Assembly (NCBI RefSeq): GCF_900105345.1
Contig: NZ_FNSN01000003.1
Coordinates: 992,001 to 1,056,000 of the forward strand
Direction of reading: 5' to 3'
Length of the DNA: 64,000 bases
Source of the DNA: Arthrobacter woluwensis
GTDB taxonomy: Bacteria; Actinomycetota; Actinomycetes; Actinomycetales; Micrococcaceae
Part shown: piece by piece, positions 1 through 64,000 of the stretch
Position numbering within the stretch: position 1 is the first letter of the stretch
Layout of the letters: every line of letters starts with the position of its first letter
Translations under genes and position numbers: made by a program
Notes under the pieces: model-generated
What the model was told of the DNA's origin: nothing
Seen by the model: the letters and a program-made list of their open reading frames with translations, nothing else
Database searches by the model: none

Positions 1-601
1 GGACGTACCAGTGGCGGCGCCAGGCGGTGACCCGGAAGGCGAAGACGAGGGCGGCGATCGTGAGGCCGGTTACCAGGTTGAACCAGCCGAGATGCCAGAC
101 GAGCGCGGTCAGCGCCGCGCCGCAGAAGGCCGGGAGCGCGTAGATCTCGCGGGCGTCGAAGAGCGCGGGCACTTCGTTGGCCGTGATGTCGCGCAGGACG
201 CCGCCGCCCACGGCCGTGGTGACTCCCAGCAGGATGGCCGCCACCGGGTTCGCGCCGAGGGAGATGGCCTTCAGCGTGCCGGAGATGCAGAACAGGGCTA
301 GCCCGCCGGCGTCGAACAGGGTGAGGAGGGAGGTGACACGCTGCACGCTGTTGAAGAAGATGTAGACGAGAGCGGCGGCCAGGATCGGCGGCACCAGGTA
401 GATGGGCTGGCCGAACGCGGAGGGCAGGTGCACGCCCAGGATGACGTCGCGGACCACACCGCCGCCGAGGCTCACGAGGCACGCGAGAAGGACCGAGCCC
501 ACGACGTCGAAGCGCTTGCGGGCCGCCAGCAGCGAGCCGGAGACGGCGAAGAAGAACACGCCCAGCAGGTCGAGGGCCAGGAGGCCGGTGTCAAAGGACA
601 T
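1..601 (-). CDS. TRIC-type (YadS/YicG-like) membrane channel protein, 3' end cut off
   Basis: The reverse strand from the ATG at 601 gives about 200 residues, nearly all hydrophobic helices, and runs off the window edge. Two related halves each carry a glycine-rich turn followed by Arg-Asp (GGGVVRD near residue 50 and GGGVLRD near residue 135). This is the duplicated three-helix signature of the trimeric intracellular cation channel family (formerly UPF0126). Family members are a little over 200 residues, so only a short C-terminal tail is missing. It probably forms a potassium-permeable channel in the cell membrane. It is divergent from the chelatase gene at 716, with 114 bp between them. 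Family assignment is firm; ion specificity is inferred. Confidence 0.85.
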   Translation of the reverse strand, partial: MSFDTGLLALDLLGVFFFAVSGSLLAARKRFDVVGSVLLACLVSLGGGVVRDVILGVHLPSAFGQPIYLVPPILAAALVYIFFNSVQRVTSLLTLFDAGGLALFCISGTLKAISLGANPVAAILLGVTTAVGGGVLRDITANEVPALFDAREIYALPAFCGAALTALVWHLGWFNLVTGLTIAALVFAFRVTAWRRHWYV

Positions 602-715
602 GGCCTTCCCTTCCGCTCTGTCCGTGCGCACATCAGGATTCCGGAATGGGTCGCCCGACATGCTTCGCAATCAAGGTTAAGGCACCGGGGGACCGCTCGC
701 GTTACGCTCCCAGTC

Positions 716-1414
716 ATGACTCACAGCCCTGTCCTCATCGCGTGCTCGCACGGAACCAGCAACGCCACCGGCGACGCCGAAGTGCGCGAGTTCCGACGAG
801 CCGTGTCCGCGCTCCGCCCCTCGCTGGACGTGCGCGAGGCCTACGTGGATGTCCAGGAGCCGGCCCTCCCCGACGTGGTGGCCGCCCTGCCTGAGGGCGA
901 GCCGGCCGTGATCGTGCCGGTGCTCCTGAGCGTCGGGTACCACGTGAAGGTGGACATCGCCCAGGCCCGGGACTCCCGGCCCCGGACGTCCGCGGCGGCG
1001 CCGCTCGGCCCGGATCCGGTGCTGGTGGACGTGCTGGAGGAACGCTTGAGGGAGGCCGGACTGGCGGACGACGACGCCGTCGTCCTGGCCGCCGCCGGCT
1101 CCTCGAACCCGGCGGCCTCCGCAGCCGTGGAGGAGGTCGCGGGGCAGCTCGCCGCCCGCCTCGGCAGGCCGGTGACCTGCGCCTACGGAAGTGCGGCAGA
1201 GCCGAAGGTGCCCCACGCGGTGGAGGCGGCCCGGGCGGCGGGGGCGCCGCGCGTCGTCGTCGCGTCCTATCTCCTGGCTCACGGCTGGTTCCATGACCAG
1301 CTCTTCAAGGCCGGGGCGGATCTGGTGACCGAGCCGCTGCTGCCGTCGGAGGCGCTGGCGGGACTCGTGCTGAAGCGCTTCGACGAGGCCGTCGCCGCCG
1401 CTCCCGGCGCGTGA
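716..1414 (+). CDS. Sirohydrochlorin chelatase (CbiX/SirB family)
   Basis: This 232-residue protein has two related chelatase half-domains. The first opens with a CSHGTS motif (His12) and has GYHVKVD (His76). The second has AAAGSSNP near residue 125 and AHGWFHD (His189, His193). Histidines at these places bind the metal in class II chelatases. The likely job is insertion of iron into sirohydrochlorin to make siroheme, the cofactor of the sulfite reductase encoded 75 bp downstream. The start is the ATG at 716, because similarity begins at the first residues. TACGCT at 703-708 lies 7 nt before that ATG and no ribosome site is visible, so the gene may be leaderless. Longer upstream starts are unlikely. 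Confidence 0.85.
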   Translation: MTHSPVLIACSHGTSNATGDAEVREFRRAVSALRPSLDVREAYVDVQEPALPDVVAALPEGEPAVIVPVLLSVGYHVKVDIAQARDSRPRTSAAAPLGPDPVLVDVLEERLREAGLADDDAVVLAAAGSSNPAASAAVEEVAGQLAARLGRPVTCAYGSAAEPKVPHAVEAARAAGAPRVVVASYLLAHGWFHDQLFKAGADLVTEPLLPSEALAGLVLKRFDEAVAAAPGA

Positions 1415-1453
1415 CGAAATATTGCCCCCCGTGTCGTCACATGTCCGGTGACC

Positions 1454-1483
1454 TTGGGAGGCCAAAGTGGCCCACCCTACATT
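1454..1483 (+). promoter_or_regulatory. Predicted leaderless promoter of the sulfite reductase gene
   Basis: A -35 like TTGGGA (1454-1459), an 18-bp spacer and a -10 TACATT (1478-1483) are followed by 6 nt and then the ATG at 1490. Transcription would begin at or next to the start codon. No purine-rich ribosome site lies before this ATG, which fits a leaderless mRNA and decides the start. Confidence 0.55.
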
Positions 1484-1489
1484 TTCTGT

Positions 1490-3238
1490 ATGACCGACAC
1501 AGCTCTAGCCGGAGCGAACCCCTCACCCGAAGCCCGTCCAGCACGCACGCCGCGCGCGGGCCGGCCGGCCGCCAAGCCGCACGGCCAGTGGAAGGTTGAC
1601 GGCACCACGCCGCTCAACCCGAATGAGGTGTGGAAGCAGGAGGACGGTGGGCTCAGCGTCCGCGAACGCATCGAGACCATCTACTCCAAGGGTGGCTTCG
1701 ATTCGATCGACGGCACCGATCTTCACGGCCGTTTCCGTTGGTGGGGCCTCTACACGCAGCGCAAGCCCGGGATCGACGGCGGCAAGACCGCCACGCTCGA
1801 GCCGCATGAGCTCGAGGACAAGTACTTCATGCTCCGCGTCCGGATCGACGGCGGGGCGCTCACCACGGAGCAGCTGCGGGTCATCGGGCAGATCTCCGTG
1901 GACTTCGCCCGAGGCTCCGCGGACATCACCGACCGCCAGAACATCCAGCTGCACTGGATCCAGGTGGAGGACGTGCCGGAGATCTGGCGCCGCCTCGAAG
2001 CGGTCGACCTCTCCACCACCGAGGCCTGCGGCGACGTGCCGCGTGTCATCCTCGGCTCGCCCGTGGCCGGCATCGCCAAGGACGAGATCATCGACCCGAC
2101 GCCGCTGATCCACGAGATCGCGGACAAGTTCATCGGCGATCCCGAGCTGGCGAACCTGCCGCGCAAGTACAAGACCGCCATCACGGGCCACCCGTCGCAG
2201 GACGTGGTGCACGAGATCAACGACTGCGCCTTCGTCGGCGTGGTGCACCCGGAGCTCGGCGTCGGCTACGACCTGTGGGTGGGCGGCGCGCTGTCGACGA
2301 ACCCCATGCTCGGCAAGCGCCTGGGCGCCTTCGTCACCCCGGAACAGGGCGCCGAAGTGTGGCATGGCGTCACGCAGATCTTCCGCGACTACGGCTACCG
2401 TCGCATGCGCACCAAGGCCCGACTGAAGTTCCTCCTGGCCGATTGGGGTCCGGAGAAGTTCCGGCAGATCCTCGAGGACGAGTACCTCGGCTACCGGCTG
2501 GCTGACGGCCCCGCCGCACCCAAGCCGCCGACCCCCGGTGACCACATCGGCGTTCACGAGCAGAAGGACGGACGCTTCTTCATCGGCGTCGCCCCCACGG
2601 TCGGCCGCCTGTCCGGTGAGAACCTGGTCCGCCTGGCCGATGTCCTGGAGGCCCACGGCTCGCAGCGTCTGCGCACCACCCCGCACCAGAAGCTCGTGGT
2701 GCTCGACGTCCCCGGCGACCAGGTGGAACCGCTCATCGCCGAACTCGACGCCCTGGGCCTCTCCGCCCGGCCGAGCGTCTTCCGGCGCGGCACCATCGCC
2801 TGCACCGGCATCGAATACTGCAAGCTGGCGATCGTCGAGACCAAGGTCACCGCGGCCACGGCCATCGCCGAACTGGAGCGCCGCCTCGCCGACCTGGTCG
2901 GGGCCGGCACCCTCCCCGATGCCCTGAGCCTGCACATCAACGGCTGCCCCAACTCCTGCGCCCGCATCCAGACCGCGGACATCGGGCTGAAGGGCATGAT
3001 GCTTCCCGTCGACGGCGGCGACCCGGCTCCCGGCTTCCAGGTGCACCTGGGCGGCGGGCTGGCGTCGACCTCCCGCGAGGAGGCAGGCCTCGGCCGTACC
3101 GTCCGTGGACTCAAGGTCTACGTGGCGGATCTGCCGGATTACGTGGAGCGCGTGGTCCGCCGCTTCGTCGCCGACCACGCCGAGGGCCAGAGCTTCGCCG
3201 AATGGGCGCACGCCGCGGACGAGGAGGCACTGCAATGA
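1490..3238 (+). CDS. Ferredoxin-dependent sulfite reductase (nitrite/sulfite reductase family)
   Basis: This 582-residue cytoplasmic enzyme reduces sulfite to sulfide with six electrons from ferredoxin. It has the duplicated ferredoxin-like and siroheme-binding halves of the family. The four cysteines that hold the [4Fe-4S] cluster and siroheme are visible as CTGIEYC (Cys438, Cys444) and NGCPNSC (Cys486, Cys490). An N-terminal Ala/Pro/Arg-rich tail of about 40 residues precedes the conserved region. The stop codon overlaps the cysH start (ATGA at 3235), so the two are translationally coupled. The family also includes assimilatory nitrite reductases. Context with cysH, cysD, cysN and a sirohydrochlorin chelatase favours sulfite. 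The ATG at 1490 is preferred over 1448 because of the promoter just upstream. Confidence 0.9.
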   Translation: MTDTALAGANPSPEARPARTPRAGRPAAKPHGQWKVDGTTPLNPNEVWKQEDGGLSVRERIETIYSKGGFDSIDGTDLHGRFRWWGLYTQRKPGIDGGKTATLEPHELEDKYFMLRVRIDGGALTTEQLRVIGQISVDFARGSADITDRQNIQLHWIQVEDVPEIWRRLEAVDLSTTEACGDVPRVILGSPVAGIAKDEIIDPTPLIHEIADKFIGDPELANLPRKYKTAITGHPSQDVVHEINDCAFVGVVHPELGVGYDLWVGGALSTNPMLGKRLGAFVTPEQGAEVWHGVTQIFRDYGYRRMRTKARLKFLLADWGPEKFRQILEDEYLGYRLADGPAAPKPPTPGDHIGVHEQKDGRFFIGVAPTVGRLSGENLVRLADVLEAHGSQRLRTTPHQKLVVLDVPGDQVEPLIAELDALGLSARPSVFRRGTIACTGIEYCKLAIVETKVTAATAIAELERRLADLVGAGTLPDALSLHINGCPNSCARIQTADIGLKGMMLPVDGGDPAPGFQVHLGGGLASTSREEAGLGRTVRGLKVYVADLPDYVERVVRRFVADHAEGQSFAEWAHAADEEALQ

Positions 3239-3963
3239 GCACGGACATCCGCACCGAGAGGGGCCTTCGCACTCCGGAGGAACTGAAGGCCCTCGCCGAG
3301 TCGGGCGCGGCCGAACTGGCCTGGGACGCCCCGGCCGAGGACGTCATCGCCTGGGTGAAGCGCAACTTCGCGACGCCGGCGGTCACCGTGGCGTGCTCCA
3401 TGGCCGACGCCGTGCTGCCGGCCCTCGTCGCCGAGCAGCTGCCCGGCGTCGACGTCCTCTTCCTCGACACCGGCTACCACTTCCCGGAGACGTACCAGAC
3501 CCGCGATCTGGTGGCCAAGACCCTTCGCGTGAACGTGGTGGACGTGCTGCCGGAGAACACCGTGGAGCAGCAGGACCGGCTGTTCGGCAAGGACCTCTTC
3601 GCCCGCGACGCCGCCTCCTGCTGCAACATGCGCAAGGTGGTGCCGCTGCGCCGCAACCTGGCCGGGTACGAGCTGTGGTTCACCGGCGTCCGCCGCGACG
3701 AGGCCCCCACCCGGACCAACACGCCGCTCGTGACCTGGGATGCGGCCAACGGCCTGGTCAAGGTCAACCCGGTGGCGCCATGGAGCTACGAGCAGCTCAT
3801 GGAGTACTCGGACGAGCACCTGCTCCCGTCCAACCCGCTCCTGACCCAGGGCTACCCGTCCATCGGCTGCCAGCCATGCACGAACAAGGTCGCGCCGGGG
3901 GCGGACCCGCGATCCGGCCGTTGGGCCGGATCCGACAAGACCGAATGCGGGCTCCACACGTGA
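3235..3963 (+). CDS. cysH: Adenylylsulfate (APS) reductase, thioredoxin-dependent
   Basis: This 242-residue PP-loop family enzyme reduces activated sulfate to sulfite using thioredoxin or a similar donor. The catalytic cysteine is in KTECGLHT at the C-terminus (Cys238). Two cysteine pairs, Cys129-Cys130 and Cys212/Cys215, are the ligands of a [4Fe-4S] cluster. Bacterial enzymes with this cluster generally use APS, while cluster-free CysH uses PAPS. No APS kinase gene (cysC) is visible and CysN has no kinase extension, which agrees with direct use of APS. Its ATG overlaps the TGA of the sulfite reductase gene. The protein ends four residues after the catalytic cysteine, as usual. Confidence 0.93.
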   Translation: MSTDIRTERGLRTPEELKALAESGAAELAWDAPAEDVIAWVKRNFATPAVTVACSMADAVLPALVAEQLPGVDVLFLDTGYHFPETYQTRDLVAKTLRVNVVDVLPENTVEQQDRLFGKDLFARDAASCCNMRKVVPLRRNLAGYELWFTGVRRDEAPTRTNTPLVTWDAANGLVKVNPVAPWSYEQLMEYSDEHLLPSNPLLTQGYPSIGCQPCTNKVAPGADPRSGRWAGSDKTECGLHT

Positions 3964-4174
3964 GCGGTCCTGCCTCTCGTCTCCGCAGTGCGGAGGACTT
4001 TCCACGCGGCTTAGACACACTCGCTCGTTCCTCGCTCGCGCGATGCGCCGTTTTCGAAAAGTCCTCTGCACCGCTCGCAGCTGGGCTCGGCTCGCGTGAT
4101 GGGTCGTCCGCAGGCGCCCTGTACGGATCTTTGCGAAGGATCCCCACCAACTTCCTGACCGAAATGAGCTCCTG
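3964..4174 (+). repeat. Intergenic imperfect inverted repeat between cysH and cysD
   Basis: The 211-bp gap holds two 19-nt arms, 3985-4003 and 4056-4074, that match at 16 of 19 positions when inverted. They are separated by a 52-nt loop rich in TCGCTCG. The core GAGGACTTT appears in both arms. No open frame in the gap looks real. The gap interrupts an otherwise tightly packed operon, so it may be an inserted palindromic repeat or an RNA hairpin that changes expression of cysDN relative to sir-cysH. No second copy was seen in this window. Confidence 0.5.
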
Positions 4175-5104
4175 ATGACCGAACTACTGGAAGAGGCTGC
4201 TGTGGCTGACAACCGGCTCGGCACGCTTGACGCCCTCGAGGCCGAGGCCATTCACATCATCCGTGAGGTCGTCGCCGAGTTCGAGCGGCCCGCGCTGCTG
4301 TTCTCCGGCGGCAAGGACTCCGTGGTCATGCTGCACCTGGCCACCAAGGCGTTTTGGCCGGGCAAGGTGCCGTTCCCGGTGCTGCACGTGGACACCGGGC
4401 ACAACTTCCCCGAGGTGATCGAGTTCCGCGACCGCACCGTGGAGCGCCTGGGCCTGAAGCTCGTGGTCGGCTCCGTGCAGGAGTTCATCGACCGCGGCGA
4501 GCTCCAGGAGCGCGCGGACGGCACCCGGAACCCGCTGCAGACCGTGCCGCTGCTGGACGCCATCCAGCGGAACAAATTCGACGCCGTCTTCGGCGGCGGC
4601 CGTCGCGATGAGGACAAGGCCCGCGCCAAGGAGCGCATCCTGTCCCTGCGGGACGAGTTCGGGCAGTGGGATCCGCGCAATCAGCGGCCCGAGCTGTGGA
4701 ACCTCTACAACGGCCGCTACACGGTGGGCCAGCACGTGCGGGCTTTCCCGATCAGCAACTGGACCGAGCTCGACATCTGGCGCTACATCGAGCGCGAGAA
4801 CATCGAGCTGCCGGGCCTCTACTACGCCCACGAGCGGGAGGTCTTCGCCCGGGATGGGATGTGGCGTGCCGTGGGCGAGGTGTCCCAGCCGGCGCCGCAT
4901 GAGGAGGTCATCACCAAGCTCGTGCGCTACCGCACGGTGGGTGACATGTCCTGCACCGGCGCCGTGGAGAGCGACGCCGCGGACGTGGCCGCCGTCGTCG
5001 TCGAGGTGGCTGCGTCGACCCTGACCGAGCGTGGCGCGACCCGCGCCGATGACCGCATCTCCGAGGCGGCCATGGAAGACCGTAAGAAGGACGGGTATTT
5101 CTGA
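4175..5104 (+). CDS. cysD: Sulfate adenylyltransferase subunit 2
   Basis: This 309-residue protein is the catalytic ATP-pyrophosphatase subunit of ATP sulfurylase. It forms APS from ATP and sulfate together with the GTPase CysN. The PP-loop SGGKDS sits at residues 44-49, followed by the HVDTGHNFPE block and FGGGRRDEDKAR further on, all standard for CysD. The C-terminus ends with the conserved run before DGYF. The gene is separated from cysH by 211 bp, and its stop codon overlaps the cysN start (TGATG at 5102-5106). The ATG at 4175 is chosen; a short, poorly conserved N-terminal stretch before residue 14 makes a slightly later start possible. Confidence 0.93.
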   Translation: MTELLEEAAVADNRLGTLDALEAEAIHIIREVVAEFERPALLFSGGKDSVVMLHLATKAFWPGKVPFPVLHVDTGHNFPEVIEFRDRTVERLGLKLVVGSVQEFIDRGELQERADGTRNPLQTVPLLDAIQRNKFDAVFGGGRRDEDKARAKERILSLRDEFGQWDPRNQRPELWNLYNGRYTVGQHVRAFPISNWTELDIWRYIERENIELPGLYYAHEREVFARDGMWRAVGEVSQPAPHEEVITKLVRYRTVGDMSCTGAVESDAADVAAVVVEVAASTLTERGATRADDRISEAAMEDRKKDGYF

Positions 5105-6501
5105 TGAGCACCGCACTCGCGTCCAGCACGCTGTTCCGTTTCGCGACGGCCGGCAGCGTCGACGACGGCAAGTCCACCCTGGTGGGCCGGCTCCTGCACG
5201 ACTCCAAGGCGATTCTGGCCGACACGCTTGACGCCGTCGCCCGCACGAGCGCGGACCGCGGCTTCGGCGGGGAGAAGGGCGGCCTGGACCTGGCGCTGCT
5301 GACCGACGGCCTGCGGGCCGAGCGGGAGCAGGGCATCACGATCGATGTCGCCTACCGCTACTTCGCCACGGACCGCCGCAGCTTCATCCTGGCCGACTGC
5401 CCCGGGCACGTGCAGTACACCAAGAACACGGTGACGGGCGCGTCCACGGCGGACGCGGTGGTCGTGCTGATCGACGCCCGCAAGGGTGTCCTCGAACAGA
5501 CCCGCCGGCATCTGTCCGTCCTCCACCTGCTGCGCGTCCCGCACGTGATCGTCGCCGTGAACAAGGTGGACCTGGTCGACTTCTCCGAGCCCGTGTTCCG
5601 GGAGATCGAGGCGGACATCCGCAGGGTCTCGCAGGAGCTGGGGATCGGCGCCGCCCAGGCCGGTGGAACGGCGGATCACGCCGACGTCCGGGTCATCCCG
5701 GTGTCCGCCCTCGACGGTGACAACGTCGTGGACCGTTCCCCGCGCATGCCCTGGTACGACGGCCCGTCGCTGCTGGAGGTCCTCGAGACCCTGCCCGCCG
5801 CGGATGAGCTGGAGGACGAGCACGAGGCGTTCCGCTTCCCCGTGCAGCTCGCGATCCGTCCGCAGGGCGCCCTGGCGCCGGACGCCGTCGCGCGTGGCCT
5901 GGACGTCGAGGAGTACCGCGACTACCGCGCCTACGCGGGCCAGGTGGCCGAGGGCACGGTAATGGTCGGCGACCCGGTGGTCGTCCTGTCGCCTGGCCAT
6001 GAGCCGCGCACGACGACGGTCACCGGCATCGACTTCGCCGGCACCTCCCTGGACACGGCCTTCGCCCCGCAATCGGTGGCGCTGCGCCTCGCCGACGAGA
6101 TCGACATCGCCCGAGGTGACACGATCGCCGCAGCGGGCACCATGGGGGAGAGTTCCGCAGATCTGTACGGTTCCGTGGCATGGCTGTCCTCCAAGCCGCT
6201 GCGCGAAGGCGCCCGGGTGTTCGTCAAGCACGGCACGCAGACCGTGAAGGCGATCGTCCGCTCGGTCTCCGGCAAGCTGGACCTGGACACGTTTGAGGTG
6301 CAGCCCGCCTCCGACCTGGAGCTCAACGACATCGGCGAGGTCCAGATCCGTCTGGCCGCGCCCCTGCCGCTGGAGCCGTACGCCAAGCACCGCCGCACGG
6401 GCGCGTTCCTGGTGATCGATCCCGCCGATGGCAACACCCTCGCCGCGGGCATGGTCAAGGAGCACCCGGGCGACTCCGAGGACGAGCGGTACTGGATCTA
6501 G
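5104..6501 (+). CDS. cysN: Sulfate adenylyltransferase subunit 1 (GTPase)
   Basis: This 465-residue translation-factor-like GTPase couples GTP hydrolysis to APS formation by CysD. The G1 loop GSVDDGKST is at residues 17-25, G3 DCPGH at 98-102 and G4 NKVD at 153-156. Beta-barrel domains follow. The length matches CysN alone. Fused CysNC proteins carry an extra APS kinase domain of about 170-200 residues, and none is present here. The gene is the last of the run and is followed 29 bp later by a strong hairpin terminator. The start overlaps the cysD stop, implying coupled translation and a fixed subunit ratio. Confidence 0.93.
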   Translation: MSTALASSTLFRFATAGSVDDGKSTLVGRLLHDSKAILADTLDAVARTSADRGFGGEKGGLDLALLTDGLRAEREQGITIDVAYRYFATDRRSFILADCPGHVQYTKNTVTGASTADAVVVLIDARKGVLEQTRRHLSVLHLLRVPHVIVAVNKVDLVDFSEPVFREIEADIRRVSQELGIGAAQAGGTADHADVRVIPVSALDGDNVVDRSPRMPWYDGPSLLEVLETLPAADELEDEHEAFRFPVQLAIRPQGALAPDAVARGLDVEEYRDYRAYAGQVAEGTVMVGDPVVVLSPGHEPRTTTVTGIDFAGTSLDTAFAPQSVALRLADEIDIARGDTIAAAGTMGESSADLYGSVAWLSSKPLREGARVFVKHGTQTVKAIVRSVSGKLDLDTFEVQPASDLELNDIGEVQIRLAAPLPLEPYAKHRRTGAFLVIDPADGNTLAAGMVKEHPGDSEDERYWI

Positions 6502-6530
6502 CCCCGCTCCTTTTCCCGGCTCGCGAGGGA

Positions 6531-6573
6531 ACAGCTGAGGCCCCTTCCCGGTGTGGGAAGGGGCCTCAGCTGT
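6531..6573. terminator. Perfect 19-bp hairpin between convergent cysN and the GH31 gene
   Basis: Arms 6531-6549 and 6555-6573 are perfectly complementary around a 5-nt loop. There is no long T tract on either side. The position between the ends of two converging genes suggests it works in both directions. Confidence 0.8.
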
Positions 6574-6598
6574 CACTTCGCGGAGCCGGGTTCCAGCG

Positions 6599-9500
6599 CT
6601 AGGGGGCGCACTGGAACTTCGCGTCGCCCCACACCCCGTGGGCGCCGTTGATGGAGCCGGAGGGCTTCACCACCAGGTCGAGGTAGTTCACACCCCGCAG
6701 GTCCACGTCCACGCTCTCCGGTGCGAAGCCGGGCACGTAGGTCCGCGAGGTGTAGGCGGTGGCGCCATCGGCGTTGACGGAGAAGATGATGTTCCCCGCG
6801 AACCCCTTCTCCAGGCCGACCTGGGAGGTGAACCGCGTGCACTTCCCGCCCAGGTAGTAGGTGATCCGGGATTCCGCATGGACCCCGAGACCCTTGGTGT
6901 AGCTGGGGCTCGTGCCCGTGGCGGGATCCGTGTAGTTCAGCGCGAGCGGCAGGTCCGGCGAGGTCGCCGTGTCCTTGTTCGCCACATCCTTGCCGATCAC
7001 GCCATAGCCGTTGACGGCCTGGACCCACTCGACGTCGGACGCATACACGGTGCCGTGCGGCACGGCGGGCAGCGGCTGGGTGGTCACCTGCCAGTCGAAG
7101 AACTTCACCCGCGTGTCGGTCGGAAGCACGACGGCGGCCAGCTCCTTGGCCGGGTTCAGCCGGACCATGTTGGCGAAGGCCTGGTACTTGTACTGCGTGT
7201 ACTCCGGGGACGCGCCGTTGGCGTTGTTGCGGCCCTGTTCGGACACCGCCACCACGCCGCCGCCCAGTTCCTTGGGCTGCAGCCAGTTGGGGAAGAAGAT
7301 CCCCTGCTGTTCGGTGCTGCCGTCCGTGTACCGCAGGGTCAGGACCGGGGTGGTCCCGCCGCCGACCGCCGCGGAACCGAGCACCGCCAGGTGCGTGCCC
7401 TCGCCGCTGACCGCGATGGTCTGGCCGTCGAGTGCTGTGGCGTTGGGGACGTCGGGCCCGACGCTCGGCCAGGTGAAGTCCACCTCGCGGGGCGTCCCGG
7501 CGTAGACCGGGACCTTCCCGCCGGGCTTCACCCCTCCGGCCGGGACCGTCGCCTGGGCGAGCTGCTCCGCGGAGAAACTCGCCCCGCCGCCGTCGAAGTT
7601 CCCGGCGCTCTTGTTCGCCACCGTGGTGACCGCGACGTTGTTGAACGCGGCCTGCAGGGATCCGTAGGCGACGTAGATCGAGTTGCCGCCGCGCACAGTC
7701 TGCGCGCTGCCGTCACGCGCCGTGTACGACGCCGTCGCCGCCAGCTGCTGCGACCCGGCGGCCGCGCTCGGGCCGGGGCTCACCGTGAAGCTCGCGGTCA
7801 CGGACTGCCCCGCCTTGACCTCGGACGCGGTCGCGCCGGAAGAGGAGACGAGGGTCCACCCGGCCGGGAGTGCGGGCGCGATCTTCACGCCCGTCTTGCT
7901 CCAGGTCCCGGTGTTCACGAACTGCGCGGTGAAGGTCGTCTGCTTGCCCTGGAAGACCTCCTTCTCGACGCCGACCCGCAGTTCCGCGGCCTGTGCCTCC
8001 TGGGTCTTCCCGGCCATCGGCCCGGCGTTCTTCAGCTGGACCGTGGCGCTCGCCGACGACGCCAGGGGAGCGGTCTTGACCCGCACCACCGAGGTGGCGG
8101 CGTCGTAGAACCAGCCCTGGGCGGCGGCGTCCAGCGCGGCCTGTCCGGAGACCCGGGGGAGGACCGTGGAACCGGTCTTCACCTGCTGCGGCGCCGTGCC
8201 CACGTGGGCGTTGATCAGGTACGGTCGGGCGGCGGCCATCCCGGTGTAGGAGCCCTGGCGTGCGCCGACGGTGACGTTGACGGTGCCCGTGCCGAAGTCC
8301 GGGGCGTCCACGGTGAAGGTCTGCCGTGCCGACTTGCCGTTCTTGTAGTCGCGCGTGACCTTGTCGTCCTCGTACAGGGTGAAGGAGGACTTGCCCTTGG
8401 CGAAGGCCTCCACCGTGACCGCCGAGTCCTCGGGGACGAGCGAGGCGTTGCGCGCCACCTTGCCCTGCGGGATCACGGCCCCGACACGGACGAAGAGCGG
8501 CAGCCGGTCGAGCGGTGCGTCGTAGCCGTTGAGGATCTGGCCGCCGTCGTAGACCTTACCGGTCCAGTAGTCCGCCCACTGCTGACCGGCGGGCAGCTGG
8601 ATGCCGTTCCGCACGGTGCTCTGGGTGTAGACCGGGGCCACGAGGAAGTCCGAACCGAGCATGAACTGCTGGTTCGCCTCGGCGGAGTAGGACGCGGCCT
8701 GGTCCGGGAACTCGAGCGCCATGGAGCGCATCATCGGAACGCCCGTGGAGTGCGAGTCCTGGGCCAGGGTGTAGAGGAACGGCATGAGCTGCTGGCGCAG
8801 CTGGAGGTACTTGCGGTTGATCGCGGTGGCGTCGTCGCCGTAGAGCCAGGGGCGCTTGTCCGTCGGGGCCCAGCCGGACATCGAGTAGAGGGCCGGTGCG
8901 AAGGCCTTCCACTGCAGATCTCGGACGTAGGACTCCTTGGAGCCGCCGAAGATCCCGTCGACGTCACCGGTGGTGAACGCCAGGCCCGAGTTGCCCGCGC
9001 CCGTGAGGGCCGGGACCTGCCAGCGGATCGCGTCGAGGTTGCCGCTGTGGTCGCCGGTCCACTGCATGCCGCAGCGCTGGGAACCGGCCCAGCCTTCGAC
9101 CATGAGCGCGGTGCCGCGGGCGGAGGAGTTGTCCTCGATGCCCTGGTGGGCTGACTCGCAGCCCGTGAGCGCCTGGCGGTAGCCGGAGCCGACCCACGCG
9201 ACGTCGAGCTTCCGGAGCCGCACGCCGGCCTGACCCACCTCGTAGGCCTGGTTGGTCAGGGAGCGCTGCGTCCAGAGGCCCACCTTGAGCTGGGTCTCGT
9301 CCTGGATGCTCTTCACCGTCTCCGGCAGTTGCTGGTACTCGCAGCCGTAGCCGTCGTTGACGAGCATCCAGCCGGCGGGCATGTCGTGGGCGACGAACTG
9401 CCGTGCCGTCTTGATGGCGTCCGGCGTGCGCTGTTTGGCGCCGTCGGGGTCGCCGTAACCCGAGGAGGAGTAGCCCGGGTTGGAGCGGTTGTAGCAGTCG

Positions 9501-10462
9501 GCGTCGCCGTATTCGAGGGCGTAGACCGGTGGCATCATCGGTCGGCCGGTCAGCTGCGTGTAGCCGTCCAGCGCCGACTTGTAGTCGCCCACGAAGTAAT
9601 AGGCGTCGAAGCGCTTCTCCTCGTGCGTGGTGCTCGGCGACGCGCCGAAGTCGTAGCTGCCGCGGGCGAAGGTGTCCCGGAGGACGCCATAGCCCTTGCT
9701 GGACATGTAGTACGGGACGGCGTTGGGGTAGCCGTCGTCGGTCCAGTTGAAGTTCTTGGCGATGTTGATGACCGCGCCGGTGTGGATCGCTCGGCCGTTC
9801 TGCATGCCGCCGCCGATGAACTGCTCACCGGCCTGAGGTGTCAGGTGTTCGGTGGTGCTCTTGGCGCCGAAGCTCAGGGGCGCGGACTCCTCGAAAACCG
9901 TGCTGCCGTCCGGGCGGGTGACCTTGATGCGGCCGGTGGACTTCTCCACGGCGACGCGGACGGCGTCGGTGGAGGCGGTGATCCAGTCACCCTCGCTGAG
10001 CGTGAGCCCGGTGCCGGGGAAGCTCTTGGCGCCGACGACGATGTCGGCACTCTGAGCCGGGTCCCCCTGGTCCGTGTTCGCGGGATCGGTGAAGGCCCCG
10101 CCGGGGGCCGCCTCGATGCGGAAGGTCTTGGAGTCGAGGAAGGTGATCCGGAAAGCGCCCTTCTCGGCGGTCAGGTTCACGGTGCCGCCGTCGCGTGCGA
10201 CGCCGGTGACGGCGCCGAGGGTGCTGCCGCTCTGGTCGACCGGGACCTCGGGGGTCACGGGCTTGACCTTGACGGGGGTGCCGGCATCGGACGCAGTGGT
10301 GGAGGGAGTGGTGGTGGTGGGTTCGGGTGCGGCGACGGCCGCGGACAACGGGGAGAGCGGTGCACAGCTGAGCGTGACGGCGGCGGCCAGGGCCAGGAGG
10401 TTCCTGGTGTGGCGGCGTCGTTGCCGTGTGTGCACCCCGGAACGGGCGGGGTGCGGTCTCAT
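6599..10462 (-). CDS. Secreted multidomain glycoside hydrolase family 31 enzyme
   Basis: This 1287-residue protein starts with an Arg-rich signal peptide (residues 1-46). A GH31 beta-sandwich and (beta/alpha)8 catalytic domain follow. The likely nucleophile is Asp420 in KLDVAWVG and the likely acid/base is Asp471 in WTGDHSG. A NEW3-type beta-sandwich lies at about 830-925 and an NPCBM sugar-binding domain at about 1144-1287. GH31 includes alpha-glucosidases, xylosidases, transferases and, in one subfamily, alpha-N-acetylgalactosaminidases. The LDVAWVG...GDHSG spacing reminds me of the last group, but that is a weak inference. The start at 10462 is set by AGAAAGG placed 6 nt upstream; upstream in-frame starts at 10483 and 10546 lack one. 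It is divergent from a GH29 fucosidase. Confidence 0.85.
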   Translation of the reverse strand: MRPHPARSGVHTRQRRRHTRNLLALAAAVTLSCAPLSPLSAAVAAPEPTTTTPSTTASDAGTPVKVKPVTPEVPVDQSGSTLGAVTGVARDGGTVNLTAEKGAFRITFLDSKTFRIEAAPGGAFTDPANTDQGDPAQSADIVVGAKSFPGTGLTLSEGDWITASTDAVRVAVEKSTGRIKVTRPDGSTVFEESAPLSFGAKSTTEHLTPQAGEQFIGGGMQNGRAIHTGAVINIAKNFNWTDDGYPNAVPYYMSSKGYGVLRDTFARGSYDFGASPSTTHEEKRFDAYYFVGDYKSALDGYTQLTGRPMMPPVYALEYGDADCYNRSNPGYSSSGYGDPDGAKQRTPDAIKTARQFVAHDMPAGWMLVNDGYGCEYQQLPETVKSIQDETQLKVGLWTQRSLTNQAYEVGQAGVRLRKLDVAWVGSGYRQALTGCESAHQGIEDNSSARGTALMVEGWAGSQRCGMQWTGDHSGNLDAIRWQVPALTGAGNSGLAFTTGDVDGIFGGSKESYVRDLQWKAFAPALYSMSGWAPTDKRPWLYGDDATAINRKYLQLRQQLMPFLYTLAQDSHSTGVPMMRSMALEFPDQAASYSAEANQQFMLGSDFLVAPVYTQSTVRNGIQLPAGQQWADYWTGKVYDGGQILNGYDAPLDRLPLFVRVGAVIPQGKVARNASLVPEDSAVTVEAFAKGKSSFTLYEDDKVTRDYKNGKSARQTFTVDAPDFGTGTVNVTVGARQGSYTGMAAARPYLINAHVGTAPQQVKTGSTVLPRVSGQAALDAAAQGWFYDAATSVVRVKTAPLASSASATVQLKNAGPMAGKTQEAQAAELRVGVEKEVFQGKQTTFTAQFVNTGTWSKTGVKIAPALPAGWTLVSSSGATASEVKAGQSVTASFTVSPGPSAAAGSQQLAATASYTARDGSAQTVRGGNSIYVAYGSLQAAFNNVAVTTVANKSAGNFDGGGASFSAEQLAQATVPAGGVKPGGKVPVYAGTPREVDFTWPSVGPDVPNATALDGQTIAVSGEGTHLAVLGSAAVGGGTTPVLTLRYTDGSTEQQGIFFPNWLQPKELGGGVVAVSEQGRNNANGASPEYTQYKYQAFANMVRLNPAKELAAVVLPTDTRVKFFDWQVTTQPLPAVPHGTVYASDVEWVQAVNGYGVIGKDVANKDTATSPDLPLALNYTDPATGTSPSYTKGLGVHAESRITYYLGGKCTRFTSQVGLEKGFAGNIIFSVNADGATAYTSRTYVPGFAPESVDVDLRGVNYLDLVVKPSGSINGAHGVWGDAKFQCAP

Positions 10463-10500
10463 GGGCAGCCTTTCTTCATGCATTGAGGTGATGAAAAAAT

Positions 10501-10546
10501 CGGTTAACCGTGCACTAATAATCAGTTGCCGGGACGGGGGAGTCAA
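10501..10546 (-). promoter_or_regulatory. Predicted promoter and operator of the GH31 gene
   Basis: On the reverse strand, TTGACT (10541-10546), a 17-bp spacer and GATTAT (10518-10523) form a plausible promoter. Just downstream lies the perfect 10-bp palindrome CGGTTAACCG (10501-10510), placed where a repressor, perhaps of the LacI family, would block transcription. No LacI gene is in the window. Confidence 0.5.
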
Positions 10547-10673
10547 TGGTTGGTGTGAAACGATTCACAGATTGCGCCGGCGCGGGGTGCCGGCCGGTGC
10601 GCCGGGCGGGGCGTGCTGCGCGGGTGTGTTCGGGTGCTTCCGGGGTGTCGGGGTCGGTTTCTAGGCTGGACGC

Positions 10674-11936
10674 ATGACTTCGGCACCCTTGCGCCCCACG
10701 CCCGGGCAACTGGCCTGGCAGCACGACCGGATGGGCGTGTTCTTCCACTTCGGCGTCAACACCTTCCACGGCAAGGAATGGAGTGACGGGACGCTGCCGG
10801 CGTCGAGTTTCGACCCCGCCGAGCTGGACGCGGGGCAGTGGATCCGTGCGGCACGGCTCGCCGGGGCGAAGTACGTGGTCCTGACCGCGAAGCATCACGA
10901 CGGCTTCTGCCTCTGGCCCACGGCGACGACCGCGTATTCGGTGGCCTCCTCGCCGTGGAGGGGCGGCGCGGGGGACGTGGTCGCGGAAGTAGCGCAGGCG
11001 TGTCAGGAAGCGGGGCTGAAGTTCGGACTGTACCTTTCGCCGTGGGACCGGAACGCCCCCTGCTACGAGGATCCGGAGGCGTACGACGAGTTCTACCTGG
11101 CCCAGCTGCGGGAGCTGTGCACGCGGTACGGGCCGCTGCACGAGTTGTGGTTCGACGGCGCCGGATCGGAAGGCCGGGTCTACGACTGGGAGCGGATCGG
11201 CGCCGTCATCGCCGAGCACCAACCCGGCGCGATGGTGTTCAACATGGGCCCCGCCACGATCCGCTGGGTGGGCAACGAGGACGGGCTCGCCGAGGATCCG
11301 GTGGAGTACGTCGTCTCCTCCACGGCCGTCTCGAACTATGTGAGTGACTCCGCCGCGCTGGGCCAGGAGGCGTATCTGCCTCCCGAGTGCGACGTCTCGC
11401 TCCGGCCGGGCTGGTTCTGGCAGCCGGCCGAGGAGCCGAAGTCCGTGGACCATCTCCTGGCCATCCACTACCGGTCGATCGGCATGGGGGCGAATCTCCT
11501 GCTCAACCTTCCGCCGGATCGCCGCGGCCTGATCCCTGAGGGAGACGTCCAGCGACTGGTGGAGTTCCGGGCTGAGCTGGACCGGCGCTTCGGCAGGCCG
11601 GTCGAGGCGGAGGTGAGCCGGAGCGGACCGGGGGAGTGGGTGCTGGATTTCGGCCGGGACGTCCCCCTGGACCACGTGGAGCTCGGGGAGGATCTGTCGG
11701 AGGGCCAGCGGGTGGTGCGGCATCGGCTCCTGACCGACGACGGCGACGTCCTCGCCTCCGGTCTGACGATCGGCGCCCAGCGCCTGCACGCCGTCGTGCC
11801 CGTCACCGCGCGGCGGCTGCGGGTGGACGTGGACGGCGACGGCGCGCGGCCGGCGTTCGCGCGGGCCTACGACACCGGGGGCGCACCGGTCCCGGTGATC
11901 GAGTACGCGGCCCCGACGCACCGGCCGGAGGACTGA
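10674..11936 (+). CDS. Alpha-L-fucosidase, glycoside hydrolase family 29
   Basis: This 420-residue protein has no signal peptide and is probably cytoplasmic. The N-terminal barrel carries the family marks FFHFGVNTF, the AKHHDGFCLW block near residue 70 and the nucleophile Asp161 in LWFDGA. A smaller C-terminal beta domain begins near residue 320. It should release fucose from imported oligosaccharides. It is transcribed away from the secreted GH31 enzyme, which suggests joint use of one host or plant glycan. TAGGCT (10662-10667) ends 6 nt before the ATG and no ribosome site is seen, so the mRNA is likely leaderless. GH29 membership is clear; the linkage cleaved cannot be read from sequence. 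Confidence 0.85.
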   Translation: MTSAPLRPTPGQLAWQHDRMGVFFHFGVNTFHGKEWSDGTLPASSFDPAELDAGQWIRAARLAGAKYVVLTAKHHDGFCLWPTATTAYSVASSPWRGGAGDVVAEVAQACQEAGLKFGLYLSPWDRNAPCYEDPEAYDEFYLAQLRELCTRYGPLHELWFDGAGSEGRVYDWERIGAVIAEHQPGAMVFNMGPATIRWVGNEDGLAEDPVEYVVSSTAVSNYVSDSAALGQEAYLPPECDVSLRPGWFWQPAEEPKSVDHLLAIHYRSIGMGANLLLNLPPDRRGLIPEGDVQRLVEFRAELDRRFGRPVEAEVSRSGPGEWVLDFGRDVPLDHVELGEDLSEGQRVVRHRLLTDDGDVLASGLTIGAQRLHAVVPVTARRLRVDVDGDGARPAFARAYDTGGAPVPVIEYAAPTHRPED

Positions 11937-11950
11937 CGCTGCCCGTCCCT

Positions 11951-12015
11951 GCGTTGTGTGCTCAGTTGTTGCGGGTTTTTCCGCTCAACACCCGCAACAA
12001 CTGAGCACACAATGC
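11951..12015. repeat. Long palindrome, copy 1 of a two-copy family (convergent gene end)
   Basis: Arms 11951-11976 and 11990-12015 (26 nt) pair with one mismatch around a 13-nt loop. The core GCTCAGTTGTTGCGGGT and its inverse recur at 22190-22248. It lies between the ends of the converging GH29 and Ig-like genes and could end transcription in both directions. Confidence 0.75.
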
Positions 12016-12041
12016 CTGAGGAGGAGAGGGCCCGGGAACGC

Positions 12042-12075
12042 GAAGGCCCGGCGGCACGAGTGCCACCGGGCCTTC
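12042..12075. terminator. Hairpin terminator for the Ig-like repeat gene
   Basis: Arms 12042-12056 and 12061-12075 pair with one mismatch around a 4-nt loop. The hairpin ends 9 bp past the reverse-strand stop codon, so it most likely serves that gene. It is distinct from the neighbouring long palindrome. Confidence 0.7.
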
Positions 12076-12084
12076 AGAGGTTTG

Positions 12085-14268
12085 TCAATACCGCGTCAGC
12101 GTGCCGCATCCATGGACTTCGAAGCCCCGCGCATTGGAGGGGATGGTCACGATCATCGGACCTTCTGGAAGGTCGATGTCCATGATCTCCTCGAACGTAC
12201 CGCCAAACCCGCTCAGTGTCCGCCAGCCGCAGTATTGCCCGGCGTAGCCGTAGTACGTTCCAGGCAAGATGTCGATTCCCACGCGGTAGGTCCCATCTGC
12301 TGTAATCCGCGTGGCGCGGGGGCCGCTGGGGCTCACGGTCGTCCAGGAACCGCAGCGTCGTGATGTGAATCCTACGTCGCCTGCGTTGATCTGGACGTAG
12401 GTCCGGGCGGAGCCGAAGTAGTTTGCGTTGATGTCGTCCAAACGACCTCCGAAGCCACTGAGACGTTCCCAGTAGCAATCCGGACCCCCGCCTGTCGCTC
12501 GGTAAAGGCCCGGTTTGATCTGGGCTCCGACACGGTACGTTCCGTCACCACGGAGCACGGTCACGGGCCAGAGTGGGAGCTTCACGGCGGCGCTCGTGGT
12601 GGCCTTGGCGTCGTAGTACGCGCGGCTCGCCATCACGCGGACGGACAGGGACCGGCCGTTGTCGGCCGCTCCGACCTTGTACGTCCGGCCCCGGGCTCCG
12701 GCGATCGCCGAGCCGTTCCGGTACCACTGGTAGGAGAGGCTGCTCGGCGCCGGGTTGTAGCTTCCGGCATTGGCCGTGAGGACGGAACCCAGGGCGAGGC
12801 GTCCCGTCACCGTGGGCGCGGCTTTCAGGGCGAACAGCGCTTTGCCCACCCCGGTCGCTGACGTGGTCACTGAGCGCGTGACATAGCCCGGTTTGGAAGC
12901 CGTGACCTTCACATTCACGCGGGTGCCGATGTATCCCGTGTTCAGGTAGAGCGCGTATCCCGTGGCTCCCCGGATGGCGGCGCCGTTCCGGTACCACTGA
13001 TACCGGAGAGTGGTGCCGGCGGGCCACGACTGGGTCACCTTGACGGTGTTGCCGTAACGATGTGTCCCGGTCACCACCGGTGACTTCGTGGCCACGAGGA
13101 GCCCGACGGCGATGGGCCGCGCGGCGGAGAAGCGGTCCACCGAGGTGTAGCCGGGCTTGGCCGCGCGCACACGGACCTTCAGTGCCTTCCCGTTGTCCGC
13201 CGCGGTGGTGGTGTACGTGCGGGCGACCGCCCCGGCAATCGCCGTCGTCCCGCGGTACCACTGGTACGTGACGGTGGCCGCGGCCGGTGCGGACACGCCG
13301 GGGTTCGCTGTCTGAACCTGGCCGACCCGAGCCGTTCCGCTGATGGTCGGCACGGCGACCGAGGTGAAAGCGGCACTGGTGGCGGTGACCTGTGCCGACT
13401 GGAACTCGTGGTCCGTGAACCCCTCCGCCGAGAGGGTGATGATCGCTTGGAGAGGCCTGCCGACATCCGCCGGACCGACCACATACCGCTCCGCCGTGGC
13501 GCCGGTGATCGGAGCGCCGCCCCGGTACCACTGGTAGCGGAGGGCGCCGCGGAAGGCGGAGTCATCCCAGGCCGGCGTGGCGAGCGTCAGGGTTTCGCCG
13601 ACGACGGCTCGTCCGGCGACGGCGTTGCTCCAGGTGAGGCCCGTGAACTCGGCGTTCCGCACGACGAGGGGCGTTGACGCGGCATCGGTCCCGGACGGCT
13701 GATCCTCCCGGGACGCCGTCACCGTGAGCTGGACGGTCTTCCCGGCCATGGAGGGCAGCAGCACCAAGGAGTCGATCTCTCCGGCGGAGTGGTCGGTCGT
13801 CTGAACCGCCATGCCGTCGAGGGTCCAGACGAAGCGGAACTTCGTCGCGCCCTCCCACAGTCCTCCCTTGGAGGTGAGGGTCTGGCCGACCACCGGTTCG
13901 CCGTGGACGACCGGAACCGCGGTGTTGCTCGGCGCTGGAACCTCGGTGGGTTCAGTGGTCGCGGTCGGGTCCGGAGTCGGCGCCGTCGTTTCCGTGGGCT
14001 CCTGGGTGGGTGTGGTGGTTTCGGTCGGTTCCGGTGACGGGGTGTCCGTCGGCGCCGGGGTCTCCGTGGGGCCGACGGTCGGCTCCCCGGTGGGTCCGTC
14101 CGACGGCGTTTCCGCGATGACCGACGGCGCGGTGACGGTGGCGGGAACGGCTTGTGCCGCCGGCGCCATCAGAAGTCCTGCGAACAAGGTGATGGCGCCT
14201 GTGGCCGCCACGAATCCGGCGGCGCGGCCGGAACGCGGCCGGGCATGGGTGTTCCTGAAGAATGACAA
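12085..14268 (-). CDS. Secreted Ig-like repeat protein with tandem C-terminal cysteine modules
   Basis: This 727-residue protein begins with a signal peptide (residues 1-40, cut after AAQA), then a Pro/Thr/Glu-rich linker (about 55-120). A first beta domain follows, then four repeats spaced about 88 residues, each marked by YQWYR (near 244, 333, 421 and 511). The C-terminus has two tandem modules (about 575-650 and 655-727), each opening with GTYRVG and holding paired cysteines and a LSGFGG turn. No LPXTG motif or late membrane helix is present, so it is probably secreted. The start is the TTG at 14268, preceded by GGGGGAG 6 nt upstream. The frame is open from 14343, but that part lacks a ribosome site. 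The role is unknown; adhesion or cell-wall binding is a guess. Confidence 0.75.
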   Translation of the reverse strand: MSFFRNTHARPRSGRAAGFVAATGAITLFAGLLMAPAAQAVPATVTAPSVIAETPSDGPTGEPTVGPTETPAPTDTPSPEPTETTTPTQEPTETTAPTPDPTATTEPTEVPAPSNTAVPVVHGEPVVGQTLTSKGGLWEGATKFRFVWTLDGMAVQTTDHSAGEIDSLVLLPSMAGKTVQLTVTASREDQPSGTDAASTPLVVRNAEFTGLTWSNAVAGRAVVGETLTLATPAWDDSAFRGALRYQWYRGGAPITGATAERYVVGPADVGRPLQAIITLSAEGFTDHEFQSAQVTATSAAFTSVAVPTISGTARVGQVQTANPGVSAPAAATVTYQWYRGTTAIAGAVARTYTTTAADNGKALKVRVRAAKPGYTSVDRFSAARPIAVGLLVATKSPVVTGTHRYGNTVKVTQSWPAGTTLRYQWYRNGAAIRGATGYALYLNTGYIGTRVNVKVTASKPGYVTRSVTTSATGVGKALFALKAAPTVTGRLALGSVLTANAGSYNPAPSSLSYQWYRNGSAIAGARGRTYKVGAADNGRSLSVRVMASRAYYDAKATTSAAVKLPLWPVTVLRGDGTYRVGAQIKPGLYRATGGGPDCYWERLSGFGGRLDDINANYFGSARTYVQINAGDVGFTSRRCGSWTTVSPSGPRATRITADGTYRVGIDILPGTYYGYAGQYCGWRTLSGFGGTFEEIMDIDLPEGPMIVTIPSNARGFEVHGCGTLTRY

Positions 14269-14462
14269 AGAGATGCTCCCCCGAGTGATGTGATCAGTGA
14301 TCTGATCAGCACGATCGTAGGGACATCCGTCACGATCCCACAATGGTTTCCCGGATTTATGGGGATAAGACGGGCCGGGCGGAATGTGGAAGTGGCGCGC
14401 CGCCGTCGTCGTCCGTCAGTGGGAAAGACGCCCGGCCGCCCGGGAATTTTCCATGCAAACGC

Positions 14463-15494
14463 ATGGTTTTCGTGGTCGTGAACAGCAAAAAAATCGGATT
14501 CCTGTCCTTCGGCCACTACGGTCGATCCGCAGGATCGCACACCCAGGACGCCGGTGAGTCGCTGCGGCAGGCCATCGAGCTCTCCGTCGCCGCAGAGGAG
14601 CAGGGCGTGGCCGGGGCCTTCTTCCGGGTCCATCACTTCGCCCGCCAGGGCGCGGCTCCCTTCCCCCTGCTCTCCGCCATCGCGGCCCGCACCACGACCC
14701 TCGAAATGGGCACGGGTGTCATCGACATGCGGTACGAGAATCCCCTCTACATGGCTGAGGAGGCCGCCGCGACGGACCTCATCAGCCAGGGCAGGCTCCA
14801 GCTCGGCGTGAGCCGTGGTTCACCCGAACCGGCGCTCAACGGGGCCGAGAACTTCGGCTACATCCCGCGCGACGGCGAGACCCCCGCCGACATGGCCCGT
14901 CGCCACACGGATCTGTTCCGCCGCGCGATCACAGGCACCGGGATCGCTCCGGCGGACGCCGGCAACGGCCGTCCGGGTCTGCTGCTGCCGGTCGAACCGC
15001 AGTCGCCGGGCCTCGACCGCCGCATCTGGTGGGGCGCAGGCACCCGCGCGACGGCGGTCTGGGCCGCCGAGCAGGGCATGAACCTCATGAGCTCGACCCT
15101 CCTCACCGAGGACACCGGAGTGCCGTTCGACCAGCTGCAGGCCGAGCAGATCCGGGTGTTCCGTGACGCCTGGAAGGAGGCCGGACACGGCTGGACGCCG
15201 CGCGTCTCGGTGAGCCGCAGCATCATCCCGCTCGTGTCGGAGGAGGATCACCACTACTTCGGTCTGCGCGGTCAGGTCGAAGGCCGTGACCAGGTCGGGT
15301 GGCTGGACGGGGCCGTGTCCCGCTTCGGCCGCTCCTACATCGGGGAGCCCGACCAGCTGGCCGAGGAGCTGGCCCGCGACGAGGCCGTCCAGGAGGCGGA
15401 CACCGTCCTGGTGACCATCCCGAACCAGCTCGGCGTCGACTACAACGCGGCGCTGCTGGGCAACATCGTCAAGCACGTCTTCGGACAGGACTGA
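14463..15494 (+). CDS. Luciferase-like (LLM class) flavin-dependent oxidoreductase
   Basis: This protein of about 343 residues has the TIM-barrel signature of bacterial luciferase-like FMN or F420 enzymes. It shows IGFLSFGHYG at the N-terminus, the LEMGTGVIDMRYENPLYMAEE block and QLGVSRGSPEP near residue 120. The C-terminal region has SFGRSYIG-like phosphate-binding residues. The substrate cannot be told. The start is uncertain: the ATG at 14463 is used, but GTG codons at 14472 and 14478 are equally close to the first conserved residue and no good ribosome site precedes any of them. The gene ends 11 bp before palindromic element A. It appears to be a single-gene unit. Confidence 0.78.
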   Translation: MVFVVVNSKKIGFLSFGHYGRSAGSHTQDAGESLRQAIELSVAAEEQGVAGAFFRVHHFARQGAAPFPLLSAIAARTTTLEMGTGVIDMRYENPLYMAEEAAATDLISQGRLQLGVSRGSPEPALNGAENFGYIPRDGETPADMARRHTDLFRRAITGTGIAPADAGNGRPGLLLPVEPQSPGLDRRIWWGAGTRATAVWAAEQGMNLMSSTLLTEDTGVPFDQLQAEQIRVFRDAWKEAGHGWTPRVSVSRSIIPLVSEEDHHYFGLRGQVEGRDQVGWLDGAVSRFGRSYIGEPDQLAEELARDEAVQEADTVLVTIPNQLGVDYNAALLGNIVKHVFGQD

Positions 15495-15505
15495 TCGATA
15501 TCCCC

Positions 15506-15575
15506 ATCGACTGCTCCACAGGATGTCGTTCTGCGTACTATCAGGCGTGAATCGGCATCCTAGGGAGCAGTCGAT
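15506..15575. repeat. 70-bp palindromic element, copy A
   Basis: The outer arms ATCGACTGCTCC and GGAGCAGTCGAT pair perfectly over 12 bp. After a 2-nt mismatch an AGGATG inner stem follows, and then a variable apex. Two more copies lie at 16303-16372 and 20577-20647 in the same orientation. The right arm of this copy supplies the last codons and the TAG stop of the reverse-strand membrane protein gene. Confidence 0.8.
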
Positions 15576-16132
15576 CCGGGGGAGTGCGGGGAGACCAACG
15601 GGGCCGCCTTCCGTGTCAGCAACGGCACGACGGCGAGCAGGCCGAGCAGGAGCACGACGGCGCCCCACCCAGGGGTGTCCGGGACGTGGTTGCTCGCAGC
15701 TTTCAGGGTGAAACTCAGCAGGACGAACGCTCCGATGATCCCGAGCGCCACCAAGGCCCAGCCGGTTCTCCGGAGCGGGGTGCGGAGAACCCGGAACGCG
15801 GCGAGAGCCACGAGGATGAGCAGCAGCACGACGACCCCGAACAGTCCCGCGAACCCGGTCATGAACAGGGCGGACAGGGTGGCGTCCTCGCCCGAAGCGG
15901 CGGGGGCCATGCCGGGCTTGAACAGGACGACGGCCACCGACACGGGCGTGTCCACGTGGGAGTCGCCCCGGGTATCGCGGCTCGTGAAGAACGGCACGGT
16001 CAGCCCACCGAGGAGCAGCGCTGCGGTGACCAGGGCGTACGCGCCGACCAGGATCCGCTCGAGCCGGACGACGCGCCGGGCGAGGTCAGGGTCCGCCGCG
16101 GCCCGCCGGGTTCCAGGTTCCTGATCGCTCAT
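15560..16132 (-). CDS. Small four-helix membrane protein of unknown function
   Basis: This 190-residue protein is not recognised as a named family. A charged, Arg-rich N-terminus (about 30 residues) leads to four predicted membrane helices near residues 35-55, 90-115, 125-145 and 155-175. An extracytoplasmic loop lies between helices 1 and 2. The start at 16132 is preceded by GAGGAG 6 nt upstream; an in-frame start 18 nt earlier lacks one. The final residues GSTAP and the TAG stop are encoded inside palindromic element A. A second copy of that element (B) lies upstream of the gene, so the gene is bracketed by the repeats. Confidence 0.65.
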   Translation of the reverse strand: MSDQEPGTRRAAADPDLARRVVRLERILVGAYALVTAALLLGGLTVPFFTSRDTRGDSHVDTPVSVAVVLFKPGMAPAASGEDATLSALFMTGFAGLFGVVVLLLILVALAAFRVLRTPLRRTGWALVALGIIGAFVLLSFTLKAASNHVPDTPGWGAVVLLLGLLAVVPLLTRKAAPLVSPHSPGSTAP

Positions 16133-16444
16133 GCTGTTCTCCTCACCCACGCGGATCGAGGGCGCTCACTCGCTCCGTCCACCATGCTGGATCGGGTCAC
16201 GCCCACTCGTTCCAGCTTGCGGCCTCGTCCGGACCAGGGGCAATGGGCAGAGGTCCCCACGGGCGTCGAGCGTTCGGGCCCACCCCTCCTCGATAGACCC
16301 CCATCGACTGCTCCAGAGGATGCCGTTCCGGGCGATTTCTCGGAGAAAACGGCGTCCTACGGAGCAGTCGATCCAGGAGCGGTGCGACGACGGCGCGGGG
16401 CCGCCACCGTCGTCGTCCTCGGTGAGGGTCGTCGCCGTCGCTCG
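16133..16444. other. Gene-free 312-bp interval containing palindromic element B
   Basis: Both flanking genes are on the reverse strand. Apart from element B at 16303-16372 and the ribosome site of the upstream-facing membrane protein gene near 16138-16143, I see no open frame, RNA gene or clear promoter. The interval is as GC-rich as its surroundings. Confidence 0.6.
16303..16372. repeat. 70-bp palindromic element, copy B
   Basis: It has the same length, orientation and outer 12-bp arms as copy A. The inner stem differs in sequence but keeps its pairing: AGGATGCCGTT on the left faces the complement of AGGACGCCGTT on the right. A variable apex lies between. It sits downstream of the LysR gene stop and upstream of the membrane protein start. 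Confidence 0.8.
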
Positions 16445-17308
16445 TCACTCCGCCCGCAGCGCGCTGACCAGAGCCTCGGCGATCGGGCTCCAGGCCCGGG
16501 TGCTGGGGCCCGTCAGGACCAGCCGCCGGCTCACAGTCGGTTCGAGGCGCACCATGCGGAGGGCCGGAGGCAGCAGGCCCTCTCCGAGTCCTGGCATGAT
16601 CGCCACGCCCATTCCCTCGTGGACCATGGTGATGAGGGTGGCGAGCTCCCGCACCTGCTGCCGCGAGGTGAAAGGCACCCCCGCGATCCGGTGGATCCGG
16701 CGCACCTGCGTCTCGCAACCGCCCATGCTGGTGATGAGACCGTCCTCCAGCAGTTCCTCCAGGGGGATGGAGGACTCGTCGGCGTAGGGGTGGTCGCGGC
16801 GCACGATGGCGCGGTACTCGTCCTCACCCACCAGGAGCGACCCCGGAGGGTCGGCCGGCGGGTCCACGAGGATGCCGGCGTCCACGATGCCGGTCTCGAG
16901 CCACTCCGGGATCTCCTCGTCGTCGCCCTCGAACAGGCTGACCTCCACCTTGGGCAGGCGGGCCTGCCAGGCGCTGAGCAGTTCCGGGAGAAGTCCCTGC
17001 ATCACGGTGGGGACGGTGCCGAGGCGGATCCGGCCCACGGGGACGCCGGAACGGGCCCGGACCCGCGCGGACAGCGCGTCCAGAGCGGCGACGGCGGCAC
17101 GGGCGTGGGGGAGCACGTCGGCGGCGAGTGCCGTGGGGGCATTGGCGCGGTCCCGGTCGAGGAGGAGGCCCCCGATGTCGTCTTCGAGGGCACGGAGCGT
17201 CCGCGACACGGCGGACTGGCTGACGCTGAGAGTTTGGGCCGCCGAGGTGAACGATCCCGTGTCCACCACCGCCAGCAGAGTCCGCAATTGGGGAACCGTG
17301 GGTGCCAT
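16445..17308 (-). CDS. LysR family transcriptional regulator
   Basis: This 287-residue protein has an N-terminal winged helix-turn-helix (residues 5-60, with SFTSAAQTLSVSQSAVSRTL typical of LysR) and a C-terminal periplasmic-binding-like effector domain starting near residue 90. It is divergent from an EamA exporter gene, with 69 bp between the starts. In LysR systems the regulator usually controls the divergent neighbour, so control of the exporter is a fair inference. TACCAT on the reverse strand (17315-17320) ends 6 nt before the start codon, suggesting a leaderless mRNA. The effector is unknown. Element B lies just past its stop codon. Confidence 0.87.
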   Translation of the reverse strand: MAPTVPQLRTLLAVVDTGSFTSAAQTLSVSQSAVSRTLRALEDDIGGLLLDRDRANAPTALAADVLPHARAAVAALDALSARVRARSGVPVGRIRLGTVPTVMQGLLPELLSAWQARLPKVEVSLFEGDDEEIPEWLETGIVDAGILVDPPADPPGSLLVGEDEYRAIVRRDHPYADESSIPLEELLEDGLITSMGGCETQVRRIHRIAGVPFTSRQQVRELATLITMVHEGMGVAIMPGLGEGLLPPALRMVRLEPTVSRRLVLTGPSTRAWSPIAEALVSALRAE

Positions 17309-17342
17309 GCATTCATGGTATGCCCAAATGAGTTCGATGTAT

Positions 17343-17371
17343 TTGCTTCATGACCCGTCCGGTTCGATGGT
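17343..17371 (+). promoter_or_regulatory. Predicted leaderless promoter of the EamA transporter gene
   Basis: TTGCTT (17343-17348), a 17-bp spacer and GATGGT (17366-17371) are followed by 6 nt and the ATG at 17378. ATTCAT and AAATGA blocks at about 17311-17330 form an imperfect inverted repeat where the divergent LysR protein could bind. Confidence 0.45.
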
Positions 17372-17377
17372 GGAGTC

Positions 17378-18394
17378 ATGAACACTCGCCGGTTCGGCAC
17401 CGTCGCCGCCTTCGTCATCCTGGCGCTCGTCTGGGGCTCCAGTTTTCTCTTCATCAAGGAATCCCTGACCGCCTTCACCCCGGCGCAGGTCGTACTGGGG
17501 CGGGTCGTCCTCGGAGCCGTGACGCTGTGCCTCGTGATGGTGCTCAGCGGCCGCGCCTGGCCCCGTGAACGGCGCTTCTGGGGCCACATGATCATGGTGG
17601 GCCTCCTCCTCTGTGTGCTGCCGTTCAGCCTGTTCGCCTGGGCCGGGGAATCCCTCCCGTCCGGCCTCTCCGCGATCCTGAACGCCGCCACACCCCTCAT
17701 GACCGCGCTCGCCATCGCCGCCGTCCTGCCCGCCGAACACCTCACGAAAGGCCAGGCTCTGGGTGTCGCCGTCGGAGGGGCGGGCGTGGTGCTCGTGATC
17801 GCCCCGTGGACCATGGCGGGCGACCCCGCCCTCCTCGCTTCGCTGCCCGCTCAGCTCGCGTGCCTGGGCGCCGCCGGATGCTACGGACTCGGCTTCGCCT
17901 ACATGCGCCGGTTCGTGATCGGGAAGCAGCACTACGACTCCATCACCGTGGCGACGGTCCAGCTGACGCTCGCGGCCGGCGTCGCGCTCCTCACCTTCCC
18001 GTTCGTCGTGTGGGCGTCGCCCGCCGCAGCCCATCTCGAGCTCAACCCCGTGGCGGTGATCTGCCTGGTCCTTCTCGGATCGCTCGGGACGGGTGTGGCG
18101 TACATCCTGAACACCGCCATCGTGTCGCAATGGGGCGCCATCCGGGCGTCGACCGTCACCTATGTGAGTCCGCTGGTCGCGGTGCTGCTCGGCATCGTGC
18201 TCCTCGACGAACGGCTCAGCTGGAACCAGCCGGTCGGATGTCTGGTGGTCATCGCCGGGATCGTCACGGCGCACCGCTCTTCGGCGACCCGGTCGGCCGC
18301 CACGTCGGCTGAGCCCCCGACGGCGGCCGCCCCCGTCGCGGACGGCCACGCAACAATCCGGGCGGCGATTGGAGCGGAGGGCCGTCCGTCCTAA
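17378..18394 (+). CDS. EamA family (DMT superfamily) transporter
   Basis: This 338-residue membrane protein has ten predicted helices in two EamA repeats. The first begins with LALVWGSSFLFIKESL at residues 16-31 and the second with a GxGFAYMRR segment near residue 170. The signature YVSPLVAVLLGIVLLDE lies near residue 270. A polar tail of about 45 residues follows the last helix. Such proteins export amino acids, metabolites or drugs; the substrate here is unknown. The gene is divergent from a LysR regulator that probably controls it. No ribosome site is seen, and the promoter lies right before the ATG. Confidence 0.85.
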   Translation: MNTRRFGTVAAFVILALVWGSSFLFIKESLTAFTPAQVVLGRVVLGAVTLCLVMVLSGRAWPRERRFWGHMIMVGLLLCVLPFSLFAWAGESLPSGLSAILNAATPLMTALAIAAVLPAEHLTKGQALGVAVGGAGVVLVIAPWTMAGDPALLASLPAQLACLGAAGCYGLGFAYMRRFVIGKQHYDSITVATVQLTLAAGVALLTFPFVVWASPAAAHLELNPVAVICLVLLGSLGTGVAYILNTAIVSQWGAIRASTVTYVSPLVAVLLGIVLLDERLSWNQPVGCLVVIAGIVTAHRSSATRSAATSAEPPTAAAPVADGHATIRAAIGAEGRPS

Positions 18395-18447
18395 CGTGGG
18401 GGACAGTCGCCCGGCCGGACCGCCGGGCCCGCACTGAAGGAGCCCCC

Positions 18448-18732
18448 ATGATCAGCCAGCACGAATACTTCGACGGCAACGTCCGCAGCCTGGGCTCCGG
18501 GGACGATGACGGGAAGTTCACGGTCGGCGTCATCGCCCCGGGCGAGTGGACCTTCGGCACGTCCTCCCCGGAACGCATGCAGCTGGTGCGCGGCAGCTGG
18601 GACGTGAAGCTCCCGGCGGAGAGCGGCGAGTGGGTCCGCTATGAGGCCGGCTCGGCGTTCGAAGTCGAGGCCGGGGTGTCCTTCACCGTCATGACCAGCG
18701 ACCCCGTGGCTTACATCTGCTCGTACGAGTGA
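18448..18732 (+). CDS. ppnP: Pyrimidine/purine nucleoside phosphorylase (PpnP, formerly DUF1255)
   Basis: This 94-residue single-domain cupin protein has the FDGNVRSLG start and the WTFGTSSPERMQLVRG block typical of PpnP. A conserved VRYEAGSAFEV strand follows. The family cleaves several nucleosides with phosphate to free base and sugar-1-phosphate. It is full length. GAAGGAG stands 5 nt before the ATG. The gene is alone between the EamA gene and a reverse-strand SRPBCC gene, with only 17 bp to the latter's stop codon. Family assignment is strong; substrate range is taken from characterised members. Confidence 0.88.
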   Translation: MISQHEYFDGNVRSLGSGDDDGKFTVGVIAPGEWTFGTSSPERMQLVRGSWDVKLPAESGEWVRYEAGSAFEVEAGVSFTVMTSDPVAYICSYE

Positions 18733-18749
18733 CGCGTACGGGTGCTTCG

Positions 18750-19211
18750 TCAGATCGACGGTCCGGCCTCGGCCGCCGCTTTGAGGAACTCGTTCCGCTG
18801 CCGGATCAGCTGCGGCATGTACCAGCGGAGGACCAGCAGCTCGGCGAGGCGGCCGAGCGGACCCAGCGGGGCGGCGAAGGTGATGTCGTCGCGCAGGAGG
18901 GTGCCGCCGTCGTCGGCGGTGAAGCGGTGCTCGTGGCGCCAGAGCCTGAACGGTCCGCGGAGCTGTTCGTCCACGAAGTGCGACGGTTCGCGGTACGCCG
19001 TGATCCGGGACGTCATACGGATCGGGACCCCGAAATGCCGGGCCTGCCAGGTCACGGTGTCGCCCGGCCCCATGCGGCCCGTCATCACGCCGGCCACGGC
19101 GCGCTCACCCGAATCGGCCATGGAACGGGTGTGCGCGTCGACGTCGAGGGACAGGCCGAAGACCTCCTCCGGCCGCGCGGCGATGCGGATCTCCTCGCTG
19201 AAGCTGATCAC
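18750..19211 (-). CDS. SRPBCC (START-like) ligand-binding protein
   Basis: This 153-residue protein has the alpha/beta helix-grip pattern of the polyketide cyclase/SRPBCC superfamily. It has an N-terminal strand and helix (ISFSEEIRIAARPEEVFGL), a run of beta strands with the pair WQARHFGVPIRMTSRI and FRLWRHEHRF, and a long C-terminal helix with RWYMPQLIRQRNEF. The superfamily binds hydrophobic ligands; no catalytic residues can be assigned. The start codon is at 19211. The gene converges with ppnP and is divergent from the siroheme synthase gene (106 bp apart). Its role is unknown. Confidence 0.7.
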   Translation of the reverse strand: MISFSEEIRIAARPEEVFGLSLDVDAHTRSMADSGERAVAGVMTGRMGPGDTVTWQARHFGVPIRMTSRITAYREPSHFVDEQLRGPFRLWRHEHRFTADDGGTLLRDDITFAAPLGPLGRLAELLVLRWYMPQLIRQRNEFLKAAAEAGPSI

Positions 19212-19281
19212 GGTACTCAGCCTAGTTCCGAGGCGCTATGTGACCTTCCGTGACCTTGCGTGAACCGTCGTTTCGGCAGCT

Positions 19282-19311
19282 TTGATGAGTGTTACGCGTC
19301 ACCCCTATGGT
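19282..19311 (+). promoter_or_regulatory. Predicted leaderless promoter of the siroheme synthase gene
   Basis: TTGATG (19282-19287), an 18-bp spacer and TATGGT (19306-19311) are followed by 6 nt and the ATG at 19318. The geometry is the same as that of the sulfite reductase promoter at 1454. It rules out the longer frame opening at 19282, whose start would lie inside the promoter. Confidence 0.6.
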
Positions 19312-19317
19312 TTTCGC

Positions 19318-20577
19318 ATGGCTCTGATGGACATCTACCCCACGGCACTGCGCCTGCTCGGCCGCCCCGTGCTGGTGGTCGGCGGCGGCAAGGTCGCCGC
19401 GCGGCGCGCCAAGGGCCTGCTCGACGCCGGAGCCCGGGTCACGGTGGTCGCCCCCGAAGCGGTGGAGATGATCCGCGACCTCGCCGACGCCGGACTCCTC
19501 CACTGGGAGGCCCGCGGCTACCGCACCGAAGACCTCGACACCCCCTGGTTCGTCCAGACCGCCACCGGTGACCCCACGGTGGACGCCCAGGTCGCGGCCG
19601 ACTCCGAGGCCCGCCGGATCTGGTGCGTCAATGCCGGTGACCACGAGAGCTCCGCCGCCTGGACGCCCGCCGTCGCCAGCGTGGACGACGTGAAGATCGC
19701 GGTCAACGCCGGAGCGGATCCCCGCCGTGCCATGGCCGTCCGCGACGCCGTCGCCGCGGCTCTCGACGAAGGCTCCCTGCCGCTCCGCCACCATCGCCGG
19801 GGCACACCGCGCGCCGGTCAGGTCACGAGCCGGGCCAAGGGAAGCGTCGCCCTCGTCGGCGGCGGCCCGGGCGATCCCGGCCTCATGACCGTCCGCGCCC
19901 GGCAGCTCCTGGCGGAGGCCGACGTCGTCGTGGCCGACCGCCTCGGCCCGCGCTCCGTCCTGGACGGTCTGCCGGAAGACGTCCGCGTGATCGAAGTGGG
20001 CAAGACCCCCGGCCACCATCCTGTCCCGCAGGACGAGATCAACCGCATCCTTGTCCGCGAGGCGCTCGCGGGAAACCACGTGGTCCGGCTCAAGGGCGGC
20101 GACCCGTACGTCCTCGGCCGCGGCGGCGAGGAGCTCGCCTTCTGCCGTGAGCACGACGTCGACGTCCAGGTGGTCCCGGGCGTCACCTCCGCGATCTCCG
20201 TGCCCGCCGCGGCCGGCATCCCGGTGACGCACCGCGGGCTGGCCACGGGCTTCTCCGTCGTCACCGGCCACGATGAACTGGGCAGCCTGCCCGCCCGGCC
20301 GGACCACACCGTGGTCCTCCTCATGGGCGTCAAGGCCCTGTCCCGGTCGATGGACACGCTCGCCGCCTCAGGGCTCCCGCGGGACACCCCCGTGGCGATC
20401 GTGGAGCGCGGCTACGCGCCGGATCAGCGGGTCACCGTGGCGACCGTCGCGGACATCGCGGACCGCGCCGCCGACGTCGGGGTCGAGAATCCTGCCGTCA
20501 TCGTGGTGGGGGACGTCGTCCGGCTCAGCCCCTACGCCCCCGAGCATCTTCGCCTCACCCACACTCATGCACTCTGA
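19318..20577 (+). CDS. cysG: Siroheme synthase: precorrin-2 dehydrogenase fused to uroporphyrinogen-III C-methyltransferase
   Basis: This 419-residue cytoplasmic enzyme has an N-terminal NAD-binding domain (GGGKVAARR at residues 22-30) that oxidises precorrin-2. From about residue 176 an S-adenosylmethionine-dependent methyltransferase domain (GGGPGDPGLMT, GGDPYVLGRGGEE, VPGVTSA) converts uroporphyrinogen III to precorrin-2. Enterobacterial CysG is somewhat longer (457) and also carries the chelatase function. Here a separate chelatase gene at 716 could add iron. The stop codon's last base is the first base of palindromic element C, and a ferredoxin-NADP reductase gene follows at 20663. Both domains look intact. 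Confidence 0.9.
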   Translation: MALMDIYPTALRLLGRPVLVVGGGKVAARRAKGLLDAGARVTVVAPEAVEMIRDLADAGLLHWEARGYRTEDLDTPWFVQTATGDPTVDAQVAADSEARRIWCVNAGDHESSAAWTPAVASVDDVKIAVNAGADPRRAMAVRDAVAAALDEGSLPLRHHRRGTPRAGQVTSRAKGSVALVGGGPGDPGLMTVRARQLLAEADVVVADRLGPRSVLDGLPEDVRVIEVGKTPGHHPVPQDEINRILVREALAGNHVVRLKGGDPYVLGRGGEELAFCREHDVDVQVVPGVTSAISVPAAAGIPVTHRGLATGFSVVTGHDELGSLPARPDHTVVLLMGVKALSRSMDTLAASGLPRDTPVAIVERGYAPDQRVTVATVADIADRAADVGVENPAVIVVGDVVRLSPYAPEHLRLTHTHAL

Positions 20578-20647
20578 TCGAGTGCTCCACAGGACGTCGT
20601 TCTCGCCGGAATCCCAGGCTGGAATGACATCCTATGGAGCAGTCGAC
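20577..20647. repeat. 71-bp palindromic element, copy C
   Basis: This copy fills most of the gap between the cysG stop codon and the ferredoxin reductase gene. The outer arms ATCGAGTGCTCC and GGAGCAGTCGAC pair with two mismatches. The inner stem AGGACGTCGTTC faces the complement of AGGATGTCATTC, so wobble or compensating changes keep the helix. The ribosome site of the next gene begins 2 nt past the element. Confidence 0.8.
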
Positions 20648-20662
20648 GAAAGGAACACAGCC

Positions 20663-22150
20663 GTGTCAGAACTCCCCACCCCCTCGAACGCAGCCGTCGG
20701 CTCCGCGGAGCGCCCGCTGCGCGTCGCCGTCATCGGCTCCGGTCCGGCCGGCGTCTACGCCGCGGACATCCTCACCAAGAGCGATGAGGTCAAGAGCGGG
20801 GAGCTCACCGTCAGCATCGACCTGTTCGACCGCTACCCGGCGCCGTACGGCCTGATCCGCTACGGCGTCGCCCCGGACCACCCCCGGATCAAGGGCATCG
20901 TGAACGCGCTGCACAAGGTGCTGGACCGCGGCGACATCCGCTTCTTCGGCAACGTCGACTACGGCACGGACCTTTCCCTTGATGACCTGCGGAAGCACTA
21001 CGACGCGGTCATCTTCGCCACGGGCGCCATCAAGGACGCGGACCTCAACATCCCCGGCGTCGAGCTGGAGGGTTCCTTCGGCGGCGCGGACTTCGTCTCC
21101 TGGTACGACGGCCACCCGGACGTCTCCCGCGAGTGGCCCCTGGAGGCCAAGGAGGTCGCGGTCATCGGCAACGGCAACGTCGCCTTGGACGTGGCCCGTG
21201 TCCTGTCGAAGCATGCGGACGACCTGCTGGTCACCGAGATCCCGGACAACGTCTACGCCGGCCTGAAGGCCAGCCCCGTCACGGACGTTCACGTCTTCGG
21301 ACGCCGCGGCCCCGCGCAGATCAAGTTCACCCCGTTGGAGCTGCGCGAGCTGTCCCACTCCCAGGACGTGGACATCATCCTCTACGCCGAGGACTTCGAG
21401 TTCGATGAGGCCTCCGATGAGGCGATCCAGAGCAACAACCAGATCAAGAACATGGTCGGGACGCTGACCAACTGGTTCGCCGAGCAGCCCGAGGACCTCT
21501 CCGAGCTGACCGCGTCCCGCCGCCTGCACCTGCACTTCCTGCACTCCCCGGTGGAGATCACCGATTCGCCCGAGACCCCGGGCAAGGTGGCCGGCATCCG
21601 CTTCGAGCGTACCGAGCTGGACGGCACGGGCAACGCCCGCGGCACCGGCGAGTACGTGGACTACCCGGTCCAGGCGGTCTACCGGACCATCGGCTACTTC
21701 GGTTCGCCCCTGCCGGGCGTCGAGTTCGACCACCGCAAGGGCATCGTGACCAACGACGGCGGCCGCGTCCTGGACGCCTCGGGCGCCCCGGTGCCGGGCG
21801 TCTACGCCACGGGCTGGATCAAGCGCGGACCGGTCGGTCTCATCGGCCACACCAAGGGCGACGCCCTCGAAACCATCACCCACCTGCTGGAGGACCGCAC
21901 GGCCCTCCCCGTGGCGGACGACGCTGCGGAGAACGCCGTGGTCGCGCTCCTCGAAAGCCGCGGCGTGCAGTACACGAGCTGGGATGGCTGGAACCGTCTG
22001 GACGCTCACGAGCGCGCACTCGGCGCCGAGGCCACGGCCAACGGCGGTTCGCACGGGGTGAGCGTGGAGCGCGAGCGCATCAAGGTCGTGTCCCGCGAGG
22101 AGATGGTGAGCATCTCGCGTGACGGGGCGGGCGCCGTCGTCGGCTCCTGA
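20663..22150 (+). CDS. fprA: Ferredoxin--NADP reductase, FprA type (copy 1)
   Basis: This 495-residue FAD enzyme of the adrenodoxin reductase/FprA family passes electrons between NADPH and ferredoxin. The FAD-binding GSGPAGVYAAD is at residues 28-38, followed by RYPAPYGLIRYGVAPDH. The NADP-binding GNGNVALDVARVL and the late ATGWIKRGPVGLIGHTKGD block are present. There is no ferredoxin-like extension at the N-terminus. It starts at the GTG at 20663 with AAAGGA 8 nt upstream. Position right after cysG suggests it feeds ferredoxin for the siroheme-dependent sulfite reductase. A closely similar paralogue lies at 31087. Confidence 0.9.
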   Translation: MSELPTPSNAAVGSAERPLRVAVIGSGPAGVYAADILTKSDEVKSGELTVSIDLFDRYPAPYGLIRYGVAPDHPRIKGIVNALHKVLDRGDIRFFGNVDYGTDLSLDDLRKHYDAVIFATGAIKDADLNIPGVELEGSFGGADFVSWYDGHPDVSREWPLEAKEVAVIGNGNVALDVARVLSKHADDLLVTEIPDNVYAGLKASPVTDVHVFGRRGPAQIKFTPLELRELSHSQDVDIILYAEDFEFDEASDEAIQSNNQIKNMVGTLTNWFAEQPEDLSELTASRRLHLHFLHSPVEITDSPETPGKVAGIRFERTELDGTGNARGTGEYVDYPVQAVYRTIGYFGSPLPGVEFDHRKGIVTNDGGRVLDASGAPVPGVYATGWIKRGPVGLIGHTKGDALETITHLLEDRTALPVADDAAENAVVALLESRGVQYTSWDGWNRLDAHERALGAEATANGGSHGVSVERERIKVVSREEMVSISRDGAGAVVGS

Positions 22151-22189
22151 CCTCCGCACGGCTCCGCACGGCGCCGTGCGTTTGGCGCC

Positions 22190-22248
22190 TTGAGTGCTCA
22201 GTTGTTGCGGGTGTTTCCGCTGAACACCCGCAACAACTGAGCACTCAA
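22190..22248. repeat. Long palindrome, copy 2 of a two-copy family (convergent gene end)
   Basis: Arms 22190-22215 and 22223-22248 pair perfectly over 26 bp around a 7-nt loop. The core matches the copy at 11951-12015. Like that copy, it lies between two converging genes (the ferredoxin reductase and the GntR regulator), 39 bp and 16 bp from their stop codons. It may act as a two-way terminator. Confidence 0.78.
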
Positions 22249-22264
22249 CGCCGTTAAGGGGCGC

Positions 22265-22996
22265 TCAGCTCCGGGATTCGGCGATCTCCAGGCCACAGCG
22301 GACGCTCCGTTCCGCGGTCTCCGGGTCACCGGAGGAGAGGGCCGTGATGAGGTCCTGATGTCCCGGCTGGAGGCTGGGGTCGAAGTCCCGGTGCTCGGAC
22401 TGGTTGAGCAGATCGCGCTTGAACGCCCCCGCGAAGCCCGAGTAGAGCTGTTCCAGCAGCGGATTGCCGCTGAGCCGGGCCACGCCGCGGTGGAATTCCC
22501 AGTCCAGGTCCGCCCACTCCGACACCCGGCCGGCGTGCCAGGCCTCGAGTGAGGCGTCCAGGATGCGCTGCAATTCCTCGATGCCCGGGGCCTCCGCGCG
22601 CTGGGCCGCGAGCCGCGCGGCCTGGGTGTCCAGGACCTGACGGACCTCGAACACATGGGCGGCGGTGTGCTCGCCGACGCTCCGGCTGGCCGTGCCCTCC
22701 AGCTCGCTGCGGGCGCGGACGTACGTGCCGTCGCCCTGCCGGACCTCCAGGACGCCGGCGTGGGCCAGGGCCTTGATGCCCTCCCGCAGGGTGCCCCGGG
22801 AGACCTGGAACCGCTCCATGAGCTCCGATTCGGTGGGGATGCGCTGCCCGATCTCCCAGGCGCCGGACGCGATCGCCTCGCGGAGCTGGCGCGCGACGGC
22901 GGCCGCCAGGGGCTGCCGTCCCTCCGGGTGATGCAGGCCGCCCGTGGGGGTGGCGGACTTCGACGTGTTCCGTGCGGTGCTCACAGGATCACTCAC
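22265..22996 (-). CDS. GntR family regulator, FadR subfamily
   Basis: This 243-residue regulator has a winged helix-turn-helix at about residues 28-95 (VARQLREAIASGAWEIGQRI, then SRGTLREGIKAL). An all-helical FCD effector domain follows, with a metal-site-like pattern of histidines (FHRGVARL near 160 and PGHQDL near 215). Its start overlaps the end of the upstream MFS gene by 8 nt, so the two form a translationally coupled operon. A 19-bp palindrome with a GT-N3-AC centre, the FadR-type operator form, lies just before the MFS gene at 24312, so autoregulation is likely. The ligand is unknown; many FCD regulators sense small carboxylic acids. Confidence 0.87.
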   Translation of the reverse strand: MSDPVSTARNTSKSATPTGGLHHPEGRQPLAAAVARQLREAIASGAWEIGQRIPTESELMERFQVSRGTLREGIKALAHAGVLEVRQGDGTYVRARSELEGTASRSVGEHTAAHVFEVRQVLDTQAARLAAQRAEAPGIEELQRILDASLEAWHAGRVSEWADLDWEFHRGVARLSGNPLLEQLYSGFAGAFKRDLLNQSEHRDFDPSLQPGHQDLITALSSGDPETAERSVRCGLEIAESRS

Positions 22997-24308
22997 CGCT
23001 CCGGGAGGCCTGCTGCGATGCGACGACCACGCGGGGTCCGTGCCCGCTGTGCAGCCGTCCCAGCACGAAGGCGGCCACGGTCAGGACGACCGCGACGCCG
23101 ACCGCCACGCCCAGCGGCAGGATCCACTGCCCGGTCAGACCGTGCAGGAGGCCGATGCCGAGCGGGCCGAGTGCCGAGAAGAAGTACCCCAGCGACTGCG
23201 CGGCGGTGGAGAGCGCCGTGGTCTCGGCGGGGGTGCGGCCGCTCTGGCTGATGATCGCCAGGACGAGCGGGAAGATGCCGAGGCCCAGGCCCGTGAGGCA
23301 CGCGGACAGCAGGGCCGTCTGGATCGGCGCCACCATGAGGAGGATGATGCCGGCCACCGTGCACGCGGCGGGGATGGCGAGGGCCCAGGGGCGGGTGCTG
23401 TTCCGCGAACCGAAGGCGAGGAACAGCATGCCCGCGAACATCGACACGAACTGCATGACACCGAACATCAGACCGCTCTGCGTGGCGTCCATGCCGTTGT
23501 CGCTCAGGATGTAGGCGTACCAGCTCATGACGGCGTAGGCGAGGAAACCCTGCGTCGAGAAGACGATCGCGATCAGCACGGCCTTGCGGCCCCGGAGCGC
23601 GGCCCAGATGCCGTGGCGCTGCTCGGGTGCGACGTCGGGGGCCAGGTTCCGGCTCCGGCGGCGGCCGAGGGCGAGCGGGATGAAACCGAGGAGGCCGAGC
23701 GCGGCGATCACGGACCACGAGGCCAGCCCGGCGGACGGTGAGCCCAGCGCGTGGGCCAGGGGGACGCTGACGGTGGCCGCCGTCGTCGCGCCGATGGTCA
23801 TGGTGAACGTGTACAGGCCGGTGACCAGCGAGGTCCGGTCCGCGTGGTCCTGGCGGATCAGCACCGGCATGGAGACGTTGCAGATGGCCAGGCCGCTCAT
23901 CGCCACCACGGAGCCCACCAGCAGCGCCACGGTGCTGGGGATGCCGCGGATCGCGAGGCCGCAGGTCAGCAGGAAGAGCGCGAACACCACGGTGTTCTCC
24001 ACTCCCAGGCGGCGGCTCAGGGGATTGGTGGCCAGACCGGCGAACGCGAAGCACAGCGTCGGGATGCTCGGCAGGAGCGAGGCGATGAAGGCGCCGTAGC
24101 CCAGGGCCTGCTGCAGTTCGTGGAAGAGAGCGGCGGCACTCGTGATGCCCACCCGGAGGTTGAGCCCCACCAGGATGACGCCCACCAGGGCGAGGAGCAC
24201 CTTGCGGCGCCCCGAGCCACCCGTTCCCGTGGCGAGGGCCGAGGCGTCGGCGAGAGCGGCGGGACTGAGGATGGGCGCGGTGGACTCCGAGGTGGGTGTG
24301 GCTGGCAT
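22989..24308 (-). CDS. MFS transporter, CynX/NimT type
   Basis: This 439-residue membrane protein has twelve predicted helices after a polar N-terminus of about 35 residues. The NLRVGITSAAALFHELQQ segment after helix 1 is typical of the CynX/NimT (cyanate and nitroimidazole) transporter group. Other members move unknown anions or drugs. It is co-transcribed with the FadR-type regulator downstream. On the reverse strand TAACCT ends 7 nt before the start codon, and no ribosome site is visible, so the message may be leaderless. The operator at 24312-24330 would then cover the -10 region. The substrate is not known. Confidence 0.83.
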   Translation of the reverse strand: MPATPTSESTAPILSPAALADASALATGTGGSGRRKVLLALVGVILVGLNLRVGITSAAALFHELQQALGYGAFIASLLPSIPTLCFAFAGLATNPLSRRLGVENTVVFALFLLTCGLAIRGIPSTVALLVGSVVAMSGLAICNVSMPVLIRQDHADRTSLVTGLYTFTMTIGATTAATVSVPLAHALGSPSAGLASWSVIAALGLLGFIPLALGRRRSRNLAPDVAPEQRHGIWAALRGRKAVLIAIVFSTQGFLAYAVMSWYAYILSDNGMDATQSGLMFGVMQFVSMFAGMLFLAFGSRNSTRPWALAIPAACTVAGIILLMVAPIQTALLSACLTGLGLGIFPLVLAIISQSGRTPAETTALSTAAQSLGYFFSALGPLGIGLLHGLTGQWILPLGVAVGVAVVLTVAAFVLGRLHSGHGPRVVVASQQASRSGE

Positions 24309-24311
24309 GTT

Positions 24312-24330
24312 CTAAAGGTTAGACCTTTAG
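24312..24330. promoter_or_regulatory. Predicted GntR/FadR-type operator at the MFS start
   Basis: CTAAAGGT-TAG-ACCTTTAG has perfect 8-bp arms and a GT-N3-AC centre, the consensus shape of FadR-subfamily operators. It ends 3 bp from the MFS start codon and covers its -10 hexamer, so binding should shut off the MFS-GntR operon. Confidence 0.65.
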
Positions 24331-24390
24331 TCGTTCTGGTATGCCATTCAGTGATGGACGCCACAGGAAGTGGCCGGTGGAAAGAGCGGC

Positions 24391-25839
24391 TCAGCGCGTC
24401 CCGAGCCGCGAGATCGCGAGGGCCAGCCAGAGCTGGACGCGGTCCGCCGTGGTGGAGGGGTCGTAGCCGCTGAGCTCGGTGATCTGGGCCAGGCGGTAGC
24501 GGACGGTGTTGCGGTGCAGGGTGAGCGCCTGCGCCACGGCCGCCACGGAGCCGTCGTGCTCGAGGTAGCTCTCCAGGGTGCTGAGCAGCCCGGCCCCGTG
24601 TGCGGCGTCGAAATCGTAGAGGGGTTTGAGGGTCTCCATCGCCATGTCGGACAGCGGGACGTCCTCGCTCGCCAAGAGCAGCGACGTCAGGCTGAGCCGT
24701 TCGGGTTCGTTCACGGGCAGTCCACGGGCGACGGCGTCGCGCGCCTCGAAGTAGCTCCAGCGCAGGCCGTTCGCCTTGGCGTAGTGCCCGCCGATGCCGA
24801 TCGTCGCCTTCAGCCCCGCCTCGGCCAGCAGCGCGTGCACGGCCTTCGCGGCGTCGACGGCTGTCTTGTCCTCCGGCGTGATGATGAGCAGCTCCGAGTC
24901 GACGACGGCGGTGGGGACGCCTTCGAGCTCGGGCGGCAGTGGGGTGGACATGATGGCTTTGTTCTGGGCCGGGGTGTTGCCCGGCGCCGGCCGCACGAGG
25001 ATCACGACCTGACGCTTCGCCGCTGCGACGCCGATCGTCGAGAGCCTCGTCCCGGCGTCCTTCGGGTCCAGCACGCCGCGGATGACGTCCTGCATGACCT
25101 GCCCGGCCAGCTTGCGGGAGGCGTCGCGCTGGTGCTTCTGGTTGTTCAGTTCGAGGCTGATGAGGCTCTTCGCGTAGTCGAGGATGCCGGCGTCCCGGAA
25201 CGGCTCGCGGACCTGGAGGGTGGTGGCGTCGCGCTGGCCTGTGGAGATCGCGACATCCAGCCAGTGCCCCGAGTCGGGTTCGCCCACGGATCCCGCCGTG
25301 GTGCTGAAGATCTCGCGCCCGTAGCGCCGCAGCCGCAGATCCGTGCGGAGCAGTCCCGCCAGCTGCCGCAGCAGGGCGGGGAGCCCGCCACCCGAGAGGA
25401 GCGAGCGGGCCAGGACCTGGTGCCCGGAGAGCATGCGTTCCAGCTTGGCCAGGTGGTCTGCGTGCTGCGCCTCCGCCACGAGCTTCCCGAGCGCGATGAA
25501 CGGGGTCTCGTACGGGACCTCCACCACGGGGATGTCCCAGCGGTTCGCCTCCGCCACGAGAGCCGGGGGCACCACCTCGGAGGACAGGCCCGTGCCGAAG
25601 CCGATCCCGACCGCGCCGGAGCGCTGCACCATGCGGACGAAGTGACGCTGCGCCGCGGCCGTCTTCTGACGCAGGCCCGTGGTCAGCACCAGCTCGCCGC
25701 CGCTCAGGAACCGCTGCGGGTTCTCCTGCTCCGTGACCGCCACCCATTGAATGGGGGTGGAAAGGGTCGACTCGGCGGCCCCCACCTTCTTAAGCTTGAG
25801 AGACGGAACGGACAGAAGTGCCGCCAGCGTGATGGACAT
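24391..25839 (-). CDS. PucR family transcriptional regulator, probable regulator of gabT
   Basis: This 482-residue protein has an N-terminal PucR sensor domain (SITLAALLSVPSLKLKKVG at the start, then GGELVLTTGL near residue 45). A GGDEF-like middle region follows. The C-terminus has a helix-turn-helix with the hallmark LTLHRNTVRYRLAQI. It is divergent from gabT with 142 bp between them. In related actinobacteria such PucR (GabR-type) proteins activate GABA use, so control of gabT is inferred. TATGAT on the reverse strand (25846-25851) ends 6 nt before this start and there is no ribosome site. The 24 extra codons of the longer frame up to 25911 lie upstream of that promoter and are rejected. 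Confidence 0.87.
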   Translation of the reverse strand: MSITLAALLSVPSLKLKKVGAAESTLSTPIQWVAVTEQENPQRFLSGGELVLTTGLRQKTAAAQRHFVRMVQRSGAVGIGFGTGLSSEVVPPALVAEANRWDIPVVEVPYETPFIALGKLVAEAQHADHLAKLERMLSGHQVLARSLLSGGGLPALLRQLAGLLRTDLRLRRYGREIFSTTAGSVGEPDSGHWLDVAISTGQRDATTLQVREPFRDAGILDYAKSLISLELNNQKHQRDASRKLAGQVMQDVIRGVLDPKDAGTRLSTIGVAAAKRQVVILVRPAPGNTPAQNKAIMSTPLPPELEGVPTAVVDSELLIITPEDKTAVDAAKAVHALLAEAGLKATIGIGGHYAKANGLRWSYFEARDAVARGLPVNEPERLSLTSLLLASEDVPLSDMAMETLKPLYDFDAAHGAGLLSTLESYLEHDGSVAAVAQALTLHRNTVRYRLAQITELSGYDPSTTADRVQLWLALAISRLGTR

Positions 25840-25845
25840 GAACCC

Positions 25846-25851
25846 ATCATA
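25846..25851 (-). promoter_or_regulatory. -10 hexamer of the leaderless PucR gene
   Basis: TATGAT on the reverse strand is 6 nt from the ATG at 25839. No clear -35 match is seen at 17-18 bp, so the promoter may depend on an activator or on autoregulation. Confidence 0.5.
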
Positions 25852-25981
25852 GAAGTCCTTTGGACTCCCGCACAGCACGCCCGGGGTTTGGCTGTGCACC
25901 TGCCTATACATCGGCGAGCTTTCGTCACCCTATGCTCGAAGTCACACCCGTCGCAGGCGACTAAGAAGGAAAGAGTCCCCC

Positions 25982-27334
25982 ATGACTGCAACCACCACCG
26001 AACTCAGCTACCGCCTCGAGCAGAAGCGCAGCATCGGCGAGTTCCCCGGCCCCAAGTCCCGCGAGCTGGCCGCCCGCCGTGACGCCGTCGTCGCCGGCGG
26101 CGTCGCCTCCTCCGTCCCCGTCTACATCGCCGATGGCGATGGCGGCATCATCAAGGACGTGGACGGCAACTCCTTCATCGACCTCGGCTCCGGCATCGCC
26201 GTGACCAGCGTGGGCGCCTCCGCCCCGGCCGTCGTCGCCGCGGTCCAGGAAGCCGTGCAGCACTTCACGCACACCTGCTTCATGGTCACCCCGTACGAGG
26301 GCTACGTCGCCGTCGCCGAGAAGCTCAACGAGCTCACCCCGGGCGACCACGAGAAGCGCTCCGTGCTGTTCAACTCCGGCGCCGAAGCCGTTGAGAACGC
26401 CATCAAGATCGCCCGTAAGGCCACCGGCCGCAACGCCGTCGTCGCGTTCGACCACGCCTACCACGGCCGCACCAACCTGACCATGGCGCTGACCGCCAAG
26501 GCCATGCCGTACAAGAGCGGCTTCGGTCCGTTCGCCTCGGACATCTATCGTCTGCCGATGAGCTACCCGTACCGCGAGGAGAACCCGGAGATCACGGGCA
26601 CCGAGGCCGCCAAGCGCGCCATCCTCGCCATCGAGAAGCAGATCGGCGGCAGCGAGGTCGCCGCGATCATCATCGAGCCCATCCAGGGTGAGGGCGGCTT
26701 CATCGTCCCCGCCGAGGGCTTCCTCCCGACCCTGGCCGCGTGGGCCAAGGAGAACGGCGTCGTCTTCATCGCCGATGAGGTCCAGGCCGGCTTCTGCCGC
26801 ACCGGCAAGTGGTTCGCCGTCGATCACGAGGGTGTCGTCCCGGACCTGATCACCATGGCCAAGGGCATCGCCGGCGGCATGCCGCTGTCTGCCGTGACCG
26901 GCCGCGCCGAGCTGCTCAACGCCGTCCACGGCGGCGGTCTGGGCGGCACCTACGGCGGCAACCCGGTGGCCTGTGCCGCCGCTCTCGCCGCGATCGAGAC
27001 CATGGAGCAGTTCGATCTGAACGCCCGTGCCGAGCGCATCGGTCAGCTCATCCAGGACCGTATGAACTCCCTGGCCGGCGAGCTCTCCGTGATCGGTGAC
27101 GTGCGTGGCCGCGGCGCCATGCAGGCCATCGAGCTCGTGGTGGCCGGTTCCAAGGAGCCGAACGCCGCGCTGACCAAGGCGATCGCCGACTACTGCCTGG
27201 CCCAGGGTGTCATCATCCTGACCTGTGGCACCTACGGCAACGTGATCCGTCTCCTGCCGCCGCTCACGATCGGTGAGGACCTCCTCAACGACGCGCTCGA
27301 CGTGCTCGAGGCAGCCATCCGCGCCAACGCCTGA
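25982..27334 (+). CDS. gabT: 4-aminobutyrate--2-oxoglutarate transaminase
   Basis: This 450-residue class III aminotransferase converts GABA and 2-oxoglutarate to succinate semialdehyde and glutamate. It uses pyridoxal phosphate bound to Lys294 in DLITMAKGIAGG. Other marks are NSGAEAVENAIKIAR, the FDHAYHGRTNL block near 155-165 and FIADEVQAGFCRTG near 260. The length is normal. AAGGAAAG lies before the ATG at 25982. A PucR regulator is divergent. No succinate semialdehyde dehydrogenase gene is adjacent, so that step must be encoded elsewhere. A hairpin with a T-rich tail follows the stop. Related enzymes act on 5-aminovalerate, which cannot be excluded. Confidence 0.9.
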   Translation: MTATTTELSYRLEQKRSIGEFPGPKSRELAARRDAVVAGGVASSVPVYIADGDGGIIKDVDGNSFIDLGSGIAVTSVGASAPAVVAAVQEAVQHFTHTCFMVTPYEGYVAVAEKLNELTPGDHEKRSVLFNSGAEAVENAIKIARKATGRNAVVAFDHAYHGRTNLTMALTAKAMPYKSGFGPFASDIYRLPMSYPYREENPEITGTEAAKRAILAIEKQIGGSEVAAIIIEPIQGEGGFIVPAEGFLPTLAAWAKENGVVFIADEVQAGFCRTGKWFAVDHEGVVPDLITMAKGIAGGMPLSAVTGRAELLNAVHGGGLGGTYGGNPVACAAALAAIETMEQFDLNARAERIGQLIQDRMNSLAGELSVIGDVRGRGAMQAIELVVAGSKEPNAALTKAIADYCLAQGVIILTCGTYGNVIRLLPPLTIGEDLLNDALDVLEAAIRANA

Positions 27335-27362
27335 GCCTTTCCGGCTCCGGCTCTCTGAGCCT

Positions 27363-27421
27363 GGCCGCCCGTCCCGACCGTTCACCTGCCCGCGAACGGT
27401 CGAGGCGGGCGGCCTTGTTTT
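27363..27421 (+). terminator. Intrinsic terminator of gabT
   Basis: Two 9-bp paired blocks (GGCCGCCCG with its complement, CGACCGTTC with its complement), separated by a 3-nt imperfect bulge, form a hairpin from 27363 to 27414. TTGTTTT follows directly. This is the best classic rho-independent terminator in the window. Confidence 0.82.
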
Positions 27422-27467
27422 AACCAAGGCCGCCCGCCCCGCTCAGCGGATCAGCGCAGCACCACCA

Positions 27468-29906
27468 TCAGCGCAGCACCACCGTGCGCGCATGGCCATG
27501 TCCGTCCAGCGCGACATCCAGCGTGAGCGGCGAGGTGCTCACCACGGTCACGCCGGGATCCCCACTCACGACGCCGGACACCGCCACCCCCGCCAGGCTC
27601 ACCCGGGCGACGGCCTGGGTGCGGCTCGGGTCGGAGAGCGCGACCGTCACCGTCCCGTCGTCGGCCTTCCGGAACGCCAGGGAGCACGGACCGCTCACGG
27701 TGACGCCGTGCCCGGAGGTCGTGTCCGCCGGGGTGGCCGCGAAGAAATTGGCCAGCGTCACGCCCTGGGCCCGGTCCGCCACCATCTGCACGTCCGCCGT
27801 GTTCGCGAGGACCCGCACCGAGGGGTTCGCGGACTCCTTGAAGGTGTCCGAGTGCTCCGCCCCCGGCAGCATCAAGTACGCGTAACCACCGCCCTGAGGG
27901 ACCGTGCCGTGGCTGTGGGTGATGGTGACGTAGTCGCGGGCCTTGACGTCGTCCGTGCCGCCCGTGTCCGCGCCGGAGTTGACGGCCTTCCACGTTCCCG
28001 TGCGGGCCACCACCGCCACGGTGACGTCCCCGCTCACGTTCTCCGCGGGCAGCAGGACATACCCGCCGTGACCCACGATGTGGGCGTTGCGGGTGACTTT
28101 CACGCCGGCCGCACCGGGAGACAGGGGCCGCTTGCGGTTGTCGGTGCGCAGCTCCGGCGCCTTGCCGGGCGGGAAGGCACGGTTCTCCAGCGTGGTGATC
28201 ACCTCATGCGGGCCGGAGGAGGTGATCCCGGCGCCCAGGCAGACCACCTTGTCCTCCAGGAAGAACCACGACTTGCGCGCGCTGAGGGTCTTGTTGAAGT
28301 TCAGGTGATCCATGCCCTGGACACCCCAGTGGCCCTCGAAATCCAGACCACCCGCGAACGCCTGATACGCGCGGGGGATCCCGGTGCCGTTGGTCGCCCC
28401 GCTCTCGCGCGGTTCGGTGGTCACCGTGGTCCCGGGCAGGCGATACGGGTCCACGGTGGGCCAGAAATCGGCGCTGTACTGGGAGGGGTCCGTCGGGGTG
28501 TAGACGAAGGTCAGTCCGTCGCCCTGGTACCAGCCGAGGTTGTTCTCGAAGTTGCCCCATTCGTAGCGGCCGATCCGCTTCGAGGACACGTTGACCACCG
28601 AACTGAACCCCGGCCGGTGATGCACCAGGCGGTCCTGGTCCCCGAACGCGCGGGTGACCACCGGGGTGACCACCGGGGCGATGGAGGAGTCCTGGAGGGC
28701 CGAGGTGACCAGCAGGGACTTGGCGATGCTCTGCCCGGGCAGGCCGAACAGGGAGACGTCCGTGCAGCGCTCCAGCCAGCCCTTCACGAGGGAGAGGTAC
28801 CGGCTGCGGTACGGTTCGCCGGCCCCCGGCGCCAGCAGCAGGATGGCCGTGATGGCGCCGGCGCCGTCCACGTAGTCCGGGTTGGCCTGGCGGGACACCG
28901 CCCGGCCGCGGACCGTGTCCATCATGCGTCCGTTCCAAATGAAGGGCGCGTAGCTCGCTTCCACCGCATCGAGGATGACGGACTTCTTCGGGTCGGTGAC
29001 GTCCCAGGAGCTCCCGCCCAGCAGGCCCAGGATCTCGGCGATTCCGCCGAGCGTGACCACGCCGTAGGTCCCCACATACGGGAGATAGCTGTGCTGGACG
29101 AATGAGCCGTCCGCGTAGAAGCCATCGCCGCTCGTGACATAGCCGAACACGCTGTTCTTGCCGTTGCGCACGGTGTCGCTGAGGGCGTCGCGGGCCAGGG
29201 CCACTTCGTCCGGCCGGCCGTCGAGGATGCCGCGCAGGGCGCAGGAGAGCGCCTTGTCCGTCCGGTTCGCGCCGGTCTCCGCGAGGCTGGTGCCGCGGCC
29301 GCGCCAATTGGGGTCGGGGGTGAAGTACCGTGCCGCGGCCAGGAGGGAGGAGCGCAGTGCGGCGGGGACGACGTCGTGCAGCAGGACCAGGATGTCCGCG
29401 GCCTTGCGCGGCACGCCGATCTCCCAGAACCACCAGTTGCCGGCGGCCCGCATGCCGCTCTTGTAGGCGGTGGTGCTGAGATAGTTCAGCGCCGCCACCA
29501 GATCGGAGGCCAGTTTCGCGTCGCCGTGCTGGGCGGAGCCCGCGGTGGCATGCGCGAGAGCGAGGTCGAACAGTCGGTTGAAGCTCACGCCCATGTTGCC
29601 GGTGGCGTCAGCCGCGCTGCCGATGCCCGTGAGCGGCAGGTCGGCCCAGAGGCCAGACGTCCCGCTCGGGGTGATCATGGACGCCCAGGTCTTGGCGGCG
29701 GCGTCGCTCATGGCTTGGAGTGCCGGGGCGAGCTCCGGGACCGTGGCGGCGCTGCCGTCCCCGGCCAGCATCAGACGACGGCGGGCCACCAGCTCGTCCA
29801 GCGAGGCCACGGGAGCGGCGCTCGCCGAGGTGGCCGTGGCGCCCAGGAGCGCGCCGGCCCCCAGGAGTGCGAAAAGGGTTCTGCGATTCAACTCGGCGGA
29901 CAACAC
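27468..29906 (-). CDS. Secreted polysaccharide lyase family 8 (hyaluronate/chondroitin/xanthan lyase type)
   Basis: This protein of about 812 residues has a twin-arginine signal (NRRTLFALLGAGALLG) ending near residue 31, suggesting folded export by Tat. An alpha/alpha toroid holds the PL8 catalytic residues: Asn214 in TGANRTDK, His272 and Tyr281 in QHSYLPYVGTYG. Beta-sandwich domains follow, with the YEWGNFENNLGWYQGDG block. The enzyme cleaves uronic-acid polysaccharides by beta-elimination. Which polymer (hyaluronate, chondroitin or xanthan) cannot be read off. The start is the GTG at 29906 or the TTG right after it; GGAGG is spaced better for the TTG. No transporter or hydrolase for the products is next to it. 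Confidence 0.87.
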   Translation of the reverse strand: MLSAELNRRTLFALLGAGALLGATATSASAAPVASLDELVARRRLMLAGDGSAATVPELAPALQAMSDAAAKTWASMITPSGTSGLWADLPLTGIGSAADATGNMGVSFNRLFDLALAHATAGSAQHGDAKLASDLVAALNYLSTTAYKSGMRAAGNWWFWEIGVPRKAADILVLLHDVVPAALRSSLLAAARYFTPDPNWRGRGTSLAETGANRTDKALSCALRGILDGRPDEVALARDALSDTVRNGKNSVFGYVTSGDGFYADGSFVQHSYLPYVGTYGVVTLGGIAEILGLLGGSSWDVTDPKKSVILDAVEASYAPFIWNGRMMDTVRGRAVSRQANPDYVDGAGAITAILLLAPGAGEPYRSRYLSLVKGWLERCTDVSLFGLPGQSIAKSLLVTSALQDSSIAPVVTPVVTRAFGDQDRLVHHRPGFSSVVNVSSKRIGRYEWGNFENNLGWYQGDGLTFVYTPTDPSQYSADFWPTVDPYRLPGTTVTTEPRESGATNGTGIPRAYQAFAGGLDFEGHWGVQGMDHLNFNKTLSARKSWFFLEDKVVCLGAGITSSGPHEVITTLENRAFPPGKAPELRTDNRKRPLSPGAAGVKVTRNAHIVGHGGYVLLPAENVSGDVTVAVVARTGTWKAVNSGADTGGTDDVKARDYVTITHSHGTVPQGGGYAYLMLPGAEHSDTFKESANPSVRVLANTADVQMVADRAQGVTLANFFAATPADTTSGHGVTVSGPCSLAFRKADDGTVTVALSDPSRTQAVARVSLAGVAVSGVVSGDPGVTVVSTSPLTLDVALDGHGHARTVVLR

Positions 29907-29938
29907 GGACCTCCAGTGCTCGGGGAGTGGGTAGTCCG

Positions 29939-29967
29939 AGCCTAAAGGTGAGTGTTCTTGATCACAA
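29939..29967 (-). promoter_or_regulatory. Predicted promoter of the PL8 lyase gene
   Basis: On the reverse strand TTGTGA (29962-29967), a 17-bp spacer and TAGGCT (29939-29944) match a housekeeping promoter. GTGA and TCAC, 10 nt apart, form an inverted repeat overlapping the -35 and spacer, which is a possible activator or repressor site. Confidence 0.5.
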
Positions 29968-29991
29968 TAGGTTGAAAGTGTTCATTTACTT

Positions 29992-30987
29992 TCAGCTGCG
30001 GCGGACGCGGATGGTGTGACGCAGTGCGTCCACGGTGAGGATGATGAGCCCGATCCACACCAGGCCGAAGCCGATCCAGCGCTCGGGGGACATGTGCTCG
30101 TGGAGGACCAGGGTGGCGATGATCAGCTGGAGCGTCGGCGCCAGGTACTGCAGCATGCCGATGGTGGTGAGCGGGAGGCGGGCCGCGGAGGCGCCGAAGA
30201 ACACGAGCGGGACGGCCGTCACCGCGCCGGACGCGGCCATGAGCCAGAAGTGGGCCGAGCCGTAGCCGGTGACCGTCGCCGCCTGGTTCAGCGTCAGCGC
30301 CACCATGGTGACGGCGGCGAACGGGGCCAGGACCAGCGTCTCCACGCTGAGGCTGGTGATGGAGTCGACGCCGGACCCCACCTTCTTCTTCACGAGTCCG
30401 TAGAAGCCGAAGCTGAAGGCGAGCGTCAGGGCGATCCAGGGCAGCTTGCCGTATGCCACCGTCAGCACGACGACGGCCAGGAACCCGATGCCCACGGCGG
30501 TCCACTGCAGCGCCCGCAGGCGTTCCTTCAGGACCAGGACGCCGAGCAGCACCGAGACCAGTGGATTGATGTAGTAGCCCAACGAGGCTTCCACGGCCTG
30601 GCCGCTCATCACGCCGAACGTGTACGCGAGCCAGTTCACCGCGATGAGCAGGGCGGCGATCGCCAGGACGCCGGGCGTCTTCGGCCGCTTCAGGACGAGG
30701 GTGAATGTCTTCCAGGACCGGGTGACCGTCAGCAGGATGGCGCAGAAGAGGAGGGACCAGAGCACCCGATTCGCCACGATCTCCACCGGGCCGGCCGGAA
30801 GCAGCAGCATGAAGTAGAGCGGCAGCAGGCCCCAGAGGGTGTACGCGCCGACGCCGTAGGCGAGGCCCTGGCGCTCCCGCTTCGCCGCCTGCTCGGCCAC
30901 GGCGCCCGAGGTGCCGGCCGGGTTGCCGCCAGGGGCGCCGCTCACGGGGGTGGTGGGAGCGAGTGTTTTCGAGATGGGGTCCGTCAC
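29992..30987 (-). CDS. rarD: EamA family transporter RarD
   Basis: This 331-residue membrane protein has ten predicted helices after a polar N-terminus of about 38 residues. It matches the RarD branch of the drug/metabolite transporter superfamily, with GAYTLWGLLPLYF in helix 1, NRVLWSLLF in helix 2 and NWLAYTFGV plus SLGYYINPLVSVLLG in helices 4-5. RarD was named for chloramphenicol sensitivity, but its natural substrate is not settled. The gene is divergent from the second ferredoxin reductase and ends 85 bp from the PL8 lyase start. It has no other partner. Confidence 0.87.
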   Translation of the reverse strand: MTDPISKTLAPTTPVSGAPGGNPAGTSGAVAEQAAKRERQGLAYGVGAYTLWGLLPLYFMLLLPAGPVEIVANRVLWSLLFCAILLTVTRSWKTFTLVLKRPKTPGVLAIAALLIAVNWLAYTFGVMSGQAVEASLGYYINPLVSVLLGVLVLKERLRALQWTAVGIGFLAVVVLTVAYGKLPWIALTLAFSFGFYGLVKKKVGSGVDSITSLSVETLVLAPFAAVTMVALTLNQAATVTGYGSAHFWLMAASGAVTAVPLVFFGASAARLPLTTIGMLQYLAPTLQLIIATLVLHEHMSPERWIGFGLVWIGLIILTVDALRHTIRVRRS

Positions 30988-31086
30988 GTGGGCACAACCG
31001 GCCGCACGCGGGCGTTATTCCGAACAATTAGAATAGTTCTGCCTGTGCTAATGGCATGGGCACTGTCAACTTTGGAAGGTCAGCTC

Positions 31087-32532
31087 TTGTCTGTCGAGTC
31101 TGTGCACACATCCGCCCGCCCTCTGCGCGTCGCCATCATCGGTTCCGGCCCGGCCGGCGTCTACGCCGCGGACATCCTCACGAAGTCGCAGGGCGTGAAA
31201 GACGGCGAAGTGCAGGTCTCGATCGACCTCTTCGAGCGCTACCCCGCGCCGTACGGCCTGATCCGCTACGGCGTCGCTCCCGACCACCCGCGCATCAAGG
31301 GCATCGTGAACGCCCTGCACAAGGTGCTGGACCGCGGCGACATCCGCTTCTTCGGCAATGTGCACTTCGGCCAGGATGTCAGCCTCGAAGACCTGCAGAA
31401 GCACTATGACGCGGTCATCTTCGCCACGGGCGCCATCAAGGATGCCGAGCTGAACATCCCGGGCATCGACCTGAAGGGCTCCTTCGGCGGCGCGGACTTC
31501 GTCTCCTGGTACGACGGCCACCCGGACGTGCCGCGTGACTGGCCGCTGGAGGCCCGGGAGATCGCCGTGATCGGCAACGGCAACGTCGCGCTCGACGTGG
31601 CCCGGGTCCTGTCCAAGCACGCGGATGACCTGCTCGTCACCGAGATCCCCGACAACGTCTACGAGGGTCTGAAGAAGTCCCCGGTGACGGACGTCCACGT
31701 CTTCGGACGCCGCGGCCCGGCCCAGGTGAAGTTCACCCCGCTGGAGCTGCGCGAGCTCTCCCACTCCCGCGACGTGGACATCGTGCTGTACCCGGAGGAC
31801 TTTGACTTCGACGAGGCCTCCGATGAGGCCATCAAGACGAACAACCAGGTCAAGACCATGGTCAACACCCTGACCAACTGGCTGGTCGAGGAGGCGCACG
31901 AGGGCGAGGACGCCGCGTCCCGCCGTCTGCACCTGCACTTCCTGCACTCCCCGGTGGAGATCCTGGAGGATCCGGAGCGTCCCGGCCATGTGGGCGGCAT
32001 CCGCTTCGAGCGCATGGAGCTGGACGGCACAGGCAACGCCCGCGGCACCGGCGAGTACCTGGACTACCCCGTCCAGGCCGTGTACCGCGCCATCGGCTAC
32101 TTCGGCTCCCCGCTGCCGGGCCTGGAGTTCGACGAGCGCCGCGGCGTCCTCAAGAACGACGGCGGCCGCGTCCTGGGCGCGGACGGCGCCCCGGTGCCGG
32201 GCGTCTACGCCACGGGCTGGATCAAGCGCGGACCGGTCGGCCTCATCGGGCACACCAAGGGGGACGCCCTCGAAACGATCGGCTACCTCCTGGAGGACCG
32301 CCTCCAGCTGCCCGCCGCCGTCGAGCCGTCCGAGGACGCCGTCGTCACCCTGCTCGAGGAGCGCGGCGTCGAGTACACGACGTGGGAGGGCTGGAACCGT
32401 CTGGACGCTCACGAACTGGCCCTCGGGGCCGAGGCGACCGCCAACGGAGGTTCGCACGGCGTGAGTATTGCGCGTGAGCGGGTCAAGGTGGTACCCCGCG
32501 AAGAGATGGTGAGCATTTCCCGAGGTCAGTAG
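31087..32532 (+). CDS. fprA: Ferredoxin--NADP reductase, FprA type (copy 2)
   Basis: This 481-residue FAD enzyme is closely similar to copy 1 at 20663 over its whole length, differing mainly at the first 13-17 residues and in a loop near residue 270. It has GSGPAGVYAAD, RYPAPYGLIRYGVAPDH, the NADP site GNGNVALDVARVL and GWIKRGPVGLIGHTKGD. The likely start is the TTG at 31087, with GGAAGG 7 nt upstream. An ATG at 31051 in the same frame lacks a ribosome site. TAGAAT at 31029-31034 could be the -10. Two such reductases suggest use with different ferredoxins or conditions. It is divergent from rarD and followed by an APC permease. Confidence 0.9.
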   Translation: MSVESVHTSARPLRVAIIGSGPAGVYAADILTKSQGVKDGEVQVSIDLFERYPAPYGLIRYGVAPDHPRIKGIVNALHKVLDRGDIRFFGNVHFGQDVSLEDLQKHYDAVIFATGAIKDAELNIPGIDLKGSFGGADFVSWYDGHPDVPRDWPLEAREIAVIGNGNVALDVARVLSKHADDLLVTEIPDNVYEGLKKSPVTDVHVFGRRGPAQVKFTPLELRELSHSRDVDIVLYPEDFDFDEASDEAIKTNNQVKTMVNTLTNWLVEEAHEGEDAASRRLHLHFLHSPVEILEDPERPGHVGGIRFERMELDGTGNARGTGEYLDYPVQAVYRAIGYFGSPLPGLEFDERRGVLKNDGGRVLGADGAPVPGVYATGWIKRGPVGLIGHTKGDALETIGYLLEDRLQLPAAVEPSEDAVVTLLEERGVEYTTWEGWNRLDAHELALGAEATANGGSHGVSIARERVKVVPREEMVSISRGQ

Positions 32533-32599
32533 GACATTCCGGGAGAATGCGGGACATGAAGTGTTCATTTCCTAATCTCACATACTGGACGAGTACGGG

Positions 32600-32660
32600 G
32601 TGTCCGAGGGGTGGACACTACCCTTGTGACGATCCTTTACACGACACAGAATGTGGACAC
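32600..32660 (+). promoter_or_regulatory. Possible promoter and repeated GTGGACAC sites before the APC permease
   Basis: GTGGACAC occurs at 32611-32618 and 32653-32660, and the first pairs with GTGTCC at 32600-32605. Between them TTGTGA (32624-32629), a 17-bp spacer and CAGAAT (32647-32652) form a weak promoter. The layout would suit a regulator binding on both sides of the promoter. Confidence 0.35.
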
Positions 32661-32662
32661 CG

Positions 32663-34159
32663 ATGAACATTCTCCGTACCAAGTCGATTGAGCAGTCAAT
32701 TGCAGACGCCGAAGAGCCGGGGCGCCGGCTCAAGCGTTCCCTGAGCGCCTGGGACCTCATGATCATGGGCGTCGCCGTGGCCGTCGGCGCCGGCATCTTC
32801 TCCGTTGGCGCCAAGGCCGCCGCCAACTTCGCCGGCCCCGCCGTCACGCTGTCCTTCGTCATCGCCGCCGTCACGTGCGCGCTGGCGATCATGTGCTACG
32901 CCGAATTCGCCACGGCCATCCCGGTGGCGGGCTCGGCGTACGTCTTCACCTACGCGACCCTCGGTGAGGTCCTGGCCTGGATCGTCGGCTGGAACCTCAT
33001 CCTGGAACTCTTCACGGCCGCGGCCGTGATCGCCAAGTACTGGGGCATCTACCTCTCCAAGGTCTTCGACCTGGTGGGCGTCAAGATGCCCGAGGCCATC
33101 AACGTGGGCGGCCTGGACGTCTACTGGGGCGCGTTCCTGATCGTGGCCATCTTCACGGTCCTGCTGGTGCTCGGCACCAAGCTCTCGGCCCGGGTGGGCA
33201 ACGTCTTCACGCTCATCAAGATCGGCGTGGTGCTCTTCGTCATCATCGTGGGCTTCTTCTACATCAAGGCCGAGAACTACACCCCGTTCGTCCCGCAGTC
33301 CGTGCCGAGCGCCGGCAACGCCGTGGAAGACGTCATGAAGCAGTCCCTCTTCGGCTTCCTGACGGGCGCGGCCCCGGCGCAGTACGGCACCCTGGGCATC
33401 TTCGCCGGTGCGGCCCTGGTGTTCTTCGCCTTCATCGGCTTCGACGTCGTGGCCACCTCCGCGGAAGAGGTCAAGAACCCGCAGAAGACGCTGCCCCGCG
33501 GCATCTTCGGCGGCCTGGCCCTGGTCACGCTGCTCTACATCCTGGTGTCCCTCGCCCTGACCGGCATGGTGTCCTACACGGACCTCGCGAAGGCCAAGAA
33601 CCCGACCCTCACCACCGCGTTCGAGGCCGTCGGCAACACCGACGCCGCCAAGATCATCGCGTTCGGCTCCCTGATCGGCCTCACCACGGTCATCATGGTG
33701 CTCCTGATGGGCCTGGCCCGCGTGGTCCTGGCCATGAGCCGCGACGGCCTGCTGCCGCGTGCCCTGTCCAAGACGAGCGACAAGCACTCCACCCCGGCCC
33801 GCACCCAGATCCTCTGCGGCGTGGCCGTGGCGCTCGTGGCCGGTCTGACCCAGGTGGACATCCTGGAGGAGATGATCAACATCGGCACCCTGTGCGCCTT
33901 CGTGATGGTCTCGATCGGCATCCTGGTGCTGCGCCGCAAGCGCCCCGATCTGCGCCCGGCGTTCCGTGTGCCGCTCGGCCCCGTGCTCCCGGCCCTGTCG
34001 GCCGTGCTCTGCCTCTACCTGATGACCAACCTGGCCGTGCAGACCTGGCTGTTCTTCCTCCTCTGGCTCGTGCTCGGCTTCGCCATCTACTTCGCGTATG
34101 GTCAGCGGCATTCCCGTCTGAACGAACGCTTCACCGAGGCGAAGGAGTTCGTGGGCTGA
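32663..34159 (+). CDS. APC family amino acid permease (cationic amino acid transporter type)
   Basis: This membrane protein of about 498 residues has twelve or more helices. It shows the APC marks SAWDLMIMGVAVAVGAGIFSVG near residues 27-48, then CYAEFATAIPVAGSAY and FFAFIGFDVVATSAEEVKNP near residue 255. The long N-terminus before helix 1 and the SAYVFTYATLGE stretch fit the CAT (SLC7-like) branch, which carries basic amino acids. The true substrate is unknown. The ATG at 32663 is used; one four codons earlier (32651) would overlap the predicted -10 hexamer. A GC-rich hairpin follows 33 bp after the stop codon. Confidence 0.85.
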   Translation: MNILRTKSIEQSIADAEEPGRRLKRSLSAWDLMIMGVAVAVGAGIFSVGAKAAANFAGPAVTLSFVIAAVTCALAIMCYAEFATAIPVAGSAYVFTYATLGEVLAWIVGWNLILELFTAAAVIAKYWGIYLSKVFDLVGVKMPEAINVGGLDVYWGAFLIVAIFTVLLVLGTKLSARVGNVFTLIKIGVVLFVIIVGFFYIKAENYTPFVPQSVPSAGNAVEDVMKQSLFGFLTGAAPAQYGTLGIFAGAALVFFAFIGFDVVATSAEEVKNPQKTLPRGIFGGLALVTLLYILVSLALTGMVSYTDLAKAKNPTLTTAFEAVGNTDAAKIIAFGSLIGLTTVIMVLLMGLARVVLAMSRDGLLPRALSKTSDKHSTPARTQILCGVAVALVAGLTQVDILEEMINIGTLCAFVMVSIGILVLRRKRPDLRPAFRVPLGPVLPALSAVLCLYLMTNLAVQTWLFFLLWLVLGFAIYFAYGQRHSRLNERFTEAKEFVG

Positions 34160-34192
34160 TCCAGCCCGCGCCTCCCACCGCTGAGCCGGTGC

Positions 34193-34239
34193 ACGACGAC
34201 GGCGCCGCGCCCCTTCCCGGGGTGCGGCGCCGTCGTCGT
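34193..34239 (+). terminator. Hairpin terminator of the APC permease gene
   Basis: Perfect 16-bp arms (34193-34208 and 34224-34239) of repeating GAC/GTC and GGCGCC enclose a 15-nt loop. No T tract follows. A very similar GACGACGGCG stem ends the efeU-yajQ gap at 49362. Confidence 0.72.
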
Positions 34240-34336
34240 CCGCGGGGAGAGCACGCGAGACGCACACGGTCGGAGCACCGTCATCTCCCGCCCCGCCTGC
34301 GCCCCCGGGAGGGGGTGGGGACCTAAGATTGCGCTT

Positions 34337-34933
34337 ATGGCGCGTCCTCCCCGACCCGAACGTAAATCAGAGCTCATGCACGACATCCTGCTGTACCTGC
34401 AGGACAAGTCGATCGCAGATCTCACCTTCCGCACCCTCGCCGACGGACTGGGCATCAGCAGCTACGTGCTGGTGTACCACTTCGGCTCCCGAGAAGAACT
34501 CATCTCCCAGATCGTGCACGCGATCGAGGCCCGGCCCTCCGAAGTGCTGGACCCGGAACTGGTCACCGCCGGACGGGAGGAGTTCGAAGCCTGGCTGCGG
34601 ACCGCCTGGAAGGTGGGGCTGCGCGAGTACGGCATCCAGCTGCAGCGTCTGCATTTCGAAGCGGCCATGCAGGATTCCGTGCTGGACAAGCCCCGTGGCA
34701 ACGGCGGCAAGCTGTACCACTCCTGGGTGGACGTGGTGCAGGAATGGCTCAGGAACCAGGGCCTGGGCGAGCCGGAGGCCCGCCGGACAGGGCGTCTGTT
34801 CGTGGCCACCCTGACGGGCCTGCGTTACGACGTGATCGTCACGGGTGAGCGCGAGGCTGCCACGGAGGCCTTTGAGCGGCTCCTGAAGTCGTTCTTCCTC
34901 ACCATCGACTCGGAGCTGAAGCGCGGCGCCTGA
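34337..34933 (+). CDS. TetR/AcrR family transcriptional regulator
   Basis: This 198-residue regulator has an N-terminal TetR helix-turn-helix (residues 8-55: LTFRTLADGLGISSYVLVYHFGSREEL). The helical ligand-binding domain carries the LHFEAAMQD segment near residue 110. The replacement of the usual TxYYHF by SYVLVYHF is a modest oddity. No obvious target gene is divergent from it; the upstream neighbour is the APC permease on the same strand. TAAGAT (34324-34329) ends 7 nt before the ATG, so the gene may be leaderless. Its target and ligand are unknown. Confidence 0.83.
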   Translation: MARPPRPERKSELMHDILLYLQDKSIADLTFRTLADGLGISSYVLVYHFGSREELISQIVHAIEARPSEVLDPELVTAGREEFEAWLRTAWKVGLREYGIQLQRLHFEAAMQDSVLDKPRGNGGKLYHSWVDVVQEWLRNQGLGEPEARRTGRLFVATLTGLRYDVIVTGEREAATEAFERLLKSFFLTIDSELKRGA

Positions 34934-35050
34934 AGGCCCGTCACACCGCCGTGCTCGTCTGTTGCGCCGTGTTACTCTGACGATCGTCACAAGAAAATCG
35001 CTGGAGAATTTCACTCGCACAGTGCTCCAGTGCCTGAAAAAGGGGAAACC

Positions 35051-35473
35051 ATGAGCAAGACCATCGTCACGCGCGCCCTCGGCATCGTCGCCGTTCCGCT
35101 GCTGGCCGTGAGCCTGAGCGCCTGTGGCGGCCAGAGTGTCGCGGACGCCTGCTCCAAGCTGGACAGCGACATGAGCGGCATCAGCACCGAGCTGCAGTCC
35201 AACATGAGCAAGTTCGCGTCCGACCCGAAGGCCGCCGCAGAGGGCCTGAGCAAGTTCTCCGACAAGCTCGCCGAGAGCGTCAAGGGCGTCTCCAACCCGG
35301 ACGTGAAGCCGAAGGCCGAGGCCGCCAGCTCCGCGTACGCCGACTTCACCGCCAAGATCAAGGCCGCCGCCGCGGACCCGTCCACCGCCTCCTCCAAGAT
35401 GACCGAGCTGTCCAGCTCCGTCACCAAGATCCAGGAGAGCTTCACCGAGCTCGGCAAGGTCTGCAAGAAGTAA
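35051..35473 (+). CDS. Small secreted lipoprotein of unknown function
   Basis: This 140-residue protein has a signal peptide ending in the lipobox LSAC, with the lipidated cysteine near residue 24. The mature part is rich in Ala, Ser, Lys and Asp and is predicted to be mostly amphipathic helix (heptad-like SKFSDKLAESVKGV and KMTELSSSVTKIQESF). A second cysteine lies three residues from the C-terminus and another near residue 31. GGGGAAA precedes the ATG at 35051. I do not recognise a family. It is a single gene with its own terminator and sits next to the acyltransferase gene, which converges on it. Confidence 0.68.
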   Translation: MSKTIVTRALGIVAVPLLAVSLSACGGQSVADACSKLDSDMSGISTELQSNMSKFASDPKAAAEGLSKFSDKLAESVKGVSNPDVKPKAEAASSAYADFTAKIKAAAADPSTASSKMTELSSSVTKIQESFTELGKVCKK

Positions 35474-35497
35474 GGCCTCCACGCCTCAGCCTCGCAG

Positions 35498-35528
35498 AAG
35501 GCCCCGGACCATCACGGTCCGGGGCCTT
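35498..35528. terminator. Hairpin terminator between the lipoprotein and acyltransferase genes
   Basis: Arms 35498-35510 and 35516-35528 pair over 13 bp around a 5-nt loop, with TTT at the right edge. The position between converging genes suggests two-way use. Confidence 0.8.
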
Positions 35529-35547
35529 TCCCGTGGAGCGGAACCGG

Positions 35548-37656
35548 TCAGCGCGGGATCAGACGTCCCAGCTCGGGGCCCAGCAGTTCCGCGTAGCGGC
35601 GGTTGAGGTGGTTGGCGTCGAAGTACACGTTCACACCGCCGATCACGGCATAGCACTTCTCCTGACGGCAGAAGTACGGCGTGAGGTCGACGAGCCGGAC
35701 GCGCGGCGAGGCGGCGGCCCGAACCCCTGCTGCCAGCGGATCCTTGGGCTGGGCGATCCTCTGGGCCACCGCGCAGGCCGCGGGGTTGTCCGATTTGAGG
35801 GTGACGCAGTCCGGCGACCTGACCGCGCCGTTGAGCGGCGGATCGGCGAGCACCGCCACGGTCGAGCCGTTGGCGGCCCAGCCGCGCCAGGACCGGCCCA
35901 GCCCGGCGGCGAGCTGTTCCTCCTGCGGACGGCCGGAGCCGTCGTCGACGCTGATGTGGCGGGCGAAGGCGGAGGTGATCACGAGCGACGGCCGGTCGGT
36001 GGTCAGCGCCCTGGAGACCGCCGAAGCCCAGACGCGGCAGGAGTCACGGGTGTTCTGGGAGCGGTCACCCTCGAATCCGGTGAAGGAGACATCGCCCGCG
36101 GGGCAGCCGCCCAGCATGCTCGTGGTGAGGACCCAGCGCTCCCGGCGCGCGACGTCGTACACCGCGGACTGCCACTGCTGCGCGTGGGAGTCGCCCACCA
36201 GCCAGACGTGGCGCGCCCGGGAAGTCCCCTGGGAGAAGTCGCAGAGCTGGCTGGTCCGCTTGCCGCGTGCGGAGAGCTCCTGGTGCGCGGGGCGGCATTC
36301 CGGAGGGGAGAGCCAGTACTGGTTGTCCTTCGTCATCACCGGCTGGAGGGACGGGCCGTCCCAGCCCGGGCAGTGCGCGCCGGGAACCAGCGACCGAGGA
36401 CCGTAGCAAGGGCTCTGGGCCTGCTGGGCGGCCAAGGCGATCGCCTGATCCTCCTTCACCCCGGCCCAGTGGATCTGAAGGGCCGTCCCGCAGGCCATCA
36501 CGGCCATGGCGCAGGCCATCGCCAGGAACGTCCGCGGCGAGGAGGACCGCAGCCAGGTCATCCGCTGGCCCGGGTCCTCGATGAACTTCTTGCTCAGGGC
36601 CGCGAGTGCCAAGGCCAAGACTCCCAGGACCACCTTGTCCGGAGTTCCGATCGGCCGGCCCAGGGCGAACGGCGCCAGCACGATCAGGGGCCAGTGCCAC
36701 AGATAGAGGGAGTACGAGACGTCCCCGAGGAATTGGACCGGGCGTGATGCCGTGAGCGGTCGCGCGAACGGCGGGTTGCCGCCGTTGCCGGCCACGATCA
36801 CCGCGGCGGTCGCCAGCACCGGCAGCGCCGCGATCCAGCCGGGGAACGCGGTGTCGGCCGTGAAGAACCAGCCGCAGAGCAGGATGCCGAGGAAACCGGC
36901 GGCGCCGAGGACCTTGGCCGGCGCCGGGGGCAGCAGCCGGGGGCGGCGCAGCGCCGCCAGCGCGATGAGCCCGCCGGCGGCGAACTCCCACGCGCGCCCG
37001 TACGTCACGAAGTAGGCGGGGTTCGGGTCCGTCGCCGTGGCGACGATGCAGGCCGCATAGCTCGCTGCGGCCACCACCAGGAGGCCGACGGTCACCACCC
37101 GATGGGTCGAACGGCGGATCCTGGCCGCGAGAAGCCAGAGCCCGAGCAGCAGGAGCGGCCAGACGAGATAGAACTGTTCCTCGACCGACAGGGACCAGTA
37201 GTGCTGGGCGATGGTGGCGCTGTCCGTATGGGCCGAGTAGTCGACGGATTTGGCGGCGAGCAGCCAGTTCTCGCCGTACAGCGTGGAGGCCAGGATCTGC
37301 TGTGCGGTGTCCGGCCAGCGGGAGAACGGCAGCAGAAGGAGCGACGCCGCGCCGCCGGCCAGCAGGACCAGGAACGCCGCGGGGAGCAGCCGCCGGATCC
37401 GTCGGGCGTAGAACGCGCCGAACCTGAGGCGGCCGGTCCCGTCGATCTCTTTGAGGAGGTGGGTGGTGATGAGGAAGCCCGAGATGACGAAGAAGACGTC
37501 GACGCCGATGTAACCCCCGCGGAACACCGCCGGCCAGAGGTGATTCAGGACCACGGCGGACACCGCCACCGCACGGAGCATCTGGATGTCCGCCCGGAAC
37601 GCGCGGCGGGGTGCGGAAGGTGGGGCCTGGCGCAGGTGGCGGAATGTGGTGCTCAT
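35548..37656 (-). CDS. Acyltransferase 3 with C-terminal SGNH domain (OatA-like)
   Basis: This 702-residue membrane enzyme starts with an acyltransferase-3 domain of about ten helices (residues 20-390: FRADIQMLRAVAV, GGYIGVDVFFVISGFLI, HYWSLSVEEQFYLVWP). An extracytoplasmic SGNH hydrolase-like domain follows, with block I VWLVGDSHAQQW near residue 495 and the catalytic Asp/His of DANHLNRRY near 685. Proteins of this build O-acetylate peptidoglycan or surface polysaccharides. Which polymer is modified here is unknown. The start is the ATG at 37656; the longer frame to 37956 runs into katG. Terminators lie on both sides, so it is a single-gene unit. Confidence 0.87.
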   Translation of the reverse strand: MSTTFRHLRQAPPSAPRRAFRADIQMLRAVAVSAVVLNHLWPAVFRGGYIGVDVFFVISGFLITTHLLKEIDGTGRLRFGAFYARRIRRLLPAAFLVLLAGGAASLLLLPFSRWPDTAQQILASTLYGENWLLAAKSVDYSAHTDSATIAQHYWSLSVEEQFYLVWPLLLLGLWLLAARIRRSTHRVVTVGLLVVAAASYAACIVATATDPNPAYFVTYGRAWEFAAGGLIALAALRRPRLLPPAPAKVLGAAGFLGILLCGWFFTADTAFPGWIAALPVLATAAVIVAGNGGNPPFARPLTASRPVQFLGDVSYSLYLWHWPLIVLAPFALGRPIGTPDKVVLGVLALALAALSKKFIEDPGQRMTWLRSSSPRTFLAMACAMAVMACGTALQIHWAGVKEDQAIALAAQQAQSPCYGPRSLVPGAHCPGWDGPSLQPVMTKDNQYWLSPPECRPAHQELSARGKRTSQLCDFSQGTSRARHVWLVGDSHAQQWQSAVYDVARRERWVLTTSMLGGCPAGDVSFTGFEGDRSQNTRDSCRVWASAVSRALTTDRPSLVITSAFARHISVDDGSGRPQEEQLAAGLGRSWRGWAANGSTVAVLADPPLNGAVRSPDCVTLKSDNPAACAVAQRIAQPKDPLAAGVRAAASPRVRLVDLTPYFCRQEKCYAVIGGVNVYFDANHLNRRYAELLGPELGRLIPR

Positions 37657-37700
37657 CGTCCCCACAGAATATCGGGGGGAGACGGCCCGCCCCGTCACAG

Positions 37701-37746
37701 ACGGGGAAGGCCCCGGACCGGAAGCCTGGTCCGGGGCCTTCCCCGT
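37701..37746 (-). terminator. Perfect 19-bp terminator hairpin after katG
   Basis: Arms 37701-37719 and 37728-37746 pair perfectly around an 8-nt loop. The hairpin lies 14 bp past the katG stop codon and upstream of the acyltransferase start, so it separates the two units. Confidence 0.82.
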
Positions 37747-37759
37747 GGAGCGGTGTGGA

Positions 37760-40467
<2,708 letters not shown>

Positions 40468-40473
40468 GACCCC

Positions 40474-40503
40474 ATTCAAGCACTTATTTTGACTAGCTCG
40501 CAA
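40474..40503 (-). promoter_or_regulatory. Predicted leaderless promoter of the furA-katG operon
   Basis: On the reverse strand TTGCGA (40498-40503), an 18-bp spacer and TTGAAT (40474-40479) are followed by 6 nt and the start codon. The spacer is AT-rich, unlike its surroundings, and includes TAGTCAAAATAAG, a likely place for Fur-family binding. Confidence 0.48.
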
Positions 40504-40554
40504 TTAGTGGCGGGAAATTCCCAGGAATATGTTCGGCGGACCCGGAAGAGGCGC

Positions 40555-41391
40555 TCAGGACTCGACGATCCTCTGATTCGTATTGGTGTAACTGATCGAG
40601 TCGGCGGTGCTTCCCACCAGACCCATCGTGACCCGCAGGAGTCCCGGCGCGACGTCGTCCAGCGGGGGCGGCGTGTCGGTGCCGAGCGTGAGCGAGCGGC
40701 CGCCCGCCGTCGTCGCGGTGACGGAGCCGAGGTACACGTCGACGTGGCCTTCGAGCTTCATGGTGTCCGCCGTGGTGACCAGGCCGGGGCCGTTCGGAGG
40801 CCGGACGGTGAGGGAGAAGCCGGTGATGGTGATCGAGTCGGCGCTGATCTTCAGCGCGCGCACGCTCCCGCCGTCGACGGTCGGCACCGAGACGATCCCG
40901 ATCGAGTGCAGGCCGGTGAACGAGAGCCCGCGGGAGCCGAGGGAGGCGGGCGTCCTGGTGAAGATCGGGGCACCGTCCTCCCGGGTGGCCTTCACGGGCT
41001 TCTTCGGGGAGGGCTTGGCGCTGGGGGACGGATGAGCAGGATCGGAGGGCGCGGACGACGGCGATCCGCCGGGCTCCTGCGCGCCGGTTCCCGGGGTGCC
41101 GGCTCCCGGGGTGCCAGGCAGGGGGATGCTCGGCGTGGGGATGCCGGGCGCGCCGCCGGACCCGTTCCCGGGGGTGCCGGGTGTCCCGGCGCCAGGGGCG
41201 GGGGTGGTCGCAGAAGGCTTGGGCGTTCCGGGGGTGGGGGACGGCGTCGGGGAGTCGCAGGTGAAGAGGATGGGGAGGCAGAAAGCTGCGGGCTGGGTCG
41301 CGGGGGCCTGGGCGGCGCCGAGGGTGAAGGGTGTCACCAGCACGGCGCCGGCCAGCAGCGCTCCCAGTCCGCGGCGGCGGCGCTGTGTCAT
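40555..41391 (-). CDS. Secreted Pro/Gly/Thr-rich protein, third gene of the DUF6230/DUF6114 operon
   Basis: This 278-residue protein has a signal peptide (residues 1-29, RRRRG then a hydrophobic core). Two cysteines (FCLPILFTCDS) follow, then a long Pro/Gly/Thr/Ser linker (about 50-150). A beta-rich C-terminal domain of about 120 residues follows, with repeated ADSITITGF and ADTMKLEGH strands. That strand pattern recalls the end of the DUF6230 protein of the same operon, so the two may share a fold. Its start overlaps the stop of the DUF6114 gene (ATGA). I do not recognise a named family. A surface location is likely. Confidence 0.65.
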   Translation of the reverse strand: MTQRRRRGLGALLAGAVLVTPFTLGAAQAPATQPAAFCLPILFTCDSPTPSPTPGTPKPSATTPAPGAGTPGTPGNGSGGAPGIPTPSIPLPGTPGAGTPGTGAQEPGGSPSSAPSDPAHPSPSAKPSPKKPVKATREDGAPIFTRTPASLGSRGLSFTGLHSIGIVSVPTVDGGSVRALKISADSITITGFSLTVRPPNGPGLVTTADTMKLEGHVDVYLGSVTATTAGGRSLTLGTDTPPPLDDVAPGLLRVTMGLVGSTADSISYTNTNQRIVES

Positions 41392-41969
41392 GAGGCGTGT
41401 TCTCCCTGGGGTGCGGGACTCCGTCTCATCCAGGCCGCCACGAGCACGCCGCCGGTCCCGGCCAGCAGCATGCCGATCAGGAAGCCGCCGAGATTCACGC
41501 CCACCAGCGAGTACACGGCGACCGCGAGGGCGAGCACGCCGTAGAACACATGGTGGTCCGGCATGGTCATCGACAGGATGCCCAGCAGCAGCAGAGCGAT
41601 CGGGATGATGGTCGCCTGCAGGCCTTCGATGCCGAGCTGGACGTGCAGGTGACCGATGTCGAGCTGGCCGGAGAAGAACATCTCCACGCCGCCGAGCGCC
41701 ACGAGAAGGCCGCCGATGAAGGGGCGCTCCTTCCGCCAGGTCCGGAAATCGCTCGCCGCGGGAGCCTCGGACGTCTCCGGCGCCTCAGTCGTTTCGGAGG
41801 CGAGGATCGACTCCAGGGGCTCCGTGGGCTCGGTCGGTTCCGCCCGGGATTCCGCGGCGGGCGTGACCGGATGCCGCAGCGTCCGGTCGGCGTCACCGCG
41901 CCGCGCCCGTCGCGAGGCCTGCGGTGTCAGGCCGTTCTCCGCCAGACTGCCGTCGCCGTTCAGAAGCAT
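41388..41969 (-). CDS. DUF6114 membrane protein
   Basis: This 193-residue protein has a polar, Glu/Pro/Thr-rich N-terminal region of about 85 residues (repeating EPTEP and TEAPE). Four closely spaced membrane helices follow (about 92-112, 118-140, 143-160 and 163-183). WRKERPFIGG before helix 1 and the Gly-rich helices fit DUF6114, a family of unknown function in actinobacteria. It overlaps the upstream DUF6230 gene by 10 nt and the downstream gene by 4 nt, so the three are translationally coupled and probably form one complex in the membrane. Confidence 0.72.
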   Translation of the reverse strand: MLLNGDGSLAENGLTPQASRRARRGDADRTLRHPVTPAAESRAEPTEPTEPLESILASETTEAPETSEAPAASDFRTWRKERPFIGGLLVALGGVEMFFSGQLDIGHLHVQLGIEGLQATIIPIALLLLGILSMTMPDHHVFYGVLALAVAVYSLVGVNLGGFLIGMLLAGTGGVLVAAWMRRSPAPQGEHAS

Positions 41970-42574
41970 CCCTTGGACCCGTCCGTCAGCTCCAGCTTCA
42001 TCCCGTTGAGGGTGAAGACGGAGGCCTGAGTGCTCCAGGCCGTCTGTTCGAGGTTCTTGATGGTGACGGTGTCGGCATCCTGGGCGAAGTCGCCGGGCGT
42101 GCCCTTCGCCGCCGTGTTGACGGTGGACGCGTCCACGCCGATGCGGATCTTGCCGAACGAGGCGTCACCCTTCAGGCCGGTCATGCCGATCTGAAGGTCG
42201 GAAGCGGAGGCGGGGTTGCCGCCGCCACCGGCCTTGATGAGCACGCCGACCTTGCCGAGGGGGGTGTCGGTGGTGACGGCTTGGCAGAGATCGCTCAGCG
42301 TGGCGCTCTTGATGTTGGCGATGGCCACGGTGTGGTTCTTGCCCTCGGTGTCTCTCGCGACGCCGGCGTACTGGGAGAAGCCGGTGCCTTCCAGTGACGA
42401 GGCGCCGATCTGGAACTGACTGCCGGAGACGGCGAAGGAGACGGGGACTGCGCCCTGGGCGATGCCGCCCATCAGAGCGCTGGCGACGAGTGCGGCGGGG
42501 ACCGCGGCGAGCACGATGCGGGCTGTGTGCGAGGAAGTGACCTTACGGAGACGCTCAGACCTGGGGAAATTCAT
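41960..42574 (-). CDS. DUF6230 secreted or membrane-anchored protein
   Basis: This 204-residue protein has a basic N-terminus and a hydrophobic segment at residues 19-42 (a signal peptide or anchor). A beta-rich domain follows, with two cysteines (LSDLC and the final KGCF) likely to pair. Motifs such as SQFQIGASSLEG, QIGMTGLKG and VFTLNGMKLELTDG fit DUF6230, an actinobacterial family often found with DUF6114. Some database entries call it cholesterol esterase, but no catalytic triad is visible. It is the first gene of a tight three-gene operon divergent from a TetR regulator. The function is unknown. Confidence 0.74.
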   Translation of the reverse strand: MNFPRSERLRKVTSSHTARIVLAAVPAALVASALMGGIAQGAVPVSFAVSGSQFQIGASSLEGTGFSQYAGVARDTEGKNHTVAIANIKSATLSDLCQAVTTDTPLGKVGVLIKAGGGGNPASASDLQIGMTGLKGDASFGKIRIGVDASTVNTAAKGTPGDFAQDADTVTIKNLEQTAWSTQASVFTLNGMKLELTDGSKGCF

Positions 42575-42623
42575 CGGACCTCCTGGAACGGGCGCCGACC
42601 CCTTCGGCGGCGCGCATGTGACG

Positions 42624-42653
42624 AAGATAACTTTTTAGTTGACTTCGAGTCAA
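42624..42653 (-). promoter_or_regulatory. Strong promoter and palindromic operator of the DUF6230 operon
   Basis: On the reverse strand TTGACT (42648-42653), an 18-bp spacer and TATCTT (42624-42629) form one of the best promoters in the window. The 15-bp perfect palindrome TTGACTTCGAGTCAA (42639-42653) covers the -35 and part of the spacer. The divergent TetR protein is the obvious candidate to bind it. Confidence 0.65.
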
Positions 42654-42764
42654 TAGTGGTCCGTCGAGGCGCGCTGCGCCGGGGCGGGGAGGATCGCCAG
42701 GGTCAGCCTGCGTCGTATGGCGTTCCGTGGCGTTCACCGTGGCCCGCGTCAGTAGACTCAGAGG

Positions 42765-43376
42765 GTGTCCGAAGTGCAGCGCATCCGCCTGAGTCCAGAG
42801 GAACGCCGGGCTCAGCTGATCGCCACCGGCGTCAACTTCCTGGCCGATCATTCCCTCGATGAGTTGACGATGGACGAGCTGGCCCGACGGGCCGGGGTCT
42901 CACGGCCGCTGCTGTTCCACTATTTCGAAACCCGGCAAGGGATGCACCTGGCCGTGGTGACGAAGGCCAGGGACAGTCTGCTGGTCGCCACCGAGCCGCG
43001 CCTCGACCTGCCGCCGCGGGAGCGGGTTCACGAGACCCTGCTGAGGATCACGCATTTCGTGCAGCAGCACCGCGGCACCTTCTACTCGCTGGTCCGCGGC
43101 ATTGCCAGTGGCGATCCGGCCGTCCGGACCGTCGTGGACGAATCCCGCGAACTCAACGCGGAACGTCTCCTGGACGCGTTCATCGAGCTGGGATTCGAGG
43201 ACACCGCCATGCTCCGCGTGGCTTTGCGCGCCTGGGTCTCCTACGCTGAGGAGGCGCTGATCAGCCTGGCGATCGAGCGCGACACCGACGCGGACGCCGT
43301 CGTGCGCTTCCTGGAGGCCGGGCTGCGGGGCATGGTCGGTGCGACTCGCGAACTTCAGGCGCCGGACTACGCTTAG
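42765..43376 (+). CDS. TetR family transcriptional regulator
   Basis: This 203-residue regulator has an N-terminal helix-turn-helix at residues 10-58 (RRAQLIATGVNFLADHSLDE, then ELARRAGVSRPLLFHYFETR) and a helical ligand domain. It starts with GTG at 42765. TAGACT (42753-42758) lies 6 nt before this start with no ribosome site, so it is probably leaderless. It is divergent from the DUF6230 operon, whose promoter holds a palindrome, and 3 nt upstream of an MFS exporter gene. It may therefore control both. The ligand is unknown; a lipid or an exported drug would fit. Confidence 0.86.
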   Translation: MSEVQRIRLSPEERRAQLIATGVNFLADHSLDELTMDELARRAGVSRPLLFHYFETRQGMHLAVVTKARDSLLVATEPRLDLPPRERVHETLLRITHFVQQHRGTFYSLVRGIASGDPAVRTVVDESRELNAERLLDAFIELGFEDTAMLRVALRAWVSYAEEALISLAIERDTDADAVVRFLEAGLRGMVGATRELQAPDYA

Positions 43377-43379
43377 CCG

Positions 43380-44651
43380 GTGCGGAGATTCCTGGCTGAC
43401 CTGACGCCCCTGCGGGAGAGTCCCGCCTTCAAGCGCCTCTGGATCGGGACCGCCGTCTCCAACGCCGGAAGCCAGCTCACCGTGGTGGCGCTCAGCCTCG
43501 AGGTCTACAAGATCACACAGGAGAGCTCCTACGTGGGCCTGCTGAGCGTGTTCGCCCTGGTCCCGCTCGTGATCGCCGGGCTTTTCGGCGGGTCGGTCGC
43601 CGATGTGTACGACCGCCGGACGGTCGCGATCGTCGCCTCCGCGGCCCTCTGGCTGAGCGCGCTGGGACTGGCCGTGCAGGCCTGGCTCCACCTGGAGAAC
43701 GTCTGGCTGCTGTTCGCGCTCGCCGCCGTGCAGAGCGCCGCGCTCGGTATCAACGCCCCGGCGCGCTCCGCCATGATCCCGCTGCTCGTGCGCCCCGAGC
43801 TGCTCGCGTCCGCGAACGCGCTCAACATGATCACCTTCGGGCTTTCCACCATGGTGGGGCCGCTCCTGGGCGGCTTTTTGGTGGCGTCGCTCGGGTTCGA
43901 ATGGACCTACACCCTCGACGCGATCAGCTACTTCGTGGTCATGTGGGCCCTGTTGCGGCTGCCTGCCATGCCGCCCGAGGGCGCGCCCCGCACGGTCGGG
44001 GTGGCGAGCGTCCTGGAGGGTTTCCGCTTCCTCGGCACCCGCCCCAATGTGCGCATGACCTTCATCCTGGACCTCATCGCGATGATCACGTGCCAGCCTC
44101 GGGCACTCCTCCCGGCCATCGGCGCCGTGATGCTCGGCGGCGGGGAGACCACGGTGGGCATCCTCCTCGCGGCCTTCGCGCTGGGCGCCTTCCTGGCGGG
44201 TCTGTTCAGCGGTCCCCTCAACCACGTGCGGAAACAGGGTGTCGCCGTGGTCTTCTCCATCATGGCGTGGGGAGCGAGTCTCGGCGCCTTCGGTCTCATG
44301 GTCGTCCTGGCCGGCGACGGCGGCCGCCACGGCGTCACGGTCTGGCTCCTGCCCGCCGCGCTCTGCTGCGCTGCGGCCGGGGTGGCGGACTCCATCAGCG
44401 CCGTCTTCCGCAGCACGATCCTTCAGGCGGCCACGCCGGACGAGTTCCGAGGGCGGCTCCAGGGCGTCTTCATCGTGGTGGTGGCCGGCGGGCCGAGGCT
44501 CGGCGACATGCTGGCCGGCGGCGCCACCACCTGGTTCCGTGAAGGCTGGGTCCTCCTGATCGGCGGGCTGGTGTGCATCCTGATCACCTGGGCGGTGTCC
44601 CGGGCGCAGAACGGATTCCTGGCCTACGACGCGCGGAACCCGGTGCCCTGA
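43380..44651 (+). CDS. MFS transporter, EntS-like exporter group
   Basis: This 423-residue membrane protein has twelve predicted helices with the MFS_3 (enterobactin exporter EntS-like) marks. FKRLWIGTAVSNAGSQLTVV is at the N-terminus, SVADVYDRRTVAI follows helix 2 and GINAPARSAMIPLLVRPELL lies in helix 4 and its loop. Such proteins export siderophores or drugs, and no siderophore genes are nearby. The GTG start at 43380 follows the TetR stop by 3 nt, so the two are co-transcribed and the regulator probably responds to the exported compound. The C-terminal tail is short. Confidence 0.85.
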   Translation: MRRFLADLTPLRESPAFKRLWIGTAVSNAGSQLTVVALSLEVYKITQESSYVGLLSVFALVPLVIAGLFGGSVADVYDRRTVAIVASAALWLSALGLAVQAWLHLENVWLLFALAAVQSAALGINAPARSAMIPLLVRPELLASANALNMITFGLSTMVGPLLGGFLVASLGFEWTYTLDAISYFVVMWALLRLPAMPPEGAPRTVGVASVLEGFRFLGTRPNVRMTFILDLIAMITCQPRALLPAIGAVMLGGGETTVGILLAAFALGAFLAGLFSGPLNHVRKQGVAVVFSIMAWGASLGAFGLMVVLAGDGGRHGVTVWLLPAALCCAAAGVADSISAVFRSTILQAATPDEFRGRLQGVFIVVVAGGPRLGDMLAGGATTWFREGWVLLIGGLVCILITWAVSRAQNGFLAYDARNPVP

Positions 44652-44743
44652 GTGCACGTTGGACAGGAGAGACGCTGGAGAATGGAAAGAGACCAGCCGC
44701 CCGCCCGGAACCGTCCGGGGCTTTCGCGAGTGAGGAGCCATCC

Positions 44744-45613
44744 GTGCACAATCATCACAACGGCCTGAAGACCGCAGCGCTCTTCGGAGTGCTCTGGGCG
44801 GTGCTTCTGGGGCTCGGTGCGCTGATCGGGTTCTGGACGCGCAGCACCGCCCCGATCTGGATCATGGCGTTGATCGGCGTGGCCACCACCTTCTACAGCT
44901 ACTGGAACAGCGACAAGATCGCCATCCGTTCCATGCAGGCCGTGGAGATCCCGGAATCCCAGGCGCCTGAGCTGTACCGCGTGGTGCGAGAACTCTCCCA
45001 GACGGCCGGCCAGCCGATGCCGCGGATCTACATCTCACCCACCATGACCCCGAACGCCTTCGCCACCGGGCGCAATCCGCAGCATGCCGCGGTCTGCGTG
45101 ACCCACGGCATCGTGCAGCTGCTGAACGACCGGGAGCTGCGGGGCGTTCTGGGCCATGAGCTCATGCACGTCTACAACCGGGACATCCTGACCTCGTCCG
45201 TCGCCGCGGCGGTGGCCGGCGTCATCACCTCCGTGGCGCAGTTCATGATGTTCTTCGGTGGCGGCAGCCGCGACGGCGAGCGGAACATGAACCCGCTCGC
45301 CGCGATCGCGATGGCGCTCCTGGCACCCTTCGCCGCGTCGCTGATCCAGATGGCGATCTCGCGGACCCGGGAGTACGACGCCGACGAGGACGGCGCGAAG
45401 CTCACGGGCGACCCGCTGGCGCTCGCCTCGGCTCTGAGCAAGATCGAGCGCGGCGTCAGCCAGTACCCCCTGCCGGCGGAGCAGACGCTCGTGAACACCT
45501 CGCACCTCATGATCGCCAACCCGTTCCGCGGCGCGAACGTGGCGAAGCTGTTCGCCACGCACCCGCCGATGAAGGACCGGATCGCCCGTCTGGAGCGCAT
45601 GGCGGGCCGCTGA
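44744..45613 (+). CDS. htpX: Membrane zinc metalloprotease HtpX
   Basis: This 289-residue M48 peptidase degrades misfolded membrane proteins. Two N-terminal helices (residues 10-50) are followed by the zinc motif HELMH (His138, Glu139, His142). The third ligand is in SRTREYDADEDGA, and two more helices lie between. The start is the GTG at 44744, with GAGGAG 6 nt upstream. The frame open from 44573 overlaps the MFS gene and is rejected. The length is normal for actinobacterial HtpX. It stands alone and ends 16 bp before a large palindromic hairpin. Confidence 0.93.
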   Translation: MHNHHNGLKTAALFGVLWAVLLGLGALIGFWTRSTAPIWIMALIGVATTFYSYWNSDKIAIRSMQAVEIPESQAPELYRVVRELSQTAGQPMPRIYISPTMTPNAFATGRNPQHAAVCVTHGIVQLLNDRELRGVLGHELMHVYNRDILTSSVAAAVAGVITSVAQFMMFFGGGSRDGERNMNPLAAIAMALLAPFAASLIQMAISRTREYDADEDGAKLTGDPLALASALSKIERGVSQYPLPAEQTLVNTSHLMIANPFRGANVAKLFATHPPMKDRIARLERMAGR

Positions 45614-45628
45614 ACCCTTCGTATCTCG

Positions 45629-45685
45629 CGAGAAGCCAGTGGAGCTCCACCCCGTGGCCCGGGGTGGAGCTCCACTGGCTTCTCG
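45629..45685. terminator. Perfect 26-bp palindromic hairpin between convergent htpX and efeB
   Basis: Arms 45629-45654 and 45660-45685 are fully complementary around a 5-nt loop. There is no T tract. The length is greater than a normal intrinsic terminator and resembles the other long palindromes at convergent ends, although the sequence is different. Confidence 0.78.
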
Positions 45686-45717
45686 AGGCGGGGCCTTCCC
45701 AGAAGAGCGCAGGGCGC

Positions 45718-47073
45718 CTAGGCGAAGAGCCCCTGGCCCACGTACTCGCCCGGCTTGATCCCCGGCGGCACGGCGAACAGGCCGGAACCGGTGTGCTTGA
45801 GGTACTCGACGCTCAGCCGGTCGCTGGACGCTAATCGGTTCTGCATGGGCACGAACTGCGTGCGGGGATCCCGGACGAAGGCGATGAAGAACAGGCCCGC
45901 GTCCAGCCGGCCCAGGGAGTCGTTGCCGTCCGTGAAGTTGAAGCCGCGGCGGAGCATCTTCACGCCCTTGTTCGTGGCCGCGTGCGCCAGCCGCACATGG
46001 GAGTCCATGGCGATCAGGGGTGCGTCGCCACGCCCCTTGGCCTCGAAGTTCGGCTCGGTGAACTCCTGGCCACCGGACAACGGGGCGCCGGTGGACTTGG
46101 TCCGCCCGATCACGGCCTCCTGCTCGCCGAGCGACGTCCGGTCCCAGACCTCGATGTGCATGCGGATCCTGCGCGCCACGAGGTAGCTGCCGCCGGCCAT
46201 CCACTGTTCGCCGGGCTTACCGCCCGGGGCCACCCAGACGTGCTCGGCCAGCTGCGCCGGTTCCTCCGCCTTGAGGTTGGCGGTGCCGTCCTTGAAGCCG
46301 AAGAGGTTGCGGGGCGTCTGCTGGCTGGTGGACGTGGAGGACGTCCGGCCGAAGCCCAGCTGGGACCAGCGCAGCCGGGCCCGGCCGAAGGCGATGCGGG
46401 ACAGGTTGCGGATCGCGTGGACGGCCACCTGCGGGTCGTCCGCGCACGCCTGGATGACCAGATCCCCGCCCGTGCGCTGAGGTTCCAGCTGATCGCCCGG
46501 GAAGTGCGGGAGCTCGATGAGCGCCTCCGGAAGGCGGCCGGAGAGACCGAAGCGGGGCGCGCCGTCGTCGGTCAGGAAGAAGGAGCGGCCGAAACCGAAC
46601 GTGATGGTCAGGTTCGACGCGGAGAGGCCCATGGCCTCGCCGGTGTCCGACGGCGGGGCCTCGTAGTCGCCGCCCACGGCGCCGCCTTCGCCGGCCTCAC
46701 GCCCTGCGGCCATCGCCTCCGCGGCAGCCGTCCAGTCCTTCAGGAGGCCGACGACGTCGTCCCGGCTCGTGGCGGTGACGTCGAAGGCCGCGATGTGCAG
46801 GCGGTCCTGGACCGGCGTCACGATCCCGGCCTGATGCTCGCCGTGGAACGGGACGACGGCGGAGGCCGCGGGCTGCGCGTCGGCGCCGGACGGGCGCGTG
46901 ACGGCGTAGCTCGCGGCGGCGCCGATGGCGCCCGCGCCGACCAGCGACGCGGTGGTGAGGAGCCCGCGCCGGCTGACCCGCGGGCCGGAGGACGACGGAA
47001 CGCCCGCCGTCTCCTGGGAGGTGGTCTCCTGGGAGGCGGCGGGCGGGACCGGGGTGCTGTCCTGCTCGGGCAT
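45718..47073 (-). CDS. efeB: Tat-exported DyP-type haem peroxidase (EfeB)
   Basis: This 451-residue protein has a polar lead, a twin-arginine signal (SRRGLLTTASLVGAG near residues 34-48) and a DyP peroxidase domain. Key marks are GFKDGTAN (the distal Asp motif), IEVWDRTSLGEQE with the distal Arg, and SHVRLAH with the proximal haem histidine. In EfeUOB systems it oxidises ferrous iron or takes iron from haem outside the membrane. It follows efeO by 2 bp on the same strand and ends the operon. Length and order efeU-efeO-efeB are standard. Iron regulation is expected. Confidence 0.92.
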   Translation of the reverse strand: MPEQDSTPVPPAASQETTSQETAGVPSSSGPRVSRRGLLTTASLVGAGAIGAAASYAVTRPSGADAQPAASAVVPFHGEHQAGIVTPVQDRLHIAAFDVTATSRDDVVGLLKDWTAAAEAMAAGREAGEGGAVGGDYEAPPSDTGEAMGLSASNLTITFGFGRSFFLTDDGAPRFGLSGRLPEALIELPHFPGDQLEPQRTGGDLVIQACADDPQVAVHAIRNLSRIAFGRARLRWSQLGFGRTSSTSTSQQTPRNLFGFKDGTANLKAEEPAQLAEHVWVAPGGKPGEQWMAGGSYLVARRIRMHIEVWDRTSLGEQEAVIGRTKSTGAPLSGGQEFTEPNFEAKGRGDAPLIAMDSHVRLAHAATNKGVKMLRRGFNFTDGNDSLGRLDAGLFFIAFVRDPRTQFVPMQNRLASSDRLSVEYLKHTGSGLFAVPPGIKPGEYVGQGLFA

Positions 47074-47075
47074 GG

Positions 47076-48248
47076 TCAGAGGACCACCGCGGCGGTCAGC
47101 TGGCCGAGGGGTTCGCCGAGGGCGTCCACCAGGGCGGCGAGCTGCTTGACCTGGTCGGGGGTCAGCTCGTTGTAGTACTTGAAGCCGTCGCCGACCTTGT
47201 ACTTGTCCAGCTCGGTCTGCAGGGCCGCGAACCGCTGATCCAGGGTCTTGGCCAGTTCGGGCTTCTTGAGGGCGACCACGGGGCGGAGGTTCTGGTAGGC
47301 GATGCGCGCGCCGTCGACGTTGGCCTGGAAGTCCCAGAGGTCGGTGTGGGACCAGATCTCCTCTTCGCCGGTCACCTTGCCGGTGGCGACCTCGTCCAGG
47401 AGCTCCTTGGCTCCGTTGCCGAGCTTGTCCGGGGTCAGGGTCAGCGTGCGGGTCCGCTCGAACAGCGTCTGGGTGTCCGCCACGAGTTTCTGGGACAGCT
47501 TCTGGCGTTCGGCCGCGGTGAGCGCGGTGTAGCCCTTCGGCGGGAAGAGATCCTTCTCGGCCTTGTGCCAGCCGGTCCACTGCTGACCCTTCTCCAGGTC
47601 GGCCTCGCGGAGGTCGAGGCTGGGGTCGAGATCGCCGAACGACTCGGCCACGGGCTCGATGCGCTCCCAGTGCATGCGGACCGAGGCGTAGAGGGTGCGG
47701 GCCTTCGCGGCGTCACCGGAGGCGTAGGCGGCCGCGAAGGCCTTGGTGCCGGTGAGCAACTGCTCGGTCTGGTCCTTGACGTAGGAGACGTACTGCTTGG
47801 TGGCGGTGTCCAGGAGTGCCTTGGTGTCCGAGTCCACGGAGGCGGTGGTGCCGGATGCCTCGACGGTGAAGGCCGAACGGATGCCCTCGCCCTGCATGCC
47901 GGGCTTGCAGGCGGTGAGGTACTTGCCCTCGGGAGCGGTCACCACGAGCTTGCGGGACAGGCCGGGGCCGATGTTCTCGACTTCTCCGACGATCCGCAGG
48001 CCGTCCTCGGCCAGAAGGTAGAACTCGGTGACCTGCTGGCCGTCGTTCTTCACCTCGAACGTCAGGTGGCCGCTCTTCGCCGTGACGGTGCTGAGTTTGC
48101 ACTCCTTGTCCGTGCTGCTCACGGAGATCGGACCGTCCGTGGCGCCGGCGGCCGGCTTGGCGTTGTCCGTGCAGGCGGTCAGCGCCAGGGGAGCGACGAC
48201 GGCGAGGACCGCGAGGGAGCTGAGGGCGCGGCGAGGGGAAGCGGGCAT
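47076..48248 (-). CDS. efeO: Iron uptake lipoprotein EfeO (cupredoxin plus M75 domain)
   Basis: This 390-residue protein has a lipoprotein signal ending in LTAC (Cys26). An EfeO-type cupredoxin domain (about 40-135, with FEVKNDGQQVTEFYL and the late CKPGM) is followed by an M75 peptidase-like helical domain. That domain contains the metal-binding HxxE motif in MHWERIEPVAESFGDLDP. It should bind iron outside the membrane and pass it to the permease EfeU. The start at 48248 has AAGGA 5-6 nt upstream. The longer frame to 49268 runs through efeU and is not real. It lies 32 bp after efeU. Confidence 0.92.
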   Translation of the reverse strand: MPASPRRALSSLAVLAVVAPLALTACTDNAKPAAGATDGPISVSSTDKECKLSTVTAKSGHLTFEVKNDGQQVTEFYLLAEDGLRIVGEVENIGPGLSRKLVVTAPEGKYLTACKPGMQGEGIRSAFTVEASGTTASVDSDTKALLDTATKQYVSYVKDQTEQLLTGTKAFAAAYASGDAAKARTLYASVRMHWERIEPVAESFGDLDPSLDLREADLEKGQQWTGWHKAEKDLFPPKGYTALTAAERQKLSQKLVADTQTLFERTRTLTLTPDKLGNGAKELLDEVATGKVTGEEEIWSHTDLWDFQANVDGARIAYQNLRPVVALKKPELAKTLDQRFAALQTELDKYKVGDGFKYYNELTPDQVKQLAALVDALGEPLGQLTAAVVL

Positions 48249-48280
48249 GACTGTCCTTGGAGAGTTCGTGAAGGAGGGGT

Positions 48281-49180
48281 TCAGGAGGCCGGGGCGGCCG
48301 TGCGGGAGACGACCGTTGCGGCCTCCGCGGGGATGCTCTGCGCGGCGCGGCGTGCGGCGGCTGCCTTGCGGGCGGCCTGCGAGCGGCGGTAGTTGCGCAG
48401 GTAGAAGTACAGGGTCGGGACCACGTAGGCCCACCAGGCGATCGCTTCCAGCCAGGTGGTGGCCGGGGAGAAGTTGAAGGTGCCCTTGAGGAGCGTGCCG
48501 TACCAGGAGTCCGGCGGGATCGCGCCGGAGACGTCGAACGCGAGGTGGTGGAGGCCCGGGAGCAGGCCGGCTTCCTGGAGGTCGTGGATGCCGTAGGAGA
48601 GCACTCCGCCGGCCACCAGGATCAGGAAGATGCCGGTCACGGTGAAGAACTTGCCGAGGTTGATCTTGAGGACCCCGCGGTGCAGCAGGTAGCCGAGCAG
48701 GACCGCGACGGCCAGGCCGAGGACGGCGCCCAGCAGCGGGACGGTGCTCTCGCCGGTCGCCTGCGCGGCGGCCCAGAGGAACAGGGCGGTCTCGAGGCCT
48801 TCGCGGCCCACGGAGAGAGCGCCCACCAGGATGATGCCCCAGGCGGCGCCGGTGGCCGCGGCGTCGATCTTGCCGTGCAGTTCGGTGCCCAGCGTCCGGG
48901 CGGTGCGCGCCATCCAGAAGACCATCCAGGTGACCATGCCGACGGCGACGATCGAGAGCGATCCGCCGATCGCTTCCTGCGCCTCGAACGTCAGGCCACG
49001 CGGGCCGAAGGTGAGGAGCGCGCCGAACGCGATGGAGATGGAGACGGCGGCGCCGATCCCGATCCAGAGTTTCGGCAGGAGGTGGGAGCGTCCGCTCTTG
49101 ACCAGGTAGGCCATGAGGATCACGACGACGAGGGTCGCTTCGAGGCCTTCGCGCAGACCGATCAGGAAGTTCCCGAGCAT
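48281..49180 (-). CDS. efeU: High-affinity iron permease EfeU (FTR1 family)
   Basis: This 299-residue membrane protein has seven predicted helices. The two REGLE iron-binding motifs of FTR1-type permeases are at residues 10-14 and 126-130. A conserved GIHDLQEAGLLPG loop lies near residue 195. The C-terminal tail is Ala/Arg-rich and cytoplasmic. It is the first gene of efeUOB and imports iron handed over by EfeO and EfeB. The promoter region upstream is unusually AT-rich, as expected for metal control by a Fur or DtxR-type protein. Confidence 0.93.
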   Translation of the reverse strand: MLGNFLIGLREGLEATLVVVILMAYLVKSGRSHLLPKLWIGIGAAVSISIAFGALLTFGPRGLTFEAQEAIGGSLSIVAVGMVTWMVFWMARTARTLGTELHGKIDAAATGAAWGIILVGALSVGREGLETALFLWAAAQATGESTVPLLGAVLGLAVAVLLGYLLHRGVLKINLGKFFTVTGIFLILVAGGVLSYGIHDLQEAGLLPGLHHLAFDVSGAIPPDSWYGTLLKGTFNFSPATTWLEAIAWWAYVVPTLYFYLRNYRRSQAARKAAAARRAAQSIPAEAATVVSRTAAPAS

Positions 49181-49240
49181 GCTGGATTCCTTGCTGTGTA
49201 TGGGGTGCAGCGCGGCCCGGGGAGGGGTGCGCCGAGCAGA

Positions 49241-49268
49241 ACATTACTCTCTCGGCTGAATTATGCAA
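49241..49268 (-). promoter_or_regulatory. Predicted promoter of efeUOB
   Basis: On the reverse strand TTGCAT (49263-49268), a 16-bp spacer and TAATGT (49241-49246) form a promoter in an AT-rich patch. CATAA occurs twice, 12 bp apart, overlapping the -35, and is a possible metal-regulator site. No exact Fur or DtxR consensus is seen. Confidence 0.5.
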
Positions 49269-49361
49269 ACTTTATGTTGGCTATTGGAGTCAGGTGAGCT
49301 TGGCCTCGGTCCGGCACGGCTCGCGGCCGGTCCCGTCTCCGGTCCGCGGCGACGTCCGCAG

Positions 49362-49408
49362 ACGACGACGGCGGGCGCCACCGCGTGGGAGGCGCCCGCC
49401 GTCGTCGT
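49362..49408 (-). terminator. Perfect 18-bp terminator hairpin after yajQ
   Basis: Arms 49362-49379 and 49391-49408 pair perfectly around an 11-nt loop. It lies 36 bp past the yajQ stop codon and upstream of the efeUOB promoter, so it insulates that operon. Otherwise the 264-bp gap from 49181 to 49444 holds only the efeU promoter. Confidence 0.78.
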
Positions 49409-49444
49409 GGGCTGGCTCGGTGCGGCGCCGATGCGCCGGTCCGG

Positions 49445-49936
49445 CTAGCTGCGGAAGTTCACGAACTGGAGGTCGACGTCCTCGAAGTTCTTGAGCAGTG
49501 CCATGGTGGCCTGCAGGTCATCGCGGGACTTGGAGGTCACGCGCAGCTCGTCGCCCTGGATCTGGGACTTGACGGACTTGGGGGCCTCGTCGCGGATGAG
49601 CTTGTTGATCTTCTTGGCGATGTCCTGCTCGATGCCTTCCTTGATGGAGGCTTCGATGCGGTACTCCTTGCCGGACGGGAAGGGCTCGCCGGCGTCGAGG
49701 GACTTGAGGGAGATGCCGCGCTTGATGAGCTTGGACTCGAAGACGTCCAGGACGGCCTTGACGCGGTCCTCGGAGTTGGCCTTCATGAGGATCTTCTCGC
49801 CGCTGAAGTCGATCTCGGCGCCGACGCCCTTGAAGTCGTAACGCTGGGCGATCTCCTTCTGGGACTGGTTGAGGGCGTTGGCAACCTCTTGCTTGTCTAC
49901 CTTGCTGACAACGTCGAACGTGGACTCGCCGGCCAT
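49445..49936 (-). CDS. yajQ: YajQ family nucleotide-binding protein
   Basis: This 163-residue protein matches YajQ along its whole length. It has ESTFDVVSKVDKQEV at the N-terminus, QRYDFKGVGAEIDF near residue 30, KSVKSQIQGDELRVTSKSRD near 125 and a final LQFVNFR. The fold has two RNP-like ferredoxin domains. Some members bind cyclic di-GMP and act in signalling; others bind nucleotides or RNA, so the exact role here is open. It is a single-gene unit. Lysine and glutamate content is higher than in its neighbours, as usual for this family. The ribosome site AGGAG lies just before the ATG. Confidence 0.92.
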   Translation of the reverse strand: MAGESTFDVVSKVDKQEVANALNQSQKEIAQRYDFKGVGAEIDFSGEKILMKANSEDRVKAVLDVFESKLIKRGISLKSLDAGEPFPSGKEYRIEASIKEGIEQDIAKKINKLIRDEAPKSVKSQIQGDELRVTSKSRDDLQATMALLKNFEDVDLQFVNFRS

Positions 49937-50129
49937 GATTCTCCTTAGGCGGTGGGTGGTTTCTTCCTACGAGTTTAAGGCCTGGCGCTACGGAACGCGC
50001 GGGGAGTCGGCCTCGTGGCTCACAGTTCACTCTCAGCTGATCTCTGGGCGGAACTCATCCGGGCGGGGAAGAGTTGCCTCAGTAGGAACTCCGACAAGGT
50101 TCCCGAAGAGAGTGAAGGCAGGAGAAGTC

Positions 50130-50432
50130 ATGACGGCGGAACGCAAGCAGGACGCGGTCCCGGCCTCGGTCGGCAAGCAGAGCAGCCGGACGGCCACGGT
50201 GATCAAGGGCGCGTCGGCCGCGCTCGCCTCCGCAGCAGTGGTGGCCGCGTCCGTGGCCTTCGCCCCGCAGGCCGCGCCTCAGGCACGGGTGAACGGCATC
50301 CACGCGGACCTGCAGCGCGCGGTGCAGCTCAAGCAGCTCACGCCCGAGCAGGCCGCACGTTTCGAGGAGCGCATGAGCCGCACGATCCTGGGGTCCGGCG
50401 AGGGCTCCGGGGAGGACGAGAGCAAGGCCTGA
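50130..50432 (+). CDS. Small membrane-anchored or secreted protein, unknown function
   Basis: This 100-residue protein has a polar N-terminus of about 25 residues and one hydrophobic segment (about 30-52, Ala/Val-rich, ending near AFAPQAAPQA). A soluble helical part of about 45 residues follows. AGGAGA lies 4 nt before the ATG at 50130. Codon use and GC pattern look coding from this ATG onward. The longer frame up to 49869 crosses the yajQ start region and is rejected. I do not recognise a family. The next feature downstream is the tRNA-Tyr gene. Confidence 0.55.
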   Translation: MTAERKQDAVPASVGKQSSRTATVIKGASAALASAAVVAASVAFAPQAAPQARVNGIHADLQRAVQLKQLTPEQAARFEERMSRTILGSGEGSGEDESKA

Positions 50433-50463
50433 TCCGCCGTCCGAAGGGCCTGAAGAGGCCCGA

Positions 50464-50493
50464 TTCGATTCTGCGGAGAATCTTCTGTAAAGT
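50464..50493 (+). promoter_or_regulatory. Possible promoter of the tRNA-Tyr gene
   Basis: TTCGAT (50464-50469), an 18-bp spacer and TAAAGT (50488-50493) lie about 55 bp before the mature tRNA, leaving a short leader to be processed. The -10 sits in a locally AT-rich patch. Confidence 0.42.
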
Positions 50494-50548
50494 TGTCTTG
50501 CTTCCACTCGCCGGAAACGACGGGCGGAAGTGCTTCTTCGTGAAGCTC

Positions 50549-50633
50549 GGCAGATTACCCGAGCGGCCAAAGGGGGCTGACTGTAAATCAGCTGGCACTG
50601 CCTACGGGGGTTCGAATCCCTCATCTGCCACCA
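50549..50633 (+). tRNA. tRNA-Tyr (GTA), CCA encoded
   Basis: The acceptor stem GGCAGAT pairs with ATCTGCC, followed by the discriminator A and an encoded CCA (50631-50633). The anticodon loop CTGTAAA (50581-50587) carries GTA. A long variable arm and the TTCGAATCC T-loop region make it a class II tRNA, as expected for bacterial tyrosine tRNA. It stands alone and is followed directly by a hairpin terminator. Confidence 0.95.
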
Positions 50634-50635
50634 CG

Positions 50636-50669
50636 GAAAGGCCCGGAACCACATGGTTCCGGGCCTTTC
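50636..50669 (+). terminator. Hairpin terminator of tRNA-Tyr
   Basis: Arms 50636-50650 and 50655-50669 pair perfectly over 15 bp with a 4-nt loop, and TTTC is at the right edge. It starts 2 nt after the encoded CCA. Confidence 0.85.
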
Positions 50670-50740
50670 GTGTTTCCTGGGCGAAGTCGCCGTGCCGGCA
50701 GCCGCCGACGCACCGGGGGCGGCCCCGGCCGTGAGCGGGT

Positions 50741-50950
50741 TCAGTTCTCCAGCGCGTAGCCGTCCAGGTGGTGGACCAGGCGGCGGCCCAGGCCGCCGTC
50801 GAGCTGGATCCAAAGGGTGGTGCGGTCGTGCGTCATGCCGTCGACGTGGCCGACGATGCGGTCGCCTCGCTGGTCCGCGAGGGCGATCGGCTGGCCCGAC
50901 GGGATTTCAGGCCAGAGGTGGTTGATCTCGGTGGCGCCCAGTGCACTCAC
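50741..50950 (-). CDS. Small conserved-looking protein, unknown function
   Basis: This 69-residue soluble protein has a beta-rich look (HLWPEIPSGQPIALADQRGD, then RIVGHVDGMTHDRTTLWIQL). It may be a small Sm-like or OB-like barrel, but I recognise no family. The start is the GTG at 50950, because AAAGGAG lies 6 nt upstream. The frame is open further up to 51067, without a ribosome site. It is divergent from the methyltransferase gene and converges with the tRNA. High content of His, Asp and Leu and an even codon pattern support real coding. Confidence 0.6.
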   Translation of the reverse strand: MSALGATEINHLWPEIPSGQPIALADQRGDRIVGHVDGMTHDRTTLWIQLDGGLGRRLVHHLDGYALEN

Positions 50951-51111
50951 GGCAGTCTCCTTTGCTGCTTGTTCTCTTCGTAATGACCTCATTTTCCAGG
51001 AGTTGAATGAATGGCGGGTGAACTTCCGCCGTGAATTACCCCCAGGTCGGCTTCGCCCTTCGTCCACATGCGATGCGCATCTTCTTGTATCGGATCAGAC
51101 CATCGCCGAGC

Positions 51112-51927
51112 ATGAATCCCATGAACACCCCGACCCTGGACACCGACTCCCTGGTGCTCCGTCTGCGCGCCGCCGGCTGCGTCTTCGCCGAGGAGGAGGC
51201 CGCCATTCTGGAGGAGAGCGCGCAGGACGAGGCGCATCTCCTTCGGCTGTGCGAGCGGCGGGAACGGGGCGAACCGCTGGAGCAGCTCGTCGGCTGGGTG
51301 GATTTCGGCGGCCTGCGGCTCTCGGTGGGGCCCGGAGTCTTCATCCCCCGGCAGCGGACCCTGTTCCTGGCCGGGCTGACGCTCGCCGCTGCCAGGGAAC
51401 ATCCGTCCCCGGTCGTGCTGGAAGCCTTCTCCGGCGCGGCGCCGGTGGCCGCCTGGGTGGCGCACCACCTCTCTGAGGCGACGGTTCATGCGAGCGATGC
51501 CGACGCCGTCGCGCTGGCACATGCGGAGAGGAACCTCGGCTCCGGGGCTGCGGTGTCGCGGGGGACAGTGCTGTCGGCGGTGCCGCCGCGGTTCCGCGGC
51601 GCCGTCGACGTCCTGGCCGCGGTGCCGCCGTATGTTCCGGAGTCGGAGGCCCTGTTCATGTCCCGCGAGTCCCGAGAACACGAACCCGGCGCTGCCGTTT
51701 ATGCCGGAGCGGACGGGCTCGACTTCGTCCGGACCGTGATCGACGAGGCCGATCCGTGGCTCAGTCCCTCGGGGCGGATCCTTCTGGAGATGAATCGTGA
51801 ACAGCTTGCGGCTGCGGCCGCTCACGCCGAAGTGGCCGGGTACGACGTGGAGCGCCTTGTCGCGGAGGACGGCCACACCGGCGTGCTACGCCTGTCCCGG
51901 TCCGGGTCTTCCGCACTAAGTTACTGA
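51112..51927 (+). CDS. PrmC/HemK-related N5-glutamine methyltransferase-like protein
   Basis: This protein of about 271 residues has an N-terminal helical region (LVLRLRAAGCVFAEEEAAILE) with a GEPLEQLVGWVDFGGL block. A Rossmann methyltransferase domain follows, starting with the RPREP-like site VFIPRQRTLFL. The usual substrate motif NPPY of release-factor methyltransferases is VPPY here (near residue 180). This group is usually annotated as a putative glutamine methyltransferase related to PrmC, and its substrate is unknown. The ATG at 51112 or 51121 may be the start. Its stop codon lies inside the palindrome that precedes the thioesterase gene. Confidence 0.75.
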   Translation: MNPMNTPTLDTDSLVLRLRAAGCVFAEEEAAILEESAQDEAHLLRLCERRERGEPLEQLVGWVDFGGLRLSVGPGVFIPRQRTLFLAGLTLAAAREHPSPVVLEAFSGAAPVAAWVAHHLSEATVHASDADAVALAHAERNLGSGAAVSRGTVLSAVPPRFRGAVDVLAAVPPYVPESEALFMSRESREHEPGAAVYAGADGLDFVRTVIDEADPWLSPSGRILLEMNREQLAAAAAHAEVAGYDVERLVAEDGHTGVLRLSRSGSSALSY

Positions 51928-51937
51928 CAAGTAACAT
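51920..51937 (+). promoter_or_regulatory. Palindromic operator overlapping the thioesterase -10
   Basis: GTTACT-GACA-AGTAAC (51920-51935) is a perfect 6-4-6 palindrome. It overlaps the -10 TAACAT (51932-51937), which ends 6 nt before the ATG at 51944, and also the stop codon of the upstream gene. The shape fits a TetR-type operator. Confidence 0.55.
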
Positions 51938-51943
51938 AAGGGC

Positions 51944-52486
51944 ATGCACCTCATCTTCCGGACCCTCTGGCTGCTGTTCGCCTCGCGTCGCCGTTCACCG
52001 TTGAGCATCTGGGACACGTCCAGTCTGCCGATGCGTGCCCTGCCGACCGATGTGGACATCGCGGTCCACATCAACAACGGCATGTACTTCTCCCTCATGG
52101 ATCTGGGCCGTTTCGACCTCATGGTCCGCGCCGGGGTGTGGGAGCGCATGCGCAGGAAGGGGTGGAGCCCCGTGGTCTCCGCCCAGACCATCAGCTACCG
52201 CAAGTCGGTCAAGCTGTGGCAGCGCTACACGATCGAATCCCGCATCATCGGCCTCGACGCCAAAGCCATCTACTTCGAGCAGCGCATGGTCGCCAACGGC
52301 GAGATCTACGCCCGGGCCTACATGGCCACGCGGCTGGTCCACCGGGGACGTCCGGTGAGCAACGAGGAGATCATCGCCGAGGTCGGCCCCGTGCCGGAGG
52401 ACCTCGTACTGCCGGAATGGATCCACGAGTGGCGTTCCGACGTCGCACTGCCGGGGTCGCGCACGCCGGCGCCGCATGAGTGGTGA
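51944..52486 (+). CDS. Hotdog-fold thioesterase family protein
   Basis: This 180-residue protein has the 4HBT-type hotdog pattern. DVDIAVHINNGMYFSLMDLGRFDL (residues about 36-60) carries the conserved HxNNxxY/F motif and long central helix. SYRKSVKLWQRYTIESRIIGLD forms the following strands, and RGRPVSNEEI lies later. It is similar to the THEM6-like group of uncharacterised thioesterases that act on acyl-CoA or a related thioester. The catalytic acid cannot be set with certainty. The gene appears leaderless (TAACAT-6 nt-ATG) and is probably controlled by a repressor at the overlapping palindrome. It converges with the ABC permease gene. Confidence 0.8.
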   Translation: MHLIFRTLWLLFASRRRSPLSIWDTSSLPMRALPTDVDIAVHINNGMYFSLMDLGRFDLMVRAGVWERMRRKGWSPVVSAQTISYRKSVKLWQRYTIESRIIGLDAKAIYFEQRMVANGEIYARAYMATRLVHRGRPVSNEEIIAEVGPVPEDLVLPEWIHEWRSDVALPGSRTPAPHEW

Positions 52487-52515
52487 CTGACCCCGCGGCG
52501 CGGTGAAGGTGAGGC

Positions 52516-53307
52516 TCAGCGGCCGACGTCGCGGGTGCGCAGGACGAGCGCGGCCAGCGCCATCAGGACGATCGTCCCGCCCCACATCCCGGCGCAGGCA
52601 CCCCAGTCGACGCCCTGACTGAACGGGTCGGAGCCGAAGAACCAGTGGTACGGCGAGAAGTCCAGGAGCCACTTGGCGGAGTCACTCTGCTTGCCCACCG
52701 CGTTGAAGACGTAACCGAGCACCGCGACGGCCGCACCGAGGATGAGCCCGTGGGCACGGCGTCCCCGCAGTGCTCCGCCGAGCAGGGCGGCCGCGGCACT
52801 CAGAGCCAGCAGCCCGGCGTACCCGAGGGCCGCGCCCGCGACCTTGCCCAGGTCCAGGTTCAGCTGCGACGGGCCGTTGAGCACCGCCACCGCGCAGTAC
52901 ATGACCAGCACCAGGAAGAGCAGCCGCGCCAGGATCGCCAGCGCACGCCCCACCACGAGCTGCGCCCGGGTCACGCCGTGCGCGAGGGTCAGTTCCAGCA
53001 GCCCGGACTCCTCGTCACCGCCGACCGCCGACGCGCCCCAGGCGATCGTGGCCATGCTGAGCAGCAGGAAGCCGAGCAGCCCGAACAGCGTCGACTGGGT
53101 GTACCCCGGGCCGCTGCCGAGCTGGTCGTAGTTCAGGGTCCTGACCAGCTGGGTGGGCAGCGATTTCAGCAGCTGCTGCATCTGCCCGTTGCCCACCATC
53201 GAAGGGAACAGCGGCAGGTAGAGCGCCGCCGCGGCCACCAGACCCACGGCCCAGGCGAGCGTCGCCCGCCAGCTGTCCACCACGCCACGCGTGAAGATCG
53301 CGAACAT
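52516..53307 (-). CDS. ABC transporter permease (ABC-2 type)
   Basis: This 263-residue membrane protein has six predicted helices. The pattern of the ABC-2 exporter permease family is present: a first helix after TRGVVDSWRATLAW, GGDEESGLLELTLAHGVTRAQLVVGR between helices 2 and 3 (the conserved E-x-G-x-L-x-x-x-L-A element), and paired late helices. AAGGAG lies about 7 nt before the ATG at 53307. It follows the ATPase gene by 1 bp and is the last gene of a TetR-ATPase-permease operon. One permease gene implies a homodimer. The substrate, probably a drug or lipid, is unknown. Confidence 0.86.
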   Translation of the reverse strand: MFAIFTRGVVDSWRATLAWAVGLVAAAALYLPLFPSMVGNGQMQQLLKSLPTQLVRTLNYDQLGSGPGYTQSTLFGLLGFLLLSMATIAWGASAVGGDEESGLLELTLAHGVTRAQLVVGRALAILARLLFLVLVMYCAVAVLNGPSQLNLDLGKVAGAALGYAGLLALSAAAALLGGALRGRRAHGLILGAAVAVLGYVFNAVGKQSDSAKWLLDFSPYHWFFGSDPFSQGVDWGACAGMWGGTIVLMALAALVLRTRDVGR

Positions 53308-53308
53308 C

Positions 53309-54316
53309 TCAGGACTCCTTCCGTGCGTGCCGCTCATGGCGGCCGCCCCGTCGTTCCGCATCTGCGGGATGCGCGGAGCCCGGGTGGGTGCCGTACAGGG
53401 TCAGCACCGCCTGCTCCAGATCGGGCTCTTCCAGCACGACGTCGGTGACCGGCAGGGCGGCGAGGGCGGCGAGCAGGGGGCGGACGCCGTCGTGCACGCT
53501 CGCCTCCAGCCGTCCGTCCGGGAGGGTGGTCAGGCCGTCGACGCCGGGGACGCCACGCAGACGTTCGAGAGCGTCCTCGCGCTGCTGGTCGCCGTCCTCG
53601 AGCCGGACCCGCAGGGTGCGGACCGCGGTCGCCCGCAATTCCTCGACGCTCGCGTCCGCGACGATCGTCCCGGCGCGGAGGATCGCCACCCGGTCCGCGC
53701 TCTGCTGCAGTTCGCTCAGCACGTGGGAGCTGAGGAGGACCGAACGGCCGTCCGCGCGGACCTCGGCGACCATCGCCAGGAATTCCTGTTGGAGGAGTGG
53801 GTCCAGACCGCTGGTCGGTTCGTCCAGGATGAGGAGTTCGGGGTCGTGCATGAAGGCCTGGATGAGCCCGAGCTTCTGCTTGTTGCCTTTGGAAAGCTCG
53901 CGGACCTGCTTGTCCAGCGGGACGTTGAGCCGTTCGGCGAGCTCTTCGATCCGGCCGTGCCGCACGGGGCCGCTCAGCCGGGCGAAGTGCTGGAGGAGCT
54001 TGCGGCCCGTGACCCGGGATTCCAGGATCAGTTCGCCCGGAAGGTAACCGATCCTGCGGCGCAGCTCGGGGCCGGCGTGCCGTGGGTCCTCGCCCAGCAC
54101 CCGGAGTGTCCCGCTGCTGGGCCGGATGATGTCCACGAGGCACCGGAGCGTGGTGGTCTTGCCGGCGCCGTTCGGCCCGATCAGGCCGAGGACGGAACCC
54201 GGCGGCAGCTCGAAGCTGAGCCCGTGGAGCACTTCGTTCCGTGCGAAGGACTTGTGCAGGGATTCGACGCTGATGCTGACTGGACTGGTACCGATTGAGC
54301 TGGTGCTGGACGACAT
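53309..54316 (-). CDS. ABC transporter ATP-binding protein
   Basis: This 335-residue ATPase has Walker A GPNGAGKT at residues 47-54, the signature LSKGNKQKLG near 142 and Walker B LLILDEPTSGLDP near 162, then the H-loop LLSSHVLSE. After the nucleotide domain (to about 235) a C-terminal extension with the DUF4162-like VRLEDGD...VHDGVRPLL pattern is present, as in drug and lipid exporters. An unusual His/Arg-rich tail ends the protein. The start codon is 1 bp from the TetR stop codon. It powers the permease encoded downstream. Confidence 0.9.
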   Translation of the reverse strand: MSSSTSSIGTSPVSISVESLHKSFARNEVLHGLSFELPPGSVLGLIGPNGAGKTTTLRCLVDIIRPSSGTLRVLGEDPRHAGPELRRRIGYLPGELILESRVTGRKLLQHFARLSGPVRHGRIEELAERLNVPLDKQVRELSKGNKQKLGLIQAFMHDPELLILDEPTSGLDPLLQQEFLAMVAEVRADGRSVLLSSHVLSELQQSADRVAILRAGTIVADASVEELRATAVRTLRVRLEDGDQQREDALERLRGVPGVDGLTTLPDGRLEASVHDGVRPLLAALAALPVTDVVLEEPDLEQAVLTLYGTHPGSAHPADAERRGGRHERHARKES

Positions 54317-54317
54317 G

Positions 54318-54974
54318 TCAGGCCTCCTGAGGTTCGTCGTGGTCCGGGGAGGTGGCCTCCCGGTAAGCCATGAGGAAGGCGTCCGTGGTGTAGAAGCCGT
54401 GGGTGTAGAGCTCCAGGCCCGGCCCGCCGATGCGCTGCATGACGCTCTGCCAATCGCCCTCCACTCCCAGGGCCTCCGCCGCGATCGGGCCGAAGGCGAG
54501 TGAGCCGACGCTGGTGAGAGCGGTGAGGACGGCGACCCCGCGGATGTCGGTGAAGGGCCGGACGGTCCCGTCCTCGATGCCGCTGCGGATCACCGACTCG
54601 CTCAGCTCCACCAGGTGCTGGAACAGTGAGGCGCTCGTGGCGGTGCCCTCCAGCAGCGCCTGGCGGAGATAGTCCATCTCCAAGGTGTAGCCCTCCGGAT
54701 TGCGGTTGAACTCCGCCATGAGGTGTTTGAGTCCGCCGGGCCGCATCTTGCTGCTCGCCCGTTCAGTGGTCACGCCGAGAACCTGCTCGTCACAGGCTTC
54801 GCGCAGACCGGCGGCCGAACCGAAATGGTGGATGAGGAGGCCGGGACTGACCCCGGCCTCCGTGGCGATGGTGCGGAGGCTCGTTTTCGTGAAGCCGTCG
54901 CGGACGTAGAGCCGGATGGCCGTGTCGCGGATCCGGGCCTTGGTGGTGAAGTCGTTCTGCGGTGCTGAACGCAT
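54318..54974 (-). CDS. TetR family regulator of the adjacent ABC exporter
   Basis: This 218-residue regulator has a helix-turn-helix at residues 10-58 (ARIRDTAIRLYVRDGF, then TIATEAGVSPGLLIHHFGS) and a C-terminal TetR_C domain. It is the first gene of the operon, 1 bp before the ATPase gene. Its own start codon is embedded in the palindrome TGTTTAAGATACTAAACA, so it likely represses its own operon until a drug or lipid binds. TAGTAT on the reverse strand ends 7 nt before the ATG, so the message appears leaderless. The frame is open to 55370, but that part overlaps the operator and has no start signal. Confidence 0.87.
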   Translation of the reverse strand: MRSAPQNDFTTKARIRDTAIRLYVRDGFTKTSLRTIATEAGVSPGLLIHHFGSAAGLREACDEQVLGVTTERASSKMRPGGLKHLMAEFNRNPEGYTLEMDYLRQALLEGTATSASLFQHLVELSESVIRSGIEDGTVRPFTDIRGVAVLTALTSVGSLAFGPIAAEALGVEGDWQSVMQRIGGPGLELYTHGFYTTDAFLMAYREATSPDHDEPQEA

Positions 54975-54991
54975 GTTTAAGATACTAAACA
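54974..54991. promoter_or_regulatory. Autoregulatory operator at the TetR-ABC operon start
   Basis: TGTTTA-AGATAC-TAAACA has perfect 6-bp arms. It overlaps the first base of the start codon and the -10 hexamer TAGTAT on the reverse strand. Binding here would block a leaderless promoter directly. Confidence 0.6.
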
Positions 54992-55045
54992 GGCGTTCAA
55001 TGGAAGGGAAGAGGTGCGGGCCTGGGCGTCGTGTGAGTGGCGGGC

Positions 55046-55390
55046 TCAGTGGCCGGCGCGACGTCGTGCGCGACGGCGGGTGAGGCGCCCGAGCGCCGCC
55101 CAGCCGAGGCAGAGCACCACGACCGAACCCAGGGCGATCATCGCCACGGCGCTGTCGTGCCAGGAGAGGAATCCGGTGAGCAGGGGATGGTCGCGCTGGG
55201 TCTCGGGCGGGAATTCGTACCAATTGTCCGAGCCGCGGGTGTTCGACCACGCACGGCGTCGCCCGCCCAGCTGTCCCGCCAGTTTCGGGCGCACGATGGC
55301 GTTCACGAGCACGGCCACGGCGAGTGGAGCGCAGACACACACCAGGAAGCCCTTCTGTTCCCGCACCCACGTGATGATCCTCTGCCGCAT
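55046..55390 (-). CDS. Small two-helix membrane protein, unknown function
   Basis: This 114-residue protein has two predicted membrane helices (about 15-35 and 78-100) with a polar loop of about 40 residues between them. The loop has WSNTRGSDNWYEFPPETQRDH. The C-terminus is strongly basic (RLTRRRARRRAGH). AGGGGG lies 5 nt before the ATG at 55390. An alternative ATG eight codons earlier lacks a ribosome site. I recognise no family. The gene is divergent from thioredoxin and shares no operon. Confidence 0.55.
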   Translation of the reverse strand: MRQRIITWVREQKGFLVCVCAPLAVAVLVNAIVRPKLAGQLGGRRRAWSNTRGSDNWYEFPPETQRDHPLLTGFLSWHDSAVAMIALGSVVVLCLGWAALGRLTRRRARRRAGH

Positions 55391-55509
55391 CGGCACCCCC
55401 TGTCCCTTGGCCATCTTACGGACGTCGCCGCGGCGGAAACGGTCACGCCCTCAGCGGAAAGGGCGCGGGCACGGTGGCCAGGCGACGTTCGGGTGGCTAC
55501 CGTGGAGAC

Positions 55510-55902
55510 ATGGCTACCGTAGACATCACCGGAGAACAGTTCACCGAGACCATTCAGGGCAACGACATCGTGCTGGTGGACTTCTGGGCCGATTGGTGCC
55601 GACCCTGCAAGATGTTCGCCCCCAACTACGCCGCCGTCTCGGAGAAGCACCCGGACGTCTTCTTCGCCAAGGTGGACACCGAGACCGAGCAGCAGCTGTC
55701 CGCCGAGGCCGGCATCACCTCGATCCCGACGCTCATGGCCTTCCGCGAGCAGGTCCTGGTCTTCTCCCAGCCCGGCGCCATGTCCGCCCCGCAGCTCGAG
55801 CAGCTCGTCGAGGCCGTCAAGGGCCTGGACATGACCGAGGTTCACGCTCAGGTCGCCAAGGCCCAGGCCCAGGCCGAAGCGGACGGCCCCGAGCAGGCCT
55901 GA
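55510..55902 (+). CDS. Thioredoxin
   Basis: This 130-residue protein has a thioredoxin fold with the active site WCRPC (Cys30, Cys33), the FWADW lead and the cis-proline in SIPTLMAF. The C-terminus is extended by about 20 residues that are Ala/Gln/Glu-rich and helical. It should reduce disulfides in the cytoplasm. The active site CRPC differs from the classical CGPC, which shifts redox potential in studied variants. The start is the ATG at 55510: TACCGT (55498-55503) ends 6 nt before it and no ribosome site exists, so the 12 codons before it in the longer frame are not used. Confidence 0.88.
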   Translation: MATVDITGEQFTETIQGNDIVLVDFWADWCRPCKMFAPNYAAVSEKHPDVFFAKVDTETEQQLSAEAGITSIPTLMAFREQVLVFSQPGAMSAPQLEQLVEAVKGLDMTEVHAQVAKAQAQAEADGPEQA

Positions 55903-55920
55903 CCCCACGATTTCCGTGCC

Positions 55921-55967
55921 GACGGCCCGGTGAGCGCCCCAGCGGGCGCCGCCGGGCCGTCGTCGTC
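55921..55967 (+). terminator. GC-rich hairpin after the thioredoxin gene
   Basis: GACGGCCCGG near 55921-55930 pairs with CCGGGCCGTC near 55954-55964, with GCGCC and GGCGC pairing further in. No T tract is present. It lies about 20 bp past the thioredoxin stop. Confidence 0.6.
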
Positions 55968-56003
55968 CGCGAGGCAGGAAGGGCGGCCTTCTAGACTGTC
56001 CGC

Positions 56004-56633
56004 ATGAGTCTCATTCCCGAGCAGGACGAGCAGGAGCGGCCTGGCCGGAGCCGCGTCGCGACCGCAGCCGTTACCATCGGCGGGTTCGTCCTGCTGCTCT
56101 GGGTCATCGAGCTGGTGGACACCGTCACCGGCCACCGGCTCGACTCCTTCGGGATCAGGCCGTGGAACCCGTCCGGGCTGAGCGGGATCCTGTTCGCGCC
56201 GCTGCTGCACCTGGGCTGGGGACACCTGATCGCGAACACCGGTCCGCTGCTGGTCCTGGGTTTCGTGATCCTGCTGTCCGGGGTCGGGGCGTGGCTGCGC
56301 GTCACCGCCGTGGTCTGGCTCGTGGGCGGTATCGGCACCTGGCTCACGGGTGGGCCGGGATCGCTGCACCTCGGCGCCTCCGGGCTGGTGTTCGGCTGGA
56401 TCGTCTATCTCGTGCTGCGCGGCGTCTTCACCCGAAGCGTGCTCCAGATCGCGCTCGGAGTGGTCATCCTCCTCGCCTACGGGGCCGTCCTCTGGGGTGT
56501 TTTCCCCGGTCAGACTGGGATCTCCTGGCAGGGGCACTTGTTCGGCGCGATCGGCGGAGGGCTGGCGGCCCGCCTCGAAAAGCCCCGGCAGGACAGCCCC
56601 GAGGTCTGGCCGCCGACACGTACCAACCAGTAA
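56004..56633 (+). CDS. Rhomboid family intramembrane serine protease
   Basis: This 209-residue membrane protein has six predicted helices. The catalytic Ser126 in GASGLVFG and His178 in WQGHLFGAIGGG form the rhomboid dyad. HLGWGHLIANTGPLLVLG (residues 69-86) holds the conserved His and Asn of the second helix. It should cut membrane proteins within the bilayer; the substrate is unknown. TAGACT (55992-55997) ends 6 nt before the ATG, so the message may be leaderless. Its stop codon lies within the -10 hexamer of the acyl-CoA ligase gene that follows, so two promoters are packed tightly. Confidence 0.88.
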   Translation: MSLIPEQDEQERPGRSRVATAAVTIGGFVLLLWVIELVDTVTGHRLDSFGIRPWNPSGLSGILFAPLLHLGWGHLIANTGPLLVLGFVILLSGVGAWLRVTAVVWLVGGIGTWLTGGPGSLHLGASGLVFGWIVYLVLRGVFTRSVLQIALGVVILLAYGAVLWGVFPGQTGISWQGHLFGAIGGGLAARLEKPRQDSPEVWPPTRTNQ

Positions 56634-56643
56634 CCTGCCTCAC

Positions 56644-58329
56644 ATGGACTCCTACACCGCCGGGGACGCCAGCGTCCCGCTGCTGAACCGGACGATCGGC
56701 GACGACTTCGAAACCGTCGTCCAGCGTTTCCCCGAGCGGGAGGCACTTGTCGAGGCGGGACTTCCCGGCCATCCTCCGCGCCGATGGACGTACCGCGAGC
56801 TGAACGACGACGTCGACCTCCTGGCGCGTGCTCTCCTCGCCGTGGGCATCGGCGTGGGGGAGCGGGTCGGCATCTGGAGTGCGAACTGCGCCGAATGGAC
56901 GGTCCTCCAGTATGCGACGGCCAAGATCGGCGCCATCCTGGTGAACGTCAATCCCGCGTACCGCACGCACGAGCTCGAATTCGTGGCCCGGCAGAACGGC
57001 ATGCGGATGCTGGTCCTCGCGCCGGACGACCGGAACAGCGACTACGTGGCCATGGCCCGAGCGGCCGTCGAGCACTGTCCCGAACTGCGGGAACTCGTCT
57101 TCCTGCCCGGCAACAACGAGACCGATCCGCAGCTGAGCCTGCGCGAGGGGGTCCCGCAGAGCCCCGGGGAATGGAGCTGGAACGGTCTGCTCGAGGAGGC
57201 CGCCGTCGTCGTGCCCGAAGCGCTCGCGGAGCGGATGGCGGGACTGGATCCGCACGATGCCATCAACATCCAGTACACCTCCGGCACCACGGGGTTCCCG
57301 AAGGGCGCCACCCTCACGCACCACAACATCCTCAACAACGGACACCAGATCGGCGCCCTCCTGAAGTACACGGAGGAGGACAAGGTGGTCATTCCCGTGC
57401 CGTTCTACCACTGCTTCGGCATGGTGATCGGGAATCTGAACATCTTCTCCTACGGGGGCACGGCGATCATCCCGTCGCGCTCGTTCAACCCGGCGGCCGC
57501 GCTGCGGGCGGTGCAGGAGTTCGGGGCGACGTCGCTCTACGGGGTGCCGACCATGTTCATCGCCGAGCTGGCCCTTCCCGACTTCGACTCGTACCGCCTC
57601 GAGACCCTGCGGACCGGCGTCATGGCGGGGTCACTCTGTCCGATCGAGGTCATGAAGCGTGTGATCGGGGAGATGCACATGAAGGACGTAGCCATCTGTT
57701 ACGGTATGACCGAGACCTCGCCCGTCTCCACGATGACCCGGGAAGGCGACACCCTGGCTCAGCGCACCGAGTCGGTGGGACGCACGATGCCGCACTGCGA
57801 AAGCCGCATCATCGATCCGCTGAGCGACGAGGTGGTGCCGCGGGGTGAGATCGGCGAGCTGTGCACGCGCGGCTACGTCGTGATGAAGGGCTACTGGGAT
57901 CAGCCGGACAAGACCGCGGAGGCCATCGACGCTGAGGGCTGGATGCACACCGGGGACCTCGCCCGGATGGACCAGGACGGCTATGTGGTGGTGGAGGGCC
58001 GTATCAAGGACCTCGTGATCCGGGGCGGGGAGAACATCTATCCCCGGGAGATCGAGGAGTTCCTGTACCAGCACCCGGACGTTCAGGACGTCCAGGTGAT
58101 CGGTGTCCCGGATGAGAAGTACGGCGAGGAGCTCATGGCCTGCATCATCCTGAAGCCCGGGGCGCCTGCGCTGACGGTGGAAAGCCTCCGTGAGTACTGC
58201 GCGGGACGCCTGGCGCATTACAAGATCCCGCGGTATCTGGAGCTGCGGGAGAGCTTCCCCATGACGGTCTCCGGCAAGATCCGGAAGGTCGAGATGCGGG
58301 AGGAAGCGGTGAAGAGGATGGGGCTGTAG
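56644..58329 (+). CDS. Acyl-CoA synthetase (AMP-forming), medium-chain FadK/AcsF2-like
   Basis: This 561-residue ANL superfamily enzyme activates a carboxylic acid to its CoA thioester. The P-loop YTSGTTGFPKG lies near residues 210-220, ICYGMTETSP near 357, GWMHTGDLARMD near 436 and the hinge with VEGRIKDLVIRGGENIYPREIE near 453. The catalytic lysine is in MTVSGKIRKVEM near the C-terminus. Overall it resembles medium-chain fatty acyl-CoA ligases of the ACSF2 type. The substrate is inferred only from similarity. TAACCT (56631-56636) ends 7 nt before the ATG and no ribosome site is seen. Confidence 0.9.
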   Translation: MDSYTAGDASVPLLNRTIGDDFETVVQRFPEREALVEAGLPGHPPRRWTYRELNDDVDLLARALLAVGIGVGERVGIWSANCAEWTVLQYATAKIGAILVNVNPAYRTHELEFVARQNGMRMLVLAPDDRNSDYVAMARAAVEHCPELRELVFLPGNNETDPQLSLREGVPQSPGEWSWNGLLEEAAVVVPEALAERMAGLDPHDAINIQYTSGTTGFPKGATLTHHNILNNGHQIGALLKYTEEDKVVIPVPFYHCFGMVIGNLNIFSYGGTAIIPSRSFNPAAALRAVQEFGATSLYGVPTMFIAELALPDFDSYRLETLRTGVMAGSLCPIEVMKRVIGEMHMKDVAICYGMTETSPVSTMTREGDTLAQRTESVGRTMPHCESRIIDPLSDEVVPRGEIGELCTRGYVVMKGYWDQPDKTAEAIDAEGWMHTGDLARMDQDGYVVVEGRIKDLVIRGGENIYPREIEEFLYQHPDVQDVQVIGVPDEKYGEELMACIILKPGAPALTVESLREYCAGRLAHYKIPRYLELRESFPMTVSGKIRKVEMREEAVKRMGL

Positions 58330-58342
58330 GGCTTCTTCGCGA

Positions 58343-58401
58343 ATGCGGGGTCACTTAATGCCGGTTCCGGCCCCTTCGGACGGCATTAACTGACCCCGCA
58401 T
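58343..58401. repeat. Palindrome related to the one at 59380, left of the DUF559-like gene
   Basis: Arms 58343-58363 and 58381-58401 (21 nt) pair with one mismatch around a 17-nt loop. The arm contains GCGGGGTCACTTAATGCCG. A related arm CGGGGTCACTTGATGCCGGTT occurs at 59381-59401, on the other side of the gene at 58457. It may act as the terminator of the acyl-CoA ligase gene. Confidence 0.72.
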
Positions 58402-58456
58402 CGGGAGGTTGTGGATACCGTCAGCGGGTCGAGGAAATTTAGGCAAAGCTGGGAGC

Positions 58457-59377
58457 ATGACCAAGCCGAAACCGCTCCCGGAAGGACTCCGGGCCCGGCC
58501 TTTCACGGTGCACGAGTCCCGGGATATGGGTGTCTCTCCGGGGCGGCTGCGTGCGAAGGATCTCGAAACGGCCGGCCGGCTGATCCGAGTGCCGAGCGGT
58601 GTGCTTCCCGACCTCCGGGAGCGGAGCAGGGTCCTGACGAAAGCGACGCCGACCGCGTGGGTCTCGCATCAGACAGCCGCCGTGTTGAGCGGACTGGGTC
58701 TGCCGTCGTGGCTGGTGGACGAGACGCAGGTGCACCTGAGCAAACCGCACGGTCTGCCGCGAGTACGTCGGGAAGGCGTGGTGGGGCATCGGGTTCGGGT
58801 CTTCCCTGGAGAAGTCGAGGAATTGGATGGCATCCCGATGTCAACCCCTCTCAGGACATGGCTCGATCTCGCGCATGCTCTTCCGTTGCCGTATCTGATC
58901 GCGATGGGGGATCAGCTGATCCGGATTCCGCGGGAACGGTTCGAGGGCCGGACGGATCCGTACGCGTCGCCGTCGGATGTCGCTGCGATCATCCGGAATC
59001 ATCGCAAAATGAAAGGTGTCCGGAAGGCCGGGCTGGCCCTGGAGCAGATGCGGATCGGTGCTGATTCGCTCCCTGAGACGTTTCTCCGGCTCGCGATGCT
59101 CGAGGCCGGGCTGCCCGAACCGGAACTTCAGATCCGGGTGGATCCGACCGACCCGTGGTCGCCTCCCGCGGATCTCGGCTACCGGGAGTTTCGGCTGGCC
59201 ATTCAGTACGAAGGGGCGCACCACAGAAGCCGGTTTCAGCAGAGCCGGGACAGTCGACGGGATGAGGCCTTCATCAACGCCGGCTGGCTCTACTTCAAGA
59301 TGAATGCAGACGACCTTGCGGAAGGATTCGTCGGAGCGATCGAACGGATCAAACGCGGGCTTCGGAGAGCGGCTTGA
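58457..59377 (+). CDS. DUF559/AbiEi-like domain protein
   Basis: This 306-residue soluble protein has an N-terminal winged-helix-like part (residues 10-50: FTVHESRDMGVSPGRLRAKD, then RLIRVPSGVLPD) similar to the antitoxin domain of AbiEi proteins. A middle region of unknown fold (RTWLDLAHALPLP) follows. The C-terminal part is endonuclease-like and related to DUF559 and Vsr-type nucleases, with a core of DLGYREFRLAIQYEGAHHR and a final LYFKMNADDL. Such proteins are common in Micrococcales and their role is unknown. No toxin partner is adjacent. The start is the ATG at 58457. Lower GC in places and flanking related palindromes hint at mobility. Confidence 0.62.
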   Translation: MTKPKPLPEGLRARPFTVHESRDMGVSPGRLRAKDLETAGRLIRVPSGVLPDLRERSRVLTKATPTAWVSHQTAAVLSGLGLPSWLVDETQVHLSKPHGLPRVRREGVVGHRVRVFPGEVEELDGIPMSTPLRTWLDLAHALPLPYLIAMGDQLIRIPRERFEGRTDPYASPSDVAAIIRNHRKMKGVRKAGLALEQMRIGADSLPETFLRLAMLEAGLPEPELQIRVDPTDPWSPPADLGYREFRLAIQYEGAHHRSRFQQSRDSRRDEAFINAGWLYFKMNADDLAEGFVGAIERIKRGLRRAA

Positions 59378-59379
59378 AT

Positions 59380-59435
59380 ACGGGGTCACTTGATGCCGGT
59401 TGCCAGGTCCCGAGAGGACGTGATGTGACCCCGCA
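59380..59435. repeat. Imperfect palindrome related to 58343, right of the DUF559-like gene
   Basis: CGGGGTCACTTGATGCCGGTT (59381-59401) closely matches the left arm at 58347-58367. The inverse arm (GATGTGACCCCGCA, about 59422-59435) is degenerate. It lies between the converging DUF559-like and oxidoreductase genes. Confidence 0.65.
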
Positions 59436-59438
59436 GTG

Positions 59439-60101
59439 CTAGGCGGCGGCAGACTCCACTCCGATGAGTTCGCGCAGCTCGTCTGCCTCCACGTTCGCCC
59501 CGAAGGCGGGGTTCCCCGGCTCGAGGCGTGCTCCCGCGGACAGCGGGCTCAGGACCACCGGATCGAAGCCCAGGGCGTCGACCAGGCCTGAGACCGCGTC
59601 CAGATCCGGTTCCAGGTCGCCCGCGACGGCGATCGCCTTCCGTCCGGGCGCCCCGGCGAGCCGGGCGCCTTCGTCCAGGTCGTGATAACCCATGTGGTTG
59701 AAGGCCTTCAGCACGCGGGACTCGGGCAGGAAATCCTGCACGATCTCGCTCGTGGACGTGGCAGGGTTCCGGAGGTCCTCGCGCAGGCCGTCCGTCTCCC
59801 ACCAGTAGTTCATGGCGTCGATGACCGGCTTCCCGCGGAGTTCCTCGACCGGGAGGCTCTGGTACTTGCCCAGGGGCAGGGCGAGGACGACCAGATCCGC
59901 CCGTCGCGCGGCTTCCTCCGGACGCGCCGCGACGGCGCCCGGCGCCAGCACGGCGGTGATGAGGGAGATCTTTGCGGGGTCGCCGGAGCCCGAGATCAGC
60001 ACCTTGTAGCCCGCCGCCACGGCCAGGCGGGCCAGGACGGTGCCCACCTTTCCGGCGCCGAGGATGCCGAGGGTGAGGGGGTTCTCCTGCTGTGCCGTCA
60101 T
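59439..60101 (-). CDS. NAD(P)-binding oxidoreductase, F420-dependent NADP reductase-like
   Basis: This 220-residue protein has a Rossmann fold at the N-terminus ([24 protein letters not shown], residues about 9-32). An [11 protein letters not shown] segment and [17 protein letters not shown] near residue 145 follow, as in small NADPH-binding proteins of the F420:NADP oxidoreductase type. Whether it uses F420 is not shown. The start at 60101 is chosen by conserved content. It shares an interleaved promoter region with the divergent MarR gene, so the MarR protein is likely to control it. The stop codon lies close to the palindrome at 59380. Confidence 0.8.
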
Positions 60102-60130
60102 GGTCGGACGCCTTCCGCTGGGCAAATGAA

Positions 60131-60170
60131 TTGACACGTCAATAGTCCGCTCCTACAGTTGACATGTCAA
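60131..60170. promoter_or_regulatory. Interleaved divergent promoters with twin MarR-type operators
   Basis: TTGACA (60131-60136), 17 bp and TACAGT (60154-60159) face the MarR gene. On the other strand TTGACA (60165-60170), 17 bp and GACTAT (60142-60147) face the oxidoreductase gene. Each -35 is inside a palindrome: TTGACACGTCAA (60131-60142) and TTGACATGTCAA (60159-60170). Confidence 0.72.
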
Positions 60171-60183
60171 CTCGGGAGGAATC

Positions 60184-60684
60184 ATGGCCCACGCACCACA
60201 CCACCCCGGATCCGCCCGGGACCACCTGCCCACGCGGGAGGAACTGCGCATCTGGCGGAACTACCTGGAGACCGCTGAGGCCCTGCAGTCACGGCTCGCG
60301 GCGCGCTTTCTGAGCGAGACCGCCCTGTCCGCGGGCGACTATCAGGTGCTTCTGGCGCTGAGTGAGGCGGAACGGAACACCCTGCGCTCGTCCGAACTCG
60401 CGGATCTGGTCGGCTGGGAACGCAGCCGGCTGTCGCACCATCTGGGCCGGATGGAGAAGCGCGGACTCATCAGCAGGAACACCTGCACCGATGAGGCGCG
60501 GGGCATCGACGTCCGCGCCACGGACCACGGCCTGGAGACCTTCCGGGCGGCATCCGTCCCCCATCTGAAAGCAGTGCACGAGCTGTTCCTCGAGGCCTTC
60601 ACCCCGGACGAGCTCGTGGACGTCGACCGGGTGAGCCACGCCCTGCGCCGGAATCTCGGACTCGACCGGGACGGCCGGAAGTGA
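60184..60684 (+). CDS. MarR family transcriptional regulator
   Basis: This 166-residue regulator has helical dimer ends and a central winged helix (residues 60-120: LRSSELADLVGWERSRLSHHLGRMEKRGLISR). GGGAGGA lies 3-5 nt before the ATG. Two 12-bp palindromes upstream overlap both its own promoter and that of the divergent oxidoreductase, so it probably represses both. Its stop overlaps the start of the flavoprotein gene that follows (GTGA), making a coupled pair. The ligand is unknown; an electrophile or aromatic compound would fit control of redox enzymes. Confidence 0.87.
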   Translation: MAHAPHHPGSARDHLPTREELRIWRNYLETAEALQSRLAARFLSETALSAGDYQVLLALSEAERNTLRSSELADLVGWERSRLSHHLGRMEKRGLISRNTCTDEARGIDVRATDHGLETFRAASVPHLKAVHELFLEAFTPDELVDVDRVSHALRRNLGLDRDGRK

Positions 60685-61811
60685 GCGGCGCCGTGGCGGG
60701 CGACGGCGCCCGGCGCGCCGCCGTCGTCGTCATCGGGGCGGGGCAGGCCGGTCTCTCCGCCGGTCACCACTTGCGGCGCAGCGGCTTCGTCAGCGCGCTC
60801 GCGGAGCCGGACGCGGAGCGGGGCTTCGTGATGCTCGACGCCGAGGAGCGGCCGGGCGGCGCGTGGCAGCACCGCTGGGCGTCGCTCACCATGGCGACCG
60901 TCAACAACATCTTCGACCTGCCCGGACTCCGGCAGCCCTCGGTCGATCCGGGCACACCCAGCCGGACCGCCGTTCCGGAGTACTTCACCGCGTTCGAAGA
61001 GGCCGAGCATCTCCCGATCCTCCGGCCGGTCACGGTGCTTTCCGTGTCCCGTGTGGACGATGATCCGGCGGGCGAGCTCCTGGTCGAGACCAGCGCCGGC
61101 CGATGGATCGCCCGTACGGTGATCAATGCCAGCGGCACGTGGACCAACCCTGTGCTGCCCGACTACCCGGGACAGGACACGTTCCTGGGCCGACAGCTCC
61201 ACACGAAGGACTACGTCTCCCTGGACGAGTTCGCGGGGCTCCGCGTGGCGGTGGTGGGCGGCGGGATCTCGGCCGTGCAGCAGCTCGAGGAGATCTCCCG
61301 GGTCGCCACGGTCCGGTGGTACACCCGGCGCGAACCGGTCTTCCGCGAGGCGGGATTCAGCCCGGAAGTCGAAGGGCGCGAGACCATTGAGAAGGTCACC
61401 GCCGACGCCGAGGCAGGCAACCCGACCGGCAGCATCGTCTCCTACACGCAGCTCGCCTGGACACCCTACGCGCGTGCGGCCAAGGCCCGCGGAGCGCTGG
61501 AGCGACGTCCGATGTTCACGGCCATCGAGCCCTATGGCGTGCGGGAGGCGGACGGCTCCTTCACCGGAGTCGACGTGATTCTCTGGGCCACCGGGTTCCG
61601 GCCGGCTCTGGCGCATCTGGAGCCGCTCGGCCTGCGCAACGCACGGGGAGGAATCGAGGTCCGGGGCACTCAGGTGCTGGCCGAGCCGCGGGTGCATTTG
61701 ATCGGTTTCGGCCCCTCGCAGTCCACCGTCGGGGCCAACCGCGCCGGACGGGACGCCGTGAACGGGATCGTCCGGTTGCTCGACCGGGAGCGGGTTCCTG
61801 CCGGGGGCTGA
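60681..61811 (+). CDS. FAD-dependent flavoprotein monooxygenase-like oxidoreductase
   Basis: This 376-residue protein has two dinucleotide-binding sites: FAD at GAGQAGLSAGHHL (residues about 19-31) and NADPH at VVGGGISAVQQL near residue 190. INASGTWTNPVLPDYPG near 152 and the late ILWATGFRPALAHLEPLG are typical of YUCCA/FMO-like and CzcO-type flavoproteins. The substrate is unknown. It begins with GTG at 60681, overlapping the MarR stop codon. Together with the divergent NAD(P)-binding protein it forms a small redox regulon under the MarR protein. Confidence 0.85.
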   Translation: MSGAVAGDGARRAAVVVIGAGQAGLSAGHHLRRSGFVSALAEPDAERGFVMLDAEERPGGAWQHRWASLTMATVNNIFDLPGLRQPSVDPGTPSRTAVPEYFTAFEEAEHLPILRPVTVLSVSRVDDDPAGELLVETSAGRWIARTVINASGTWTNPVLPDYPGQDTFLGRQLHTKDYVSLDEFAGLRVAVVGGGISAVQQLEEISRVATVRWYTRREPVFREAGFSPEVEGRETIEKVTADAEAGNPTGSIVSYTQLAWTPYARAAKARGALERRPMFTAIEPYGVREADGSFTGVDVILWATGFRPALAHLEPLGLRNARGGIEVRGTQVLAEPRVHLIGFGPSQSTVGANRAGRDAVNGIVRLLDRERVPAGG

Positions 61812-61874
61812 CGGCAGCCGTCCGGAGGCGTAGCGTGGCGGGTGGGCAGGCTTTCAGCGAGGAGAGGAACCCGA

Positions 61875-62168
61875 ATGGCCGACGCGACACAGCCGGGACC
61901 ACTGGACGTGACGTTCACCGCCACGCTCGTGACGAGTCCCGCCAAGGGCGGCTGGACCTATGTGCAGATGGACGGTTCGGCGGAGTTCTTCGGAACCCGT
62001 GGGCTCGTGCGGGTCAGCGGCACCGTCGACGGCGAGCCGTTCGAAAGCTCCTTCATGGCCCTGGGCGACGGCACGCACAAGCTGCCGATCAGCGCGGCGC
62101 TGCGGCGACGGAGCGGCAAGACCACGGGCGACGAGGTGACGGTTCACCTGACCGAGCGGCGGGCCTGA
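61875..62168 (+). CDS. DUF1905 domain protein
   Basis: This 97-residue protein is a single DUF1905 beta-barrel. It has [21 protein letters not shown] at the N-terminus, [31 protein letters not shown] in the middle and a final EVTVHLTER. The function of the family is unknown. GAGGAGAGG lies before the ATG at 61875, which rules out the in-frame start 33 nt earlier. It converges with the glycosylase gene, whose stop codon lies 19 bp away. Confidence 0.82.
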
Positions 62169-62187
62169 AGGGGTCGGCTTCGCGGTC

Positions 62188-63195
62188 TCAGTGGCGTCGA
62201 TGATCCTGGATCGTCATCTTCGGTCCGAAGCGCGGCGCCCGGACTCCGGCCGCGTAGAGCATCCGGACGATCCGTTGCCTCTGGCCTTCCCAGGGGGCGA
62301 GGAGACGCAGCATCCCGGCGTCGTCGGTCCGTTCGCCGGTCAGTGCGAAGCCCACGAACTTGGCCAAGTGGTAATCGCCCACGGAGATGGAATCGGGATC
62401 GGCGTGCGTGCGCTGGGTGACTTCGGCCGCGGTCCACACCCCGATGCCTGGGATGCTCTGAAGCCCCGCGGCGGCTTCGGTGGCGCTCTTCTCCGCCAGC
62501 CGTTCGAGGCCCGACGCCGACCGCAGCGCTCGCAGGACCGTCGCCGACCGCTGGGGGCCGACCCCCGCGCGGTGCCACTCCCAGGACGGCACGCGCAGCC
62601 ATTGAGCGGCCGACGGCGCCACCATCAGCCCGGCGGGAGCCACCCGGCCGGATCCCGGCGCCGGTGAGCCGAACCGGCGCACCAGATAGCGGTAGCCTCT
62701 GCGGGCCTCGAGCGTGGTGACTTTCTGCTCGAGAATCGTGGGCACGAGCGACTCGACCACCCGCCCCGTGGCAGGTGCCCGCAGGCCGGGGTTCCGGCGT
62801 CGTGCCTCTTGAACCAGGGGAGGCAGGGAGCTGTGGAAGGGGCCGGCGTCGAAGCTGGTCCAGTCGTCGGTGAGGCCGAGGAGGGCCGGAGCGGAGGCGA
62901 TGGCGTGCGCCGCGCCGTCGCCCCAGGCCCGCGCCCTCAGCTTGTCCCGGTGGTGCGTGAGCAGGAGGGACACCGTGCCCTCGGGGGTACGGAATGCCAT
63001 CCATATCCCACCCGGGTGCGGGGCGAAGGTGAGGTCGCCGTCGCCGCGTTGCAAGGGGAAGCAGGTGGCCGCGAGCGAGTAGTGTGCCGGCGCCTCCCAG
63101 ACGCCTTCCGCGTCGGGCGACGCGGCGACCGGGACCGGGCGTGCGGCGGGTGCCGCAGTGCCGGAGGCACGGGAGACGGGAAGCACGGAGGTCAC
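62188..63195 (-). CDS. DNA-3-methyladenine glycosylase, AlkA-like (HhH-GPD)
   Basis: This 335-residue DNA repair protein has an N-terminal beta domain (about 30-110). A helical HhH-GPD domain follows, with EQKVTTLEARRGYRYLVRRFG near residue 160 and the helix-hairpin-helix LQSIPGIGVWTAAEV near 250. The likely catalytic Asp is in SISVGDYHLA about 20 residues later. It should remove alkylated purines from DNA. The start is the GTG at 63195. It lies 85 bp downstream of the dnaE2 stop codon on the same strand, so the two repair genes may be co-expressed. It is full length. Confidence 0.87.
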   Translation of the reverse strand: MTSVLPVSRASGTAAPAARPVPVAASPDAEGVWEAPAHYSLAATCFPLQRGDGDLTFAPHPGGIWMAFRTPEGTVSLLLTHHRDKLRARAWGDGAAHAIASAPALLGLTDDWTSFDAGPFHSSLPPLVQEARRRNPGLRAPATGRVVESLVPTILEQKVTTLEARRGYRYLVRRFGSPAPGSGRVAPAGLMVAPSAAQWLRVPSWEWHRAGVGPQRSATVLRALRSASGLERLAEKSATEAAAGLQSIPGIGVWTAAEVTQRTHADPDSISVGDYHLAKFVGFALTGERTDDAGMLRLLAPWEGQRQRIVRMLYAAGVRAPRFGPKMTIQDHRRH

Positions 63196-63280
63196 TGCAG
63201 CATCATGTCACGGGACACTGGACGCTTCCTTTCGCCGGGTCGTTTCATGGGGGTTCCTTTCATCGCCGCCGGGTGCGCGC

Positions 63281-64000
63281 TCACCGGAAGTCCCGCGAGG
63301 AGGTCTTGGCGCGCAGGGGAAGGGCTTCCAGCCGATCGGCCACCAGATTGATGACGCCCTCCTTGCTGCGCTCCATCAGGCCTCGCACCACCATGGCCTT
63401 GGCGGTCTGCGCGACGCGGCGATAGCGGGTCCACACCCCGACGCTGCACACCACGTTGAGGATCCCGGTCTCATCCTCGAGATTCATGAAGGTGATGCCC
63501 TGCGCGGTCTGAGGCCGCTGGCGGTGGGTCACGAGCCCCGCGACCTCCACCCTGGTGCCGTCCTCCGCGCTGCGCAGAGCCGTGATCCGCAGGACTCCGC
63601 GGGCGTCGAGGGGGCCCCGGGCGTGCCGGACCGGGTGGTCGTCCGTGGCGATGCCGGTGGCCCACAACTCATACGCCACGGCTTCCTCGTCACCCAGTTC
63701 GGGCAGGAGGGGCGGCTGGATGTAGGGCTGCGTGCCGGGGAGCTGACCCGGCCGTTCGAGCGCGGCCGAACCAGCCTGCCAGAGGGCCTCACGACGGCTG
63801 AGCCCCAGGGATTCGAAGGCTCCGGCCGAGGCGAGCGCTTCGAGCTGTTCCGCGGTGAGGCCGGTGCGCCGGGAGAGATCCGTCAGGCTGAGGAAGGGCC
63901 CGTTCACCTCCCGTTCGGTCACGATGCGTTCGGCAAGGTCCTTCCCGATACCCGTGACGGCGGCGATCCCGAGCCGCACGGCGTGGGTGCCGTCGCGGCG
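63281..64000 (-). CDS. dnaE2: Error-prone DNA polymerase DnaE2, C-terminal part
   Basis: The last 239 codons are visible and the gene continues past the window edge. The visible part starts in the fingers region (DGTHAVRLGIAAVTGIGKDLAERI). It then has the tandem helix-hairpin-helix segment (FLSLTDLSRRTGLTAEQLEAL, ASAGAFESLG) and an OB domain (VEVAGLVTHRQRPQTAQGITF, FMNLEDETG). This order and the short C-terminus without a tau-binding region mark DnaE2 rather than DnaE1. DnaE2 takes part in damage-induced mutagenesis with ImuA/ImuB, usually encoded upstream, which would lie outside the window. Confidence 0.92.
   Translation of the reverse strand, partial: RRDGTHAVRLGIAAVTGIGKDLAERIVTEREVNGPFLSLTDLSRRTGLTAEQLEALASAGAFESLGLSRREALWQAGSAALERPGQLPGTQPYIQPPLLPELGDEEAVAYELWATGIATDDHPVRHARGPLDARGVLRITALRSAEDGTRVEVAGLVTHRQRPQTAQGITFMNLEDETGILNVVCSVGVWTRYRRVAQTAKAMVVRGLMERSKEGVINLVADRLEALPLRAKTSSRDFR

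Follow-up and report, generated by a model that had tools for sequence, protein, structure and literature searches.

What is made by a chain of three overlapping genes when two of the products belong to families that Pfam lists as 'family of unknown function' (PF19741, DUF6230, and PF19609, DUF6114), and the third partner, termed P3 here, matched none of the Pfam families? The genes lie in the window, the whole 64-kb stretch of DNA that was analysed, opposite a regulator gene of the TetR family. Almost no work on such a module was found in the literature searched.

The operon and its products

The features of the locus are as follows.

42765..43376, + strand, divergent TetR-family regulator gene (TetR_N, TetR_C_46)
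42639-42653, + strand, palindrome TTGACTTCGAGTCAA, of the form TTGAC-N5-GTCAA, a likely TetR operator
42624..42653, - strand, promoter (-35 TTGACT at 42653-42648, 18-base spacer, -10 TATCTT at 42629-42624)
42579..42584, - strand, ribosome-binding site AGGAGG of the DUF6230 gene, read directly
42574..41960, - strand, DUF6230 gene by gene call, 204 aa
41969..41388, - strand, DUF6114 gene, a 193-aa membrane protein with an acidic N-terminal stretch
41391..40555, - strand, gene for the Pro-rich protein P3 (a hydrophobic segment, 9-27, near the N-terminus, then a linker rich in Pro, Gly and Ser, and a beta domain at the C-terminus)
40558..40989, - strand, C-terminal domain of P3 (144 aa modelled), beta by prediction, two of its strands being 21 and 25 residues long

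The first-pass annotation had proposed three overlapping genes, and gene calls place them exactly there, the overlaps being 10 bases for DUF6230/DUF6114 and 4 bases for DUF6114/P3. Family membership of the first two is secure (DUF6230, 8.5e-47, 159.5 bits against a curated cut-off of 27.5; DUF6114, 7.5e-31, 107.4 bits against 27.9), while no Pfam or NCBIfam family matches P3 at E 0.1 or better. DUF6230 has a single hydrophobic N-terminal segment, 20-38, and the rest is a domain predicted to be nearly all beta. DUF6114 had been described as a four-helix protein with an acidic tail; only two segments exceed a strict hydropathy cut-off, and in this genome the acidic stretch is at the N-terminus.

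Conservation of the unit

That the three genes form one conserved unit is well supported, and it holds far beyond this genome, as gene order, shared reading frames and neighbourhood comparison all bear out. The sample was the best 80 of 545 matches, which come from many genera, with rows within a genus not independent. DUF6114 follows DUF6230 in all 80 of these loci, and the C-terminal domain of P3 comes next in 78, both misses being at contig ends (in one locus, L055, the P3 domain is partial only). The matched stretches of the three proteins are adjacent in every case among these best 80 of 545, and in 18 of the 78 loci DUF6114 and P3 are a single reading frame. Occurrence in 396 genomes is nested: P3 was found in at least 14 (a lower bound, as 10 candidates per genome were scored), DUF6230 in 22 and DUF6114 in 26. 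The P3 domain is present in all 61 sampled genomes of a Streptomyces-like genus, and several actinobacterial orders have the module, or at minimum its DUF6230-DUF6114 pair. A phage origin was considered and rejected, no relative being detected by tblastn among 110 pattern matches in viral contigs.

Compared with three genomes of the same genus, the three operon genes have dN/dS values of 0.09-0.41 (one DUF6114 comparison spans 125 of 193 residues), which fits genuine genes under purifying selection. Among them P3 shows the weakest constraint in this genus. Its relative freedom would suit a surface structure that meets other organisms, in adhesion, competition or phage encounter, and that diversifies within species, lipids being incidental to it. 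In the same direction, the consecutive S. pratensis genes Sfla_1909-1911, annotated 'hypothetical, hypothetical, cholesterol esterase', are among 59 highly divergent core genes (PMC4239341). However, these genes correspond to the module by annotation pattern only, and dN/dS for all three genes in the window's genus is well below 1; we regard this role as very unlikely.

The divergent regulator and its probable operator

The TetR_N helix-turn-helix domain of the divergent regulator scores 47 bits against a cut-off of 24. Such a gene accompanies the module in 55 of the best 80 of 545 loci; no homologue was found in the other 25, one of which (L111) has only about 385 bases upstream. A palindrome covering the -35 box had been noted earlier, and its position (42639-42653) bears this out. 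By itself, a match to TTGAC-N5-GTCAA with no more than one mismatch is nothing unusual in the 64-kb window (shuffle mean 0.74). Upstream of DUF6230 in other genera it recurs far more often than chance allows.

The palindrome also tracks the regulator. For this count the window was added to the 80 loci and L083, with its top match on the reverse strand of a contig that is duplicated, was removed, giving 56 regions with and 24 without the TetR gene, L111 being scored among the latter despite its short upstream stretch. The exact palindrome is present in 39 of the 56 and in none of the 24. With at most one mismatch allowed the figures are 46/56 and 3/24 (Fisher p 5e-9, nominal since the rows are related), so that 10 of the 56 lack a site at this threshold; sites of this quality appear in 0.4% and 0.8% of shuffled controls. 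Within the 46 sites the bits of the arms are inflated, the arms having been the selection criterion. The unselected TA 5′ of the left arm is conserved at 1.5-1.65 bits, against 0.1-0.2 bits for the unconserved palindrome centre, and TAnnnT stands at -10 spacing around 41 of the 46. This sequence pattern makes it very probable that the divergent TetR protein uses the palindrome as its operator, as had been proposed.

A wider regulon was sought and set aside. Genome-wide there are five exact palindromes versus one for a reversed-pattern control, and the four outside the module share no theme: they lie by sodA, in the gap between an AraC-type gene and one for a small secreted protein, inside a tRNA-Pro gene, and by a MerR-type gene (protein names at these sites were assigned by eye).

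As to what the regulator may sense, its best NCBIfam match is FasR, an acyl-CoA-sensing TetR regulator, yet at 51.9 bits this is far from the 330-bit cut-off. FasR is among its closest solved relatives, with EthR, at about 1e-7, close behind. FasR is described as an activator, whereas the TetR protein here is proposed to be a repressor.

The Streptomyces counterpart and the 'cholesterol esterase' label

Streptomyces-like genomes have a pyruvate kinase gene facing DUF6230-DUF6114-P3; acetate kinase and phosphotransacetylase genes come after it in the two loci checked. In S. coelicolor pyk2 is SCO5423, and because the gene order next to pyruvate kinase is the same, SCO5420-SCO5422 are, by gene order only, the counterpart of the three genes. 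The setting differs from that in the window, where there are a divergent TetR gene and a palindromic promoter; the Streptomyces-like loci fetched (L135-L140) showed no TetR homologue next to the three genes. On Tween 40, SCO5420, whose annotation reads 'cholesterol esterase', shows an almost 37-fold induction (PMC7494193), an observation on one gene in one condition. The earlier statement that the two families have no known role calls for correction: the counterpart has an annotation and a known inducing condition.

The annotation and induction of SCO5420 could mean that DUF6230 is a secreted acyl-ester (cholesterol) esterase of an actinomycete type, which DUF6114 and P3 would help to export or anchor at the surface for the use of esters such as Tween or of other lipids. 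A paper of 2007 is devoted to cholesterol esterases of actinomycetes as a novel family, and a link between that family and DUF6230 is putative. Esterases generally have the alpha/beta-hydrolase fold. DUF6230, in contrast, is beta in its domain model, and in 73 sequences it shows no conserved Ser-His-Asp/Glu triad, no His, Asp or Glu reaching 90% (the best His column is at 81%, the best acidic columns at 89%); Ser50, Cys97 and Cys203 are conserved at 90% or above. An esterase is accordingly a rather unlikely identity for DUF6230. Proteins named 'cholesterol esterase' in S. scabiei (C9Z6Y6), SirexAA-E and S. venezuelae were also considered; no tie to DUF6230 could be established for them, and they served as leads.

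Predicted folds of DUF6230 and P3

Structure prediction used 59 of 76 sequences for P3 (three loci having been omitted earlier) and 56 of 81 for DUF6230. The P3 domain has no accepted Pfam match, the LptA/LptC family being absent at E 0.1 or better (59 members), and a PDB sequence search up to E 1 likewise gave nothing. Among the families listed by VIA for its model, LptC (Z 3.4 and 3.0) and LptA (Z 2.8) stand first. The top LptC row, the first of 996 chains, aligns with an rmsd of 2.9 over 67 residues, though its Z is low; the best Foldseek match (E 0.11) is to a protein other than LptA or LptC. For the DUF6230 model nothing among PDB folds is above Z 2.7, and Foldseek gives no E below 0.001. 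All structural matches are weak, with every Z under 5 and no Foldseek E-value reaching 0.001. The likeness to LptA/LptC consists of these top rows and of a beta domain that is probably outside the membrane. On the side of difference are the lack of any sequence match of the P3 domain, Z values far too low for a claim of shared fold, and the finding that no ABC transporter gene is shared by more than 5 of 30 module neighbourhoods surveyed.

Are DUF6230 and P3 themselves related? Direct profile comparison (hhalign) gives a probability of 0.7%, and wider profiles 3.0-6.3%. Against seven divergent DUF6230-like proteins of another class P3 reaches 40.3%, with a score of 29.1 over 34 columns, and 59 of 60 column-shuffled controls score 16.5 or less there. 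With the mature DUF6230 profile the true score is 21.8, and 59 of 60 controls score 21.2 or less. One shuffled control scored 133 and 137, above the true score, over 12-13 columns at the end of the model; with 0% identity in the printed alignment it looks like a program artefact. From such sequence profiles there is a hint, and only a hint, of kinship.

Neighbouring genes

Thirty of the best 80 of 545 loci were hand-picked across genera and surveyed for frames of at least 180 aa. Leaving out antisense frames that overlie the module, the only frames shared by more than 5 of these loci belong to the module itself and to the TetR gene (22/30). The MFS exporter that had been counted as part of the system falls away: weak matches occur in 5 of the best 80 of 545 loci, and of the genomes fetched only the three from the same genus give a strong match. 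The genes katG and fur, also tried as neighbours, were found in 1/80 and 0/80 of these best matches.

The adjacency of the TetR gene to a surface operon, and of the MFS gene in this genus, could speak for a module of envelope stress or antimicrobial protection, in which the regulator would respond to an amphiphile or an antibiotic and the surface proteins would protect or mend the envelope. On two Rhodococcus plasmids a BrkB gene (envelope integrity) and glycosyltransferases lie near DUF6230-DUF6114, and Tween is itself a surfactant. However, the MFS gene does not stay with the module in the 80 best matches and no stress gene recurs among the neighbours in the 30 loci, which leaves protection a doubtful function.

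A proposed mechanism

The reading that we prefer, held tentatively and at somewhat less than an even chance, is that of a self-contained, repressor-controlled envelope module which binds or moves acyl lipids. Its lipid role is one that we infer. The TetR protein would bind TTGAC-N5-GTCAA over the -35 box, where the footprint of the operator is seen, and block transcription. A small hydrophobic ligand, probably of acyl type, would release it, and the derepressed operon, a unit whose conservation is observed, would yield DUF6230 as an exported beta protein, DUF6114 in the membrane, and P3. P3 would be a membrane-tethered stalk with its beta domain held outside the membrane, and may act joined to DUF6114, as it is in the fused frames, or bound by it. 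At the surface the three together would bind acyl lipids or surfactants or pass them on, possibly as a complex.

Tween 40 induction of SCO5420, which matches the module in gene order, the FasR kin of the TetR protein and the LptC/LptA rows at the top for P3 are consistent with acyl lipids. Against them stand the weakness of the structural matches, the FasR score far under its cut-off and the description of FasR as an activator, together with an induction seen for one gene in one condition, an imperfect match between operator and TetR gene, and the lack of a regulon.

In a bolder and distinctly unlikely form of the proposal, the module would be an unrecognised actinobacterial lipid-transfer device, in which the P3 domain, on a stalk from DUF6114, and secreted DUF6230 make up a beta bridge under an acyl-sensing TetR repressor. 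If true, this bridge would move acyl lipids between membrane and surface in an Lpt-like manner, with no kinship to the Gram-negative Lpt shown.

Significance

The results for DUF6230 put the 'cholesterol esterase' label in question, and P3 adds a third, unlisted domain to the DUF6230-DUF6114 system. The gene-order link to SCO5420-SCO5422 brings two families of 'unknown function' into a genetically tractable laboratory strain and supplies a known inducing condition, while relatives of the module supply a defined operator.

The three-gene module and its conservation

The module was first proposed as three overlapping genes, and their minus-strand coordinates, with Pfam backing for the first two families, bear this out:

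42574..41960, minus strand, DUF6230 gene (Pfam family confirmed)
41969..41388, minus strand, DUF6114 gene (Pfam family confirmed)
41391..40555, minus strand, gene for the Pro-rich protein P3

Searches of Pfam and NCBIfam with P3 gave no hit at an E of 0.1 or below. A genome-wide profile search finds one DUF6230 and one DUF6114 match in the window's genome. Measured against three congeneric genomes, dN/dS is 0.10–0.18 for DUF6230, 0.09–0.23 for DUF6114 and 0.23–0.41 for P3, in line with real genes under purifying selection.

The three-gene module, like its operator, is well supported, and its neighbourhood is conserved beyond this genome. A DUF6230 profile run against 84,980 species genomes gave at least 545 relatives, and the 80 best of these were retained as loci; they span Microbacterium, Leifsonia, Sinomonas, Arthrobacter, Brevibacterium, Cryobacterium, Curtobacterium, Promicromonospora, Micromonospora and others. 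DUF6114 lies downstream on the same strand in all 80 of these best matches, with a gap of at most 188 bases between the matched stretches, and the C-terminal domain of P3 comes next in 78 (one, L055, with part of the domain only). In the two loci that lack it, L064 and L074, the contig stops at that point. DUF6114 and P3 share one stop-to-stop reading frame in 18 of the 78 loci, and this natural fusion argues for their physical association; a complex of the two is likely on that basis, with DUF6230 as a possible further member.

Frames of at least 180 aa were clustered in 30 of the 80 loci, picked to spread over genera. The DUF6230 and DUF6114 clusters each span all 30 and that of the divergent TetR regulator 22; judged by position, another two large clusters (26 and 23 loci) represent frames antisense to the module. 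No other among the 22 largest clusters listed exceeds 5 of the 30. The MFS gene that follows the TetR gene in the window, taken at first as an exporter belonging to the system, gives weak matches in 5 of the 80 loci and does not hold up as a member.

Directly downstream of the module (37760-40503, minus strand) is a Fur-family regulator gene, behind which stands, by eye, a KatG-like catalase-peroxidase gene. As candidate members both were rejected, katG being near the module in 1 of 80 loci and fur in none. The frame at 45718-47580 (minus strand) holds, again by eye only, an apparent Tat-exported Dyp-type peroxidase resembling EfeB.

The probable operator

The module promoter is TTGACT, an 18-base spacer and TATCTT, and direct reading of it agrees with the original placing of a palindrome over the −35 box. 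In each region, a 275-base stretch covering the DUF6230 start and its upstream side was scanned for the best TTGAC-N5-GTCAA. Where a divergent TetR gene is present (window included), 39 of 56 regions have an exact site and 46 have one with at most one mismatch; in regions without the gene the exact site occurs in 0 of 24 and a one-mismatch form in 3 (L091 and two from Brevibacterium). In dinucleotide shuffles, one mismatch or fewer was reached in 0.4% and 0.8%. Over the 46 sites the arms carry 1.5–2.0 bits, partly since the sites were picked by them, the five central bases 0.1–0.2 bits, and the TA preceding the left arm, on which no selection was made, 1.5–1.65 bits. In 41 of the 46, a TAnnnT box follows the −35 at a distance of 16–18 bases, against 1.9% of background positions. 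The left arm could persist as a −35 box alone and the right arm could not; the palindrome has the pattern of a repressor site laid over the promoter. Ten regions with the TetR gene have no close site; eight of these, including Promicromonospora, have a degenerate form ending TCAGTA.

In Brevibacterium loci L052-L054, L065-L067, L073, L076, L079, L080, L084, L085 and L087, neither a TetR homologue nor an exact palindrome is seen; by eye they share another promoter-side motif upstream of DUF6230, roughly AGTAACNTACGTCACA, which suggests a different regulator. Elsewhere in the window's genome an exact TTGAC-N5-GTCAA (G000:C3:2336734-2336748; about 2235-2249 of locus L151) is just 5′ of a gene that by eye is superoxide dismutase-like.

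The nearest named family of the TetR protein is FasR, at 51.9 bits against a cut-off of 330. Its nearest solved structure is 2qib_A (1e-19), a TetR protein without a specific name, followed by FasR 6o6p and 6o6n (2e-9 to 3e-9) among others, and EthR (about 1e-7). 6O6N is FasR with an acyl-CoA, according to PMC7382501. An acyl-type ligand would be a reasonable guess, no more.

Distribution across genomes

Among 396 genomes drawn evenly from the phylum, DUF6114 was matched in 26 (24 over cut-off), DUF6230 in 22 and P3 in at least 14, the sets being nested, P3 within DUF6230 and DUF6230 within DUF6114. Four of the DUF6114 genomes have no listed DUF6230, and in two of them a DUF6230-like frame adjoins DUF6114 (loci L030 and L032). 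All 4 genomes of the window's genus carry the module's DUF6230, against 0 of 33 others of its family and 2 of 22 from the remainder of the order. The P3 domain is in all 61 sampled genomes of a genus here labelled Streptomyces-like, a working label resting on gene order among other features.

Other arrangements were seen. One same-order genome has a tandem cluster with three DUF6230 and two DUF6114 matches (G037:C1:1951313-1955578). Streptomyces-like genomes have a second type of DUF6230-DUF6114 pair (L015-L020, L022, L139); at L139 no P3 domain was found alongside, and a terpene synthase gene is about 5 kb off. On two Rhodococcus plasmids (L162, L163) the pair is near glycosyltransferases and a BrkB-type envelope-integrity gene.

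Predicted structures and possible kinship of DUF6230 and P3

The DUF6230 model (56 sequences) has a mean pLDDT of 75.4; from residue 51 its ten-residue means are 69–93 and the structure is nearly all beta. That of the P3 domain (59 sequences; pLDDT 84.1, pTM 0.77) is beta too and has strands that run to 21 and 25 residues. Neither model has a useful match among solved structures (by Foldseek for P3). VIA placed LptC 6mit_C first for the P3 domain (Z 3.4, rmsd 2.9 over 67 residues), then LptC 9dor_C (Z 3.0) and LptA 8gak_A (Z 2.8); next in rank come an SMP domain (Z 2.3) and, close below it, unrelated beta proteins. Each Z is too low for a fold claim. Sequence profiles gave no PDB relative for P3, and for DUF6230 MoaC chains only (E 0.26). 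Pfam matches of the aligned P3 domains are weak and scattered over nine families, including LmeA (1 of 59, E 0.05) and SCP2 (2 of 59, E 0.044).

The first-pass annotation saw a likeness between the end strands of DUF6230 and P3. Direct profile comparison does not reveal it (probability 0.7%; 3–6% with wider profiles). A hint of it comes from a divergent set of DUF6230 proteins in another class (both members tested carry PF19741), whose match is 95.6% to the mature DUF6230 profile and 40%, over 34 columns, to that of P3. Of 60 column-shuffle controls, 59 score at most 16.5 against the true 29.1, and one is absurdly high over 13 columns. The stretch matched sits in a 21-residue strand in both predicted models. 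The relatedness may be right and is not established.

The probable Streptomyces coelicolor counterpart and possible function

Each of the four P3-bearing Streptomyces-like loci examined (L135-L138) has pyruvate kinase encoded next to P3 (three by signature, Pfam-confirmed; the fourth by tblastn). DUF6114 is ahead of P3 in each of the 15 best P3 loci (one genome, G226, shared with that set), and 11 of the 15 have a pyruvate kinase frame inside the 1.5-kb flank. Acetate kinase and phosphotransacetylase genes lie beyond pyruvate kinase in the two loci checked (L136, L138), and L136 has a thioredoxin-TPR gene and a mutase gene on the opposite side. In S. coelicolor ackA and pta follow pyk2.

PMC7494193 gives pyk2 as SCO5423 and SCO5420 as a cholesterol esterase, up almost 37-fold on Tween 40 versus glucose. 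SCO5420 and SCO5423 are three locus numbers apart, like the three genes here, and so by gene order SCO5420-SCO5422 should be DUF6230-DUF6114-P3. A 2007 paper on actinomycete cholesterol esterases may be the origin of the SCO5420 label. Table 3 of PMC4239341 places Sfla_1909-1911 ('hypothetical, hypothetical, cholesterol esterase') in a set of 59 core genes that diverge to an unusual degree in S. pratensis; the trio might be this module in the course of within-species diversification.

Across 73 DUF6230 sequences, conservation reaches 90% at Ser50, Cys97 and Cys203 and at no His, Asp or Glu; the top His column stands at 81% and the acidic ones at 89% or less. Together with the beta model, this argues against DUF6230 as a classical serine esterase; an unusual one would be possible. 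The literature searched, most subscription journals being outside its scope, yielded no functional study of DUF6230/DUF6114 or SCO5420-SCO5422, which does not prove absence; DUF6230 or DUF6114 appears in one paper, as a promoter donor, and a single paper names SCO5420, SCO5421 or SCO5422. A lipid role is the reading that best unites induction on Tween, the relatives of the regulator and the predicted beta structures, and at somewhat less than even chances the module may serve one.
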